This document shows positions 1-46,081 of a stretch of DNA of 46,081 bases, one piece after another (the first letter of the stretch is position 1; each line of letters starts with the position of its first letter). Origin of the DNA: a virus. The translations under genes were made by a program, and so were the position numbers. Where the stretch lies: the IMG/VR virus record IMGVR_UViG_3300043787_000071, positions 1-46,081 of that record; one strand, written 5' to 3'. The notes below the pieces were generated by a model. The model made no database searches. It was not told the DNA's origin and saw nothing but the letters and a program-made list of their open reading frames with translations.

Positions 1-1
1 T

Positions 2-970
2 CAGGCGGGAACCTACCGCCTCACGCGCGGGAGCAAGATCGTCGGCGGCATCCAGGGGCCGCAGCAGGCGATGCTGTGGACCGACGTCGGGCTCTGGGCA
101 ATGGCGTACATCGGCTACCCCGACGTGTTCGGATTCAACGAGGTGGCGCAAGGCTGTGGGCTGATCGGCAAGGACGCCATCGCTGTCTACGGCCCGCAAG
201 TTTTCTGGATGTCGCGTGACGCCTTCTGGATGTACTCGAACGGCGTCGTGCAGCGCCTCCAGTGCGACGTCTGGGACGTGATCGTCAAGAACCTGAACAA
301 CGCGAGGGACAGCAGCGGAAATTATCTCTATTTCGCGCACATCCGGGGCGCGGCGAACAGCGGCTACGACGAGGTCATGTGGCACTTCCCCTCGCAGGCC
401 TCGGTGAACGGCGAGAACGATAGCTGGGTCAAATTCAACCCGGTCACGGGCGAGTGGGACTATTCGCTCTCGACCCCGCAGCAAGGCATGGTCGGCAATA
501 CGCCGATCAATGTGAGCGCGTGGATCGACAACAACATCTTCGGCCATCCGATCAGCTCGATGATCGCGGCCGGCGGCGCGACCTCCATCATCATGCAAAT
601 GGAGATGGGAAACGACGCCAACGGGAAGCCGATCAATTGGATGATCCAGACTGGCTTTTTCATGCTCTCCGACGGCGAGGACAAAGTCTTCGTCGACTTC
701 CTGCTGCCGGACTTCCGCTGGCGGCGCTGGCAGCAGCCGCAGAGCGTCAGCGCCCAGGTCCAGATCACACTTTACACGGCCGAATATCCAGACGATCCGC
801 AAGATCAATGGGTGGCCTACGGCCCCTTTATTGTCACGAATGCGACGGGAGGGATTGAGCCCCGAGCAAGAGGGCGCTATTTCTTCGCCGAGATTCAGGG
901 CAACGACCTCGGATCTTTCTGTAGGTTGGGCGGTATAAAATTCCGGTTCGCTCCCGACGGGAGGAACTGA
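2..970 (+). CDS. phage virion structural protein, C-terminal part (cut by left edge)
   Basis: The frame is open back to the first bases of the window, so the gene starts outside. The visible 322 residues end at TGA 968-970. Its aromatic-rich pattern (VFWMSRDAFWMY, then a basic VQRL stretch, then DSWVKFNPVTGEW) matches what I recall of a common podovirus virion protein annotated as structural or P22 gp10-like DNA stabilisation. It heads a tightly packed plus-strand run of virion genes, with the next start two bases after its stop. The structural role follows from context. The exact role (stabilisation, tail or head-tail joining) is uncertain. Confidence 0.6.
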   Translation, partial: QAGTYRLTRGSKIVGGIQGPQQAMLWTDVGLWAMAYIGYPDVFGFNEVAQGCGLIGKDAIAVYGPQVFWMSRDAFWMYSNGVVQRLQCDVWDVIVKNLNNARDSSGNYLYFAHIRGAANSGYDEVMWHFPSQASVNGENDSWVKFNPVTGEWDYSLSTPQQGMVGNTPINVSAWIDNNIFGHPISSMIAAGGATSIIMQMEMGNDANGKPINWMIQTGFFMLSDGEDKVFVDFLLPDFRWRRWQQPQSVSAQVQITLYTAEYPDDPQDQWVAYGPFIVTNATGGIEPRARGRYFFAEIQGNDLGSFCRLGGIKFRFAPDGRN

Positions 971-971
971 G

Positions 972-1265
972 TTGGCGGGCCAGATCAGCGGCGGCGAATT
1001 GCAGACGTTGATCTCAACTCTGCAAAACGGGAACACGCAACTCGGCCACATCTTCCAAGCGCTCGGCGGCGTTGCGCTGCCGTTTTCCCTGCTGGCGGCG
1101 GAGCTGAGCGCGATCGCGAAGGCGGCCCCGCAGATGGGCGAGGTCGTGTCGCGCACTGGCGGCGCTGGCCTCTCAGCGCCTCTGCCGGACGCCCCCGAGG
1201 GCTACGTCACCATCGACATTCCTGGCGTGGGGCCTCGGCTCATTCCCTACTATCCGGTGGGATAG
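972..1265 (+). CDS. small phage protein, unknown function
   Basis: 97 residues starting at TTG, chosen because a strong ribosome-binding site (GGGAGGAA, 959-966) sits just upstream and no early ATG exists. It has an amphipathic N-terminal helical half (ISGGELQTLISTLQNG), an alanine-rich middle, and ends IDIPGVGPRLIPYYPVG. It lies between two virion genes, so a small virion or assembly role is likely. I do not recognise the family. Confidence 0.6.
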   Translation: MAGQISGGELQTLISTLQNGNTQLGHIFQALGGVALPFSLLAAELSAIAKAAPQMGEVVSRTGGAGLSAPLPDAPEGYVTIDIPGVGPRLIPYYPVG

Positions 1266-1269
1266 CGCC

Positions 1270-1995
1270 ATGAACGGCTCCGGCTACAATCCTTCGGCGA
1301 TCCAGATCCGGCGGCAGCTCGGCGCCACGCGGCCGATTCGCCCGCCGACGCTGCCGAAGCCGAACGCGAACCCGAAGCTCGGCGGATCGCTCAACCTCCA
1401 CACCCTGATGCGGCCTGGACGCGCGAGCGGCGGCGCGATCAACGACAGTCCCGAGACCCCGTTCACGGGCGGCATCATGTCGATGGGCGCGGGCCGCGCC
1501 GACGACGTTCCGATGCATGTCCCCGACGGGGCCTACGTCGTGCCAGCCTGGGGAGTCAGCCACCTGGGCGAGGGGAACAGCATCAACGGCATGGCGGTAC
1601 TCAAGGGCATGTTCGGGCAGCCGTGGGGGGCGCCAAAGAGCGGGGGGCCTTACGGCGCGCCGTCTCCGAAGCTTCCAGTCGGCAAGGGCGTCGGGATTCC
1701 GAAGCCGCCGCCGATGCACTTCACGCCGCCGAATTTCTACCCTCAGGGCATGTCGGCCGAGAACCCAGCGCTCGCGGACCCGAGACAGAAGCACGGCGGC
1801 GCAGCGCGCGGCACGGGGGCTGGAGCGGTTCCGATCAACGCGAGCGGCGGCGAGTTCGTGATCGATCCGGACGAGGTCGCGCGAATCGGGGACGGCAACG
1901 TCGATAAGGGCCACCTCGTCCTCGACAAGTGGCTCGTCAATCTCAAGAAGGAAGCCGCGACTACGCTCGCGAAACTTCCGGGGCCAGCCAAATGA
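1270..1995 (+). CDS. phage structural protein with GEFVIDPDEV motif
   Basis: 241 residues starting four bases after the previous stop. The N-terminus (IQIRRQLGA) resembles a segment of the giant protein downstream (IQIQRQLGQ). The middle is rich in proline and glycine. The C-terminal third holds PINASGGEFVIDPDEVARIG, a pattern I recall from several phage virion proteins, followed by a basic helix (WLVNLKKEAATTLAKL). It ends in an ATGA overlap with the next gene. A virion-associated role is inferred from motif and position. Confidence 0.6.
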   Translation: MNGSGYNPSAIQIRRQLGATRPIRPPTLPKPNANPKLGGSLNLHTLMRPGRASGGAINDSPETPFTGGIMSMGAGRADDVPMHVPDGAYVVPAWGVSHLGEGNSINGMAVLKGMFGQPWGAPKSGGPYGAPSPKLPVGKGVGIPKPPPMHFTPPNFYPQGMSAENPALADPRQKHGGAARGTGAGAVPINASGGEFVIDPDEVARIGDGNVDKGHLVLDKWLVNLKKEAATTLAKLPGPAK

Positions 1996-2318
1996 GCACA
2001 CGACGCGGATTCCTCACCCTCTTGGGCCTCGCCGGTCCGGCCGCCGTCCTGGCGCCGAAGGCGATGTTGGATAGTGGGAAAGCAACCAACATTGCGCCGG
2101 TCAAGCCGCCGCTACCATCGGCATCCGCGAGGGCGGCTACGACGGCCTACGTCGATGCGCCCGTCCAGCCGATGCGCTACCTCGGCCTCGCGCAGCTCAA
2201 GAACGAGGGCGATCCCTGCGCCTTCGACCCGGAGCCTGTCTTCGACCCCAACCGGATCGAGCGATACGCGGAGGACGGGCCGTACCGTTGGTACGATGAC
2301 GGGGAGGACGAGGCGTGA
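1992..2318 (+). CDS. small protein with twin-arginine-like signal sequence
   Basis: 108 residues. ATG 1992 overlaps the upstream stop (ATGA), and an earlier in-frame start would run far into the upstream gene. The N-terminus MSTRRGFLTLLGLAGPAAVL has the Tat layout: two arginines, a hydrophobic stretch, then small residues. The rest is acidic and aromatic (PVQPMRYLGL; YRWYDDGEDEA at the end), with no family I recognise. A Tat-type leader inside a virion operon is unusual. It may be exported, or the N-terminus may only resemble a signal. Confidence 0.6.
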   Translation: MSTRRGFLTLLGLAGPAAVLAPKAMLDSGKATNIAPVKPPLPSASARAATTAYVDAPVQPMRYLGLAQLKNEGDPCAFDPEPVFDPNRIERYAEDGPYRWYDDGEDEA

Positions 2319-2881
2319 AAGACTTTTCGCGCGAGCACGAGGCCGAGCTGCGGAGCACGCCGCCGCGCACGCCGATTCGCTTAGCCGACGACGACGACGA
2401 GTTGGGCATCCTCGACATGTGTCGGCTGATGCATAGAGAACAGCCGTATCATCCGCTCAACATCGGCAAGGTGGCGGCGATGGTGCGCCTCGCGATCCAT
2501 CAAGGGCCGGAGCGGCGCGGCATCCTCGGCGTCATCGGCGAGCGCGATCATCTCCGGGCGGCGATCTTCCTGCTGATAGAACCGATCTGGTACAGCGACG
2601 ACTGGCAGCTGCTCGAATTTTTCAATTACGTGCGCCCGGAATATCGGCGCCAAGCCTACGCCCAAGACCTCATCGCCTACGCCAAGCGCTGTTCCGATCA
2701 GATCGGTCTCGACCTGACGATCGGCGTGTTCAGCAACATCAAGACTGAGGCGAAGATCCGCCTCTATCGCCGCTGGGTTCCGCAGATGGGCGCGTTCTTC
2801 TGCTACGCGCCGCCGAACCGAAAGCCTTTCGCTCAACGCCTCGCGGATATGCCGACTGCTAATAGCGTCGCTGCGGAGTAG
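2315..2881 (+). CDS. GNAT-fold acetyltransferase-like protein
   Basis: 188 residues from GTG 2315, overlapping the upstream stop. The central part looks like a GNAT domain: beta strands GILGVIGER and LLEFFNYVRPEYRR, then QAYAQDLIAYAKR where the acetyl-CoA-binding loop and helix fall (about residues 105-130), then IGVFSNIKTEAKIRLYRRW. Such proteins occur among virion genes of many proteobacterial phages, usually without a known substrate. The stop is two bases before the giant virion gene, so the genes are probably co-translated. Confidence 0.65.
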   Translation: MKDFSREHEAELRSTPPRTPIRLADDDDELGILDMCRLMHREQPYHPLNIGKVAAMVRLAIHQGPERRGILGVIGERDHLRAAIFLLIEPIWYSDDWQLLEFFNYVRPEYRRQAYAQDLIAYAKRCSDQIGLDLTIGVFSNIKTEAKIRLYRRWVPQMGAFFCYAPPNRKPFAQRLADMPTANSVAAE

Positions 2882-2883
2882 CC

Positions 2884-5800
2884 ATGGGCCAGAAGGGCGG
2901 GACCACTCAGCAAACGTCATCCAGCTCGGGGCCGCCTCCCCAGGTGATGGCTGAGTATCAGTCGCTGGTCGACCGCGCGACCAATGTCGCGAACCAGCCC
3001 TATCAACCCTACCAAGGCGAGCTGGTCGCCCCGCTGACGAGCCAGACGAACGCGGGGCTCGGGGGGATCAGCCAATACTCTGGCGCGGCGCAGCCCTATC
3101 TCGGCGCCGCCGGGGCGATGACGATGGGGGCGAGCGCTCCCGTCAATCCCTCACAATTTATGGGCATGGGTTCGCTGTCCCCCTTTATGAACCCGTACAC
3201 GTCCTCGGTCGTTGACACGACCCAGGCGGAAATGAATAATCAGAACCAACAACAGGCCCAATTCTTAAATTCCGCAAACATTTCTTCTGGCGCTTTCGGA
3301 GGCGACCGCGCTGGCATTGGTCAGGCGGTCCTGGCGAACCAGCAGCAGCTCGCCGAGGCGCCGACGATCGCGGGCCTGAATCAGGCGAACTTTTCACAAG
3401 CGATGCAGGACTGGACGGGCCAGCAAGGCGTCAACCTTGCGGCGCAGCAGGCCAATCGGGCCGCACAGCTCTCCGGCGCCGCCCAGCTCGGCCAGATCGG
3501 CTTGTCCGCGCAGGAAGCGGGCCTCCAGGGCTCACAGGCGGACATCCAAGCGGGCATGATCCCGCAGCAGGAACAGCAGGCGATCGATACCGCCGCCCAG
3601 CAGATGTATCAGCAGGGCCAAGCCTATCCGTTCACGACGACGGGTTGGTTGGGCAATATAATCGAGGGGGTCGGCGGCCAGTCCGGAGGCACGAGCCAGA
3701 CCACTTCACCGGGGCCGAACAGCATCACGCAGGGGCTCGGCGCGGCGACGCAAGGCATGGGCCTCCTCACCAGCCTCATGTCGCTCTCGGACGAGCGCGC
3801 GAAAGAGAACATCGAGGAGATCGGCCGGACATACGACGACCAGAAAATCTACCGCTACAATTTCCGTGGAGATCCTCGCACCCAGATCGGCCTCATCGCG
3901 CAGGAGGAGGCCTACCACGATCCTGGCAGCGTCCAGCGCATCGGCATGGGCGATCTCCTCGGCATCGATTACGAGCGCGCGACGGAAAGCGCGGCCGAGC
4001 GCGGCCACTTCGCCGACGGCGGCGCGCCAGACCAGGGGCTGCCTCCTGGCGGGATGACGCAGGGCGTGACGCAAGGCGCGGGTCAGCCCCGGCCGCCCCC
4101 GCAATCGATGTCCCCCGATATGTCGCTCATGTACATGGGCGATCCCAGCGCACGCGCGGGCATGGGCTCGTTCGCTCTCATGGGCGGGACCAATATCCAT
4201 CCCACGCCCGAAACGGCGCTCGCTCAGTCGAGCGTAGCCCCACCGCCCCAAGTCCCAGTGGGTGGAGGTGGGAGCAGCCTATCGCCTCTCGGCGGTCATT
4301 TGCCTTCGATCTTCCCGAGCGAACCTCAAAGCCAAGGGAGCGGCGCGTGGCGCGGCGGGCGGCAGGGCCGCCAGGGCGGCGGTCAAGCGCCCGTCGGCCC
4401 CAACGCCGCGATGGGCATGGCCACTCCTGGCTTCCAGCCGGGGCTCGATCCGTTGAGCGATATCGCGGGCGTCAACGAGGCGCTGTTCGGAGAGGAAACC
4501 GCAGGATCGAAAAACCCCTACACCGGCATCGATTTCGATCAGGCCATGGCGATCGGCGGCGGGCAGTGGATGCCGCCGCAGACCGGCGCGACGATGCCGG
4601 ACTTCGGGAACCTCCAGAATAGCCCGCAGTTCGGCGCGGCCGAGTCTTCGCTCGCGGGCGCCTTCGGCCCCGGCTACACGCCTGGATCGACGACGCTTGG
4701 CCCTGGCGGAGCTGCTCCGACCGTTCCTGCCGCCAATGCGCCTGGAGGCGGCGGCTTCATGGGCGCACCGGCGATGGGCGGGATTGTTGGCGGGGCGCCG
4801 AGTCCTGGCGCGATGGGCGCGGCTGGCGCGACGCAAGGCGGGCTGTCCCGCGACCAGCTCGCCAATGTTTTCGATGAGTATTTCGGCGGCGCTTCGCCTG
4901 CGCAGGCCGCGCCCTCTCCGCTGACGACCCCCGGCCACGCGCGCGGCGGGCGGATCGGGCGGCAGATTGGCGGGCCGACGGCGACTCTGGCGCTCCCCAT
5001 CAATCAAGGGCCATGGGGTGTTCAGAGCGGCGGGAGCGGCGGCGGGACCCAGCCAGCGGCGAATAGTGGCGGCGGGGGCGGGCCGTGGACGCAGATGATG
5101 GGCACCCCGAGCGCCATGAACCCGAGCGGCAACGCGGAAGTCGGCATGGCGAACTGGGCCGGGTTCTCAGGCCCGCAAGGCATGATGGAAGCGGACGCCG
5201 AAGGCTTTAGGGCCGACGGAGGAGGAGTGAACATGAACGGTCGCTCTGGCTTCCAACGCGGAGGCAGCCCCTTCACCACGTACCAGCCCACGGCGAACCC
5301 GGCGCGCAATCCGCCGACCTACACCGCGCTCGACCTCTCGCGCCTGTTCGGAGGCGGGCAGCAGCAAGCGCCTCGCGCCATCCAGATCCAGCGCCAGCTG
5401 GGGCAGGCGCGCGCCAAGGCGGCGGTCCAGCGGGGCCTCGTGCGGCCTCGCGTCATTGCGCACGACCCCGTGACCGGGCAGCCTCACGACATCACGCCGC
5501 TGCACGACCGACCGCCCTTCGGAAGCGGACCGTACAATCCTGGCGGGCAGCCGTATCGCCCAGAGGACGACCCGCGACCCCCTACCGGCGGGCCGCTCGA
5601 TCCGACCGGACCGACGGTGCGCTTTGGCGCGAAGAACCCCTTCCTCGGCCCGCAGCCGAAAGACCAAGAGGTGGGGCCGGAGAGCGCTGGCGAAGAGCCG
5701 CGTGGTCCTGGGCCGACGGGGCCGGAGCCTACACCGGGGCGCGCGCCGCCGCCGCCAGAGGAAAGCGGCGGATGGTTCAGCCAGCCCAAGCCGATCGAGG

Positions 5801-8800
5801 GGCTGCCTGCGGCCGGTGATCCGCGCTCGCTCGTGCCGCCGTCGATTGTCCGCCAAGCGTCGCCAGTGGGGCGCGCCATCGCCATCGGCAAGCAGCTCCT
5901 TTCGCCGAGCGCCACGTCGGGGCCGACAGGGGTTGAGCTGCCGCGCTCGCTCGGCCGCCGACCTAGCGGCCCCTCCGGGGCGCCGATCGCCGCGCCGCCG
6001 CCGCAGAGCCATGTCACCGATCTTGGCACCTGGGAGGGCGAGGGCGGCGCTCCGGCTCCTGCCGAGCATCACTGGGGGCCTTGGCACGCTGGCGGCACGC
6101 CGAGCGGTCCCATTATCGCGGGCCCGCCTCAGTCCCCCGGACCGCCTCCGGCCGATCTCGATGACGAGATCATGCGGATGGGCGACGAGGGGCCGCAGCT
6201 CTACCGAGGCGGGCGCATCGGCCGCGCCGATGGCGGCGATATCGACACGTCCTACGGGCCGCAACAGTCTGTGATCGACCTGACCGATGCGCAGTTCGGG
6301 AGCGCGCTTCAGGACGAGATGCGGTCCGCGCCTAGCGGCAGCCTCGACTGGATGAACGACCTGGGCAAGGGGCTGCCCACCGACTCCACTTGGAATGCGC
6401 TGGCCCCCAGCGGCGGCGGCGCTTCTCCGCAGCGCATCCAGATGAATCCGAACGCGGTCGCCCAAGCGCCGAGCTTCCAGGGCGCTGGCGGCGGAGGCGG
6501 CGGCCCGCACTTTACCCAGACCTCTTTGATGGGAGGGCCGCCGATCTCCGCGCTCGACCTCTCGGGCCACTACACGCCGACGACCGGCAACGCGCGCGGG
6601 GCGACCTACGTCCCTGGCGCTGGCGGGATCAGCCCGAACGCGCGCGCTCAAGCGCCGGAGCACCCTGCGATTGCGGTGGCGCGACATATCGCTGGCAGGG
6701 CGCACGCGGCAGGGTTCGCGGCGGGCCACGCGGCGGGGAGATTGTCGAAGGTCGACCCGAACATGGGGCCGATTCAGAGGGCATCCGACACGTCCTATGG
6801 GCCGCAGCTCCCCAGCGAATATGATGAGTACGGCTACGGCATTGGGGCCAAGCCTACTTACGGCAAGGCGATCCCCGGCAGCGAGGCTGGCGGCCAGGGC
6901 ACGTCGACCGGCTTCCAGGGAGGCGGCGGCGTCCTGGGCTCCTCGCCCGTGATGAACGCGGGCGGCTATACGCCGCAGGGCGAGGGCGTGACCGGCCAGA
7001 CATCGCAGGGCCGAGGCATGGGTTTCGGCGACCTGTTCGGCGGCGGCGAGCGCGCGGGCTTCGCCAGCGGCGGCCTGCCGTCGGTAAGCGATCCGTTCCT
7101 GGCGGAGATCACGGCCTCGATGCCGCAGGCCAGCGGCGGCGGCGGCGGGCATGGGCCTCCTGCGCCGCCTCCACCGGCTCCCCAGCCGCCCGCAGGCCAA
7201 GATCCAGGGAAAGGGCTCGGCGACAGCTTGGGCAAGCTCGGCGACGCGGTGAAGAAATTCTCGGGCCAGTCGGGCGGCCAGCAAACCGCGCCGGACGGCT
7301 CGCGGCCCTATTTGTCACCGGCCGATCAGTCTCAACTTCCGGGACTGGACTTCACTCCGGCCGACACGTCCGCGATCGACGCTGGGATGTCAGGCGATCT
7401 CTTCACGGGGGCGCTCGACCCATCGAACTTCGCTGACTCAGCCTTTTTTGCGACAGGAGGTGGCGTGGGGCTTGGCTCCCTGCGCGGTGGCTTTTCCGAT
7501 GGGGGCACGCCCGATGCGAGCGATGCGCCCTCTGGCTTCGATCTCGCCGTTACGGGCGCAGCAGCGCCGGTAGCCGCTCCGACTGGCGGTGGCGGCGGTG
7601 GCGGGCTTGCGACTGCGGCGATGCTCCGCGACCACTTGATGGGCACCTATGGGCTGACCAAAGACCAAGCCACCGGCTTCGCCGGGACGTTGGGCTACGA
7701 GAGCGGCGACTTCAAAACCATGCAGGAGCAAAACCCTGTCGGCGGCGGCAAGGGCGGTTGGGGCTGGGCGCAGTGGACCGGCCCGCGCCGGACTGAGTTT
7801 GAGAAATTCGCCAACGCGAACGGCCTCGATCCCTCCAGCCCCGCCGCCAATCAGGGCTTCTTGGATCACGAGCTACAGGGCAAATATTCCGGTGCGCTCG
7901 ATGAGATTCGAAAGACCGGCTCGGTCGCGGACGCGGCCAAGGCGACCTTGGTTCACTACGAGGGGATGCCTGACACGCCGGAGATTCGGGCGCAGGGCGG
8001 CATCCCTGCGACGCAGGGGCATATCGATCGCGCGCTCGCCTACAACCAAGCGCTGGGCGGCGCCAACGCCCCATCGAGCGATGCGCAGCCCGCCGAGGCG
8101 GACACGACCTCCTACGGCGGCGGCTTCCGGCTTCCCGGCCAGGGCGGCCCGCCTCCTGGCACGCTGGACAGGTCGAATCTCCAAGCGCCCACCATGGGCG
8201 ACGAGCTGAAGCACGATCCTGGCGGCTACCTGATGAGCGTCGGCGCGGCGATGATGGCCTCGCGCTCGCCCTGGCTCGGGGTGGGCATCGGCGAGGGGTT
8301 CGAGGCTGGGAACAAATACCTCCAGCAGCAAAAGGAGCTGGAGAAGGGCTGGGGCACCGCGCAGGCGCAGATCAACCAAATGGGGGCCGAGGCGCGCGAC
8401 AAGGGCGCGGATGCGGATCTGAAGGCGCAGCAGCTCCAGATGGCGGCGATGATGCAAAAGATCTTCGTCGAGAGGATGCGCCAGAGGGGCCTGCTCGGCG
8501 GCGGGAGCAGCGGAACGGCCTCGCCAGGGGCCACAGGAGGCCCAGGGCAGCCCTCGGGCGGTCTCACGCCTCTTACGGGCCTCGGCGGCGGGAAGGCTCC
8601 CAGCGGGGCTCCTGGCGATCCTAGCGCGCCATCTGACAGCGACGCGGCGCCGAGGATAGAGGACGACAAGCTCTACCAGCAGGCCCAGGATTTATACGCG
8701 CAGGCCAGGGACGCCGAACTCGACGACAGAATCATGGGCACGCATCAGGCCGAGGATTTGAGGGCGCAGGCTAAGGAGTTGAGCGACGCCGCGCAGAAGA

Positions 8801-9489
8801 ATTTCGAGAAAACCTCGGCCCCCTACACCGCGAAAATCGATGCGCAGAAGGCTGGCTTTACCGAGTACCAGAAGAGGGCTGACGAGTTCACTGGCGACTA
8901 TCAGAGCAATGTCGAGATGCTCACGCAGCTCGGGAAGATCTACAAGAGCTATCAATCGGGAACCGGCGCGGAAGACTTCGCAAACGTCCAAGGCCTCGCC
9001 GATCGTCTCGGCATCACTCTGCCGGACGGGTGGAACACGTCCGGTAAGGCCGGGTACGACGCCGCCATGAAGACGGCGGTCGATGCCGCCTTCCAAAAGA
9101 TGCAGTCCAGCGGCGCGAACAAGGCGCCGAGGTCCATCATGCAGGAGGCGCTGACGACTTCGCCGACGCCGACCAACGATCCATCAGCCAACTGGAAGAT
9201 CATCACCGAAACCCTGGCGCGGCTCAAGTACAGCAAGGAGATGATGGATTCCGTCATGTCGAGCGGCTCGCTCAACGTCACCAAGGCCGAGAACGCCTGG
9301 ATGAAGACGCACGGCTCGCTCGACCCCTATCGGAAAGAGGCGCGCAAGAACACGCCGCTGTTCATGGGCATGACACCGGGCAAATATCATACAGTCACCG
9401 GCTCCAATCTGGAGACGACCAAAGATGGTCGAACCATCGACCGAGAGAGCGGCAAGGTGTGGGACGCAAAAGGCAACCCGTTGAACTAA
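2884..9489 (+). CDS. giant internal virion protein with S74-like motif and tail-lysozyme domain
   Basis: 2201 residues. The first ~300 are rich in Q, A and G. Around residues 302-345 is SDERAKENIEEIG, then KIYRYNF and GLIAQE, the signature seen in Peptidase_S74-type intramolecular chaperone domains. About 1200 residues of G/P-rich sequence follow, with repeated RGGRIGR and FAxGG motifs. Near residues 1577-1720 a phage tail-lysozyme-like domain appears (ATGFAGTLGYESG, GWGWAQWTGPRR, FLDHELQG). The last ~480 residues are helical and charged. The likely role is an ejected protein that locally opens peptidoglycan. The interior position of the S74 motif is odd, since it is normally C-terminal. Confidence 0.8.
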   Translation: MGQKGGTTQQTSSSSGPPPQVMAEYQSLVDRATNVANQPYQPYQGELVAPLTSQTNAGLGGISQYSGAAQPYLGAAGAMTMGASAPVNPSQFMGMGSLSPFMNPYTSSVVDTTQAEMNNQNQQQAQFLNSANISSGAFGGDRAGIGQAVLANQQQLAEAPTIAGLNQANFSQAMQDWTGQQGVNLAAQQANRAAQLSGAAQLGQIGLSAQEAGLQGSQADIQAGMIPQQEQQAIDTAAQQMYQQGQAYPFTTTGWLGNIIEGVGGQSGGTSQTTSPGPNSITQGLGAATQGMGLLTSLMSLSDERAKENIEEIGRTYDDQKIYRYNFRGDPRTQIGLIAQEEAYHDPGSVQRIGMGDLLGIDYERATESAAERGHFADGGAPDQGLPPGGMTQGVTQGAGQPRPPPQSMSPDMSLMYMGDPSARAGMGSFALMGGTNIHPTPETALAQSSVAPPPQVPVGGGGSSLSPLGGHLPSIFPSEPQSQGSGAWRGGRQGRQGGGQAPVGPNAAMGMATPGFQPGLDPLSDIAGVNEALFGEETAGSKNPYTGIDFDQAMAIGGGQWMPPQTGATMPDFGNLQNSPQFGAAESSLAGAFGPGYTPGSTTLGPGGAAPTVPAANAPGGGGFMGAPAMGGIVGGAPSPGAMGAAGATQGGLSRDQLANVFDEYFGGASPAQAAPSPLTTPGHARGGRIGRQIGGPTATLALPINQGPWGVQSGGSGGGTQPAANSGGGGGPWTQMMGTPSAMNPSGNAEVGMANWAGFSGPQGMMEADAEGFRADGGGVNMNGRSGFQRGGSPFTTYQPTANPARNPPTYTALDLSRLFGGGQQQAPRAIQIQRQLGQARAKAAVQRGLVRPRVIAHDPVTGQPHDITPLHDRPPFGSGPYNPGGQPYRPEDDPRPPTGGPLDPTGPTVRFGAKNPFLGPQPKDQEVGPESAGEEPRGPGPTGPEPTPGRAPPPPEESGGWFSQPKPIEGLPAAGDPRSLVPPSIVRQASPVGRAIAIGKQLLSPSATSGPTGVELPRSLGRRPSGPSGAPIAAPPPQSHVTDLGTWEGEGGAPAPAEHHWGPWHAGGTPSGPIIAGPPQSPGPPPADLDDEIMRMGDEGPQLYRGGRIGRADGGDIDTSYGPQQSVIDLTDAQFGSALQDEMRSAPSGSLDWMNDLGKGLPTDSTWNALAPSGGGASPQRIQMNPNAVAQAPSFQGAGGGGGGPHFTQTSLMGGPPISALDLSGHYTPTTGNARGATYVPGAGGISPNARAQAPEHPAIAVARHIAGRAHAAGFAAGHAAGRLSKVDPNMGPIQRASDTSYGPQLPSEYDEYGYGIGAKPTYGKAIPGSEAGGQGTSTGFQGGGGVLGSSPVMNAGGYTPQGEGVTGQTSQGRGMGFGDLFGGGERAGFASGGLPSVSDPFLAEITASMPQASGGGGGHGPPAPPPPAPQPPAGQDPGKGLGDSLGKLGDAVKKFSGQSGGQQTAPDGSRPYLSPADQSQLPGLDFTPADTSAIDAGMSGDLFTGALDPSNFADSAFFATGGGVGLGSLRGGFSDGGTPDASDAPSGFDLAVTGAAAPVAAPTGGGGGGGLATAAMLRDHLMGTYGLTKDQATGFAGTLGYESGDFKTMQEQNPVGGGKGGWGWAQWTGPRRTEFEKFANANGLDPSSPAANQGFLDHELQGKYSGALDEIRKTGSVADAAKATLVHYEGMPDTPEIRAQGGIPATQGHIDRALAYNQALGGANAPSSDAQPAEADTTSYGGGFRLPGQGGPPPGTLDRSNLQAPTMGDELKHDPGGYLMSVGAAMMASRSPWLGVGIGEGFEAGNKYLQQQKELEKGWGTAQAQINQMGAEARDKGADADLKAQQLQMAAMMQKIFVERMRQRGLLGGGSSGTASPGATGGPGQPSGGLTPLTGLGGGKAPSGAPGDPSAPSDSDAAPRIEDDKLYQQAQDLYAQARDAELDDRIMGTHQAEDLRAQAKELSDAAQKNFEKTSAPYTAKIDAQKAGFTEYQKRADEFTGDYQSNVEMLTQLGKIYKSYQSGTGAEDFANVQGLADRLGITLPDGWNTSGKAGYDAAMKTAVDAAFQKMQSSGANKAPRSIMQEALTTSPTPTNDPSANWKIITETLARLKYSKEMMDSVMSSGSLNVTKAENAWMKTHGSLDPYRKEARKNTPLFMGMTPGKYHTVTGSNLETTKDGRTIDRESGKVWDAKGNPLN

Positions 9490-9490
9490 G

Positions 9491-11212
9491 ATGGCGAACG
9501 ACGGCACCAACCCTGACCTGACCATCCCCCCTCAATCGGAAACGACGCCGTGGGTTCCGGACGGGACGGCGCCAGCCGGGGCGCCGCCCGTGGCAGCGGC
9601 GCCAACGGACATCCCCCCTCAGTCTGAGACGAAGCCGTGGACGCCAGCCGCTCCAGCGCCAGCCAAGGCACCCGTCACGGCAAGCGGGGTGGCGAAGCAG
9701 TTCGGCCGAGGCGCCGAATCCGCCCCCTATCACGTTGCTGGAACGCCGGTCGACTGGGGGACCACGGTGCATGACGTGGTGAATAACCCGAAATTTTGGA
9801 GCGTTTTCGGCCCTGGCGTGCAGGCCAGCGACCTGCCGAAGCGTGATCAGCCGGTTCCTGGCAGCTCCGACTGGCTGATGACGCAGGGCGGGAAACTCAG
9901 CCCGCAGCTCGATCCCCGGAATTACCCGCCGCAGAACGAGGCGGAGCGGATCGCGCGCGGTGCGGGCGACGTTGCTGGGCAAGCGGTGTTAGGTCGCGGC
10001 GCTGTGGCATTAGTCAAGGGCGTGCCGTCGTCAATCAGCATCGGCAGGCAGCTCGCGGGCGCCGGGTTTGGTGGAGCTGGCGGCGGGGCTGGCAGCGTGG
10101 CGGGGCGCGACGTCACGTCCAGTACTCTCGATCTCTACCCCAACTTTCGCAAGGAGCATCCCGACGCAGCCGCAACGATCGAAACAGCCGGAGGCATTGT
10201 CGGCGGCGGCCTGGGCGGCCTGACGGCTTCCGGCATCGCCAATCGAACCGGGTTCGCGGCTGGCGCGCCCAGGACGACCCAGTCTCCCGAGGAGCTGCAA
10301 GATATCGCCCGCAACGGGTACAAGACCGGAAACAATATCCCGGCAAACTTCACGCCGTCAGGCGTCGGCGCCTGGGCCAATTGGCACTTGCAGAACCTCT
10401 ACAAGAACTATGGATCGTCTGAGATCGGCCCGGTTGTGTCGCGGCTAAACAAGCTCGCCAATCCACCGGCGAATGCCGTTCACGTCTCTCTGAAAGAATT
10501 GACTTCCCTTGATGATGATCTCGCCGGAGTCGGCAAAACTCTTCCCACCGGGCCGGATAAGTTGCGTTCGGCCGCCGCTGACACTCAGGCCGCGATCAAA
10601 GGCTTCGTCAGGAACCCGCCACCAGGGACCATCCACTCGGGTGATCCCCTTTTGGCCGCGCAAACTTTCAAGGACGCTGATGCCAACTGGGCTGCGGCTA
10701 TGCGAGGCCAAAAGCTGACGAACCTCCAGACGGACGCTGGGCTGCCGGGGAGACCCTCGGCGCGAGCGCAAGTCACGAACCTTGTTCGCCCGAGCACGAT
10801 CAACAAGCAGCTGCGCGGGTTCCCCGATGAGGACAGACAGAGTCTGATCGACTACGCCCACGGAACGCCGGTCGGGAATCTCCTAGAGAATTTCGGCGGA
10901 TCTGGTGCCCACGAAGGCGCCTTCGGGAAGTTCTATCCAATCATAGAGGGCGCGAAATGGGGCAGGGAATTGGGACGCGCTACCGAAATACCGGGCGCCG
11001 GTTTTGTCGGCGGCGCGATCGGCGCCGCTGCTTACCCGGCCGCAAAGGGGCTAGCGAAGAGAGGCGCACGCCTTTTCCAGCCCCAGCTCAGTCCGATCAT
11101 CGAGCAAACAATGAAGCGAGCGCCGGGTTACCAGCCCCCCACGCCCGCCTCGCCGTTCAGGACCGCGATCCCCGTTGGATTAGGGACGTTGAGCGGGCTA
11201 TCGAATCAATGA
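9491..11212 (+). CDS. probable internal virion/ejection protein
   Basis: 573 residues starting one base after the giant gene's stop. The N-terminus has two copies of a short proline-rich repeat (IPPQSETTPWVP and IPPQSETKPWTP) joined by an A/P linker. A glycine/alanine-rich stretch (about residues 155-205 and 230-260) could insert in membranes. The C-terminal half is mixed helical with NLVRPSTINKQLRGF and another glycine-rich stretch near the end. A partner role to the giant internal protein is inferred from position. Its last 56 bases overlap a convergent minus-strand gene. Confidence 0.6.
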   Translation: MANDGTNPDLTIPPQSETTPWVPDGTAPAGAPPVAAAPTDIPPQSETKPWTPAAPAPAKAPVTASGVAKQFGRGAESAPYHVAGTPVDWGTTVHDVVNNPKFWSVFGPGVQASDLPKRDQPVPGSSDWLMTQGGKLSPQLDPRNYPPQNEAERIARGAGDVAGQAVLGRGAVALVKGVPSSISIGRQLAGAGFGGAGGGAGSVAGRDVTSSTLDLYPNFRKEHPDAAATIETAGGIVGGGLGGLTASGIANRTGFAAGAPRTTQSPEELQDIARNGYKTGNNIPANFTPSGVGAWANWHLQNLYKNYGSSEIGPVVSRLNKLANPPANAVHVSLKELTSLDDDLAGVGKTLPTGPDKLRSAAADTQAAIKGFVRNPPPGTIHSGDPLLAAQTFKDADANWAAAMRGQKLTNLQTDAGLPGRPSARAQVTNLVRPSTINKQLRGFPDEDRQSLIDYAHGTPVGNLLENFGGSGAHEGAFGKFYPIIEGAKWGRELGRATEIPGAGFVGGAIGAAAYPAAKGLAKRGARLFQPQLSPIIEQTMKRAPGYQPPTPASPFRTAIPVGLGTLSGLSNQ

Positions 11213-11393
11213 AGTCCTGGCGCAGCTTCTGATTGCGAATGATCGACCTCTGCTCCTCTATGGACCGAGCTATCGCGGAAAAAAGGCCAGCCACCCCCAG
11301 GAACACGAGGAAACAGACAAACCAGATGAACAGGCCCACGAAGCCGCCGCCGAAGAACGCCGCGAAGAATGAGACCGTGAGGAACGTGGCCAT
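11157..11393 (-). CDS. small two-segment membrane protein, antisense within the virion region
   Basis: 78 residues. ATG 11393 is chosen because it follows CAGGAGTCGAAACC, the motif that precedes many starts here. Two hydrophobic segments (FLTVSFFAAFFGGGFVGLF and FVCFLVFLGVAGLF) are followed by a basic, helical cytoplasmic tail (ARSIEEQRSIIRNQKLRQDF). It is the only minus-strand gene among the late genes, and its promoter region contains the 17-base operator palindrome. Expression as a lysogeny or superinfection-exclusion membrane protein is possible but inferred only from size, topology and position. Confidence 0.65.
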   Translation of the reverse strand: MATFLTVSFFAAFFGGGFVGLFIWFVCFLVFLGVAGLFSAIARSIEEQRSIIRNQKLRQDFIDSIARSTSLIQRGSRS

Positions 11394-11418
11394 GGTTTCG
11401 ACTCCTGTAGACCCCGTA

Positions 11419-11447
11419 AACATAACGCTTTTTGCACGAACTGCAAG
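11419..11447 (-). promoter_or_regulatory. operator palindrome within a minus-strand promoter
   Basis: TTTGCACGAACTGCAAG (11431-11447) has arms TTGCA/TGCAA and is identical to the copy in the early control region at 22183-22199. On the minus strand TTGCAG (11446-11441) could be a -35 box and TATGTT (11424-11419) a -10 box, 16 bases apart. The operator would then overlap the promoter of the membrane gene at 11393. It also lies just before the plus-strand collar gene. Confidence 0.55.
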
Positions 11448-11461
11448 ATAGGGGGAGCCTA

Positions 11462-12505
11462 GTGCCAGCAGTGCCCGCGACGATTCGGAAGCCTCCCGGC
11501 CTCTTCGCCTCGACCTACACTCCCAACCTCGGCCTCGAAATTCCGGCCCACGGCGACTACGCGGCGACGGGTTGGGACAACCCGATGGATAATAGCCTCA
11601 ACCAGCTGGACACAGCCTATGGCGGGTTCCTGGGCCTCTCGTGCTCAGGCGGCACCCTCTCCCTCACCGTCGCCCAGGCCGCTAATCCGATCATCGAGGT
11701 GTACGGCACGCTGAGCAGCGACCAGTACATCCTCTTCCCGCCGATCGCGGGCCGCCGGGTCATCATCCAGGGCCTCAACCTCAACGGCTTCACGCTTTAC
11801 GTGCTCGGCAACAACGGCAACGATCCGACCGGGATCTATTTCTTCACCAGCTTCGGCATCCCCTATCCGATCATCGTCACCCCAGGCCGGGTCTATTGGG
11901 ATTACGGCCCCGCCGGTCCGGGGACGATCGCGGAGATGCCGACGACCTTCATTCACAACGGCTGGCTGCCGTGCGACGGCCGATATGTGAGTCAGGCGCA
12001 GCATGACCTCCTCTACGACATCATCGGTGGGACCTGGGGCATCAGCGGCGCCTACTTCAGGGTTCCCGATTATCGCGGATCGGTGACCGCAATGGCGGAC
12101 CAGATCGGCACAGTCCCAGCCTCGGGGCCTTACGCCCAGAACGAGGGCAGCCGGGGCGTCCTGAACAATTGGGGCGTGGTGACTTTCGCGGGCGAGGCGA
12201 ACCATCAGCTTCAGGTCGCCGAGATGCCGGGGCACAATCACCCCGGCAGCGGGGACGGGGGACACGCGCACGGCGTCTACGATGTCGGCCACGCGCATGG
12301 CGGGGTCGTCACTGGATTGACCGTGCCAGGACCAATCGCGGGCGGCCAGGGCGGCAATCTCGCCATGGGCAGCTCAGCGGTGGCGGGGACCGGCATCGGC
12401 ATCGAGGTCGGCTACGCCAACGTCGTCGTCGCCGCGCAGGGCGGCTGGGCCGCTCACAACAACGTCCAGCCGACGACATGCACAATGAAGATGATCCGGT
12501 GGTAG
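11462..12505 (+). CDS. tail collar domain protein (tail fibre/tip)
   Basis: 347 residues. GTG 11462 is chosen because GGGGGAG lies five bases upstream. An earlier in-frame TTG sits inside the operator palindrome and lacks a ribosome-binding site. Residues about 165-215 (GWLPCDGRYVSQAQHDLLYD, then FRVPDYRG) are a clear phage tail collar domain. Further on is a His/Gly-rich segment (EMPGHNHPGSGDGGHAHG), typical of tail-tip proteins with that domain. The N-terminal half is beta-rich. It is probably at the distal tail, in host contact. Confidence 0.8.
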   Translation: MPAVPATIRKPPGLFASTYTPNLGLEIPAHGDYAATGWDNPMDNSLNQLDTAYGGFLGLSCSGGTLSLTVAQAANPIIEVYGTLSSDQYILFPPIAGRRVIIQGLNLNGFTLYVLGNNGNDPTGIYFFTSFGIPYPIIVTPGRVYWDYGPAGPGTIAEMPTTFIHNGWLPCDGRYVSQAQHDLLYDIIGGTWGISGAYFRVPDYRGSVTAMADQIGTVPASGPYAQNEGSRGVLNNWGVVTFAGEANHQLQVAEMPGHNHPGSGDGGHAHGVYDVGHAHGGVVTGLTVPGPIAGGQGGNLAMGSSAVAGTGIGIEVGYANVVVAAQGGWAAHNNVQPTTCTMKMIRW

Positions 12506-12578
12506 TCCATCAGTCATCGAATCGTGCTACCGCCTGAGGCGCTCGAAAGGGAGAAACCCCTCAAAAGGAGAAAAACAA

Positions 12579-13316
12579 ATGGCACGCGGTCAACGTCAGC
12601 TAGTTTGGATTACACCAGTTCACTTCGATCACTCGGGACGCCCGGTCGATCCTGACTACGGCATCGATGAAGGCGGACGTCCCGGCCAGGGGCTTCCCGG
12701 TTGGGGCGGCGGTCGCCCCGAAGGCGGGTGGGATCGTCCCGAGCGCCCTGGTCATCTGCCCGGTTATGGCGGTCGCCCGCCGGTCGATCCCGGCTGGGGC
12801 GTTCCAGAGGAAGGGGGCGGGCGTCCCGATCAGGGGCTTCCCATCTACCCGATCGATCCCGAGGCTCCCGATCAGGGCTTGCCTCCCGAGGTGCCTCCGG
12901 GCCTTCCAGAGCTGCCTCCGGGCGCCATCTGGCCGCCGTTGCCGCCCAGCATTCCTCCCGGCAAGGCGCTCGCGGTGGTCTATATTTCCGGCGTCGGCTC
13001 GCGCTGGGCGGTGATCGATGTTCCGGAGCGTCCCGAGCGGCCGGAGCGGCCGGTCGATCCGGATTATGGCGTCGATGAAGGCGAGCAGGGACCCGAAACC
13101 CAGCCGCCGCGACCGGGCCAAGGCTTGCCAGGACAGCGTCCGCCGCGTCCTGGCCAACCCTTGCCTCCGCAGCGTCCGGGTATGCCCGAGCGCCCCGAGC
13201 GGCCGGAGCGGCCGGAGCGTCCTGGCCAAGGCCTGCCCCCGACACGGCCCACACCTCCCGCAGGCGGCGTTGGCGGCAGGCCTCCAGCTCGTCCAACGCC
13301 GGAGTCCCGGCGGTAA
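12579..13316 (+). CDS. proline/glycine repeat protein
   Basis: 245 residues with a strong site (AAAAGGAGAAAAACAA) before ATG. VDPDYGIDEGG recurs later as VDPDYGVDEGE, GQGLPG-type repeats occur throughout, and a run of PERPERPERP lies near residues 205-220. In the middle is one ordered stretch (GKALAVVYISGVGSRWAVIDVP) that looks like a small beta unit. It is followed by a terminator. Function unknown. Flexible virion decoration or a linker protein is possible. Confidence 0.6.
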   Translation: MARGQRQLVWITPVHFDHSGRPVDPDYGIDEGGRPGQGLPGWGGGRPEGGWDRPERPGHLPGYGGRPPVDPGWGVPEEGGGRPDQGLPIYPIDPEAPDQGLPPEVPPGLPELPPGAIWPPLPPSIPPGKALAVVYISGVGSRWAVIDVPERPERPERPVDPDYGVDEGEQGPETQPPRPGQGLPGQRPPRPGQPLPPQRPGMPERPERPERPERPGQGLPPTRPTPPAGGVGGRPPARPTPESRR

Positions 13317-13359
13317 CAATCGCCGAGTCTCTAGCGCAGGGGCATAGGCGGTAAGGCAG

Positions 13360-13403
13360 CGGCGGCGCGTTCCTCCCACAGCGTCGCCGCAGCTGATTTT
13401 TTT
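13360..13403 (+). terminator. probable intrinsic terminator after the repeat-protein gene
   Basis: Arms CGGCGGCG (13360-13367) and CGTCGCCG (13382-13389) pair with one G-U. Seven T residues follow at 13397-13403, after a six-base gap. The gap makes it weaker than the one at 14228. Confidence 0.45.
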
Positions 13404-13432
13404 CGCACAGCGTGCAAATTAGGTGTTATGAA
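13402..13432 (+). promoter_or_regulatory. operator palindrome and possible promoter for the PEP-CTERM gene
   Basis: TTCGCACAGCGTGCAAA (13402-13418) fits the 17-base operator family (arms TTYGCAC/GTGCAAA). TATGAA at 13427-13432 is a fair -10. Any -35 would lie inside the palindrome, so binding there should block the promoter. Confidence 0.45.
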
Positions 13433-13481
13433 TTTGTGGTCTTAGAGTCGTAACCCAATCTCGAAAGCGGGGTACTTCGCA

Positions 13482-14201
13482 ATGCACAGACTTCTATTGA
13501 CCACAGCGCTTCTCGCCGCGATCGGCGCGAGTCCGGCCAAGGCGACGCTGCAACTCTCGATCAGCGACGGCATCCATACCTTCTCCTGCCGGGACGGCCA
13601 GCTCGGTTGCGACGTGTCAGGCGCAGCCAACAACCTCTTGGTCATCGACACTACGCTCGACGGGTTCTTCGTCCAGACGACGCTGACCCAGAGCACGTTC
13701 GGCGGCCACGATGTCCTGCAACTCTCGTCCTCGAACATCGAGAACATGGGCGGCGCGCCGGGGACGATCACCTTCGTCGCCAGCGACACGGGTTTCGCGC
13801 CTCCGACGACCAACATTCGGGAAAGCGGCTCGCTGACCTTCAACAACAACCTCGGCGCGTCGCCGTCGAGCGTCAGCTTCTTCGCTGACCCGGCCAACGG
13901 GCAGGGAGCCAATCCGTTGAACACACCGGGCATCGCGCTCGATACGTTCTCCGGCGCGGCGGCGAGCGATCCCGACAGCTTCGCCGGAACCCACCTGTCG
14001 TCATTCGTCACGAGCACGCCGTTCAGCATGACCGAGTCCGCTTCGCTCCATTTAATTTCGGGCGGGTCAGTGACGGGATTCGACCAAAGCATGACGTCGA
14101 GCGCGATCCCCGAGCCCTCGACCTGGGCGATGATCTTGCTCGGCTTCGGGCTCCTGGGCTTCTTGGGGTTCCAGAAGCGCAGGGAACGGCTCGTGTTCTG
14201 A
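13482..14201 (+). CDS. PEP-CTERM sorted surface protein
   Basis: 239 residues. The N-terminal signal peptide (MHRLLLTTALLAAIGASPAKA) is followed by a beta-rich, Ser/Thr-rich domain. The C-terminus has IPEPSTWAMILLGFGLLGFL and then KRRER: the PEP motif, one hydrophobic segment and a basic tail, the exosortase sorting signal. Such proteins are sorted by host exosortase and normally reach the outer envelope. The gene stands between tail and lysis genes with its own operator-like site and terminator, as a moron (cargo gene) would. Host surface alteration is an inference. Confidence 0.85.
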   Translation: MHRLLLTTALLAAIGASPAKATLQLSISDGIHTFSCRDGQLGCDVSGAANNLLVIDTTLDGFFVQTTLTQSTFGGHDVLQLSSSNIENMGGAPGTITFVASDTGFAPPTTNIRESGSLTFNNNLGASPSSVSFFADPANGQGANPLNTPGIALDTFSGAAASDPDSFAGTHLSSFVTSTPFSMTESASLHLISGGSVTGFDQSMTSSAIPEPSTWAMILLGFGLLGFLGFQKRRERLVF

Positions 14202-14227
14202 CTTCATCCGCCTGAGTCAGTTCCGAG

Positions 14228-14254
14228 GGGGAGGTCTTTTGGCCTCCCCTTTTT
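14228..14254 (+). terminator. intrinsic terminator after the PEP-CTERM gene
   Basis: GGGGAGG (14228-14234) pairs with CCTCCCC (14243-14249) around an eight-base loop, followed directly by TTTTT. A textbook Rho-independent terminator that separates the cargo gene from the lysis genes. Confidence 0.85.
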
Positions 14255-14342
14255 GTTGCGGGAACGAATCGTGATTGGTCGCGACCGTCGTCAGTCTGTG
14301 GCATAACGATGGCGGGCTAGCCGTTCGGCATGGGGATAACCC

Positions 14343-14795
14343 ATGGCCACTCAACTCACGCCGCATTTCACACTGGAAGAGTTCACCGATTCGCAGACGG
14401 CAGCGCGCCAGGGCATCCACAACGTGCCGCCAGCCAGCAGCCAGGAGCGTAAGAACATCCAGCGCACCGCCGAGGTGATGGAGAAGGTCCGCACTCTCCT
14501 CGACGACAAGCCTATCTTGATCAGCTCGGGCTATCGCTGCCCACAGCTCAACGCAGCGGTCGGGGGCAGTAAGTCATCCGCCCACATGAGCGGGCTCGCG
14601 GCCGACTTTTCCTGCCCAGGCTTCGGGACGCCGCTTCGGATCTGCAAGCACTTGCACTCGCACATGAAGGCGCTCGGCATCGACCAGCTGATCCACGAAT
14701 ATGACACCTGGGTGCATCTCGGTCTGAGCGCTGGCGATCCGCGTCACATGGCTATGACCATCGACAGTCGCGGCACCCGCAACGGGTTCGCATGA
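14343..14795 (+). CDS. peptidase M15A-type endolysin (D-Ala peptidase)
   Basis: 150 residues, the usual size for phage M15A enzymes. Zinc-site motifs are present: SSAHMSGLAADF with H81 and D88, and WVHLGL with H125. SSGYRCPQLNAAVGG is the conserved lead-in. It has no signal peptide, so release should depend on the holin. The stop overlaps the next start (ATGA), linking it to the membrane gene that follows. It likely cleaves peptide cross-links in peptidoglycan at lysis. Confidence 0.88.
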   Translation: MATQLTPHFTLEEFTDSQTAARQGIHNVPPASSQERKNIQRTAEVMEKVRTLLDDKPILISSGYRCPQLNAAVGGSKSSAHMSGLAADFSCPGFGTPLRICKHLHSHMKALGIDQLIHEYDTWVHLGLSAGDPRHMAMTIDSRGTRNGFA

Positions 14796-15094
14796 ACGCG
14801 CCTGCCGCCACGCCTCAGATTCCGAAGCTTCTGGATTATCCGGGGCTGTTTGCGGCCATGGGCGTTGTCGTGTTCACGTCGATCCTCTTGGTGGCTATCA
14901 AGCGGTTTGATTCGACCGGCGGCACGTTGGCCATCTCGCTGATCGTGGTGCTGTCGTTCGTCGCGGTGGTGGCGTTCACCTTGTTGTTCAACATTCCGTC
15001 CGACGATGAGGTGACGCCTGGAGTTGTCGGCGGCCTTGTCGCGGCGTTCGGCGCGGTGGTTGCCTATTGGCTGGGGCGAAAGGAAGGGAAATGA
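14792..15094 (+). CDS. holin-like membrane protein
   Basis: 100 residues with three predicted membrane segments: YPGLFAAMGVVVFTSILLVAI, then LAISLIVVLSFVAVVAFTLLF, then VVGGLVAAFGAVVAYWLG, ending in a short basic tail (RKEGK). It overlaps the endolysin stop by ATGA. Size, topology and position fit a class I holin. Sequence alone does not prove pore formation. Confidence 0.7.
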   Translation: MNAPAATPQIPKLLDYPGLFAAMGVVVFTSILLVAIKRFDSTGGTLAISLIVVLSFVAVVAFTLLFNIPSDDEVTPGVVGGLVAAFGAVVAYWLGRKEGK

Positions 15095-15279
15095 GCCCGC
15101 TCGGAATCATCCTCCTCATTGTCCTGATCGTGATCTTGTTTGGAGGGATCAGCCCGCACTTCTATCAGGGCGCGCCATGGAGCCCCGGTTACGGCTGGGG
15201 CAACGGCGGGATCGGCCTGATCGGCATCTTGGTGATCGTCCTCCTCGTGCTGCTGGTCTCGGGGCGCTTCCCGTATTAA
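15091..15279 (+). CDS. small two-segment membrane protein (DUF3309-like)
   Basis: 62 residues from ATG 15091, which overlaps the upstream stop and has GAAGGGAA before it. Two hydrophobic segments (PLGIILLIVLIVILFGG and GLIGILVIVLLVLLVSG) flank an aromatic loop (HFYQGAPWSPGYGWGNGG). This layout resembles the short DUF3309 proteins of proteobacteria. In a lysis cassette it could be an antiholin or accessory lysis protein, but that is only positional inference. Confidence 0.6.
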   Translation: MSPLGIILLIVLIVILFGGISPHFYQGAPWSPGYGWGNGGIGLIGILVIVLLVLLVSGRFPY

Positions 15280-15282
15280 AGG

Positions 15283-15331
15283 GGGAGGCCGCACTTCCGT
15301 AGGAGGTAAAAACTATAGAAGGCGGCCTCCC
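15283..15331. terminator. long-loop hairpin at end of lysis operon
   Basis: GGGAGGCCGC (15283-15292) pairs perfectly with GCGGCCTCCC (15322-15331) around a 29-base loop that contains TAGGAGGTAAAAACTATAG. No T-run follows, so it may act as an RNA-end protector or a Rho-linked terminator. The ribosome-binding-like AGGAGG in the loop is unexplained. Confidence 0.4.
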
Positions 15332-15422
15332 AAGTCGCCCCTCAACAAGGCGGTGCCAGGGGCTGACATGGCTAGGTTGTGGGACCCAGCCAATTCCACG
15401 CATATAGCGCGGCGCTCGGGGG

Positions 15423-15488
15423 TTTGCACGTTTTGTTTTGCACCCCGCGCTAGGCAGAACTACCCAGCGCGGGGGAAGTTCCCCCGGA
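15423..15488. other. structured gap between convergent operons with operator half-sites
   Basis: TTTGCAC (15423-15429) and TTTTGCAC close behind are half-sites of the operator family, without the full palindrome. CCGCGCT and AGCGCGG then form a 7-bp stem, and the palindrome GGGGGAAGTTCCCCC sits next to the stop of the minus-strand gene. It probably ends minus-strand transcription. No gene is visible. Confidence 0.35.
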
Positions 15489-15797
15489 TTATGACAGTGC
15501 GATGAGCTGATCGGCGATGGCATAGGCCGTGTCCGTGTCCTTCGTCGACCAGTCCGTGACCGGGTTCTGGCCGCGCCGCACGATCGCCAGCGAGACCGCG
15601 AGGATGGCGTCGCGCCGAGCCTCGCTTCGCTTGACCGCGTTGCCGTTGGCGACAGCCGCGATTCCGACGTCCGCGTCGGCCAGGATCTCCTTTTCGCTCG
15701 GCGGGATGGAGCCCAGCATGCGCTTGAAGACTGGGGCTTCGCGCAGCGGCGCGGACGTCGTCGTGCTGGCGGCGTCATATCCGGGTCCGTCATTCAT
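15489..15797 (-). CDS. small phage protein, unknown
   Basis: 102 residues, last gene of the 22.0 to 15.5 kb minus-strand operon. It starts in an ATGA overlap with the upstream stop. The N-terminus is S/T-rich, and a helical body follows (PPSEKEILADADVGIAAVAN, then EARRDAILAVSLAIVRRG). No domain recognised. Confidence 0.6.
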   Translation of the reverse strand: MNDGPGYDAASTTTSAPLREAPVFKRMLGSIPPSEKEILADADVGIAAVANGNAVKRSEARRDAILAVSLAIVRRGQNPVTDWSTKDTDTAYAIADQLIALS

Positions 15798-16057
15798 TTG
15801 AGTTGCTCCTTTAGTTTATTGAGCCCCTTGGCCCGATCGGGGTCTTCCGGCTCATCGAGGTTCCAAGTCGGTGGTAGCCGAGTGATCTCGACCTTCCAGT
15901 CGCGGTCTTGCTCCTCGGCCCGATGCTGGAGCGCCTCTGGTGCATAGGCGGTGAAGCAGCGCTGCGGCGTCGGATACCGCCAAACGCGATAGCAGTGGGC
16001 GGCGGCCGGATCGGTCGCCAGTGTGATGGCGATCACGGCGAGCGGGGCCCGTTTCAT
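15794..16057 (-). CDS. small secreted protein
   Basis: 87 residues with an N-terminal signal peptide (MKRAPLAVIAITLATDPAAA), then CYRVWRYPTPQRCFTAY, where the two cysteines may pair. The tail is charged and helical. It overlaps both neighbours by four bases. The export signal suggests a periplasmic role. No family recognised. Confidence 0.6.
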   Translation of the reverse strand: MKRAPLAVIAITLATDPAAAHCYRVWRYPTPQRCFTAYAPEALQHRAEEQDRDWKVEITRLPPTWNLDEPEDPDRAKGLNKLKEQLK

Positions 16058-16581
16058 GCGCCACTCAGAGCGTCAAGGACTTGGCCGAACGAATGATGAC
16101 CCTCTACGATATTGCCTTGCGACTTCTCCAGCCATTCGTGGCTCTCCATCATGTACGGCGGGATCAGCACGAGCCCCTTCTCGCCGTCGAAACGGACGAG
16201 CCCGACGAACCCAGTGCGCCGAATGAGCCATGCCCGCAGCTCCGGGTCCCGGTGGGCGTCAGGGTATTTCGGATCACACCAGATCTGGATGGCGGGGATT
16301 CGGACCTCGCCGAGCTTGGGGTCCTGTGCAGTCACGTAGTCGGGGAGGATATCGATCACGTAGTGGCTTCGATCCGGGCGGCGCAGCTCCGCCGCGTCAT
16401 CGCCTTGTAACCAGACGCAATTCCACATGCCGCATTCCCAGGGAAAGCCTAGCTCCGGCTTGTGGTAGACGGCGCACCCCTTCCCGTGACGTTGGTGCGG
16501 GCAGCGCGTGTTTGACGGCTTGTTGATCCCCTTCACGGGGAGGAGCTTGCAGCACAGCTGGCAGTCGCCGCACTGCCTCAT
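16054..16581 (-). CDS. YkgJ-like cysteine-cluster protein
   Basis: 175 residues with a cysteine-rich N-terminus: CGDCQLCCKLLPV, then CPHQRHGKGCAVY and FPWECGMWNCVW. This resembles the metal-binding CxxC(x)nC pattern of the YkgJ family (zinc or iron-sulphur), found in many alphaproteobacterial phages. The C-terminal half lacks cysteines, apart from one in IQIWCDP. Overlaps neighbours by ATGA. Function unknown. Confidence 0.7.
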   Translation of the reverse strand: MRQCGDCQLCCKLLPVKGINKPSNTRCPHQRHGKGCAVYHKPELGFPWECGMWNCVWLQGDDAAELRRPDRSHYVIDILPDYVTAQDPKLGEVRIPAIQIWCDPKYPDAHRDPELRAWLIRRTGFVGLVRFDGEKGLVLIPPYMMESHEWLEKSQGNIVEGHHSFGQVLDALSGA

Positions 16582-16769
16582 CGCTGGGCCTCCTGCAAGG
16601 CTTCAATTACCTTGAGGTAGGCGTCTCGGGCACCGCGTCGGTACGCCCATTGCACGCGATCTTCTATCGGCGCCGAGGCGAGATCGCTTGCCGCTCGCAA
16701 TCGCGAGACAGCAAATTCCAATTCAGCGATGATCTTCGCCAGTTGACAGTCGCAGCACTCGCGATTCAT
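16578..16769 (-). CDS. small helical protein
   Basis: 63 residues: an N-terminal CCDC motif, then two helices (KIIAELEFAVSRLRAASDL and GARDAYLKVIEALQEAQ). The start follows a hairpin and TGAGTCG, a variant of the GGAGTCGA leader motif. The stop overlaps the next gene. No family recognised. Confidence 0.55.
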   Translation of the reverse strand: MNRECCDCQLAKIIAELEFAVSRLRAASDLASAPIEDRVQWAYRRGARDAYLKVIEALQEAQR

Positions 16770-16803
16770 CGACTCATTCCCCTTGGGGCCGCCGCACGGC
16801 CCC
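16770..16803 (-). promoter_or_regulatory. hairpin leader with GAGTCGA-type start region
   Basis: GGGGCCG/CGGCCCC (16785-16791 with 16797-16803, five-base loop) lies between the stop at 16809 and the start at 16769. On the minus strand it is followed by AAGGGGAATGAGTCGATG. It has the same hairpin-then-GAGTCGA layout as other leaders here. Confidence 0.45.
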
Positions 16804-16808
16804 TTCCG

Positions 16809-17534
16809 TCAGAGCGTGTCGTCGCCCTCGATCTGATCGCCCATGTTGATGTTGAACAGCTCGTGGCGTCCCGGCGCGCAATTGCAGATGAAGGCGTCCA
16901 TCCGCCGCATCGCGACTTGCAAACTATCCGAGATCACGGGCATCAGGAGCGGCTCGCGCATCTGCGCTATCTGCGCCAGCGCCTGCGCGCCCAACCTCTG
17001 CGCTTGCTCCGAGGTCAGCGACTGTGGCGCCTGCACAGGTCCCTCGGTCAGCGGCGCGATCGGCAAATGCCAAGGCGCCTGCGACCGATGGGCGTTGCTC
17101 CGGTAGCTCTCCAGCCGCGCTTGCGCCTCGATCAGGTCGCGTTCGACTTGGAGGCGCGCCTGCTGTTCTTGCACGAACATGTGGAGCAGCGCATCGTGCG
17201 CCTGTCGGAGGCGCCGCAGCTCCTCGTTCTCCACCTCCGCCCAGGCGGCCGGGGGGCGATCGGGCGCCGTGAGCGCGCGCAGCTGGGCGTCGCTGTGGTC
17301 GCGATCGGCGCGGGCCGCGTCGCGGGCCGCTAGCAACCGCGTGTTCTGGTCAAGCAGCCCGTTGCGGTGGGCGCGCAAGCGCTCAAAATCCGCCGACAGC
17401 CTGTCAAGTCGCCCCTCCAGTTCGGCGATGATTGCATCCTTGGTCTTCAGCTTCGGCTCCAACTCGGGCAGCTTTGGCCGCGAGAGAACCGCGCTCCCAA
17501 CGAGCGACAGTATGAATGTCAGCGGTCCTGTCAT
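16809..17534 (-). CDS. membrane-anchored coiled-coil protein
   Basis: 241 residues from ATG 17534, preceded by GAGGAGGAGAGCAC. A short hydrophobic N-terminus (LTFILSLVGSAVLS) leads into a long heptad-rich coiled coil (about residues 20-140: KDAIIAELEGRLDRLSADFE, ARLQVERDLIEAQARL). The C-terminal part holds LGAQALAQIAQM and ICNCAPGRHELF. An anchored helical rod could be spanin-like, but this is a weak analogy. Overlaps the upstream stop. Confidence 0.6.
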   Translation of the reverse strand: MTGPLTFILSLVGSAVLSRPKLPELEPKLKTKDAIIAELEGRLDRLSADFERLRAHRNGLLDQNTRLLAARDAARADRDHSDAQLRALTAPDRPPAAWAEVENEELRRLRQAHDALLHMFVQEQQARLQVERDLIEAQARLESYRSNAHRSQAPWHLPIAPLTEGPVQAPQSLTSEQAQRLGAQALAQIAQMREPLLMPVISDSLQVAMRRMDAFICNCAPGRHELFNINMGDQIEGDDTL

Positions 17535-17788
17535 GTGCTCTCCTCCTCTACTTGCTTGCCCCAGGCGACAAATAGCGTCTTGGCGCCTAGTGTATCGAAC
17601 TCGCTCCACTTGAGCCGCATGAAGGCGTCGGCCGAGGTCTTGTCGCGCGCCTGGGGGATGATCGCGTAGGCTTGGACGCCCCAGGACTTCACCTCATCGA
17701 CGATGAGGATACAGCGGAACCAGTTCATTGGCCCCTCTTCGTTGACCTGAATCAGGTCATTTTCCTCGACCGTTTTCGGCTCTGACAT
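17531..17788 (-). CDS. conserved-looking small phage protein
   Basis: 85 residues. A compact beta-rich core (DLIQVNEEGPMNWFRCILIV, then WGVQAYAIIP) and a helix (SADAFMRLKWSEFDTLG) suggest a small folded domain. I have seen similar proteins in alphaproteobacterial phages without assigned function. Its start overlaps the end of the next gene upstream by about 30 bases. Confidence 0.65.
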   Translation of the reverse strand: MSEPKTVEENDLIQVNEEGPMNWFRCILIVDEVKSWGVQAYAIIPQARDKTSADAFMRLKWSEFDTLGAKTLFVAWGKQVEEEST

Positions 17789-17993
17789 TCCCTTGCCCCA
17801 TTGCTTTTTGTTGCCCCTGTTCCAGAATTTCGAGCCGCGTCGTCAGCCACCCGATCTCCCGGCGGTATTCCCGAATCGCGTTCAGCGTGGCCCCAGTCGC
17901 TTTCTGCGTGCGCCATGCGTACCAAGCGCTCCCGGCGACCATGAACAGAATCCAGATTTGCATCACGAGCGTCGTCCACTGGACCCAGCTCAT
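17757..17993 (-). CDS. small single-pass membrane protein with coiled-coil tail
   Basis: 78 residues from ATG 17993, overlapping the upstream stop. One N-terminal membrane segment (WTTLVMQIWILFMVAGSAWY) is followed by a helical tail (LNAIREYRREIGWLTTRLEI). This resembles inner-membrane spanins in layout, but it lies away from the lysis cassette on the other strand. Function unknown. Confidence 0.6.
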   Translation of the reverse strand: MSWVQWTTLVMQIWILFMVAGSAWYAWRTQKATGATLNAIREYRREIGWLTTRLEILEQGQQKAMGQGNVRAENGRGK

Positions 17994-18205
17994 GTGATCG
18001 ATTCGATCCAGTCGATGACCTTCTCTCGATCCTCGCTCATCGCGTGCATCGTCCCGGCCAGGACGAAGGCGTGGTGGATCTTCATATCGCGCCGCCGGTT
18101 GACCTCGACGCCGATCAACTGAACCGCATGCTGGAGATCCCCGGCGCGCGCCAGCTCCAGCGCCCGCGCCTTCAGATCGGCGAGCCATTCCTCCTTCGTT
18201 TTCAT
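17990..18205 (-). CDS. small helical protein
   Basis: 71 residues from ATG 18205 (overlap ATGA with upstream stop). Almost wholly helical: EEWLADLKARALELARAGDL, then MKIHHAFVLAGTMHAMSEDR. The central segment VQLIGVEVNRRR links the two. No family recognised. Confidence 0.6.
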   Translation of the reverse strand: MKTKEEWLADLKARALELARAGDLQHAVQLIGVEVNRRRDMKIHHAFVLAGTMHAMSEDREKVIDWIESIT

Positions 18206-18417
18206 GAGCCCCTCGTAGCGTCGTCTGTTGTGAGGCGACGGAGAACAGAGAGACAAAGCTCCCGCAAGGGGACGTTCATCGCCAAGAGCCGGTCAGCCTC
18301 CGCCACTTCCTCTCGCATACCCCTCTCGGAGGCCAATTTGCGAGACTCGCGATTCATGGCGTCCTGCTTGTCCAACTCGATCAGCATTCGCTCGATGTCG
18401 GGGGGCTCCTCGCTCAC
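18202..18417 (-). CDS. small acidic helical protein
   Basis: 71 residues from GTG 18417, which overlaps the HTH gene's stop (GTGA). Longer reading upstream would overlap the HTH gene with poor codon use. Charged helices: PPDIERMLIELDKQDAM and RGMREEVAEADRLLAM. Being coupled to the HTH gene it could modify that regulator, but nothing in sequence shows this. Confidence 0.6.
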   Translation of the reverse strand: MSEEPPDIERMLIELDKQDAMNRESRKLASERGMREEVAEADRLLAMNVPLRELCLSVLRRLTTDDATRGS

Positions 18418-18743
18418 GAGCGCCTCGCGTATTTGCTCATCTGGATGATGTGCCGCGCTGATTGGAAGGCAGGCAGCCTCGGCGGCGGCTCGGTGAGGTG
18501 CAGGACGCCGTCCGCCAGCGTGATGTGCTTGCCGAGCGCGCGCGCGACCGCCTCGATGCTCGACGAATAGGGCTTGCGCGTCTTGCCGCTCATCCACGCA
18601 TCAATCGTTGCGCGGCTCACGCCCGCGCTGTGGGCGATCCACTCGACCGGCTCGCCGCTGTCCTGAATCGCGGTGCGGATCTCGTCCACGATCGAATGCT
18701 TGTCGACGAACGCATAGTCGTTGCGTCTCAGGATACCCGTCAT
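18414..18743 (-). CDS. XRE-family HTH regulator
   Basis: 109 residues. Residues about 33-58 form a lambda-repressor-like helix-turn-helix (EWIAHSAGVSRATIDAWMSG), with an extra helix after it (SSIEAVARALGKHITL). There is no cleavage or dimer domain of the CI type, so it is more Cro- or antitoxin-like. It sits downstream of RecT in the same operon. Candidate binding sites are the 17-base palindromes, shared with or contested by the repressor at 22247. Confidence 0.75.
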   Translation of the reverse strand: MTGILRRNDYAFVDKHSIVDEIRTAIQDSGEPVEWIAHSAGVSRATIDAWMSGKTRKPYSSSIEAVARALGKHITLADGVLHLTEPPPRLPAFQSARHIIQMSKYARRS

Positions 18744-18759
18744 CGCCGCACTTCCTCCC

Positions 18760-20040
18760 TTAGGTCGCCGCCACCTTGTCAGCGACGACGCGCCATGCTT
18801 TTAACTGCGCCAACGAGATCTTCGCCATCTCGTCAGGGGGCAGCTCGTTCACCCACTTTTCGAGTTCGGGACGGCCCTTCTGGGCCATGTCCGCGCCGCG
18901 CATCTCGATCGACGGCTGCGGCTTGCGCGTTCCACCGGGAGCTTGCGAGGGGGTTTTCGCTGCTCCCGGTGGCGCTTGCGAACCTGAGAGGTGCGGCCCC
19001 TCCGGCTCGGGCTGCGTGACGACTTTTTGCGGCCTGTCGTCAGCGCCATCCGGAGCCGGGGGAATCTCGGCCCCAGATTGAGATAGTTGCGCGGCCCCCT
19101 CGGAGCCCCCGGCGCCTACTCCGGAAACATCGTCATCAGGGGCCGCGCGGTGGGACGGGGGAGTCGTCACCCCATCCCTCTGCGATGGGGGGAGTTCAGC
19201 CCCATCGTCAGAAACTGGAAATTCGCCGGTCTCGGAATCGACTCCCGCGAGAAAGTCTAGGCGGTCTGATAGTACGCGCGGCGCCTGAACTCGCTCCGCG
19301 CGATCTCGCTCCAGATCATATAGGTCATCGTCGCGAGACAGCAAACTCATGATGTCGCTGGACATCGGCAGCTGCTTGGCGTGCCGCCGCGCGAGCGTCT
19401 TTTTCGCCATCTCGGGGAAGCTCTTGCGCCACGCGGGCGAAAACTCGCCTTTCTTGTTCTTGCGCGCATAGGTATCGCGGACCAGCTCGACCTCGGCCCG
19501 CGACATGACGTCGCGCGACAAGTCGCCGCCCTTCAGCTTGGCGACCGAATAGACGAAGGTCATCTCTCCGTGGCTGATGTGCTCGCGGACGCGCCGGTTG
19601 TAGGCTTGATCGGCTTCGCCCTCGGCCTGGGGGGACGGCGGCCCCGGCATGTAGGGCTTGTGCTTGATGAACGGCGAATCGCCCAGCTCGAAATCGAACA
19701 TGTCCTTGGCGAAGACCGCCGTCACGTCCCAGCTCGTGACTTCGCCCGTGCGCCGGACCTTTTTCCTGACCCCGGCGACCATCGGCATCCAAGTGACTTG
19801 GCCGTCGAAGGGGACCAGGGCGCCATCATGACCGTCGGGCACGAGCCCATCAGCGGCGGCCTTCATCGCCGCGTTCATGAGGGAGCGCCGGTTCATGTTG
19901 AGCAGATCCGGGTTGAGCTGGATCGCCATCATGACGACGCGGACGAACTTTTTCGGCGCGATGCCGGACCCGATCAGCGCGGCCTCGAACTGGGTGACCT
20001 TCTGCCCCAGCTCCTGCGCGACGGTGAGTTCGTTTGCCAT
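18760..20040 (-). CDS. recT: RecT-family single-strand annealing protein
   Basis: 426 residues. ATG 20040 overlaps the upstream nuclease stop (ATGA). Residues about 15-230 carry the RecT core: FVRVVMMAIQLNPDLLNMNR, RSLMNAAMKAAADGLVPDG, MPMVAGVRKKVRRTGEV, then FVYSVAKLKGGD and WRKSFPEMAKKTLARRHAKQ. The next ~130 residues are a proline-rich linker, and a short helical tail ends the protein. It anneals complementary strands during recombination-dependent replication, with the YqaJ-type exonuclease next door. The linker-tail extension is longer than in most RecT proteins. Confidence 0.88.
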   Translation of the reverse strand: MANELTVAQELGQKVTQFEAALIGSGIAPKKFVRVVMMAIQLNPDLLNMNRRSLMNAAMKAAADGLVPDGHDGALVPFDGQVTWMPMVAGVRKKVRRTGEVTSWDVTAVFAKDMFDFELGDSPFIKHKPYMPGPPSPQAEGEADQAYNRRVREHISHGEMTFVYSVAKLKGGDLSRDVMSRAEVELVRDTYARKNKKGEFSPAWRKSFPEMAKKTLARRHAKQLPMSSDIMSLLSRDDDLYDLERDRAERVQAPRVLSDRLDFLAGVDSETGEFPVSDDGAELPPSQRDGVTTPPSHRAAPDDDVSGVGAGGSEGAAQLSQSGAEIPPAPDGADDRPQKVVTQPEPEGPHLSGSQAPPGAAKTPSQAPGGTRKPQPSIEMRGADMAQKGRPELEKWVNELPPDEMAKISLAQLKAWRVVADKVAAT

Positions 20041-20972
20041 CAAGCAACTCCTCGGACGGTCAGTAACGGATATTGCTGGGCCTTCACCGTGTAGGGCTTC
20101 TTCTTCACGACCGTGATTGTGACGATGGAGCCGCCGCTGCGCGCGGTCGCGGCATTGCCCAGCTTGTGGAGGATTCGCGCGTCGAGGATCTTGCGCTGAT
20201 CGGCTGCGCCCTCGCCTGCCTTCTCGACTTGCTTGAGCTGCGCGCGATCGGCCAAGATCTCGCGAAACTCGGCGTCGTCCGTGAGATCGAGGACCGGCCC
20301 CCTACCGTCCTCGTAGAGGTCGAAGATCACTTTGCGGTCGCGCCCGAAATCGGGATCGTAGGGCTCGTTCTCGGCCACCCGGCGCCAGAACTCGCCGACC
20401 AGATCCTCGATCCGGTGGATCAGGTGAGGCTTGAGCGGGATGTCGATGTAGGCGATCTCGATGCCGCCGTCGCCGAGCTTCATCGCGGCCACGCCCGCCC
20501 ATGACGCGCCGATCAGATAGGCCTCGACGCTGGCCTGGACGGCCACCCAGGTGGGCACCGCGATGGCGTCATGTTCGTCGTGCCAGCGCTTTTTGAACGC
20601 GAACTGGCCGACGGTTTTGATCTGCACGGTGCCTCGGCCGTAATCGGTTGGCCGGGTTGCATAGACGTCCGGCGTGGCGCCGATCCGGGTTTCGTCGTCC
20701 CAGTAGTAAACATTGGCTGGGCTAAGGTGCCAGTCGGGATAGTCCTCCTTGAGGATCTCGATGACGACCGGCTCGAACTTGCGCCCGCGCTGCAAGATCT
20801 TGCTGTCACCGGGCTCTGGGATCTTCTCGCACTTCAGCGCCCACAGCTTGTAGGGCGTCAGAAACGGATGAATCTCCGGGCCGAACAGCGCCGCGATCTC
20901 GCTGGCGTTGACGTTCTGCTTCCGCCGCGCGAGCCATTCTTCCCGGCTGGTGATCGGCCACGAGTGGATCAT
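20040..20972 (-). CDS. YqaJ-like viral recombinase/exonuclease
   Basis: 310 residues from ATG 20972, overlapping the upstream stop. Motifs fit the YqaJ/PD-(D/E)XK fold: SREEWLARRKQNVNASEIAA, RGRKFEPVVIEIL, RIGATPDVYA (catalytic D) and GTVQIKTVG (QxK). It is the usual partner of RecT, resecting DNA ends to give 3' tails. The two are translationally coupled. C-terminal residues about 225-310 are helical and charged. Confidence 0.82.
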   Translation of the reverse strand: MIHSWPITSREEWLARRKQNVNASEIAALFGPEIHPFLTPYKLWALKCEKIPEPGDSKILQRGRKFEPVVIEILKEDYPDWHLSPANVYYWDDETRIGATPDVYATRPTDYGRGTVQIKTVGQFAFKKRWHDEHDAIAVPTWVAVQASVEAYLIGASWAGVAAMKLGDGGIEIAYIDIPLKPHLIHRIEDLVGEFWRRVAENEPYDPDFGRDRKVIFDLYEDGRGPVLDLTDDAEFREILADRAQLKQVEKAGEGAADQRKILDARILHKLGNAATARSGGSIVTITVVKKKPYTVKAQQYPLLTVRGVA

Positions 20973-21184
20973 TTGATCTGACCCGCGTGCCACCAGTCTA
21001 GGAACGAGGCCCAGCAGTGATTGCAAAGATCGGCGTAGGAGACGCCCGGTCCCCATGTCCCGACCTTTAGGTCCGGGCCGCGCGCCTTCATCTCGCCGCA
21101 CCCCGGCAGTGGCTTGGGGGGCGCGCCAGACAGTTCCATACCGCAGCGATCACAGGTGACGTTGACTCGTTTCGTGGTGGTCAT
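20969..21184 (-). CDS. small zinc-ribbon-like protein
   Basis: 71 residues with CDRCGMELSG near the N-terminus and CNHCWASFLDWW near the C-terminus, a CxxC...CxxC layout that likely binds one zinc. Co-translated with the nuclease through an ATGA overlap. Specific role unknown. Confidence 0.6.
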   Translation of the reverse strand: MTTTKRVNVTCDRCGMELSGAPPKPLPGCGEMKARGPDLKVGTWGPGVSYADLCNHCWASFLDWWHAGQIK

Positions 21185-21612
21185 CCCTCTGCTTTCACGA
21201 CGCGCGTCTTCTTATTGACGAGGTATTTCCGGACTGCCGCCTTGTGGCCGGTCTCAGCGTCGTCCCAGCTCGAATAACGCACCTGACAGAGGGTTTCGGC
21301 CACGGGCTCGATCCGACCGAAATAATCCATCGTCCGGCCCTCATGCTGGAACGCCATGGTTTCAAAGAGCAGCGGCGGGCCGCCGCCCCAGTGGCGATGA
21401 TCCAAGCCCAAGAAAACCGTCGAGACCCACTTGGTCGCGTTGCCGGTCCACCAGAGGCTCCGATGCTCCGGCTTCTCCTCCAGCCATTTGCCCCACTTGG
21501 TGAGCGAATAGCAGGGGACCGGCGTGTGCCCCTCCTCGCCGCCGAGGATGTACTGGCCCAGCCATGGCATATCGGGGAAATCATCCAGCATTCGCTGCTT
21601 GTGTCGGCCCAT
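21181..21612 (-). CDS. conserved phage protein of unknown function
   Basis: 143 residues from ATG 21612, with GGAG eight bases upstream. The central segment (WVSTVFLGLDHRHWGGGPPL, then LFETMAFQHEGR) is a pattern I recall from many phage and prophage proteins without known role. Its first 32 bases overlap the end of the next gene upstream. Confidence 0.65.
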   Translation of the reverse strand: MGRHKQRMLDDFPDMPWLGQYILGGEEGHTPVPCYSLTKWGKWLEEKPEHRSLWWTGNATKWVSTVFLGLDHRHWGGGPPLLFETMAFQHEGRTMDYFGRIEPVAETLCQVRYSSWDDAETGHKAAVRKYLVNKKTRVVKAEG

Positions 21613-22015
21613 CGATTAAACTCCAGAGCCCGTCTTCCGACCGGCGGATTTTGCCCTGCTTCTTCCAAATGCCGATCAGGTTGTTCAGCGACGATTCGGA
21701 GAGCCCGCCCGCGCTAAGAGCGGTCCGCAGCTCTTTCCACCGTTTCGGTCCCGTCTTGAGCGACGCCTCGATCAGCTCGCCGCGCTTGTTGCTCCCGCTG
21801 CGCTTGGGCGCTGGCTCCTTGTAGAGGTTCTCCTTGTAGAGGTTCTCATCGATCATCTTGCGGGTGGCCGCGTAGCCTGCCCTTTCCGGCGTCTTCGGCT
21901 GAGACGCAGGCCAGAGCTTCATCTCCGGATCGTAATCAAGCTTGCCGCCGAAGGCGGCAGCGACGACATCGGGCAGGCGGTTAGCGCTAACCAAAAACTG
22001 TACGCGATATTTCAT
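21581..22015 (-). CDS. first gene of the leftward early operon, possible winged-helix protein
   Basis: 144 residues from ATG 22015, preceded by a 10-bp hairpin and GGGAGTCGAAC. N-terminal beta part (MKYRVQFLVSANRLPDVVAA), a five-residue duplication (NLYKE NLYKE, from a 15-base tandem repeat near 21820-21850), then a helical C-terminus (WKELRTALSAGGLSESSLNN, LIGIWKKQGKIRR) that could be a winged helix. As first cistron in front of the recombination genes it may be regulatory. Family not recognised. Confidence 0.6.
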   Translation of the reverse strand: MKYRVQFLVSANRLPDVVAAAFGGKLDYDPEMKLWPASQPKTPERAGYAATRKMIDENLYKENLYKEPAPKRSGSNKRGELIEASLKTGPKRWKELRTALSAGGLSESSLNNLIGIWKKQGKIRRSEDGLWSLIDGPTQAANAG

Positions 22016-22017
22016 GT

Positions 22018-22198
22018 TCGACTCCCTGCGGGGGCGGCCACACGAGACCGCCCCCGCTCCTCCCACGGACCGCCCAGCTCATTGGCGCGCGCCTAAGCGG
22101 CCACTTCGCTGCCGTTCCCGACGACCAGCGCATCGAATCGGCCGAACGAGCTGAACGATGGGCGAATCCATCTTGACGGGCGTTTGCACGAACTGCAA
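22018..22198 (-). promoter_or_regulatory. leftward early promoter and leader with 10-bp hairpin
   Basis: On the minus strand TTGCAG (22198-22193) lies inside the operator, with CAAGAT (22175-22170) as a weak -10 at 17-base spacing. The leader ends in a perfect hairpin GCGGGGGCGG/CCGCCCCCGC (22028-22037 with 22048-22057), followed by GGGAGTCGAAC and ATG. Confidence 0.45.
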
Positions 22199-22199
22199 G
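22183..22199. promoter_or_regulatory. operator palindrome, early control region, site 1
   Basis: TTTGCACGAACTGCAAG with arms TTGCA/TGCAA. Identical over 17 bases to 11431-11447 and nearly so to 25192-25208. It overlaps the leftward -35 box and lies 11 bases before the rightward -35 box. Confidence 0.65.
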
Positions 22200-22203
22200 G
22201 GAA

Positions 22204-22246
22204 TTTGCATTGACCGCAAGACGGCGACCGCGCGATAACACCGCCC
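22204..22246 (+). promoter_or_regulatory. operator site 2 and rightward promoter with no leader
   Basis: TTTGCATTGACCGCAAG (22204-22220) is a degenerate second operator. TTGACC (22210-22215) and CGATAA (22233-22238) are 17 bases apart, which puts the start of transcription near 22245, one or two bases before the repressor ATG. The repressor mRNA is therefore probably leaderless, and no ribosome-binding site is visible. Operator and -35 overlap, which allows autoregulation. Confidence 0.5.
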
Positions 22247-22474
22247 ATGCGCTTAAGCGAGTATCTGGCCAAGAACCAGATGAACCCCGAAATGTTCGCG
22301 GCCAAGGTGGGCGTACACCCTACGACCATCTATCGGTTGCTGAGCGGCGCGACGATTCCTAAGCGTCAAAATCTCCGAAAAATCATAGCCGCGACTGAGG
22401 GCGAGGTCGATTACAACGACTTGATGTTTGCTGTCTCCCAGTCAAAGCCCAACGAGGCCAAGGAGGCAGTATGA
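22247..22474 (+). CDS. small XRE-family repressor
   Basis: 75 residues: a helix-turn-helix over residues 16-39 (FAAKVGVHPTTIYRLLSG) and a short tail, with no peptidase-type C-terminal domain. It is first in the rightward early operon, directly after two operator palindromes, so it is the best candidate for the protein that binds the TTTGCAC-type sites. Overlaps the next start by ATGA. Confidence 0.78.
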   Translation: MRLSEYLAKNQMNPEMFAAKVGVHPTTIYRLLSGATIPKRQNLRKIIAATEGEVDYNDLMFAVSQSKPNEAKEAV

Positions 22475-22911
22475 CCGAGCGACCGAACGGGCCGACGCAA
22501 GAGGAAACCGAGGAAGTCGTCCACGCTATCGAAGGCTATATGGCCGATCTCCAGTCGGAAAAGGCGCTCTATATGAGCCGCTGCAAGCCGCTCCACGAGG
22601 CCATCAAGGACACGATCGAAGACGCCGTTAAGACCAAGGGATTTGACAAAAAAGCGTTGAAGGTGGGCGTGAAGCAGCGCGAATACCTCAAGAAAATGGA
22701 GAAATTGGAGAACGAGCTGGACGAGGTCACCCAGACCGCGCTCGATCGTCTCCAGGCCCAGCTCGGGACCTTCTCTGATTCGCCGCTCGGCAGGGCCGCC
22801 ATGGACGCGGCGAAGGCTGGCACGGCACGGCGCCCGCGCAAGAGGCGCGACCCCGTCGATGAGCTGGTGCGCGAGGACGAGCCGCCCGAAGACGCCGCCG
22901 CCGCCGAATAG
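22471..22911 (+). CDS. coiled-coil protein, distantly GapR-like
   Basis: 146 residues. A helical N-terminal half (YMADLQSEKALYMSRCKPLH, IKDTIEDAVKTKGFDKKALK, then EYLKKMEKLENELDEVTQ) has the helix order and GFDxKAL segment seen in GapR/DUF2312 nucleoid proteins. The C-terminus is basic (TARRPRKRRD) then acidic, suiting nucleic-acid contact. The similarity is by eye only. Confidence 0.5.
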   Translation: MTERPNGPTQEETEEVVHAIEGYMADLQSEKALYMSRCKPLHEAIKDTIEDAVKTKGFDKKALKVGVKQREYLKKMEKLENELDEVTQTALDRLQAQLGTFSDSPLGRAAMDAAKAGTARRPRKRRDPVDELVREDEPPEDAAAAE

Positions 22912-22921
22912 CGGGGCGGCC

Positions 22922-23476
22922 ATGACCAAGATCCTGGCGATCGACTGTGCGACGCAATGCGGCCTCGCTTCCGGCGAGCCAGGGGAAACTCCACGACTCG
23001 AAACGGTAAACTTTGGGGATAGCGGGGACAACCATCTGGAGTGTGGCGCCCAGTGCTTGAAGTGGATCGCCTTCCGGTTGTCTGATGACCGCCCAGACGA
23101 AATCTGGATGGAGGAGCCGTTGGCGTTCTCGGGGAAGGAAGGCGAAACGAGCGCCGCCTCCCGCGTGCGCCTTAACGGCCTTTACATGATCATTGGCAGC
23201 GCCGCGCGTCTCAAGGGCGTGCCTGTGCATCCGGTCAAGATCACGACCGCCCGCAAGGGGTTTTTAGGGCATGGCGGGCTCAAGCGCGCCGTCGCCAAGA
23301 AGCGCTCGCGCGCCATGTGCCGGTTGCTCGGCTGGACGCCCCAGAACGATGACGAGGCGGACGCGGGCTGCCTGTTTTGGTTCGCCAGCGTCGCCCATGG
23401 CAGGGCGCCGCTGATCTCGAAGATGATGCAGAAGCAGGCCGTCGAGGTCGTTCCCTTCCGGCGGGCCGCCGCATGA
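22922..23476 (+). CDS. RuvC-like Holliday junction resolvase
   Basis: 184 residues from ATG 22922. An RNase H-like fold is suggested by ILAIDCATQCGLASG (first Asp), IWMEEPLAF (Glu), and NDDEADAGCLFWFAS (last acidic pair), with the basic segment ITTARKGFLGHGGLKRAVAK before it. It would cut branched DNA during replication, recombination or packaging, fitting the RecT/YqaJ system. Four-base overlap with the next gene. Confidence 0.75.
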   Translation: MTKILAIDCATQCGLASGEPGETPRLETVNFGDSGDNHLECGAQCLKWIAFRLSDDRPDEIWMEEPLAFSGKEGETSAASRVRLNGLYMIIGSAARLKGVPVHPVKITTARKGFLGHGGLKRAVAKKRSRAMCRLLGWTPQNDDEADAGCLFWFASVAHGRAPLISKMMQKQAVEVVPFRRAAA

Positions 23477-23799
23477 CCGACACGACTGTCATCGATCGCA
23501 AGGCCGAGGAAGCGGCCAAGGACGTCAAGCGCGAGCGCATGCTGGAGTTTATTCGCGACACGCTCATCGAGCGCGCTCACGGGTTGCGCACCGGGTTCGA
23601 GGCCAATTCATTCCTGTACTGCCAGAGCGCGGAGGGCAAAGAACACTTGAAGCGGCTGATCGCTATGGAGGCGGCGGCCGACGTTTTCACGCATCTCGTC
23701 GGCCAATGGCAGAATGTCGACGAGAGGCACCCGCGCCCCGATTGGCTGAAGACGATCGCTAAGCAGGCGATGGCGTCGTTCGTCGAGGCGTTCCAGTGA
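23473..23799 (+). CDS. small phage protein, unknown
   Basis: 108 residues from ATG 23473, in overlap with the resolvase stop. Helical throughout (EAAKDVKRERMLEFIRDTL, LKRLIAMEAAADVFTHLVGQ). It lies between resolvase and primase, so a replication accessory role is possible. No family recognised. Confidence 0.6.
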   Translation: MTDTTVIDRKAEEAAKDVKRERMLEFIRDTLIERAHGLRTGFEANSFLYCQSAEGKEHLKRLIAMEAAADVFTHLVGQWQNVDERHPRPDWLKTIAKQAMASFVEAFQ

Positions 23800-23972
23800 C
23801 ATTGCCAAAGGAGGTTTGGGAGCGCGGGCCGACGCTCACGCGAAAACAGAGCGAGTTCTATCAGCCGCGCAAATCGCGCGAGGCCGCCCAGGTCTACGAT
23901 CGCGGGGCGGTGCAGGAATATCTCAGCGGCAAAATCGACCGCGAGGAAATGCTGCGACGAATAAGACGTTGA
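23796..23972 (+). CDS. 58-residue microprotein before the primase
   Basis: GTG 23796 overlaps the upstream stop (GTGA), and the frame runs to TGA 23970-23972. The product starts MTLPKEVWERGPTLTRKQSE and ends with a charged helix (DREEMLRRIRR). Third-base GC is high, as in real genes here. A basic region (QPRKSREAAQVYDRG) may bind nucleic acid. Function unknown. Confidence 0.55.
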   Translation: MTLPKEVWERGPTLTRKQSEFYQPRKSREAAQVYDRGAVQEYLSGKIDREEMLRRIRR

Positions 23973-24006
23973 ACTTAGCGCCCAAATTCGGAAGGCGGAC
24001 CGAGAG

Positions 24007-25227
24007 ATGGCGCGTGCGACGAGAGCCGAGTGGGAGAACTGGATCGCGCTTGCGCGGACACGGGACATCCATGATGTCGCCGTCGAGTATGGCGCACACT
24101 TAAAACGGGAGGGGCACGAGTGGATCGGACCCTGCCCCATCTGCGGCGGCAAGGACCGCTTCGCCGTCAATCAGCAAAAGCGAATCTTCAACTGCCGAGG
24201 CGCTGGCGAAGGCACCTATGGCTCCGGCGACAACATCAACCTCGTCATGCATGTCGTCGGCTGTGGTTTCATCGAGGCAGTCGAGCGGATCACCGGCTCG
24301 CCGCGCCCGGACCGGACCCGCGACGAGAACGCGGACGAGCGCAAGAAGCGGGAGCTGCGGCACCACGCGCTGGCGGCCGAATATGCCAAGCGGGAGGCCG
24401 AAGAGCGGGCCGCCCTGGAGGCGAAGGCGGCGGCGGACGAGGCCAAGATCGCCGATGTCATCAAGCGCGCGGTGCCGATCTGGGGCACCCATGCCGAGGC
24501 CTATATGCGCGAGACGCGCGGCCTGACCCCGCCGCGTTGGCTCACGGGCGACTTACGGTTCGTGGCCTCTCTGGATTATTGGGGCGCTGGGGACAATGGC
24601 TCGAACGAGCCCGTCCTCCTCGCCAGTGTACCAGCTCTGATCGCCATCATCCGCGATGCGCTGGGCGACGTCGTCGGCATCTCGCAGACCTACCTCGACC
24701 CGAAAGAGCCCATCAAGTGGACGCCAACCGGGAGCCCGCGAAACAGCGCGAAAAAGATTCGGGGCAAGAAGCACGGCGGAATGATCCGCCTGGGGCGGCC
24801 CGCTGAGACGATCGCGATAGCGGAGGGCTGGGAGAACGCGCTCGCATGGTACCAGCTCGGGCTCGGGCCCGAAGAGGTCATGCTGGCGGCGGCAGTCGAC
24901 CTGGGGAACCTAGCGGGCCGCGCGACCGGGCAGATCGCCCACAAGACGCTCGTGGACCCGGAAGGGCGGCCGAGGCGCATGCCGAACGGCCTGCCGGACC
25001 CCAAGGCGCCAGGGTTGATCCTGCCGCAGGGCATCAAATCGGTCATCATCATCGCGGACACGGATTCGGAGAGCTACGCCACGGCGGGGCAGATCTCGGT
25101 CGCGGTTCGCCGCTTCCACGCGCAGGAACTCAACGTCGAAGTCTCCTGGCCACCCACCGGCCAGGACTACAACCAGCTTTTGCTGGATGAGCTTGCACGA
25201 ACTGCAAATCCAGGGCTAGAGTCATGA
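24007..25227 (+). CDS. DNA primase with CHC2 zinc finger and TOPRIM domain
   Basis: 406 residues. The N-terminal zinc finger has CPICGGKDRF (C43, C46) and C63 in FNCRGAG. A charged linker (about 100-155) follows. The TOPRIM part has TIAIAEGWENALAW (acidic residue near 270) and SVIIIADTDSES (DxD near 350), then the QDYNQLLLDE motif. This is the phage/plasmid P4-like primase layout. Coupled to the helicase gene by an ATGA overlap. It also carries an operator palindrome in its last codons. Confidence 0.87.
   Translation: MARATRAEWENWIALARTRDIHDVAVEYGAHLKREGHEWIGPCPICGGKDRFAVNQQKRIFNCRGAGEGTYGSGDNINLVMHVVGCGFIEAVERITGSPRPDRTRDENADERKKRELRHHALAAEYAKREAEERAALEAKAAADEAKIADVIKRAVPIWGTHAEAYMRETRGLTPPRWLTGDLRFVASLDYWGAGDNGSNEPVLLASVPALIAIIRDALGDVVGISQTYLDPKEPIKWTPTGSPRNSAKKIRGKKHGGMIRLGRPAETIAIAEGWENALAWYQLGLGPEEVMLAAAVDLGNLAGRATGQIAHKTLVDPEGRPRRMPNGLPDPKAPGLILPQGIKSVIIIADTDSESYATAGQISVAVRRFHAQELNVEVSWPPTGQDYNQLLLDELARTANPGLES
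25192..25208. promoter_or_regulatory. operator palindrome inside the end of the primase gene
   Basis: CTTGCACGAACTGCAAA matches the early operators at all core positions, although it codes for LARTAN. It may act as a roadblock or auxiliary site within the rightward operon, or set up looping with 22183-22220. Confidence 0.5.
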
Positions 25228-26546
25228 ATTATCCAGCCGTCCTCGAACATCCCGTCGGCATCGAAGATGGCCATGATTTTCTGAAGCGCATCGCGTGGAT
25301 TTTTGAAGAGCCGGTCAAATCGAAATTCGGAGCGCTTTACTTGGATCAGCTCGATGACCCCGGCCCGGAGCACAACTGGCTCGTCCAGGGCTGGCTCGCG
25401 GCCAATGAAGTGAGCGTCGTCGCCGGGGCCTCGCGCTCGGGCAAGTCTTTTCTCGCGCTCGAAACCGGGTTGTGCGTCGCCGAGGCGCGCCCGCTCTTTG
25501 GCCTCAAAGTCAAGCACGGCGCGGTCGTCTATCAGGCTGGCGAGGGCGCGATCGGCGTGAAGAAAAGGCTGCGCGCATGGCGCCAGCATCATGGCCGGGT
25601 TTGGACGCGCGAGACTCCGTTCGTTCTGCTTCAGCGGCCGATCGACATCTATCATTCGACCGAAGAGGTCGATTCGCTGATCGCTGAGATCCTGGCGCAC
25701 GCGAAGGTGTTCGAGGACCCGCTGCGGCTCGTCGTCATCGATACCTTAGCGACCGCCACGCCAGGAGCCGACGAAAACTCAGGCCGGGACATGAGCACCG
25801 TGCTCGGGAACGTCGCGCGAATCTGCGACAAGTGCCAGTGCCACGTCATGCTCGTGCACCACTTGAACGCGGCCGGGGGCAAGTTGAGGGGCCACACAAG
25901 CGTCTACGCCAACGTCGGTCAGGTGATGTTGGTCGAGCGGGACGAAGACACCGGAATCAGGACGGTCAAGCTCGACAAGCAGAAGGATGACGAGGACGGG
26001 AAGGTCATGAAGTTTGAGCTGATGCAAGTCGTCATCGGCGTCGATGAGGACGGCCAGAAAATTACCTCCTGCATCTGCCTGCCCGTCGGCGAGAAGGACG
26101 CCGTCCGGCGCGAAGAAGAATTAAAGGGCTTCCGCCTCAATAAAACGCAGGAATTGTTCATGCAGGCGTTCTTCGACGTCGAGCGCCGCTATGGCCAGCC
26201 GGTCCCGCGCGACGTTTCCTTGCCCGTCTACGTGCGGAGCTTGGCCCCGTGGGAGGACGTCAAACGGGTCTATGGCGACATGAGCCCGTCGGACGCTCTG
26301 ACGCCTGACCAGCAAACGACGGCGGAAGCGGAAATCGCGGACAAGCGCTGGAGGGAAACTATGAAAAAACGAATCCAGCGCATGCGCGAAGATCTGGAAG
26401 CGCTCGGCATCCTGGGCGTCGTTCGCCACGACGGGAAGACTTACGTGTACTGGACCGGCAAGCCGCTTCGCGCGTTCCCCGAAACGCAACCTCGCCCTAA
26501 GGCTGAGAGCGACGACTCGGAGCCGGTGGCTGACGTGGAATTTTGA
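25224..26546 (+). CDS. RepA-like AAA ATPase/helicase
   Basis: 440 residues. Walker A GASRSGKSF at 68-76, Walker B LVVIDT at 169-174, and a conserved MLVHH near 213-217 that fits RecA-fold hexameric helicases of the RSF1010 RepA type. GHTSVYANVGQVMLVER follows. The C-terminal ~140 residues are helical with a basic winged-helix-like part (KRIQRMREDLEALGILGVV). With the primase it should form the replicative helicase-primase pair. Confidence 0.83.
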   Translation: MNYPAVLEHPVGIEDGHDFLKRIAWIFEEPVKSKFGALYLDQLDDPGPEHNWLVQGWLAANEVSVVAGASRSGKSFLALETGLCVAEARPLFGLKVKHGAVVYQAGEGAIGVKKRLRAWRQHHGRVWTRETPFVLLQRPIDIYHSTEEVDSLIAEILAHAKVFEDPLRLVVIDTLATATPGADENSGRDMSTVLGNVARICDKCQCHVMLVHHLNAAGGKLRGHTSVYANVGQVMLVERDEDTGIRTVKLDKQKDDEDGKVMKFELMQVVIGVDEDGQKITSCICLPVGEKDAVRREEELKGFRLNKTQELFMQAFFDVERRYGQPVPRDVSLPVYVRSLAPWEDVKRVYGDMSPSDALTPDQQTTAEAEIADKRWRETMKKRIQRMREDLEALGILGVVRHDGKTYVYWTGKPLRAFPETQPRPKAESDDSEPVADVEF

Positions 26547-26548
26547 AC

Positions 26549-26785
26549 ATGGCCAGGAAACGCGACCGCAAGATCCCGGTGGCAGATTCGGTGCAGTGGA
26601 TGGGCCTCTGCCCTTGCGGCTGCGGCACGTACAACGCTGTGCTCCTCGACGAGCACGAGGAGGCGATCGGCATATTCGGCTGGGATCGCGAGACCTGGGT
26701 CAGCTTCCTCGCGGGCGTGATGCGGCACATTGACGGAGAAGAGTCGAGCGATGGACCTGTATGCGAGCACCACACGTCACATTAG
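26549..26785 (+). CDS. small cysteine-containing protein
   Basis: 78 residues from ATG 26549, two bases after the helicase stop. LCPCGCGTYNAVLLDEH has a tight CxCxC metal-binding look. The C-terminus has WDRETWVSFLAGVMRHID. Its end overlaps the next gene's start by 35 bases. Unknown function. Confidence 0.55.
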   Translation: MARKRDRKIPVADSVQWMGLCPCGCGTYNAVLLDEHEEAIGIFGWDRETWVSFLAGVMRHIDGEESSDGPVCEHHTSH

Positions 26786-27161
26786 CTCGCCGTGCCTCAA
26801 CTGCGGCAAAGCGCTCGACGCTTCCTCGCTGCATGGCGCGGAGCCCGGTCGCGGCCCCGGCGAGGGCGACATCACGATCTGCCTCTATTGCCGTCACGTC
26901 ATGGCGTACCGCGCCGACCTCTCCCTGCGGCCTCTGACTGATCAGGAGATCATCGAGGTCGCTGGAGACCCGCGTTTGGTTTCGATGATCGATCTGGTTG
27001 GCGCCTACAACAAGGACAAGGAACTTGCGGCCCGACGTCGAGGAGGACACGCGCAGGCTGGCGATGCGGAAGCTAGCCGACAAGTACATCGGCAGGCACG
27101 GCGAGCCGCCATCGCTTTTCTCACGGCGGCTCGCCGGGAAGCAGCAAGACCTAAACGATGA
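26751..27161 (+). CDS. zinc-ribbon-like protein, out-of-frame tail
   Basis: Start ATG 26751 follows AGAGTCGAGCG, a variant of the leader motif. Residues 1-91 look real: CLNCGKALD and CLYCRHVMAY (two CxxC), then LTDQEIIEVAGDPRLVSM, a phage zinc-ribbon pattern I recall. After about 27024 codon third positions turn A/T-rich while frame +1 becomes strongly coding. So the natural protein is probably ~91 residues plus a meaningless tail, or it continues by +1 frameshift into the next gene. Confidence 0.55.
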   Translation: MDLYASTTRHISSPCLNCGKALDASSLHGAEPGRGPGEGDITICLYCRHVMAYRADLSLRPLTDQEIIEVAGDPRLVSMIDLVGAYNKDKELAARRRGGHAQAGDAEASRQVHRQARRAAIAFLTAARREAARPKR

Positions 27162-27324
27162 CGATCGCAAGCATATCAAATGGTGCCTGGGCGCAATTGA
27201 GCGCGGCATTGCAAGGGGCAAGATCGAACAATTTAAGGACGCGCAGGCCGCGCTCGACTTCATCACCGCGCTGCTTGAGCGCGACTACAACCTGTACCCC
27301 GAAAGGAACTTACGTGGAGATTGA
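27025..27324 (+). CDS. small helical phage protein
   Basis: 99 residues if TTG 27025 is the start. ATG 27062 is the alternative, but all codons from 27025 have G or C in third position, so coding reaches back at least there. Sequence: DVEEDTRRLAMRKLADKYIG, RRLAGKQQDLNDDDRKHIKW, then ALDFITALLERDYNLYPE. Start uncertain. See the frame change noted for its neighbour. Function unknown. Confidence 0.5.
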   Translation: MRPDVEEDTRRLAMRKLADKYIGRHGEPPSLFSRRLAGKQQDLNDDDRKHIKWCLGAIERGIARGKIEQFKDAQAALDFITALLERDYNLYPERNLRGD

Positions 27325-27508
27325 CGAATTGATGATCCCGACCAAGCAGTTCGCCAAGACGCTGCGCGGGCCTATCAGCGCCCATGTCGAAAAGCATGGT
27401 CTGATCATTGCGAGAAACGATCTCCTGATCGCCCACGATCCGCACACCGGCCGGATCGTCATCACGTTTGAGGTCGAGCAATTGCCGATCAGTCAGGCGG
27501 CCGAATGA
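27314..27508 (+). CDS. small AbrB-like or unknown protein
   Basis: 64 residues from GTG 27314 with AAAGGAA upstream. It overlaps the previous gene by 11 bases. Compact alpha/beta protein: MIPTKQFAKTLRGPISAHVE, then GLIIARNDLLIAHDPHTGR and VITFEV. No clear family. Overlaps the next gene's start. Confidence 0.5.
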   Translation: MEIDELMIPTKQFAKTLRGPISAHVEKHGLIIARNDLLIAHDPHTGRIVITFEVEQLPISQAAE

Positions 27509-27723
27509 CGATCGGGCCAGGGAAATACGACGACCTCGTCACCCCGATACAGGCCTCGACGCAAGCGCGCGGCGTGATCTTGATCGTGGTCGGCGGCAAT
27601 CGAGGCGAGGGCTTCTCCTGCCAAGCCACGCTGGAGGTGACCTTGGCCTTGCCCGCGATATTGAGAAGCATCGCGGATCAAATGGAGGCGGATCTCCCAA
27701 TTATGAGAGGCGAAGCACAATGA
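27505..27723 (+). CDS. small phage protein, unknown
   Basis: 72 residues in an ATGA chain. Beta-rich core (GVILIVVGGNRGEGFSCQAT, LEVTLALPAILRSIADQMEA) resembles small phage proteins annotated only as hypothetical. Probably an accessory early protein. Confidence 0.55.
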   Translation: MTIGPGKYDDLVTPIQASTQARGVILIVVGGNRGEGFSCQATLEVTLALPAILRSIADQMEADLPIMRGEAQ

Positions 27724-27998
27724 ACGATACGGCACAACCGCAAGCCCATCCCTTTCCGCGCTCGGTCGAGGCGTTCGAGGAGGTTCTGAAGCGCTCCCAG
27801 GACGCCCAGATCGCCGCCTTCGCCGTCATCTGGGTGGACCCCAACGGAATCGTTGGGTGGAAGTGGCATTTCGGGAACAGGCCGCAGACCGACTTAATCG
27901 GCGGCATCGAGTGCATGCGCCATACGATCATATCGAAGGCGATGGAGCCGATCACCCAGCCGCCGATACCGGACCCGCCGACTGATGTCCGGCAATGA
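27720..27998 (+). CDS. small phage protein, unknown
   Basis: 92 residues in an ATGA chain. SVEAFEEVLKRSQDAQIAAF, then AVIWVDPNGIVGWKWHFGN and GGIECMRHTIIS form an alpha/beta unit. Tail proline-rich. No function assigned. Confidence 0.55.
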   Translation: MNDTAQPQAHPFPRSVEAFEEVLKRSQDAQIAAFAVIWVDPNGIVGWKWHFGNRPQTDLIGGIECMRHTIISKAMEPITQPPIPDPPTDVRQ

Positions 27999-28273
27999 CA
28001 ATGGGCGCTGGCGGCGCTGCATCTCGCCAGTCTGACCTGACCGCCGCCGATCTCGACTTCGTGCGGCTGACCGCGCTTAAAAAGGCGATGGAAGAATCAA
28101 TTTACGAGATCGAGGCCTACCTCACCGACCTAAGGAGTCGAGATGAAAGAGTGGAAGCTCAAGCGCCTGAAGCAGTGCGAGCATTGCCCTTGGCGGAAGG
28201 CGACAAACCCGCACGACATCCCAAACGGGTACACCGAAGAGCGGCACCGCAACCTCAAGGAGACGATCGCTGA
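27995..28273 (+). CDS. small phage protein, tail overlaps next gene
   Basis: 92 residues. The first ~50 look genuine (TAADLDFVRLTALKKAMEES, YEIEAYLTDLRSR). The last 44 overlap the next gene out of frame with poor third-base GC, so the working part is probably the N-terminal half. Confidence 0.5.
   Translation: MTMGAGGAASRQSDLTAADLDFVRLTALKKAMEESIYEIEAYLTDLRSRDERVEAQAPEAVRALPLAEGDKPARHPKRVHRRAAPQPQGDDR
28134..28145 (+). promoter_or_regulatory. GGAGTCGA start-region motif on the plus strand
   Basis: AAGGAGTCGAGATG: the same extended ribosome-binding motif found before many minus-strand genes, here inside the end of the upstream frame. GCCTAC also lies 17 bases before it, as in the minus-strand leaders. 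Confidence 0.5.
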
Positions 28274-28511
28274 AGACCCCATGGTCTCGCTCTCGGCCTA
28301 CCTGAGAGGGGAGGGGCTCAAGATTATGGCGTGCCACGAGATGCATGACACCCACTGCATCGGCTGGCTCAACCATCAGCTCGGCCCCGGCAACAATCTT
28401 CAGCTGCGCATGCATATGGCGGGCTGCACCAACGCCAGGGCGATTCGGCTGCGGGGCGCGCAGCATCAGACGTTCGAGGACACGCTGCCTTCCGCTCCGG
28501 CGTTCCGATGA
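28143..28511 (+). CDS. DUF6283-like cysteine/histidine protein
   Basis: 122 residues. CEHCPWRKAT near the N-terminus, MACHEMHDTHCIGWLNH in the middle and MHMAGCTNA near the end match the C/H spacing I recall for the DUF6283 family of actinobacterial and phage proteins. It probably binds a metal. It is the last gene before a cluster of hairpins. Confidence 0.6.
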   Translation: MKEWKLKRLKQCEHCPWRKATNPHDIPNGYTEERHRNLKETIAEDPMVSLSAYLRGEGLKIMACHEMHDTHCIGWLNHQLGPGNNLQLRMHMAGCTNARAIRLRGAQHQTFEDTLPSAPAFR

Positions 28512-28521
28512 GACAAGCAAG

Positions 28522-28647
28522 CCTGGGATTGGTCCCCAGGGGAAGGAATCGGCTGAACCGTTCCTTCAGGCCCCCGTCGGCGTTGGGACTTTGCAATTGG
28601 CCCAACGAAAGCACGGGCGGGACAGGGGAGGGCTAATGGCTCTCCCC
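28522..28647. other. four consecutive hairpins between convergent genes
   Basis: Hairpins: CCTGGG/CCCAGG (28522-28540), GAAGGAA-T-CGG/CCG-TTCCTTC (28542-28567, five-base loop), CGTTGGG/CCCAACG (28581-28607), GGGGAG/CTCCCC (28625-28647). The last serves as a two-way terminator. Four in ~125 bases is more than termination needs, so a small structured RNA is possible. Confidence 0.45.
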
Positions 28648-28830
28648 TTGCCGCCTCGCCAGTTCAGCCTCGCACTCCGCCTTGTCCCGGCTCGCGAAGA
28701 TCACGCCCAGGCCTTCGACGAGCGCCCAGGCCTTGCCGAACGGCGCGACGTGCATCGGCCGACTGGCGGCCGGATTCGGCCCAGGCGGCAATCGCGCTTC
28801 CGGTTTCTTCGCGCGTTTTGAGGCGGCCAT
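28633..28830 (-). CDS. possible small protein opposite the methyltransferase start
   Basis: 65 residues from a minus-strand ATG that overlaps the plus-strand ATG of the methyltransferase gene (CCATGG). GGAG lies nine bases upstream. The product (lysine- and proline-rich N-terminus, then WALVEGLGVIFASRDKAECE, AELARRQGE) looks protein-like. Being antisense to nothing functional upstream, it could be real, but length and isolation keep this tentative. Confidence 0.4.
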   Translation of the reverse strand: MAASKRAKKPEARLPPGPNPAASRPMHVAPFGKAWALVEGLGVIFASRDKAECEAELARRQGESH

Positions 28831-29362
28831 GGGCAAGCGCTCCACGTTCAAGAGGGTTAAGCGGGATCTCTACAATACGCCCGTGGAGGCCGTCAGGCCG
28901 CTCCTGGGCTGGCTCCAGCCCCAGACGCCGTTCATTGACCCCTGCTATGGCGAAGGGGCGCTGGCGCGCGCCCTAGAGGCGGCTGGCCACCATTTCTGCG
29001 GCGGCTTCGACTTGCCGATCGACGCGCGCGCCCACTATTACGGCGGCATGGGGTTCGGGGCGGTCTTCATTACCAACCCCCCTTATTGGGGCCAGCCGCA
29101 CGATCTGCATCCTCTGATCCTGAACCTCTCGGATCAGGCGCCGACATGGTTGCTGATGTCGAGCGATTGGCTGTTCAACCAGTCATCGAGCGAGCTGGTG
29201 GCCAAGCGGCTGCGCCGGATTGTCGCCGTCGGCCGCGTGAAGTGGATTCCCGGCTCGAAATACACCGGCAAGGACAATGCGGCATGGTGCCTCTTTTACA
29301 AATATGGGCGCCGCGCCACGTTTATCGGCCGCGCGCCTCCCAGGCCGCACGCAGCGCGCTGA
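28829..29362 (+). CDS. phage DNA N6-adenine methyltransferase
   Basis: 177 residues from ATG 28829. The S-adenosylmethionine site is suggested by FIDPCYGEGALARAL (about 35-50), and the catalytic NPPYWG motif is at about 81-86 (NPPY, N6-adenine class). LLMSSDWLFN, then WIPGSKYTGKDNAAWCLFYK follow. It is smaller than most restriction methylases, as is usual in phages. It may protect phage DNA or mimic a host mark. Convergent with a minus-strand gene that overlaps its last 40 bases. Confidence 0.8.
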   Translation: MGKRSTFKRVKRDLYNTPVEAVRPLLGWLQPQTPFIDPCYGEGALARALEAAGHHFCGGFDLPIDARAHYYGGMGFGAVFITNPPYWGQPHDLHPLILNLSDQAPTWLLMSSDWLFNQSSSELVAKRLRRIVAVGRVKWIPGSKYTGKDNAAWCLFYKYGRRATFIGRAPPRPHAAR

Positions 29363-29573
29363 GCGCGCCCAGCTCCAGCCCGTTGACGTAGGCCTCGATC
29401 GTTTCTGGGGTCGCGTCAGTGCCAGCGGTGCGGCGCGAGAGGGCTACTGCGTAGCAGGCGTCGCGCAAGGACGGCGGACGGGCGCCCGTCGGGGTCTTGC
29501 CTTTGATTAGCATCCCGTCGCGTAGCCGAAACCATGTATCGATGATCTCGTTGCCGCTCAGGCGTTCAGACAT
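29322..29573 (-). CDS. small phage protein, unknown
   Basis: 83 residues, last gene of the 38.9-29.3 kb minus-strand run. It overlaps the upstream stop by eight bases (ATGTCTGA). GNEIIDTWFRLRDGMLIKG, then SLRDACYAVALSRRTAG; helical. Last 40 bases overlap the convergent methyltransferase end. No family. Confidence 0.55.
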   Translation of the reverse strand: MSERLSGNEIIDTWFRLRDGMLIKGKTPTGARPPSLRDACYAVALSRRTAGTDATPETIEAYVNGLELGALSALRAAWEARGR

Positions 29574-29844
29574 CGGTTTTTACCTTCATCCAGTCCCACA
29601 CATGATCGCTGGCGCGGCCATAATAGGCATGGATGCCCAGGACGATGGCGCTGCCGTACTCCCGGTCCTCCCGCTCGTCCGTCCCTATGCGCAATTTGTT
29701 GGCGACCTCCATCACCGTGAACTCCCCGGCGATTAGCCACTGATCCTCGGTTAGCTTGCAGGAATGCTGGAACTTCGCCTCGATCAGCTCGGCCATCTTT
29801 TTCGGCTCGGTAATCTTCACGACGGCGAACAGGCGCTTGCTCAT
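29566..29844 (-). CDS. small phage protein, unknown
   Basis: 92 residues from ATG 29844, overlapping upstream stop. MSKRLFAVVKITEPKKMAEL opens an alpha/beta fold, then EDQWLIAGEFTVMEVANKLR and GSAIVLGIHAYYGRASDHVW. Resembles small single-domain phage proteins with no assigned role. Confidence 0.6.
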   Translation of the reverse strand: MSKRLFAVVKITEPKKMAELIEAKFQHSCKLTEDQWLIAGEFTVMEVANKLRIGTDEREDREYGSAIVLGIHAYYGRASDHVWDWMKVKTDV

Positions 29845-30062
29845 GACGTCGCCTGCCCGCGCACCGTCGCCAGCATGTCGACCAGCGTCTCCTCGTCGAA
29901 GGCCGCCCCCGCGAAGGCCTCGCCACCGCGCGTCTTCAGCATGACGTGCAGGCTGTTGCACTGGTCGCACATGTACCAGCCCGTTTGATGCGCGCGCGGG
30001 AGGTCGTCCCAGTCCGCGACCAGCTCCAGCTGGGTCTTGATCTTTTGTTTCGTCCTCGTCAT
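29841..30062 (-). CDS. small zinc-knuckle-like protein
   Basis: 73 residues from ATG 30062 in ATGA overlap. MCDQCNSLHVML has one CxxC; charged ends. Too few ligands for a full zinc site alone, so it may pair with a partner. Unknown function. Confidence 0.55.
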   Translation of the reverse strand: MTRTKQKIKTQLELVADWDDLPRAHQTGWYMCDQCNSLHVMLKTRGGEAFAGAAFDEETLVDMLATVRGQATS

Positions 30063-30280
30063 TTGAAGGTCACTCCCTTGCCGAACTGCCACTCGAACGC
30101 GACGCTGTCGTCGTCGCGCGCGATAATGTGAACCTTGCGGATGATGCCGATCTGGGCCGCCGGTCTGGTGCAGTAGCTGGTCGCCAGTTCGACCGCGTCC
30201 TTGGCCGACAGGTCTTCGCCGACCTTTTCGTGCCAGTCGTCGGGCAGGTACTGCCAGACGTCGAAACGCTCCTCGGTCAT
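30059..30280 (-). CDS. small phage protein, unknown
   Basis: 73 residues in an ATGA chain. FDVWQYLPDDWHEKVGEDLS, then KDAVELATSYCTRPAAQIGI and VAFEWQFGKGVTF suggest an alpha/beta unit. No family recognised. Confidence 0.55.
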   Translation of the reverse strand: MTEERFDVWQYLPDDWHEKVGEDLSAKDAVELATSYCTRPAAQIGIIRKVHIIARDDDSVAFEWQFGKGVTFK

Positions 30281-30492
30281 GTCACCGACCGCCTGTCTTC
30301 GTCGGGGATCAGCGGACCGTGCGGCAGCTCCCAGCGAGGCGAGAGCACCTTGCGGATCTTCCAGGGCAGAGCCTCGCGCTGGGCATCGTCGAGCGTGGCG
30401 AGGCCGCGATTGACCGCCTCACGCAACATCTCGAACTCATTGTCCGTGAGGCGCAGGCGCCAGCCTCGGCGCATCCTGGCCACTTGCATCAT
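30277..30492 (-). CDS. small phage protein, unknown
   Basis: 71 residues from ATG 30492, overlapping the upstream stop. Basic N-terminus (MMQVARMRRGWRLRLTDNEF), then a helix LREAVNRGLATLDDAQREAL. Could bind nucleic acid; unproven. Confidence 0.55.
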   Translation of the reverse strand: MMQVARMRRGWRLRLTDNEFEMLREAVNRGLATLDDAQREALPWKIRKVLSPRWELPHGPLIPDEDRRSVT

Positions 30493-30770
30493 GTCAACTC
30501 CTCCAAATCCAACTGGACGACCGTGCCGTCCTTGAAACGGAGCTTGCCGTCCGAGAACCACGACCGCAGGCGGATTCCAGCGGTCATGCGCTTGGTGCCG
30601 TTGTTCCCGTCGGCCGGGACGAAATCATCCGGGCAGTCGAGCGACCGCATCAGCGCGACAAACTTCTCGAACGAAAACTCGCCGTCCTCGCCACGCGACA
30701 TCATGGTTAGGAAACGGTCGTAGGCGTCGCCGGAATGCTTAGGATACTGGCGGCGGCGAATCCGGCTCAT
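30489..30770 (-). CDS. small phage protein, unknown
   Basis: 93 residues. MSRIRRRQYPKHSGDAYDRF, then FSFEKFVALMRSLDCPDDF and GIRLRSWFSDGKLRFKDGTV. The start overlaps the end of the next gene upstream by about 30 bases. No family recognised. Confidence 0.55.
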   Translation of the reverse strand: MSRIRRRQYPKHSGDAYDRFLTMMSRGEDGEFSFEKFVALMRSLDCPDDFVPADGNNGTKRMTAGIRLRSWFSDGKLRFKDGTVVQLDLEELT

Positions 30771-30963
30771 CGGGCACCTCCTCGGCGTGACAAATGACCT
30801 TGGTGACTCGCCCGTCCCGCCTCTCAGTGTTCCACTGAAAATTGCGGCGGCCCGTCATCTCGGTCGCCATCTCTTGAGCCTCACCGAAATCCCGCGCGAC
30901 GACGTCGACCGTCGCCGTCTGGTACGCCATCCGCTCCAGATCGATCGTGTAGCGCTGTCTCAA
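30739..30963 (-). CDS. small phage protein, TTG start
   Basis: 74 residues if TTG 30963 (TTGA overlap with the upstream stop) is the start. RYTIDLERMAYQTATVDVVA, then FQWNTERRDGRVTKVICHAE look like a small alpha/beta fold. Start codon uncertain. No family recognised. Confidence 0.5.
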   Translation of the reverse strand: MRQRYTIDLERMAYQTATVDVVARDFGEAQEMATEMTGRRNFQWNTERRDGRVTKVICHAEEVPDEPDSPPPVS

Positions 30964-31442
30964 TGCGCCCTCCTCTTGTCGTCGAGCAGGTTGTCGAAGA
31001 TGCCGGTGAATTGATCCTCGGTCCCCGAGAGCTGGCGCAGCTCGACGCACTTGCCCTTATCGCCGCGCATCGTCGCCAGCGTCTCGTAGCGATGCTCGCC
31101 GTCCTTGTTGGCGGCCATGATCACGACCGCCTCTTGACGGTCCGCGCGCTGGCTTGGCGGCAGCCCGCTGTACTCGGCCGACTTCGCCTCCTCGGCCGTC
31201 GCGCGGGCCATCCACGCCTCGGTCACCATGCTGTACGCCGTGGCGTGTTTCTCGCGCATGACGTCGCGCATGACTTCGATCACCGTGCGCTTTTGCCGGT
31301 CGTCCCCCCACGGCGTGGCGAAGATCTCGATGTCGCCCTTCGCGGTGATCAGGAGCCACGCGGGCGTCAGCTCCGCTTTGCTGCCCACCATGACCCGCGT
31401 GGCGTGCTCCCTGGCCAGTCTAACCATGTCATCCAGTGTCAT
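30960..31442 (-). CDS. phage protein, unknown
   Basis: 160 residues from ATG 31442. MTLDDMVRLAREHATRVMVG, then AWLLITAKGDIEIFATPWGD and QKRTVIEVMRDVMREKHATA. A mixed alpha/beta domain resembling small conserved phage proteins, followed by KDGEHRYETLATMRGDKGKC. The enzyme class is not visible. Confidence 0.6.
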   Translation of the reverse strand: MTLDDMVRLAREHATRVMVGSKAELTPAWLLITAKGDIEIFATPWGDDRQKRTVIEVMRDVMREKHATAYSMVTEAWMARATAEEAKSAEYSGLPPSQRADRQEAVVIMAANKDGEHRYETLATMRGDKGKCVELRQLSGTEDQFTGIFDNLLDDKRRAH

Positions 31443-31446
31443 CGCT

Positions 31447-31644
31447 TCAGCCCTCCGAACCGCGTTCGTCCGCGTCGTCGAGCGGCCATGGCTCTGCGCG
31501 CGCGAACATGTTGAAAGGCGTCGCCGCCTTGGGCTTGAGCACCGCAATAAGCTCGCTCAATTCAGGCGCCGTAAACGTCCACCCGTCGATATGCGGGAGC
31601 TGGCGCTCGATCTCAGCCAATAAATCTTGAAGTTGTTTGCTCAT
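31447..31644 (-). CDS. small phage protein, first after the helicase gene
   Basis: 65 residues. MSKQLQDLLAEIERQLPHID, then LSELIAVLKPKAATPFNMF. The start is preceded by GGAAGGAGTCGAG and, before it, a CGGGG/CCCCG hairpin (31657-31661 with 31678-31682) in the 68-base gap after the helicase stop. Confidence 0.6.
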   Translation of the reverse strand: MSKQLQDLLAEIERQLPHIDGWTFTAPELSELIAVLKPKAATPFNMFARAEPWPLDDADERGSEG

Positions 31645-31711
31645 CTCGACTCCTTCCGGGGATCACCCGCGACCGCGCCCCGAAACGTCGAGGCGCGCGC
31701 GCTGGCAATCG

Positions 31712-33718
31712 CTAACCGGCGCGGATAACCTCCATGAGGTGCGAGGGAAGTTGCCGGTGATACTTCGACACGATCTTGCGACCGAGTACCGCCTGCTTGC
31801 GCGTGATCTGGTCCGCCATGGCGAGGCTTTTGCCAATGCGCGTGTCCATCCGATTGAACCCGGCATCGTCGAGCGAGAACGCGCCGTCGCAAACCCCAGC
31901 CAAGGCGCGCAGCGCCGCGTGCACGGCCGAAACCGCCTCCGGCGATATCTTCACCGCCTCCTCGGCCACTTGGGCCTGGGTGACCGTCCGCGTGGCCTCA
32001 GACCCCGCTTTGTCGGCCGGAGGAACAAGCACGGCGACGTCTGGGAGCCGTTCTTGGTGATCCAAGGCCGCGTCGAGGTTCTGTTGCTTCTCGACGAGGA
32101 TTTCGCTCGCGCGCTGATCGTAAGACCCGTCGAGCACAAGATGCTGCACAAGCACTGACTCGTTTTGGCCCCTGCGGTGGACGCGGTCTTCCGCCTGATT
32201 CATCGTGCCTGGGACAACCCACAATTCGCCGAAAACCACGAGGCTCGCCGCCGTCAGCGTGATCGCCACGCCAGCGGCGCTGATCGAGCCGATAAACAGG
32301 CTCTTGCTCGGGTCAGTCTGGAAGGCGTCAACCTCGGCCATGCGGCTGCCCTGCGGCGTCTCGCCGGTCACCATCACAGAGGCGGCGCCGAAATGCGCCT
32401 TGAGGGCCTGGGCCACGTCGTGATGCCAAATCATGCAGACGACCTTGCCCTGGTTCTCGATGCAGTCCTCCAAGTGCGTGATGAGCTGCGGAATCTTGGC
32501 CAGCGCGACCTCATGCCGCACTTTCGAGATCTCCTCGAACGCGACCTTTGACGCCTCTTGGAGCTTCTCCACGGCCCGTCGATAGTCGGCCGGGTCCTCA
32601 GAGGCTTTGCTCAGCTCGACGGCCACCCGCAGGGCTTCCAGGCGCTTCTCGGCCTCGGCCTCGGCCGCGTTCTCCCGCTTGACCGCATTGATCGCCTCGC
32701 GGCCCTCGGGGGCGATGGCGATGATCTGGCGGCGCTTCGCGGGCAACTCCTTGAGGACATCTTTTTTCAGGCGGCGAATCATGATCGAGGCGCGAAGCTT
32801 GGCTTGCAGCTCGGGGAGGTTCGACGCGCCCGTGAAGTCCCAGCCATAGCTGCTCTGGTAGGCGGCGCAGTAGCGCTTGGCGAAGGTCATCTTTGACTTG
32901 CCCAGGCCTTGCGGGTCCAGGGCCTTGATCAGCGGCCACAGCTCAATCGGCCGGTTCAGGAAGGGCGTGCCGGTCAAGAAAACTTTGCGGCGCGCGGCAA
33001 TCGGCTTGATGGTCTGGACCCAGGCGCCCGTGTGCTTGTCCTTGTCCCACTTGCCGAACACGTTGCCGGTGCGCTGGGCGTTGGGGTTCTTGCAATAGTG
33101 AATCTCGTCGCCGACCAAAATGTCCCAGGCGCGCGCGTCGATTGCGGCCCGGAATTTGCCCAGCTGCTCATAATTGACGATGACGACGTCAGCGTCCGGG
33201 AAGCCCTTGCCGTTGGCGATCTCGACCGACATCGGCCGGACCAACCACTTTTTCAGCTCGCGCAGCCAGTTCAACTTGGGCGTCGCAGGGCAAATGATCA
33301 GCGCTGATTTGATGCTCGCGTCGGCGTTGATGACGCCTATCGCTTCAATCGTTTTCCCCAGGCCCATCTCGTCGCCGACGAGTGAGGCATCGCGGCTCGC
33401 GCAGTAGGCGATGCCAGCCTTCTGGTAGGGGTCATAGGCGCAACCGGGAGGCGCCGGGATCTCGATGTCGGCGTCAGTCGCCCTGGAGGCCTCGATGGCC
33501 GCCGCGTCCTTCGCGTGCTTGGCCTCGCGCTCGGCGTTGATGCGCGCCGTGATCTCGGCGTTGTCGCCTGCGATCTTGGCCGCGACTTCCGGCTTGTCAG
33601 TCCACCAAATTTTGCGGTCGGGGTTCCACCGGAACCCGGCCGCTTTCACCAAATCCTTGTCCGCGTAGTCGGACCGCGCGATGAAAATGCGGCCCTCTTG
33701 CACAACTTTGATTGCCAT
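31712..33718 (-). CDS. SNF2-family DNA helicase/translocase
   Basis: 668 residues. Walker A GDEMGLGKT at 115-123, DEIH at 204-207, LTGTPFLNR at 248-256, and C-terminal motifs including TMNQAEDRVHRRGQ near 505-517. All SF2 Snf2 motifs are visible. The N-terminal ~85 residues (FRWNPDRKIWWTDKPEVAAK) recall the HARP-like or DUF5710-like segment of SMARCAL1-type annealing helicases and phage relatives. It probably remodels branched DNA or displaces proteins during replication. First gene behind the promoter at 33.8 kb. Confidence 0.87.
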   Translation of the reverse strand: MAIKVVQEGRIFIARSDYADKDLVKAAGFRWNPDRKIWWTDKPEVAAKIAGDNAEITARINAEREAKHAKDAAAIEASRATDADIEIPAPPGCAYDPYQKAGIAYCASRDASLVGDEMGLGKTIEAIGVINADASIKSALIICPATPKLNWLRELKKWLVRPMSVEIANGKGFPDADVVIVNYEQLGKFRAAIDARAWDILVGDEIHYCKNPNAQRTGNVFGKWDKDKHTGAWVQTIKPIAARRKVFLTGTPFLNRPIELWPLIKALDPQGLGKSKMTFAKRYCAAYQSSYGWDFTGASNLPELQAKLRASIMIRRLKKDVLKELPAKRRQIIAIAPEGREAINAVKRENAAEAEAEKRLEALRVAVELSKASEDPADYRRAVEKLQEASKVAFEEISKVRHEVALAKIPQLITHLEDCIENQGKVVCMIWHHDVAQALKAHFGAASVMVTGETPQGSRMAEVDAFQTDPSKSLFIGSISAAGVAITLTAASLVVFGELWVVPGTMNQAEDRVHRRGQNESVLVQHLVLDGSYDQRASEILVEKQQNLDAALDHQERLPDVAVLVPPADKAGSEATRTVTQAQVAEEAVKISPEAVSAVHAALRALAGVCDGAFSLDDAGFNRMDTRIGKSLAMADQITRKQAVLGRKIVSKYHRQLPSHLMEVIRAG

Positions 33719-33722
33719 CGAC

Positions 33723-33806
33723 TCGACTCCAAAAAAAGAAAACCGGGCGGTAGGCGCGCCCGGTTCCTAGATAGCATCTCTTGCAAAACTTGTCACCATC
33801 GCGACG
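33723..33806 (-). promoter_or_regulatory. promoter and 5'-hairpin leader of the helicase gene
   Basis: Minus strand: CCGTCGCGATG box, GTGACA -35 (33796-33791), 17-base spacer holding the operator-like TTTGCAAGAGATGCTAT (33787-33771), TATCTA -10 (33773-33768), then hairpin AACCGGGCG/CGCCCGGTT (33741-33749 with 33757-33765) with GCCTAC in its loop, then GGAGTCGA (33730-33723) before ATG 33718. Predicted +1 falls in the first bases of the hairpin. Confidence 0.65.
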
Positions 33807-33815
33807 GTTTTTATT

Positions 33816-34232
33816 TTAGCGCGTGGTCCTCTGCGCATAGGCCTTGCGCGCGTAGCTCAGCGCGCAGCGCAGCGTGCAGAACGGTTCATAGCCGCCGTAC
33901 CAGCTCTTGCCGTCCCAGACCTCCAGGCGGTCTACATTGGGCTGCGCCTCGACCACGGTTGGCTTGGCGCCGAATGGCGTCTGCGGGCCGCCGTGAGGCG
34001 CGAACGTGCGTTCGAGGAAAGCACTGGCTGGTCGGGCGTTCGCCCAGCGCTTTCGCTTGACGACGATCAGGTTGCCCTCGTAGCGCGGCTCCGGCTCGCC
34101 CTCCTGCCATTTCAGCGTCACGTCATGGGTATGGCGCTGGCCATAGGCGGCGCCGCAGTGGACGCAAACCGGGCGGCTCGATGTCGCCTTGCTGTGCCAG
34201 TGCGCCGCCGCGTCTATTCGTCGCGCGCTCAT
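33816..34232 (-). CDS. phage protein with two zinc-like cysteine pairs
   Basis: 138 residues from ATG 34232. CVHCGAAYGQRHTH and FCTLRCALSYARKAY bracket the chain, suggesting one zinc site split over the protein. VWDGKSWYGGYEPF lies between them. The last gene of its transcription unit. It ends in front of the next promoter. Confidence 0.6.
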   Translation of the reverse strand: MSARRIDAAAHWHSKATSSRPVCVHCGAAYGQRHTHDVTLKWQEGEPEPRYEGNLIVVKRKRWANARPASAFLERTFAPHGGPQTPFGAKPTVVEAQPNVDRLEVWDGKSWYGGYEPFCTLRCALSYARKAYAQRTTR

Positions 34233-34423
34233 GCGAACTCCTCCAGCTTCTTGTCGAGCCAGTCGAGCGAGAGCGTCTCGGCAGTGTGGCAGATGCGGTT
34301 GATGGCATGCCGGTAGCGGTCGCGATCCTTCACGCGGCAAGTATTCTGCGCAAACATCCACATTTCGCGCAGCGTGTCGAAGTCCTCTTCGCTCATGGTG
34401 AGCACGATCTCGTCGCCGCTCAT
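34229..34423 (-). CDS. small helical phage protein
   Basis: 64 residues from ATG 34423 in ATGA overlap. MSGDEIVLTMSEEDFDTLRE, then MWMFAQNTCRVKDRDRYRH, AINRICHTAETLSLDWLDK. Three helices, unknown function. Confidence 0.55.
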   Translation of the reverse strand: MSGDEIVLTMSEEDFDTLREMWMFAQNTCRVKDRDRYRHAINRICHTAETLSLDWLDKKLEEFA

Positions 34424-34641
34424 GACCCCCTCCGCAACAGGAAGCGCATATGCTCGGCGGCCCCATGATGGTAGAGCGCTTGAATCCTCTGCCACTCGGC
34501 CGCGTAGTCGGGCATACCCCGCCGCAGCGCGTCGACCGCTTCAGTGTGAGCGAACGCAGCAGCGGTCTGATAGTCGGCGGCGCCGTCCAGTAGCTCCGCG
34601 TTGGTCAGCATCGACCATGTTTGGTAGGGCTGCGTGCTCAC
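34420..34641 (-). CDS. small helical phage protein
   Basis: 73 residues from GTG 34641, five bases after the secreted peptide gene's stop begins. Helical (SMLTNAELLDGAADYQTAAA, MPDYAAEWQRIQALYHHGAA). No family recognised. Confidence 0.55.
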   Translation of the reverse strand: MSTQPYQTWSMLTNAELLDGAADYQTAAAFAHTEAVDALRRGMPDYAAEWQRIQALYHHGAAEHMRFLLRRGS

Positions 34642-34643
34642 GC

Positions 34644-34847
34644 TTAGTTGCCCTGGGTGCCGGGAGGATTCGGGATCTGGCTCGGAGGATTGCTATTGCT
34701 CATCCATCCTTGGTAAGAACCGTCGGCGCCATAGATTGAACCGTTGCTGGTCCATCCTTGGTAAGAACCGTCGGCGCCCCAGATGTCATCTGCTGACGCG
34801 GTGCCCGCGCTCAAAACGAGAGCGGCAATCAAAACAAGCTTTTTCAT
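34644..34847 (-). CDS. secreted repeat peptide
   Basis: 67 residues. Signal peptide MKKLVLIAALVLSAGTASA, mature part with two copies of YGADGSYQGW-like units (WGADGSYQGWTSN, YGADGSYQGWMSN), then a proline/asparagine tail. The mature peptide is ~48 residues, without cysteines. The repeat is also exact at DNA level over much of its length (34705-34780), pointing to recent duplication. The start has the motif AAAGGAGTCGAAAA. Function unknown. An exported phage peptide acting on host or rival cells is a speculation. Confidence 0.7.
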   Translation of the reverse strand: MKKLVLIAALVLSAGTASADDIWGADGSYQGWTSNGSIYGADGSYQGWMSNSNPPSQIPNPPGTQGN

Positions 34848-34850
34848 TTT

Positions 34851-34880
34851 TCGACTCCTTTAACCGGGCAAGAGCGCCCG
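34851..34880 (-). promoter_or_regulatory. hairpin leader of the secreted peptide gene
   Basis: CGGGC/GCCCG (34865-34869 with 34876-34880, six-base loop), then GGTTAAAGGAGTCGAAAA before ATG 34847. Same layout as other leaders, without the GCCTAC box. No promoter seen within 40 bases. Confidence 0.4.
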
Positions 34881-34922
34881 CGAGGCGGCGACGATTCGCT
34901 CGACGCCGTCCCGCTCGCGTTC

Positions 34923-35129
34923 TCAATCCATCGCGGCGAGCTGGAGAGCGTCGCACATACGATCGAAGGCCTTCCACTCGTTGTCGTCGCGAGTGCACCG
35001 CCCTTGCTCGCTTCTCAGGCGGCCCAGCGCGTAGCCGACCTCCTCCGCCGAATAGAGTCCAGCGAGCGCGAGGGCGCGCAACGCCACGCGATACAGTTCA
35101 ACGGCGTCTTCGCTCGGCGCATCGATCAT
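34923..35129 (-). CDS. small phage protein, unknown
   Basis: 68 residues in overlap with the upstream stop. MIDAPSEDAVELYRVALRAL, ALAGLYSAEEVGYALGRLRS, then a charged C-terminus. Helical; unknown function. Confidence 0.55.
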   Translation of the reverse strand: MIDAPSEDAVELYRVALRALALAGLYSAEEVGYALGRLRSEQGRCTRDDNEWKAFDRMCDALQLAAMD

Positions 35130-35626
35130 GGCTGCCCCCGATTGAGAGCCGCCTTGCGCAGCTCGCCCATCTCGTCAGCAGGCTCCGGCGCGGGCTCGCC
35201 CTTTTCCTTGAGCAGCTGCCGGATATGGCGCGCCCAGCGCTTCTCGCAGCCGCGATAGGCGAGGCGGCCGACACGCTCGCGCTTGCCGCGCGCGTCGAGG
35301 TGATTCTCGATCGCGGAGTCGACGTACTTGCTCGGCAGCTCGACCAGCCATCCCGCCTCATCGAGCGGAATGATTCCGTGCTCCAGCGTGTCTATCCAGC
35401 CGCCGCTCTCGCAATTGACGACAACATGGTAGGCGATCGAACCGTCCAGGCGGATAGCGTCGAAGCACGCCATCCAATCGTCGTCGCCCAGCGTCCACGT
35501 CAGATGCCCGTAGGCGTCAAGCTTGCGCTCTTCTGAGCGCTCGGCGTCGAAGGCGTCCGCCTCCGCATAGGCGCGATCGAGCGCCGTCGCCTCCGCTAAC
35601 AATTCCTCGTCAGTCTTCCTTGCCAC
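35126..35626 (-). CDS. phage protein downstream of a hammerhead
   Basis: 166 residues from GTG 35626, directly after GGAGTCGAAA. An earlier ATG (35653) lies inside the ribozyme's CUGAUGAG and has no ribosome-binding site. N-terminal helical part (DEELLAEATALDRAYAEADA), then a beta-rich middle (HLTWTLGDDDWMACFDAIRL, YHVVVNCESGGWIDTLEHG). Function unknown. Confidence 0.6.
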   Translation of the reverse strand: MARKTDEELLAEATALDRAYAEADAFDAERSEERKLDAYGHLTWTLGDDDWMACFDAIRLDGSIAYHVVVNCESGGWIDTLEHGIIPLDEAGWLVELPSKYVDSAIENHLDARGKRERVGRLAYRGCEKRWARHIRQLLKEKGEPAPEPADEMGELRKAALNRGQP

Positions 35627-35645
35627 TTTCGACTCCTTCGATGTT

Positions 35646-35707
35646 AGGCTCATCAGGCGGCGCCTTACGCCGCGACACGAGAGGGAAACCCCCTCGCGTT
35701 TCGCCCT
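35646..35707 (-). ncRNA. type II hammerhead ribozyme, copy 3
   Basis: Minus strand, 12 bases after the ArdC-like stop. Core GAAA (35702-35699), stem III (11 bp with two G-U pairs, loop of three), GUC (35676-35674, cut after C), stem I GCGGC/GCCGC (35673-35669 with 35661-35657), CUGAUGA (35656-35650), stem II GCCU with GGGC (one G-U). All invariant core bases are present in the order III-I-CUGAUGA, i.e. open stem II. It lies nine bases before GGAGTCGA. Confidence 0.85.
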
Positions 35708-35718
35708 TCAGGATTGGA

Positions 35719-36630
35719 TTAGGCGGCCTCCAGGGCGGGTTCTTCCTCGTCCGCCTCTTCAGCCGCCACGGCGCCGCGCAGCCACTCCACAGCCTTGCTG
35801 GCCGCCGCTGCGGCGGTGATGATCGCGGTTTCTTTCTGCGACAGCAGCGAGACCCAGTGGTCGATGTACGCGGCCGGAGCCTCGCCCATGTCGATGCCCC
35901 ACTCCGCGCACACAAAAGCCGCCGTAAGCTCCGCGATCAGCTCCTCGGCCGCATATTCGCGGTCCCCAAACTTGCCCTTCAGCTCGCGGTTCAGGCGCGA
36001 CTTGTGGCCGGTCGCGTGGCCCATCTCGTGGAACAGAGTCGAGTAGAAGGCATGGGCGCCGACAAAGGCCTCGAACGCGGGCATGTCGATCGCGTCGAGC
36101 GCGGGCGCATACTGGGCGCGTGCGCCGCGTCCCTCGCGCACCGGAATCTCGGTCGCGGCAACGAAGGCGTCGAGATCAGCGTCGCGCCCGTCCGGGTTCA
36201 CTGGGGCATGCTGGCGAACCTCGCCAAGCCCCATGACCGAATCCGGCAGCCCCTCGCATTGGCTCACGTTGAAAACCGTGTAGCTGCGCAAGAAACCAAT
36301 GGTCTTTTTCTCGCCAGGATTCTTGTCGTCCTTCACGAGCATCCGCTTGACGAAGATAATGGCGACGCCGTGCTCGCCCTTTTTGACGTTTCCACCCGCA
36401 GCCTTCGCCTGTTTGAACGTCAACCAGCGCGGGCCGTAGCCCTCGACCTCGGCGACGCCCCAGAGCAACAGGACGTTGGCGCCCGAATAAAACCGGCCGG
36501 TCACCGCGTTGCGCGGCATCACGGAACCGTGAGCGCCGACGCGCTCGGACCAGGGCTTGCGCCAGGGCGCCACGCCGGTTTTCAGCTGGGCGAGGATCTT
36601 ATCGGTGATCTCGCGGTGCATGTCTCTCAT
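35719..36630 (-). CDS. ArdC-like anti-restriction protein with zincin motif
   Basis: 303 residues from ATG 36630. The N-terminal ~120 residues are the ArdC/DUF1738 ssDNA-binding part (DKILAQLKTGVAPWRKPWSE, PRNAVTGRFYSGANVLLLWG). The C-terminal part has HEMGHATGH near residue 202, the zincin metal motif, and later EELIAELTAAFVCAEWGI (third ligand Glu). Plasmid ArdC relatives shield incoming DNA from restriction. First gene of the promoter at 36.7 kb, followed by a hammerhead. Confidence 0.83.
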   Translation of the reverse strand: MRDMHREITDKILAQLKTGVAPWRKPWSERVGAHGSVMPRNAVTGRFYSGANVLLLWGVAEVEGYGPRWLTFKQAKAAGGNVKKGEHGVAIIFVKRMLVKDDKNPGEKKTIGFLRSYTVFNVSQCEGLPDSVMGLGEVRQHAPVNPDGRDADLDAFVAATEIPVREGRGARAQYAPALDAIDMPAFEAFVGAHAFYSTLFHEMGHATGHKSRLNRELKGKFGDREYAAEELIAELTAAFVCAEWGIDMGEAPAAYIDHWVSLLSQKETAIITAAAAASKAVEWLRGAVAAEEADEEEPALEAA

Positions 36631-36634
36631 GATT

Positions 36635-36720
36635 TCGACTCCAAAAGGAAAAGGGCGCGGTAGGCGCCGCGCCCTTCTCAAATAGCATCTTGTGCAAAAA
36701 CTGTCAAATAGACGACGGTT
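36635..36720 (-). promoter_or_regulatory. promoter and 5'-hairpin leader of the ArdC-like gene
   Basis: Minus strand: AAAAAACCGTCG box, TTGACA (36707-36702), 17-base spacer with TTTGCACAAGATGCTAT (36698-36682), TATTTG (36684-36679), hairpin AAGGGCGCGG/CCGCGCCCTT (36651-36660 with 36667-36676) with GCCTA in its loop, GGAGTCGA (36642-36635), ATG 36630. Predicted +1 near 36672, inside the hairpin's first strand. Confidence 0.7.
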
Positions 36721-36723
36721 TTT

Positions 36724-36882
36724 TCAGGTGGGACGTTTCGCCCTCTCAGCCGCCTCTCGCGCCGCTGCCTTCTCCTTGGTGCAGTTGCGAATATGCGCTG
36801 CTCGGCCCAGCGCATTGTTGGTGATACGGTCGCCGCAGACCGGGCAAAGCACGCGCCGCCAGCGAATCTTGCGCTTGCTCAT
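36724..36882 (-). CDS. 52-residue zinc-finger-like protein
   Basis: MSKRKIRWRRVLCPVCGDRI, then NALGRAAHIRNC gives C-C-H-C spacing for one zinc. A charged helix ends the chain. The start overlaps the tiny membrane peptide's stop (ATGA). Probably DNA or RNA binding, by type. Confidence 0.55.
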   Translation of the reverse strand: MSKRKIRWRRVLCPVCGDRITNNALGRAAHIRNCTKEKAAAREAAERAKRPT

Positions 36883-36947
36883 ATCTTGCCCCCCATCACC
36901 ATGAGGACCGCGAACAGGCACGCGAGGCCGGTGCAAAGCTCAGCCAC
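36879..36947 (-). CDS. 22-residue membrane microprotein
   Basis: GTG 36947 with AGGAGG six bases upstream (very strong site). Product: M-AELCTGLACLFAVLMVMGG, then KI and stop. It overlaps the upstream stop by eight bases and the downstream start by four, so it keeps the translation chain going. A single hydrophobic segment, possibly membrane-inserted or only a coupling peptide. Confidence 0.5.
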   Translation of the reverse strand: MAELCTGLACLFAVLMVMGGKI

Positions 36948-37167
36948 GGCGCACCTCCTCGTCTTGAACGAGGATGCCCAGCTCGCGAAACGAAGCCTCG
37001 ACTTGCAGCCGACAGGCGGCCCGCTCGGCCGATCGGCGCGAGGTAAACGTCTTCCCCTCGCGCATCTCGATCTCGCAGCCGTCGCGCAGGAAAAGCGCAT
37101 AGCGCCGCTCGCCCTTTTGCGGGTAGCGCGGATTCAGGTCCGCATAGACCTTGAGGCGGCACGTCAC
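36940..37167 (-). CDS. small phage protein, unknown
   Basis: 75 residues. MTCRLKVYADLNPRYPQKGE, then RRYALFLRDGCEIEMREGKT and AACRLQVEASFRELGIL. Alpha/beta. Overlaps neighbours by four and eight bases. No family recognised. Confidence 0.55.
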   Translation of the reverse strand: MTCRLKVYADLNPRYPQKGERRYALFLRDGCEIEMREGKTFTSRRSAERAACRLQVEASFRELGILVQDEEVRRG

Positions 37168-37817
37168 GATAGCGCCTTGCGAAAGAGCGTCACCGCCTCG
37201 GCGATCGTGACCAGCCGCCCATCAATCCAAACATGGCTGACAGGTTCAGTGGACTCGCCCGCGCGCCGGTTCTCAGCGCCGCGCTGGCAGCCCATCCAGC
37301 GGCCCTGGAGATTCTCGGCGTAGGCGAGCGCCTCGTCGGGCGTGGCGAAGCGCAGACCATTGCCGGTCCAGGCCGACTCGCCAACGCCCTTGATCTCGGG
37401 CACGTAGCTCACGGGCTTGGGCGCCAGCGTCCGCTCGATGCTGCCCCAGGGCGCAGCGTCATAGTCCGCCCCCTGGTGCGGCAGGCGCACCGAAAGGTGA
37501 GAGGCAACTCGACGCGCCTCGGAGGCCTTCCAGCCCCCATGCTCGCAGGACTGGTAGATGTAGCAGTCGACGATCTTCCCGGCCGCGCCCGCGCTCAGCG
37601 TCAGCGGCTCATGGCGATACGCCACAAGGTCCGCGAAATAGGCGGCGTGCTCGTCAGCGTGGCGCTTGGGCATGTCGTAGAGGTGGGCGACGCTCTTGAT
37701 GTTCTCTTCCCAGAGCAACCGCCCCAGGAGGTTCGCAGGCCGGGTTGAGACGCCCAATTCGAGCGCAATGGTCACGAGCGCGTCGATATCGCGCTTGGAC
37801 ACAACGAAAGCAGACAT
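37164..37817 (-). CDS. phage/plasmid protein of unknown function
   Basis: 217 residues from ATG 37817, preceded by GAAGGAGTCGAATCC. N-terminal MSAFVVSKRDIDALVTIALE is a pattern I recall from other phage and plasmid proteins without known role. The middle holds KIVDCYIYQSCEHGGWKASE, and the C-terminus PVSHVWIDGRLVTIAEAVTL. It follows the second hammerhead. Confidence 0.6.
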   Translation of the reverse strand: MSAFVVSKRDIDALVTIALELGVSTRPANLLGRLLWEENIKSVAHLYDMPKRHADEHAAYFADLVAYRHEPLTLSAGAAGKIVDCYIYQSCEHGGWKASEARRVASHLSVRLPHQGADYDAAPWGSIERTLAPKPVSYVPEIKGVGESAWTGNGLRFATPDEALAYAENLQGRWMGCQRGAENRRAGESTEPVSHVWIDGRLVTIAEAVTLFRKALS

Positions 37818-37846
37818 GGATTCGACTCCTTCAGATTGCTGGTGAG

Positions 37847-37915
37847 TAGGCTCATCAGGCGGCATCCCATTGCCGCGACGCAGGAGGCCCAGGACAGGCC
37901 TCCGCGTTTCGCCTT
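37847..37915 (-). ncRNA. type II hammerhead ribozyme, copy 2
   Basis: Minus strand, three bases after stop TAG. GAAA (37910-37907), stem III (ACGC and GGAGGCC pairing, one bulged T, loop TGTCCTG), GUC (37879-37877), stem I GCGGC/GCCGC (37876-37872 with 37863-37859, eight-base loop), CUGAUGA (37858-37852), stem II GCCU/AGGC, perfect. GCCTAC follows, then GGAGTCGA about 17 bases on. Confidence 0.87.
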
Positions 37916-37918
37916 GGT

Positions 37919-38188
37919 CTAGCGGACCTTGTCGCCGCCAAACTCCATGACGTGCAGCCCCAGCGCTTCGAGATCGCGCTCGATCGTCTCCAGGGCGGCC
38001 ATGCGGGCGCGATGCTCAGCCATCGCTTCATTGGTCGCGCTGCCCTCTTGCAGGTAGTAGTCGCGGCCATTCGGGGCACACTGGGCGAGCGCCCGCTGGG
38101 CGTCGCGTATCGCCTCGTGCGCGTTGCGGTAGCCGTCGAAGAGGGACTGAGCGTCAGTCCCGTTCAGGTGGATGGATGGCAGTCTCAT
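37919..38188 (-). CDS. small helical phage protein
   Basis: 89 residues from ATG 38188 (ATGA overlap). NGTDAQSLFDGYRNAHEAIR, DAQRALAQCAPNGRDYYLQE, MAALETIERDLEALGLHVME. A two-helix pattern of small phage proteins. Unknown function. Confidence 0.6.
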   Translation of the reverse strand: MRLPSIHLNGTDAQSLFDGYRNAHEAIRDAQRALAQCAPNGRDYYLQEGSATNEAMAEHRARMAALETIERDLEALGLHVMEFGGDKVR

Positions 38189-38541
38189 CGGCCGCTCTCC
38201 CGGTTCGACTTGTCGATGGCGAGACGGTCCCAAGCCGCGTCGATGCGGCGCGCGTTCTCGATGCGGCGCGCGTTCTCGCTGCGGCGGGTCTCCGTCGCCT
38301 GCTTCAGGACGCCCAGATAGCGGCCATGGCTGCGCGCCTCTGCGAGAGCCTCGGCCGCCGTCCGATAGATGCTGTAACCGTGCGTCTGCCAGTCGACGTT
38401 GCAGCCCTCTCGGGTCAGCTCGCGCGCGGTCTCCTCGGCAACATCTTTGCCAAGGATGTTGAGCTTCAGGCTGCCCTCGACGCGGGGCACGCCAGGATAG
38501 GTCACGGTCAGAATGTAGAGGGCAGGCTTTTTGCGGGACAT
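38185..38541 (-). CDS. small phage protein with ENARRI repeat
   Basis: 118 residues. MSRKKPALYILTVTYPGVPR, then KDVAEETARELTREGCNVDW and a tandem SENARRI ENARRI near the C-terminus (from an 18-base tandem repeat near 38250-38285). It follows hammerhead copy 1 and GGAGTCGAAGACC. No family recognised. Confidence 0.6.
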   Translation of the reverse strand: MSRKKPALYILTVTYPGVPRVEGSLKLNILGKDVAEETARELTREGCNVDWQTHGYSIYRTAAEALAEARSHGRYLGVLKQATETRRSENARRIENARRIDAAWDRLAIDKSNRESGR

Positions 38542-38560
38542 GGTCTTCGACTCCAGTTGG

Positions 38561-38619
38561 TAGGCTCATCAGTGGCGGCCAAACCGCCAGACGCGGGGCC
38601 AGAGCCCGCGTTTCGCCTT
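38561..38619 (-). ncRNA. type II hammerhead ribozyme, copy 1
   Basis: Minus strand, starting three bases after stop TAA. GAAA (38614-38611), stem III 7 bp (38605-38611 with 38591-38597), GUC (38592-38590, cut after C), stem I UGGCGG/CCGCCA (38589-38584 with 38578-38573, five-base loop), CUGAUGA (38572-38566), stem II GCCU/AGGC, perfect. Every invariant core base is present. GCCTAC then GGAGTCGA follow. Confidence 0.9.
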
Positions 38620-38622
38620 GGG

Positions 38623-38862
38623 TTAGCGGCTGCGATCCACCGCCGGGAGCGGCAGGCGCTCAAGGTCAGCGGAAAGCTCCGTGAGCGTTGCCGCGCGCGG
38701 CCAATGCGTGGCAATCGGCCAATCCTCGGGCTTCGCGAGGCGCGGAATCGCCTCCCAACCGCCCGCGCCATGCTTGCGCACGCGGAAGACAAAACCGCCG
38801 CCATAGCCGACATATTCGCGCGGCCGGAACGCGGACTTCTCGATGTTGTGAAGGTATTTCAT
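38623..38862 (-). CDS. first gene of the long minus-strand operon, unknown
   Basis: 79 residues. MKYLHNIEKSAFRPREYVGY, then GGFVFRVRKHGAGGWEAIPR. A beta-rich small protein, followed by hammerhead copy 1. The start follows CTGGAGTCGAACCC. Function unknown. Confidence 0.6.
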   Translation of the reverse strand: MKYLHNIEKSAFRPREYVGYGGGFVFRVRKHGAGGWEAIPRLAKPEDWPIATHWPRAATLTELSADLERLPLPAVDRSR

Positions 38863-38866
38863 GGGT

Positions 38867-38966
38867 TCGACTCCAGTGTGTTTTCGGGCGCCGTAGGCAA
38901 GCGCCTGTCCCTGTAAATAAGCATTGCGGGACGCGCGGTCAAGACGTTTTCGTCGCCATCGCGACG
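38867..38966 (-). promoter_or_regulatory. promoter and 5'-hairpin leader of the long minus-strand operon
   Basis: Minus strand: inverted repeat CGTCGC-GATG-GCGACG (38966-38951), TTGACC (38942-38937), 17-base spacer, TATTTA (38919-38914), predicted +1 near 38907, hairpin GGCGC/GCGCC (38901-38905 with 38887-38891) with GCCTAC in the loop, GGAGTCGA (38874-38867). Unlike the other two promoters of this design it lacks a clear TTTGCAC operator in its spacer. Confidence 0.65.
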
Positions 38967-39012
38967 GTTTTGATCACTCCTTATTACATAGGGGCTGCGC
39001 AGACATGCCGAT

Positions 39013-39150
39013 TGTCCCGTTCCCGTCCCTCTCGAGCACAGCGTTTCCCTGAGGCATGCCTGCATCTTGTCCCGACGCTGTCCCGCAGTCTCGGACAGAC
39101 TTAAATAGGCGGGACAAGATGGGGACAACGGCGGGACATCGCCGTTCAAG
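39013..39150. repeat. cluster of TGTCCC/GGGACA boxes with nested inverted repeats
   Basis: Six TGTCCC-type boxes within 125 bases. CATCTTGTCCCG (39063-39074) is a perfect 12-bp inverted repeat of CGGGACAAGATG (39110-39121). Inside it CTGTCC and GGACAG form a second inverted pair. AACGGC/GCCGTT flanks one more box, and AAACGGCC occurs twice further on. Such clustering fits an origin or a DNA-packaging/recombination site. No gene is visible here. Confidence 0.55.
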
Positions 39151-39207
39151 CCACAGATAGCGATAGGCGATTAAACGGCCAGAAACGGCCCTCAGACGGC
39201 TGCCTTA

Positions 39208-39224
39208 TTTGCACGGTGCGCAAA
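39208..39224. promoter_or_regulatory. operator palindrome in the repeat region
   Basis: TTTGCACGGTGCGCAAA fits the 17-base operator family with strong arms. No convincing promoter could be placed on either strand. Confidence 0.5.
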
Positions 39225-39234
39225 TGTAGGGGTT

Positions 39235-39249
39235 CCCCCCCCCCCCCCC
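39235..39249. repeat. run of about 15 C
   Basis: A homopolymer of ~15 cytosines preceded by GGGGTT. Together with the 11-G run at 40617 it flanks the two-gene module in between. Length may vary in the population or be an assembly uncertainty. Confidence 0.8.
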
Positions 39250-39354
39250 GCTCAGCGGCGCTCTAATCGCCAGCAAACAGCAAGTTCATGTATCACTTTA
39301 AGGGGAAATAGTGCCAAACCGTGTTTGGCGTTATTCAGTGCTTTCCCGAAAACC

Positions 39355-39666
39355 TCAGTCGAAAGCGACCAAGGGCACATTGTCAGCCTCGGCGTCATCG
39401 ATTTGCGCCGCCAGCATTCGCAGCGCCGCCGCGAACCCAGGCAAGAGCTTCTCGCTGCCCTTCACGGTCGACCGCCGAAATTGCCCGTCCGGCGTGAACC
39501 GGCCGACATGACGCCAGTGCCCGTCGTAAACCGCGAACGCGCCTCGCGGCCCAGCTGGTTGGAGCCGGTAGGAAAAGATCGAGAAGCTGGATAGCTCGGC
39601 GAGTCTCTCGTCCAGGCGCGCACGGGCTCGATTGAGCGCGCCGACGCGCCCCTCTTGATAGGTCAT
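39355..39666 (-). CDS. small phage protein, unknown
   Basis: 103 residues. NRARARLDERLAELSSFSIF, then GAFAVYDGHWRHVGRFTPDG and SEKLLPGFAAALRMLAAQID. Alpha/beta; unknown. Coupled by an ATGA overlap to the zinc-finger gene upstream. Confidence 0.6.
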   Translation of the reverse strand: MTYQEGRVGALNRARARLDERLAELSSFSIFSYRLQPAGPRGAFAVYDGHWRHVGRFTPDGQFRRSTVKGSEKLLPGFAAALRMLAAQIDDAEADNVPLVAFD

Positions 39667-39854
39667 GGTCGCTCGTCTTTCTGGCTCGCCTTGAGCCGGT
39701 CGATATGCACGCTGGCCCGCAGCCCGCGCACGCCTCGACAGCGCTCGCCAGGAAAGGCGTTGCAGCGCGGACAGATCATCAGGAGCGCCGCAGCGCGCCG
39801 TGGACCGGGTTGTTTTTGCAGGGCAGCGCGCAGGCGTTTTCGCATCGGATGCAA
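39663..39854 (-). CDS. small zinc-finger protein (CPxC...C...H type)
   Basis: 63 residues if TTG 39854 is used (GGAAGG eight bases upstream); ATG 39845 is possible. A basic N-terminus (RKRLRAALQKQPGPRRAAAL) precedes CPRCNAFPGERCRG and a downstream HIDRL, a metal-binding pattern seen in small phage and actinobacterial proteins. DNA or RNA binding is likely by type. Confidence 0.6.
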   Translation of the reverse strand: MHPMRKRLRAALQKQPGPRRAAALLMICPRCNAFPGERCRGVRGLRASVHIDRLKASQKDERP

Positions 39855-39888
39855 GTCTGCGGCCTTCCCAGGCCTTTGTCGAGCCCTT

Positions 39889-39905
39889 TTTGCACGTTGT
39901 GCGAG
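39889..39905. promoter_or_regulatory. operator palindrome upstream of the zinc-finger gene
   Basis: TTTGCACGTTGTGCGAG, 17-base operator family with one weaker arm. It lies 35 bases before the zinc-finger gene start on the minus strand. Confidence 0.5.
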
Positions 39906-39954
39906 GCAGTCCGATCAGCGGCTTACGCCGTCACAAAGATCAAATTTCGCGAAT

Positions 39955-39970
39955 TGTCGCCATCGCGACA
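39955..39970. repeat. inverted repeat TGTCGC-CATC-GCGACA
   Basis: Six-base arms with the four-base spacer CATC in the same orientation as 38951-38966, and one imperfect relative beside the promoter at 33.8 kb (33792-33805). A second regulatory site family. Confidence 0.5.
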
Positions 39971-40161
39971 TGTCCCTCTTGACAAACCAATCTCGCCTTC
40001 CCCCCAATCCCTCCATAGCCCCTCGATTAGCATCGCTGATAGCGGCCGCGAGGGACCGTGCGCGGGTTACAGGAGCGCCCTTGAGGTCCCGACCGGCCCA
40101 AGCCGCCAATGTTCAAACATTAGCAGCTCTCCCGCGCACGCGACGCAAATAATGGCGCTCT

Positions 40162-40192
40162 ATGTCCCGCTAATGTCCCGCCAGACGGGACA
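40162..40192. repeat. tandem and inverted TGTCCCG boxes
   Basis: ATGTCCCGC at 40162-40170 and 40173-40181 (11-base period, one DNA turn) facing CGGGACA at 40186-40192. Further boxes lie near 40229 and 40343. Same hexamer as in the 39.0-39.15 kb cluster. Confidence 0.55.
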
Positions 40193-40561
40193 GAACCGCT
40201 TCGCTCGCTCCTCTAACCCCGCGTTCCGTCCCGTCCGGCTCAGTCGCTCCCCTTCGTTCCTCAGAGGCGGCGCCGAGCGATCCAACAGTGTTTCTTTCCC
40301 CGCTGGTTCCCGCATCGTTGGCGATCTGAACGAGTGTGCTTTTGTCCCGTCCCTTGCTGTGCGCGACTGTGCGTTTCGGGGCTGTTTTGAGGTGTTTCGG
40401 GCACGATTGGTCGTTGCAGCGATTAACGGAAGCGTTAGCGCGGAAAGGCCAGCAAATGCAGGCGTCTCCGGGCATTGGCTGCGAGGCCTGTCTCGTGTTC
40501 TCCGGATACTGAGACACTCGCTCAGCGCATAGCATAAGGCGTGTGATATCAATGGGTTGCG

Positions 40562-40614
40562 GGTGCCGTAATAGTGCCAGCGGCTGTGCCGTATAGGTGC
40601 CGTAATGGTGCCAG
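40562..40614. repeat. 19-base direct repeat with a partial third copy
   Basis: GGTGCCGTAATAGTGCCAG (40562-40580) and GGTGCCGTAATGGTGCCAG (40596-40614): one mismatch, 34-base period. A partial copy (TGTGCCGTATAGG) lies between. Iteron-like; it precedes the terminase operon. Confidence 0.65.
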
Positions 40615-40616
40615 GA

Positions 40617-40627
40617 GGGGGGGGGGG
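40617..40627. repeat. run of 11 G
   Basis: Homopolymer G tract directly after the 19-base direct repeats, about 100 bases before the small gene ahead of the terminase. Possible slippage site. Confidence 0.7.
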
Positions 40628-40732
40628 ACCGCCCATTGCTTTCAGTTTAAGCTTAAGGCCCAAGGTAAAAATATGGTGCCATCCGCACAGTATTGGCAGG
40701 CAAGTTCTGTGTATTGATCAAGTATAGACAGC

Positions 40733-40975
40733 ATGGACAATTTCGAGCATTTTCTGTCCATGACGCGGAATGAGGCTTTGACCATTTTGGACAGCATGGA
40801 CGGGAATGCGGTCATTCCGGTCGCGAAGGCGGCAGAGATGCTGAAGGCGTGGGAGGCGGGTGGGGTGGCGAGCGAGCGAGTTATTGATATTTTGGCGCGG
40901 CTGAGGCCAGCGGAGGTATTGGAGTTGGCGGCGGTCGCGGAGCGGAAGCTTGCGCGGCGCAATCGACCGAGGTGA
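40733..40975 (+). CDS. small protein before the terminase genes
   Basis: 80 residues. MDNFEHFLSMTRNEALTILD, then AAEMLKAWEAGGVASERVID and RLRPAEVLELAAVAERKLAR. Acidic N-terminal helix, then a helical basic end. It is next to the terminase start. A packaging accessory role is possible from position. Codon use (many TTG and GGG) differs slightly from the minus-strand operons. Confidence 0.6.
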   Translation: MDNFEHFLSMTRNEALTILDSMDGNAVIPVAKAAEMLKAWEAGGVASERVIDILARLRPAEVLELAAVAERKLARRNRPR

Positions 40976-40978
40976 GTG

Positions 40979-41581
40979 ATGGGCGATGTGATCCGGCCGG
41001 AGGGATTGAAGCGGCCGAGGGCGCGGAAGCGGGTTTTGAGTACGGAGGAGCAGGCGGAGCGGGATCGTCAGGCGAAGGAGATGGAGTTAGCGATTGAGCA
41101 GATGGCGGCGAACGGGTTGACGCCAGCGGAGATCAGTTTGCTGACGGGGTTGAGTGCGGAGCGGCTGTACCGGAAGTACAAGGGTTGCATGATGACGGGG
41201 GGAGCGAAGCGGACGAACGAGGTTGCGCAGGCGGCGTATTTGATGGCGACGGGGGGACCGGAGCGGAACTGGCGACAGGCGGATGCGAGCATGAACAAGT
41301 TTTGGCTGGAGCGGCGTGGGGGACCGATCTGGGCGCCGCCGAAGCCGGACGAGGAGAGGGGGCCGGATTTGACAAGGCTGTCGGTGCCGCAATTGATTGA
41401 GCTTGAGCGGGCTTTGAGGCCGCTGGCGCGGAACCCAGTGCTGATCGATGCCGAGGTCGAACTTACCGAGCCACGAGAGCGTGGTGGCGGAATTGATGAG
41501 AAGGGAGCTGGGGATCTCGTCGATGGAGGCGTCGGCGTCGGTATCGACGGTTCGGGAGCGATGCCGGAACTCCCTAGTTAA
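40979..41581 (+). CDS. terminase small-subunit-like HTH protein
   Basis: 200 residues from ATG 40979 (GTG 40976 possible). Basic N-terminus (PEGLKRPRARKRV), helix-turn-helix-like MAANGLTPAEISLLTGLSAE then RLYRKYKG, then NEVAQAAYLMATGGPERNWR. The last ~45 residues overlap the large-subunit gene out of frame. Expected to bind phage DNA at the packaging site and recruit the motor. The call rests on HTH character and position. Confidence 0.65.
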   Translation: MGDVIRPEGLKRPRARKRVLSTEEQAERDRQAKEMELAIEQMAANGLTPAEISLLTGLSAERLYRKYKGCMMTGGAKRTNEVAQAAYLMATGGPERNWRQADASMNKFWLERRGGPIWAPPKPDEERGPDLTRLSVPQLIELERALRPLARNPVLIDAEVELTEPRERGGGIDEKGAGDLVDGGVGVGIDGSGAMPELPS

Positions 41582-43106
41582 TTTTGTTGAGGAGGCGTGG
41601 CCGATCTTGGAGCCGCGCATGCCTTTCGTGCGGGGGAACCTCGTCGAGGCGATTTGCGAGCATTTGGAGGCGGTGTCGGCGGGGCTGATCACGCGGTTGC
41701 TGATCAATGTTCCGCCTGGGTCGGCGAAGAGCCTTTTGGTCTCGGTTTTTTGGCCAGCGTGGGAATGGGGGCCCCGAGGTCTGACCAGCTATCGGTATAT
41801 CTCGTCGAGTTTTGCCGAGAGCGCGTGCGTTCGCGACGTGCGCAAGATGCGGTTGCTTGTGACGTCGGACTGGTATGTGCGGCACTGGCCGCATGTTGAG
41901 CTGACGCGGGGCGGGGAGCTGTCGTTTGAGAACACGCTGACCGGGACGCGGGACGGGGTTGCGTTCTCCAGTCTGACGTCCAGGCGCGGCGACAGATTGA
42001 TTCTGGACGACCCGCACAGCGTGGAGAAGGCGGAATCACCCAATGACCGCGAGAAGGCGACGAGACGGTTTCGCGAGAGCGCGGTCAACCGGCTGAACGA
42101 TCAGGCGAAGAGCGCGATCGTTGTGGTGATGCAGCGGCTGCACGAGGCGGATATCAGCGGGGTCATTCAGGAATTTATGCCGGATTACGTGCAGCTGGTG
42201 ATGCCGATGGAGTACGAGAGCGGGCGGCACTGCGAGACGTCGATCGGGTTTTCGGACTGGCGCCGCTCGGAGGGGGAGCTGCTGTTTCCGCAGCGCTGGG
42301 GCCGCCCGGAGGTCGAGAACCTCAAGCGGGACATGGACAAGTGGGCCTACGCGGGGCAGTACCAGCAGAGGCCTGCGCCGCGTGGGGGCGGGCTGTTCCC
42401 CTACAACGGCTGGGAGCTGTGGCATCGCGGGATCGCGGTCACCTATGGCCGCAACGAGAGCCAATATCCGGACATGGACGTGATCCTGGGCTCGCTGGAC
42501 CCGGCGTTTGGCGAGAAGCAGGAGAATGACTTTTCGGCCTTCATCGTGCTCGGGATCTGGACCAACCATCATGGCGTTCAGCAGGCGATGTTGATGGCGT
42601 GCTGGCAGAAGCGGCTGGCGGTGAACGATCTGGTCGAGGAGCTGATCAAGAGCTGCCGCAAATTGAAGGTCGACAGGCTCTTAATCGAGCTGAAGGGGAG
42701 CGGGATCTCGGTCGCGCAGGAGGTTCAGCGGCTGACGCGGGACGAGGAGTTCGCGGTGCAGCGGATCGATCCTGGGAACATGGACAAGGTTTCGCGCGGG
42801 CACGCGCTCAGCCACCTGTGGGGCGAGGAGCAGGCCGACGGGAGCGTGCGCAAAGGGGTCGTCTGGGCGCCCGGACAGACCCAGCAAAATGGAGCAGTCT
42901 GGCCTCGGGACTGGGCGGAGCTGTGCATGAGCCAGTGCGCCTCGTTTCCGAAGGGCAAGCATGACGATATCGTGGACGCCCTGTGCCAAGCGCTGAAGTG
43001 GTGCCGCGATCGGGGCTTGCTGAAGAAGAGCACCGAGGTTCAAATGGAGGAGTATGCGGAGCTGATGGCGTCGCCGCTTCCCCCGCAGCCGTTGTACCCG
43101 ATCTGA
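41448..43106 (+). CDS. terminase large subunit
   Basis: 552 residues. Walker A-like NVPPGSAKS at 87-95, Walker B LILDDPHS near 183-190, and nuclease motifs LGSLDPAFG near 345-353 and KHDDIVDALCQALKW near the C-terminus. These give an ATPase motor plus RNase H-like nuclease. The family resembles terminases of small-genome alphaproteobacterial phages. The first 134 bases overlap the small-subunit frame, but codon pattern favours this frame there. Confidence 0.92.
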   Translation: MPRSNLPSHESVVAELMRRELGISSMEASASVSTVRERCRNSLVNFVEEAWPILEPRMPFVRGNLVEAICEHLEAVSAGLITRLLINVPPGSAKSLLVSVFWPAWEWGPRGLTSYRYISSSFAESACVRDVRKMRLLVTSDWYVRHWPHVELTRGGELSFENTLTGTRDGVAFSSLTSRRGDRLILDDPHSVEKAESPNDREKATRRFRESAVNRLNDQAKSAIVVVMQRLHEADISGVIQEFMPDYVQLVMPMEYESGRHCETSIGFSDWRRSEGELLFPQRWGRPEVENLKRDMDKWAYAGQYQQRPAPRGGGLFPYNGWELWHRGIAVTYGRNESQYPDMDVILGSLDPAFGEKQENDFSAFIVLGIWTNHHGVQQAMLMACWQKRLAVNDLVEELIKSCRKLKVDRLLIELKGSGISVAQEVQRLTRDEEFAVQRIDPGNMDKVSRGHALSHLWGEEQADGSVRKGVVWAPGQTQQNGAVWPRDWAELCMSQCASFPKGKHDDIVDALCQALKWCRDRGLLKKSTEVQMEEYAELMASPLPPQPLYPI

Positions 43107-43118
43107 TCTCAATAGTCG

Positions 43119-43399
43119 GAATCGGCCCCGGTTTGTTCCTACCGCTTTCGGTGGTTGCGGGTTCACTGACTTCACTGACCGAGTGGGACCGGCCCCGCAT
43201 GGTGGGTGGTGATGCGTCTTTACAGCCCCAAAAAGGCAGTCATCGATCCGACACTGCCGCGCAACGAGGCTTACGGTTGGGTGATCGTTCCAATCCCGTG
43301 GAAGGGACAGCGCTTCGGATTGACGGTCACAACAGACGGATGGTGGTTTCTTGGTTTGTTCAAGAGGGTGGGACCGGCCCCAGCGCCGGAACCGGCCCC
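43119..43399. repeat. four GGRAYCGGCCCC boxes
   Basis: GGAATCGGCCCC (near 43118), GGGACCGGCCCC (43185-43196), GGGACCGGCCCC (43370-43381) and GGAACCGGCCCC (43388-43399). The first two flank the next gene's leader and the last two lie in its coding end. Meaning unknown. Confidence 0.55.
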
Positions 43400-43415
43400 T
43401 TCAGTCCATCCGTGA
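43212..43415 (+). CDS. small beta-rich protein, unknown
   Basis: 67 residues from ATG 43212. MRLYSPKKAVIDPTLPRNEA, then WVIVPIPWKGQRFGLTVTTD, ends in an A/P tail (GPAPAPEPAP) coded by the repeat boxes. Unknown function. Confidence 0.5.
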   Translation: MRLYSPKKAVIDPTLPRNEAYGWVIVPIPWKGQRFGLTVTTDGWWFLGLFKRVGPAPAPEPAPSVHP

Positions 43416-43500
43416 GGCGCGTTGGCGGACCGAACTTTCGTCTCGCTTTGGATCGGTGAACACGACGTAAGGTCGCTATCGTCACCCTACCGGGGGAGTA

Positions 43501-43540
43501 TTTGCTAAACCGATGCGAAAAGCGAGATCGGTTTACCAAA
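43501..43540. repeat. 14-base imperfect inverted repeat
   Basis: TTTGCTAAACCGAT (43501-43514) and ATCGGTTTACCAAA (43527-43540) pair at 13 of 14 positions around a 12-base spacer. No gene overlaps it. Candidate operator, attachment core or RNA hairpin in front of the next small-gene group. Confidence 0.6.
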
Positions 43541-43574
43541 TTTGCCCACCTCCATCGTGGGAGAAAAAAGCGAC

Positions 43575-43742
43575 ATGGGTCCGAAACCGCTCATTTTCGT
43601 CCAGCGCGATGGCGGGTGGGCGATCTACGCTGGGGTCTCGAAATTCTTGGTCGCGGAGGGGTCTGGCTGGTCGATTGCGATCGGGCGGGATCTTTACCGG
43701 CGGCTGAAACTGAGGCGAGGCCGATGGGTGTATGGGCGCTGA
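43575..43742 (+). CDS. small beta-rich protein, unknown
   Basis: 55 residues from ATG 43575. PLIFVQRDGGWAIYAGVSKF, then GSGWSIAIGRDLYRRLKLRR. GGGAG lies 13 bases upstream, so the start is uncertain (an earlier TTG/GTG is possible). Overlaps the next gene. Confidence 0.5.
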   Translation: MGPKPLIFVQRDGGWAIYAGVSKFLVAEGSGWSIAIGRDLYRRLKLRRGRWVYGR

Positions 43743-43936
43743 TTCAGGCGTGGTGGCGTCGCCGGCAGCGGATGGTCGACATGGACGTCCTGTGGCCGAT
43801 TCTGCTGCAAGAGGCGGGCGATCTCGATCGGGCGAAGGCCGCATTTGCATTTCATGCCATAAATGATCCAGCATGGCTGTGCCTGGGCGAGGAGCGACTG
43901 CGCGCTTTCATCGACCAGCTGGAGCCCTATGACTGA
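43724..43936 (+). CDS. small helical protein, unknown
   Basis: 70 residues from ATG 43724 (GAGG upstream). MGVWALIQAWWRRRQRMVDM, then QEAGDLDRAKAAFAFHAIN and ERLRAFIDQLEPYD. Helical; overlaps the next start by eight bases. Confidence 0.5.
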   Translation: MGVWALIQAWWRRRQRMVDMDVLWPILLQEAGDLDRAKAAFAFHAINDPAWLCLGEERLRAFIDQLEPYD

Positions 43937-44129
43937 GCGCGAGAAGCCGATCGTCGACATCCGAGCGATCAATTACAGCTGGCTTGAGTATGCCTCCGAT
44001 GCCCCGCCGGGGGCGATTCAAGAGATCGTGCGGGAGGCTTTTCGGGTCGAGATCCGGCGTGAGGGCGAAACGGAGTGGACCGAGATCCCAGTGATTGAGC
44101 GAAGGGGAAGTCGCCCGAATGAGACGTGA
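43929..44129 (+). CDS. small phage protein, unknown
   Basis: 66 residues from ATG 43929, eight-base overlap (ATGACTGA). EKPIVDIRAINYSWLEYASD, then EIVREAFRVEIRREGETEWT. Alpha/beta; unknown. Confidence 0.5.
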   Translation: MTEREKPIVDIRAINYSWLEYASDAPPGAIQEIVREAFRVEIRREGETEWTEIPVIERRGSRPNET

Positions 44130-44334
44130 CGCGAACTACAATAGCGCGGTCAGTCAGATCGGCGAGCGGATGAAGGAGGCGAACGCGCTTCTCGGCCGCG
44201 CGACGCGGTACATGATCGAGGAGCGGCCTGCCGAGGCGCAGGAAGTGCTCGAACAGTGCAAGCAGATCGTTGAAGGGGCGGCCTTGACGGCCCGGTGGGC
44301 GGCGCGGCTGCCGGTGCCGAGGGAGCCGCAATGA
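44119..44334 (+). CDS. small helical phage protein
   Basis: 71 residues from ATG 44119. Amphipathic helices (AVSQIGERMKEANALLGRAT, EVLEQCKQIVEGAALTARWA). Overlaps both neighbours. Confidence 0.55.
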   Translation: MRRDANYNSAVSQIGERMKEANALLGRATRYMIEERPAEAQEVLEQCKQIVEGAALTARWAARLPVPREPQ

Positions 44335-44432
44335 CGTTCAATACGAGAATCCTGATCGTGCTTCTGGTGAACGCGCTGTTTTGGACGGCGCTCTGGCAGC
44401 TCGCCAAGGCGGTCGCGCAGTTTTGGGGATGA
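44331..44432 (+). CDS. 33-residue membrane microprotein
   Basis: ATG 44331 in ATGA overlap, ending TGA 44430-44432. One hydrophobic segment (ILIVLLVNALFWTALWQL) after MTFNTR and before AKAVAQFWG. The next gene starts directly after its stop. Confidence 0.55.
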   Translation: MTFNTRILIVLLVNALFWTALWQLAKAVAQFWG

Positions 44433-44909
44433 ATGAGGCAGCCAATGAGCTACGCCGACCGCCAAAACGTCGTTTACCTCGATGGGACGCGAGTCTTCCA
44501 AACGGCGGAGGATCGGCGGAATGAGGAAGAGATCGCCGCGCTGGTGGCCGAGGCCTGGAAGTGCCGAGTGGCTTACTTTGGCGCGCTGAGCCCGATTGAT
44601 TGGTACGCCGAGCGCTATGGTCGAATGGTCGGGTTGCTGGAGCTGAAGGGGCGAACGCACGCGAGCCACCATTTTGCGACAGTTTTCCTAAACGTGCGCA
44701 AGTGGCTCGCTTTGACGATCGGCTCGATGGGGATGAACTGCCCAGCGGTCTTCGTCGTGAGGTTCACCGATCAGGTGCGCTGGATTCCGCTCACCTTGAT
44801 CGATGCGACTGAGCACAAGATCGCAGGCTGCGCGCATATCGTCAAAAATCGGAACGACATCGAGCCTGTGATCGAGGTGCCGGTCGGCGCTATGAGGCGG
44901 CTCGCCTAG
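44433..44909 (+). CDS. putative PD-(D/E)XK nuclease
   Basis: 158 residues from ATG 44433 (ATG 44445 possible). A nuclease-type pattern is visible: E in RRNEEEIAALVAEAW, then D in LSPIDWYAER, then ExK in GLLELKGRTH, followed by strands AVFVVRFTDQVRWIPLTLID. This is the phage VRR/very-short-patch-like order, seen by eye only. It lies convergent to the recombinase gene cluster. Confidence 0.6.
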   Translation: MRQPMSYADRQNVVYLDGTRVFQTAEDRRNEEEIAALVAEAWKCRVAYFGALSPIDWYAERYGRMVGLLELKGRTHASHHFATVFLNVRKWLALTIGSMGMNCPAVFVVRFTDQVRWIPLTLIDATEHKIAGCAHIVKNRNDIEPVIEVPVGAMRRLA

Positions 44910-45007
44910 AATCTCCCGTCCATGTCCAGAAGCCGGTCGATAAGTTTGCGCAGCCTTTGGACCCAGGTGGGCTTCGGCTTCGTCCACGGGCCGGGTTTCT
45001 TGTTCAT
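44906..45007 (-). CDS. 33-residue basic microprotein
   Basis: ATG 45007 overlaps the recombinase stop (ATGA), and TAG lies at 44908-44906. Sequence is basic and proline-rich (MNKKPGPWTKPKPTW), then a helix (QRLRKLIDRLLDMDGRF). Its last bases overlap the convergent nuclease gene end. Nucleic-acid binding is possible from charge. Confidence 0.45.
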   Translation of the reverse strand: MNKKPGPWTKPKPTWVQRLRKLIDRLLDMDGRF

Positions 45008-45657
45008 TTCTGGTCCGCCATCCGGCTGACGACGCTCCGGGTGAACGGCTTGCCGGTTTTCGAGACGAAGCCCTGGGCCGCCAGGGCCGCGCGCACCGCG
45101 TTGAGGCTCTTGCCGGTCTTGCGCAGCTGGCGCGCCACCTTGACCATCTCCGGGTCCATCTCGGCCCAGCTCTTGCGGCCCTCGCACTTGCCGGTCTTGG
45201 CCTTCATGCGTTCGCGCGCGCCGCGCAGCTTGGCGACCGTCAAAGCCTTGTCGAACTCGGCGACCGCGCCCAGGATCTGCCGGACCATGTTCGCCGTCGG
45301 CGTGTCCTCGACGAAGCTCATGGGCGAATCGACGGCGATCAGCTCGACGCCGAGATCCTGAAGCATCTTCCAGCCGGTCTCCTGCACCATGAGATCGCGG
45401 GCGAAGCGGTTGGCGGTCTCGACGAGGATCGTTCGCACGCCATTCGAGGCGATCCGCGTGAGCAAGAGGGCGAAGCCTTCCCGCTGGGTGATCGGATCGG
45501 CGCCGGAGACGGCGGCATCGTAGTATTCGCCGACGATGTCGATGTCGTTGCGCTTGGCGTAGCCGCGAACGGCGCTCTCCTGGCGGGCGAGCGAATCCTT
45601 GTCCTGGCCGACGTTGGTCGCTGACGAAGTTCTGAAGTAGGCGACGGCTTTTTTCAT
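45004..45657 (-). CDS. serine recombinase (resolvase/invertase type)
   Basis: 217 residues. AVAYFRTSSATN holds the catalytic serine (S11 or S12). Conserved Q and R follow (SLARQESAVR), then ILVETANRFARDL and AVAEFDKALTVAKLRGARER. The C-terminal ~60 residues hold a helix-turn-helix (SLNAVRAALAAQGFVSKTG). It is the small, not the large integrase, class. It may resolve multimers, invert a segment, or integrate. CAGGAG lies seven bases before ATG. Confidence 0.83.
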   Translation of the reverse strand: MKKAVAYFRTSSATNVGQDKDSLARQESAVRGYAKRNDIDIVGEYYDAAVSGADPITQREGFALLLTRIASNGVRTILVETANRFARDLMVQETGWKMLQDLGVELIAVDSPMSFVEDTPTANMVRQILGAVAEFDKALTVAKLRGARERMKAKTGKCEGRKSWAEMDPEMVKVARQLRKTGKSLNAVRAALAAQGFVSKTGKPFTRSVVSRMADQK

Positions 45658-45672
45658 GATAGGCTCCTGTTT

Positions 45673-45738
45673 GGCGACCGAGTCGCCTTTCTCCTGTTGA
45701 TGACGGGGGCCGTCGCGAATCCGCAGGCGCGACGGCCC
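45673..45738. terminator. two hairpins upstream of the recombinase gene
   Basis: GGCGAC/GTCGCC with a three-base loop (45673-45687), followed by TTT. Further on, GGGCCGTCGC (45707-45716) pairs with GCGACGGCCC (45729-45738), followed on the plus strand by TTTCGCTT. They sit in an 87-base gap and could end plus-strand transcription or form part of a recombination site. Confidence 0.45.
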
Positions 45739-45744
45739 TTTCGC

Positions 45745-45942
45745 TTAGGCCTTGCTCGGGCCTCTCACGCTGACGCAAACCTTGCCGAAGGCGAGCGAGG
45801 TTTTGCGCGATTTGTTGCTGTAGGCCTTCACCGCGAGTTGCTCGGCGAGGGCGCGGACGTCGACCTCGACATCGACGTCGATCGAGAGGTAGCTCTTCGT
45901 CCGGCGGTCATAGACCCGGATGTTTTCGACGATCCGGTTCAC
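45745..45942 (-). CDS. small phage protein, unknown
   Basis: 65 residues from GTG 45942 (GTGA overlap with upstream stop). NRIVENIRVYDRRTKSYLSI, then DVDVEVDVRALAEQLAVKAY. Alpha/beta. Unknown function. Confidence 0.55.
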   Translation of the reverse strand: MNRIVENIRVYDRRTKSYLSIDVDVEVDVRALAEQLAVKAYSNKSRKTSLAFGKVCVSVRGPSKA

Positions 45943-46081
45943 GGGATGCAGACCTCGAACCGGCCGTCCGCGAGCTTGGCGATTGACCCCGGCGCGCAAT
46001 AGCCAAAGTCATAGCCAAACGCCTCTTGGACCACGGCGTTGTGCTTCGCGGCCTTGGAGGCTTTTTCGGCGTCCTCGCGCT
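45939..46081 (-). CDS. partial gene at right edge, C-terminal 47 residues
   Basis: The minus-strand frame is open to the window's last bases and ends at TGA 45941-45939. Visible end: REDAEKASKAAKHNAVVQEA, FGYDFGYCAPGSIAKLADGR, then FEVCIP. It overlaps the next gene. Codon third positions are GC-rich, so it is real. Function cannot be judged. Confidence 0.55.
   Translation of the reverse strand, partial: REDAEKASKAAKHNAVVQEAFGYDFGYCAPGSIAKLADGRFEVCIP

Follow-up and report, generated by a model that had tools for sequence, protein, structure and literature searches.

The window analysed here, the whole 46,081-nt stretch of IMG/VR virus record IMGVR_UViG_3300043787_000071, derives from a phage with a GC-rich genome (64%), which encodes RecE-like and RecT-like proteins and in which no tRNA was found. 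A search for a close relative in the phage collection returned no nucleotide match, and along most of its length the terminase reached about 42% identity at best. Three linkers on the minus strand separate neighbouring genes of the early region. An ORF of 79 aa (38623-38862, minus strand), which has a 94% identical homologue in related contig L156, lies upstream of the first linker, and an ORF of 118 aa (38185-38541, minus strand), for which family searches gave no match, starts from the ribosome-binding site GGAGUCGAA directly after it. The second linker is flanked by ORFs of 89 aa (37919-38188, minus strand) and 217 aa (37164-37817, minus strand), whereas the third follows an ArdC-like anti-restriction gene (35719-36630, minus strand; Pfam ArdcN 1.1e-35, MPTase-PolyVal 7e-41; phrog_7245 1.3e-81) and precedes a 166-aa ORF with a GTG start (35126-35626, minus strand).

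In all three linkers we found a complete hammerhead core (GAAA, UH and CUGAUGA) on the minus strand and in the type II order, with stems I and III closed by loops and stem II open. Copy 1 (38561-38619) consists of a flanking A (38619), stem II strand AGGC (38618-38615), GAAA (38614-38611), stem III (38610-38592), UC (38591-38590), stem I with the loop UUUGG (38589-38573), CUGAUGA (38572-38566) and GCCU (38565-38562). The predicted cut falls between 38590 and 38589 and would leave an mRNA leader of 48 nt. Copy 2 (37847-37915) shows the same succession of A (37915), AGGC (37914-37911), GAAA (37910-37907), stem III with one bulged U (37906-37879), UC (37878-37877), stem I with the loop AUGGGA (37876-37859), CUGAUGA (37858-37852) and GCCU (37851-37848); cleavage is predicted between 37877 and 37876, with a leader of 59 nt. 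In copy 3 (35645-35707), A (35707) and GGGC (35706-35703) are followed by GAAA (35702-35699), stem III (35698-35676), UC (35675-35674), stem I with the loop UAAGG (35673-35657), CUGAUGA (35656-35650) and GCCU (35649-35646), and a cut between 35674 and 35673 would place 47 nt ahead of the GTG at 35626. The first-pass annotation had placed the three elements and their cut positions here, and our analysis recovered both. Its remark that each element starts just after a stop codon also holds, as the upstream stops (TAA for copy 1) end 4, 4 and 12 nt ahead of stem II. The three-way junction is the minimum-energy fold of every copy (z = -1.9, -3.4 and -3.5).

The identification as type II hammerheads, likewise proposed earlier, is strongly supported by the core, the topology, covariation and a trained covariance model. 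This model, trained on 47 phage hammerheads from outside the window, matched exactly the three copies in the window, with 65.8, 43.7 and 55.7 bits for copies 1, 2 and 3, and E-values for the three of 2.5e-17, 2.4e-14 and 9.1e-11, against an E-value of 0.36 for the next best match. A wide set of relatives confirmed that the stem sequences vary while pairing is kept: among the 47 sequences, 99.4% of cells were paired compared with 64% in shuffles, with double changes at 13 of 15 pairs. Moreover, all six stem I pairs were present in 86 of 88 pattern matches collected with no pairing filter, compared with 6% for shuffled arms, and all 12 related contigs have their copies on the coding strand. The genome is GC-rich, single core words do arise by chance, and the TGGAGTCGAA word by itself occurs at chance level in the window. 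However, the gapped core pattern gave three matches in the record and none in the reversed control, our structural descriptor, run over 1.92 Mb of fetched phage DNA, returned 343 copies and none in the reversed sequence, and the Rfam type II model RF02276 (Hammerhead_II) matched none of 14 control genomes. Together with the covariation, the unfiltered stem I pairing and the E-values of the trained model, these controls refute an origin by chance or base composition, to which we assign a negligible probability.

RF02276 at its gathering score, which had been suggested as a check, gave no match in the window: copies 1, 2 and 3 reached 35.4, 21.9 and 21.4 bits against a cut-off of 37. This miss, which at first spoke against the hammerheads, is explained by class, since the Rfam model fits a long, pseudoknotted class and the window copies belong to a compact one; among the phage copies it recovered 37 of 48 pseudoknotted but only 2 of 30 compact ones. 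The compact class is defined by a 6-bp stem I, a UNNN(N)G loop of 5-6 nt, a 4-bp stem II flanked 5′ by an A, and the lack of a pseudoknot between loop I and the tail. Copies 1 and 3 show all of these features, and copy 2 has an A in place of the first loop U, so that it is possibly the slowest cutter of the three. Pairing of loop I with the tail could be drawn for copy 1 (UUGG/CCAA) and copy 2 (UGGG/CUCA), and was rejected because the compact class scored no better than shuffled tails (2.57 versus 2.56), in contrast to the long class (4.50 versus 3.54). The compact pattern was found in 101 stretches of viral contigs compared with 7 in 257 Gb of genomes. The pattern marks a compact form of a known ribozyme, structurally distinct and nearly restricted to phages, and we report both the class and the rules of its spacing as new. 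As the standard model overlooks it, such ribozymes are undercounted in phage genomes.

In place of the pseudoknot, stems I and II of the compact class appear to dock through an A-U contact, formed by the invariant A that flanks stem II and the U that opens the stem I loop. The flanking A is present in 142 of 145 compact copies and the loop U in 141 of 145, although the descriptor, which requires most of the core, demands neither; in a set fetched without requiring the U, 55 of 58 compact copies carry it. By their letters, these features correspond to the A-U tertiary contact conserved in type I and III hammerheads, which is visible as a Hoogsteen pair in crystals (PMC2553840). Phage type III hammerheads carry this signature as well: a U follows the 6 bp in 31 of 36 and the last base of loop II is an A in 32 of 36.

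The position of the compact copies between genes is also constrained. Among 137 copies, a stop codon lies at -15 to +5 of the ribozyme in 76% (random, 7%), a ribosome-binding site and start codon follow 10-40 nt past it in 77% (random, 10%), and both occur jointly in 61% (random, 1%). In 47 of the 137 copies the last base of the stop coincides with the first base of stem II, and no stop was counted deeper in the ribozyme (+2 to +12). The downstream start is ATG in 110 of 115 cases. This strict order of stop, ribozyme, ribosome site and start limits the functions that can be considered. A hammerhead has been kept directly ahead of the counterpart of the 217-aa gene in L133 and L070, and also precedes the homologue of the 166-aa ORF in L179. 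A tie to one downstream gene family was dropped: the genes that follow mostly encode small proteins of no known function, no PHROG is shared by more than 9 of 100, and two are ocr-like anti-restriction genes. Since no single family follows the ribozymes, a phenotype is not evident.

Two further statements of the first-pass annotation were not supported. It had assigned the three copies to a single polycistronic unit, which is doubtful, since a promoter-like TTGACA-N17-TATTTG followed by a hairpin (36648-36706, minus strand) separates copies 2 and 3, immediately upstream of the ArdC gene, and argues against one transcript across both. The hairpin itself (36648-36679) is GC-rich and terminator-like, with a CGCCUA loop and a T-rich tail, and a ribosome-binding site follows; this module of promoter-like site, hairpin and ribosome site recurs in related phages. 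Three copies had also been called unusual, but many phage contigs carry 4 to 10, and Streptomyces phage R4 has nine.

We propose, with a probability of roughly 0.7, that the three elements are cis-acting, self-cleaving compact type II hammerheads which split the early mRNA between cistrons and leave a hairpin on both new ends; such cutting of early mRNAs is the likeliest role of the compact copies in general. As the early region is transcribed, the RNA of each linker, between the upstream stop codon and the next ribosome-binding site, would fold once the preceding reading frame is complete and then self-cleave after GUC. The stem III hairpin, with a 2′,3′-cyclic phosphate, would then terminate the upstream mRNA, and the downstream mRNA would start, 47-59 nt ahead of its start codon, with a 5′-OH and the stem I hairpin. 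From the sequence, structure, covariation, position and conservation of the elements we infer that the early message could thereby be divided into pieces with protected ends, able to differ in decay and expression to the benefit of the phage. Published type II arrays cleave in vitro and one does so in E. coli, although some bioinformatically identified hammerheads are inactive and not all need have a function (Perreault et al., PMC3088659). The sub-threshold Rfam scores and the missing loop U of copy 2 count against this proposal. Furthermore, because types I and III are also located between phage genes, a benefit specific to type II, with its hairpins on both ends, is not required. A tentative extension, which we consider possible and rather improbable, is that translation gates cleavage: with the upstream stop fused to the first strand of the ribozyme, a terminating ribosome may cover the core and delay cutting. 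If so, cleavage would report the intensity with which the upstream cistron is translated, and in early operons of phages the splitting of mRNA would be coupled to its translation.

Other explanations would assign the conserved linkers a different use. They may be kept, at least partly, as short homologous joints for swapping early genes, with RNA cutting secondary or serving only to conserve the joint sequence. When the 25 copies of 13 related contigs were compared in pairs, 41 pairs showed identity of 85% or more in one half, and for 32 of them no homology was detectable in either of the 250-nt flanks. For example, copy 1 and the corresponding element of L167 share 87%/98% identity amid unrelated neighbouring genes. 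L133 matches the 3′ half of copy 1 without a difference over 47 nt but has another stem III; the RecE-like and RecT-like proteins would also suit such exchange. We nevertheless regard this as unlikely, as double changes that preserve pairing are unneeded for a recombination joint and would weaken one, and the tight spacing of stop, ribozyme and ribosome site across many unrelated phages also indicates a function of the RNA.

Still less probable is that the elements are folded but uncut hairpins which insulate translation or protect ends and cleave weakly or not at all in vivo. Promoter leaders in the same phages also open with a hairpin ahead of the same GGAGTCGA ribosome site, so that such a leader seems useful by itself, and copy 2 deviates from the consensus. 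A plain hairpin, however, has no use for the catalytic core, of which UC at the cut site is preserved in 144 of 145 compact copies; the descriptor requires most of that core, but the flanking A and the loop U, which it leaves free, are conserved as well. Reverse ligation of the pieces between ribozymes into circular or spliced RNAs is highly improbable. Cuts 1 and 2 would release a 713-nt piece (38589-37877), and hammerheads serve circular RNAs in other systems (PMC7761336), but the two type II ends of one piece derive from different ribozymes with unmatched stem sequences, and Perreault et al. (PMC3088659) sought spliced or circular products and found none.

Hammerhead arrays and the hypothesis that they cut polycistronic phage RNA were published in 2011 (Perreault et al., PMC3088659; Rfam RF02276), and the purpose of bacterial and phage hammerheads is described in the literature as an open question. 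The window copies share with these bacterial and prophage type II ribozymes the core, the circular permutation, the occurrence in multiple copies between phage genes and the proposed cutting role. They differ in lacking the loop I-tail pseudoknot of the published consensus and in having the 4-bp stem II, the flanking A and the short UNNNG loop. In Agrobacterium tumefaciens a triple type II array surrounds ardA (PMC3088659), so that an anti-restriction gene lies near both that array and ours. An alphaproteobacterial host is plausible for the window phage, since 5 of the 397 genomes searched from the order of Microvirga lupini contain compact copies. The Streptomyces phages R4 and Spernnie likewise carry runs of type II hammerheads on the coding strand between early genes (9 and 8 at the Rfam threshold), although theirs are much larger arrays of the long pseudoknotted class. 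R4 on S. coelicolor A3(2), Spernnie and Pelagibacter phage HTVC168P are cultured phages with such elements in which RNA ends could be mapped. The HDV-like theta ribozymes of gut phages are also self-cleaving RNAs in phage genomes; as PMC10879173 describes them, they have another fold and a context tied to tRNA-based recoding, unlike the tRNA-free window. The parts also resemble those of type III hammerheads of the sTRSV class, known from satellite RNAs and phages, which share the 6-bp stem I followed by a U, the 4-bp stem II and the A just before the stem II strand leading to GAAA, the letters of the Hoogsteen pair (PMC2553840). With stem II open and stem III closed, the window ribozymes represent a circular permutation of the same parts, and their hosts are DNA phages rather than the circular RNAs of the satellites. 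Our results thereby suggest that viroid-type hammerheads retain their tertiary contact when circularly permuted.

All three minus-strand elements, at 38561-38619, 37847-37915 and 35645-35707 (copies 1, 2 and 3), carry a full hammerhead core when the window sequence is read directly, with the parts ordered in each as stem II strand, GAAA, stem III hairpin, UC, stem I hairpin, CUGAUGA and stem II strand. Their minimum-energy structures are the expected three-way junction (3/3), and a gapped core pattern matched three times in the record and not at all in the reversed control. The coordinates in the first-pass annotation were exact, and its expected cuts after 38590, 37877 and 35674 are the positions predicted here. 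The match above threshold that it expected from the Rfam type II model was not obtained: Rfam 15 at gathering score gave no match in the window, and a permissive search with RF02276 (Hammerhead_II) scored the copies at 35.4, 21.9 and 21.4 bits, below the cut-off of 37.

We collected further loci from an IMG/VR scan for GGCGAAAC...GTC...CTGATGAGCC with free gaps, whose listed matches are a lower bound, and from a later scan for a fixed compact form of the pattern. Among the matches listed, a structural descriptor found 343 copies in 1.92 Mb of fetched loci and none in the reversed sequence. The stem I hairpin length was bimodal, 17-18 or 21-23 nt with few intermediates, and just 2 of the 159 loci contained both classes. 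Long-class copies combine a 3-bp stem II with a pseudoknot between loop I and the tail, matching the published form; their pseudoknot score of 4.50, versus 3.54 for shuffled tails, exceeds the highest of 500 shuffles. In the compact class, which includes the window copies, stem I has 6 bp and a loop of 5-6 nt, stem II has 4 bp, and no such pseudoknot was detected above shuffled tails (2.57 vs 2.56). Loop I starts with U in 141/145 compact copies (55/58 in a set fetched without requiring it; window copy 2 lacks this U), and an A lies directly 5′ of stem II in 142/145. On sampled loci, with overlaps counted by hand, the Rfam threshold recovered 2/30 compact and 37/48 long copies. The compact pattern was found in 101 stretches of viral contigs versus 7 in 257 Gb of genomes. 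Compact hammerheads were also seen in two Synergistaceae MAGs, distant from the other hosts. Types I and III were common in IMG/VR as well, with 84 and 36 sampled matches, respectively.

Pairing was assessed in an alignment of 47 compact copies that left out those of the window and had been pre-filtered for pairing. In it, 99.4% of cells were paired, compared to 64% in shuffles and no more than 45% after sliding, and 13 of 15 base pairs showed double changes. Because of this filter, raw pattern matches were also examined, and 86 of 88 had all six stem I pairs versus 6% for shuffled arms. A covariance model built from the 47 copies retrieved the three window elements at 65.8, 55.7 and 43.7 bits, with no other match in the window below an E-value of 0.36; its independence is good but not total, since some training copies come from window-related phages (contigs L028, L156 and L167).

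In 137 compact copies with sufficient flank, an upstream frame stops within -15 to +5 of the ribozyme in 76% (random, 7%), a ribosome binding site and start codon follow 10-40 nt downstream in 77% (random, 10%), and both apply in 61% (random, 1%). In 47 cases the last base of the stop codon is also the first base of stem II, and no stop codon was counted at +2 to +12 inside the ribozyme. The downstream start is ATG in 110/115, and the encoded proteins are small and mostly without known function. In the window, 4, 4 and 12 nt separate the upstream stop codons from stem II, and the leaders from predicted cut to start codon span 48, 59 and 47 nt, the third by hand count to the GTG at 35626.

The best supported reading is co-transcriptional self-cutting between cistrons. 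Cleavage would split the message such that, given the type II topology, the stem III hairpin would close the 3′ end of the upstream product and the stem I hairpin would open the downstream one; these hairpins could protect both new RNA ends. Promoter-born messages of these phages also appear, from their sequence, to start with a hairpin, consistent with such a scheme. However, hammerheads of types I and III are found between phage genes too, so that hairpins on both ends are not the sole reason for this position. Self-cleavage of published type II arrays has been observed in vitro and, for one of them, in E. coli (PMC3088659). Besides binding hammerhead ribozymes, aminoglycosides block phage infection at an early stage (PMC9239200), and phages with ribozyme arrays might be extra sensitive to them.

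Whether all three copies interrupt a single polycistronic unit, as initially proposed, depends on the region between copies 2 and 3. Copies 1 and 2 probably lie on one transcript, whereas copy 3 may lie outside it, as a promoter-like TTGACA-N17-TATTTG site stands immediately upstream of the ArdC gene (35719-36630) and leads straight into a hairpin with the loop CGCCUA, a T-rich tail and a ribosome site (36648-36706, minus strand). Sequence comparison places the same module at 33739-33800 (minus strand) before the SNF2 gene and, with a weaker stem and without the T tail, at 38887-38935 (minus strand) before the 79-aa gene upstream of copy 1. It recurs in nine related contigs with the consensus TTGACR-N17-TATNTN, an immediate hairpin with a GCCUA loop, GGAGTCGA and the start codon, and its stems differ among related phages yet keep pairing through compensating changes. 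The conserved leader may be a 5′-end protection or anti-termination site. As a simple sigma-70 scan of the window did not list these sites, the promoters rest on comparative evidence. The pentamer GCCUA occurs both in the compact ribozyme tail and in the leader loop of the same phage; loop GCCU could pair with ribozyme AGGC, possibly by coincidence.

The window, an IMG/VR virus record, encodes a terminase, an integrase/invertase-like recombinase, RecE-like and RecT-like proteins, a primase and a helicase; an ArdC-like anti-restriction gene precedes copy 3, and a SNF2-type helicase gene lies further on. The N-terminus of a 2201-aa protein (2884-9489, plus strand) matches a DNA-ejection protein, and a weak endolysin-like match lies around residue 1650. 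Segments of the early region recur in 12 related contigs with 1-5 ribozymes each, all on the coding strand; in two of these phages (L133 and L070) the 217-aa gene that follows copy 2 in the window (37164-37817) is likewise preceded by a ribozyme. Many copies resemble each other between genes that do not: of 41 similar copy pairs, 32 show no homology in their flanks, so that either genes are swapped around the linkers or the linkers themselves move.

A 2011 study (PMC3088659) already described type II hammerheads and how they cluster in prophages, including an array next to ardA, and put forward the processing hypothesis. It also states that the pseudoknot is missing from many hammerheads, and individual compact examples may therefore already be among its data. 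In the open papers searched, we came across neither the compact class and its signature nor its low Rfam recall or the stop-codon fusion. In crystal structures, the two natural hammerhead classes share one tertiary pair, in which the last A of stem-loop II makes a Hoogsteen contact with a U beside residue 1.6 of stem I (PMC2553840). In compact copies a U directly follows the six stem I pairs and an A stands where the last loop II base would be, and the class may dock through this A-U pair instead of a pseudoknot. A separately fetched set of 36 phage type III hammerheads agrees at both positions (six pairs followed by U in 31/36, loop II ending in A in 32/36), so that, judged by these letters, the compact class resembles a type III hammerhead with loop II opened and stem III closed.

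Three copies per phage, regarded as unusual in the first-pass annotation, turned out to be ordinary, given several IMG/VR contigs with 4-7 copies and the arrays in cultured phages. Among the matches listed, long-class copies number 4 to 7 or more within less than 15 kb in phage contigs L023, L073, L009, L011, L074, L076 and others. In Streptomyces phage R4 (NC_019414; locus L241), the tiny annotated genes gp60.1, gp67.1 and gp75.1 coincide with type II hammerheads (L241 2763-2846, 5126-5218 and 8074-8175) and are probably not genes, and gp72, gp76 and gp81 are annotated with 5′ ends that extend across ribozymes. R4 carries nine and Spernnie eight type II copies above the Rfam threshold, all of the long class, in contrast to the compact copies of the window; Pelagibacter phage HTVC168P has one copy of the compact class.
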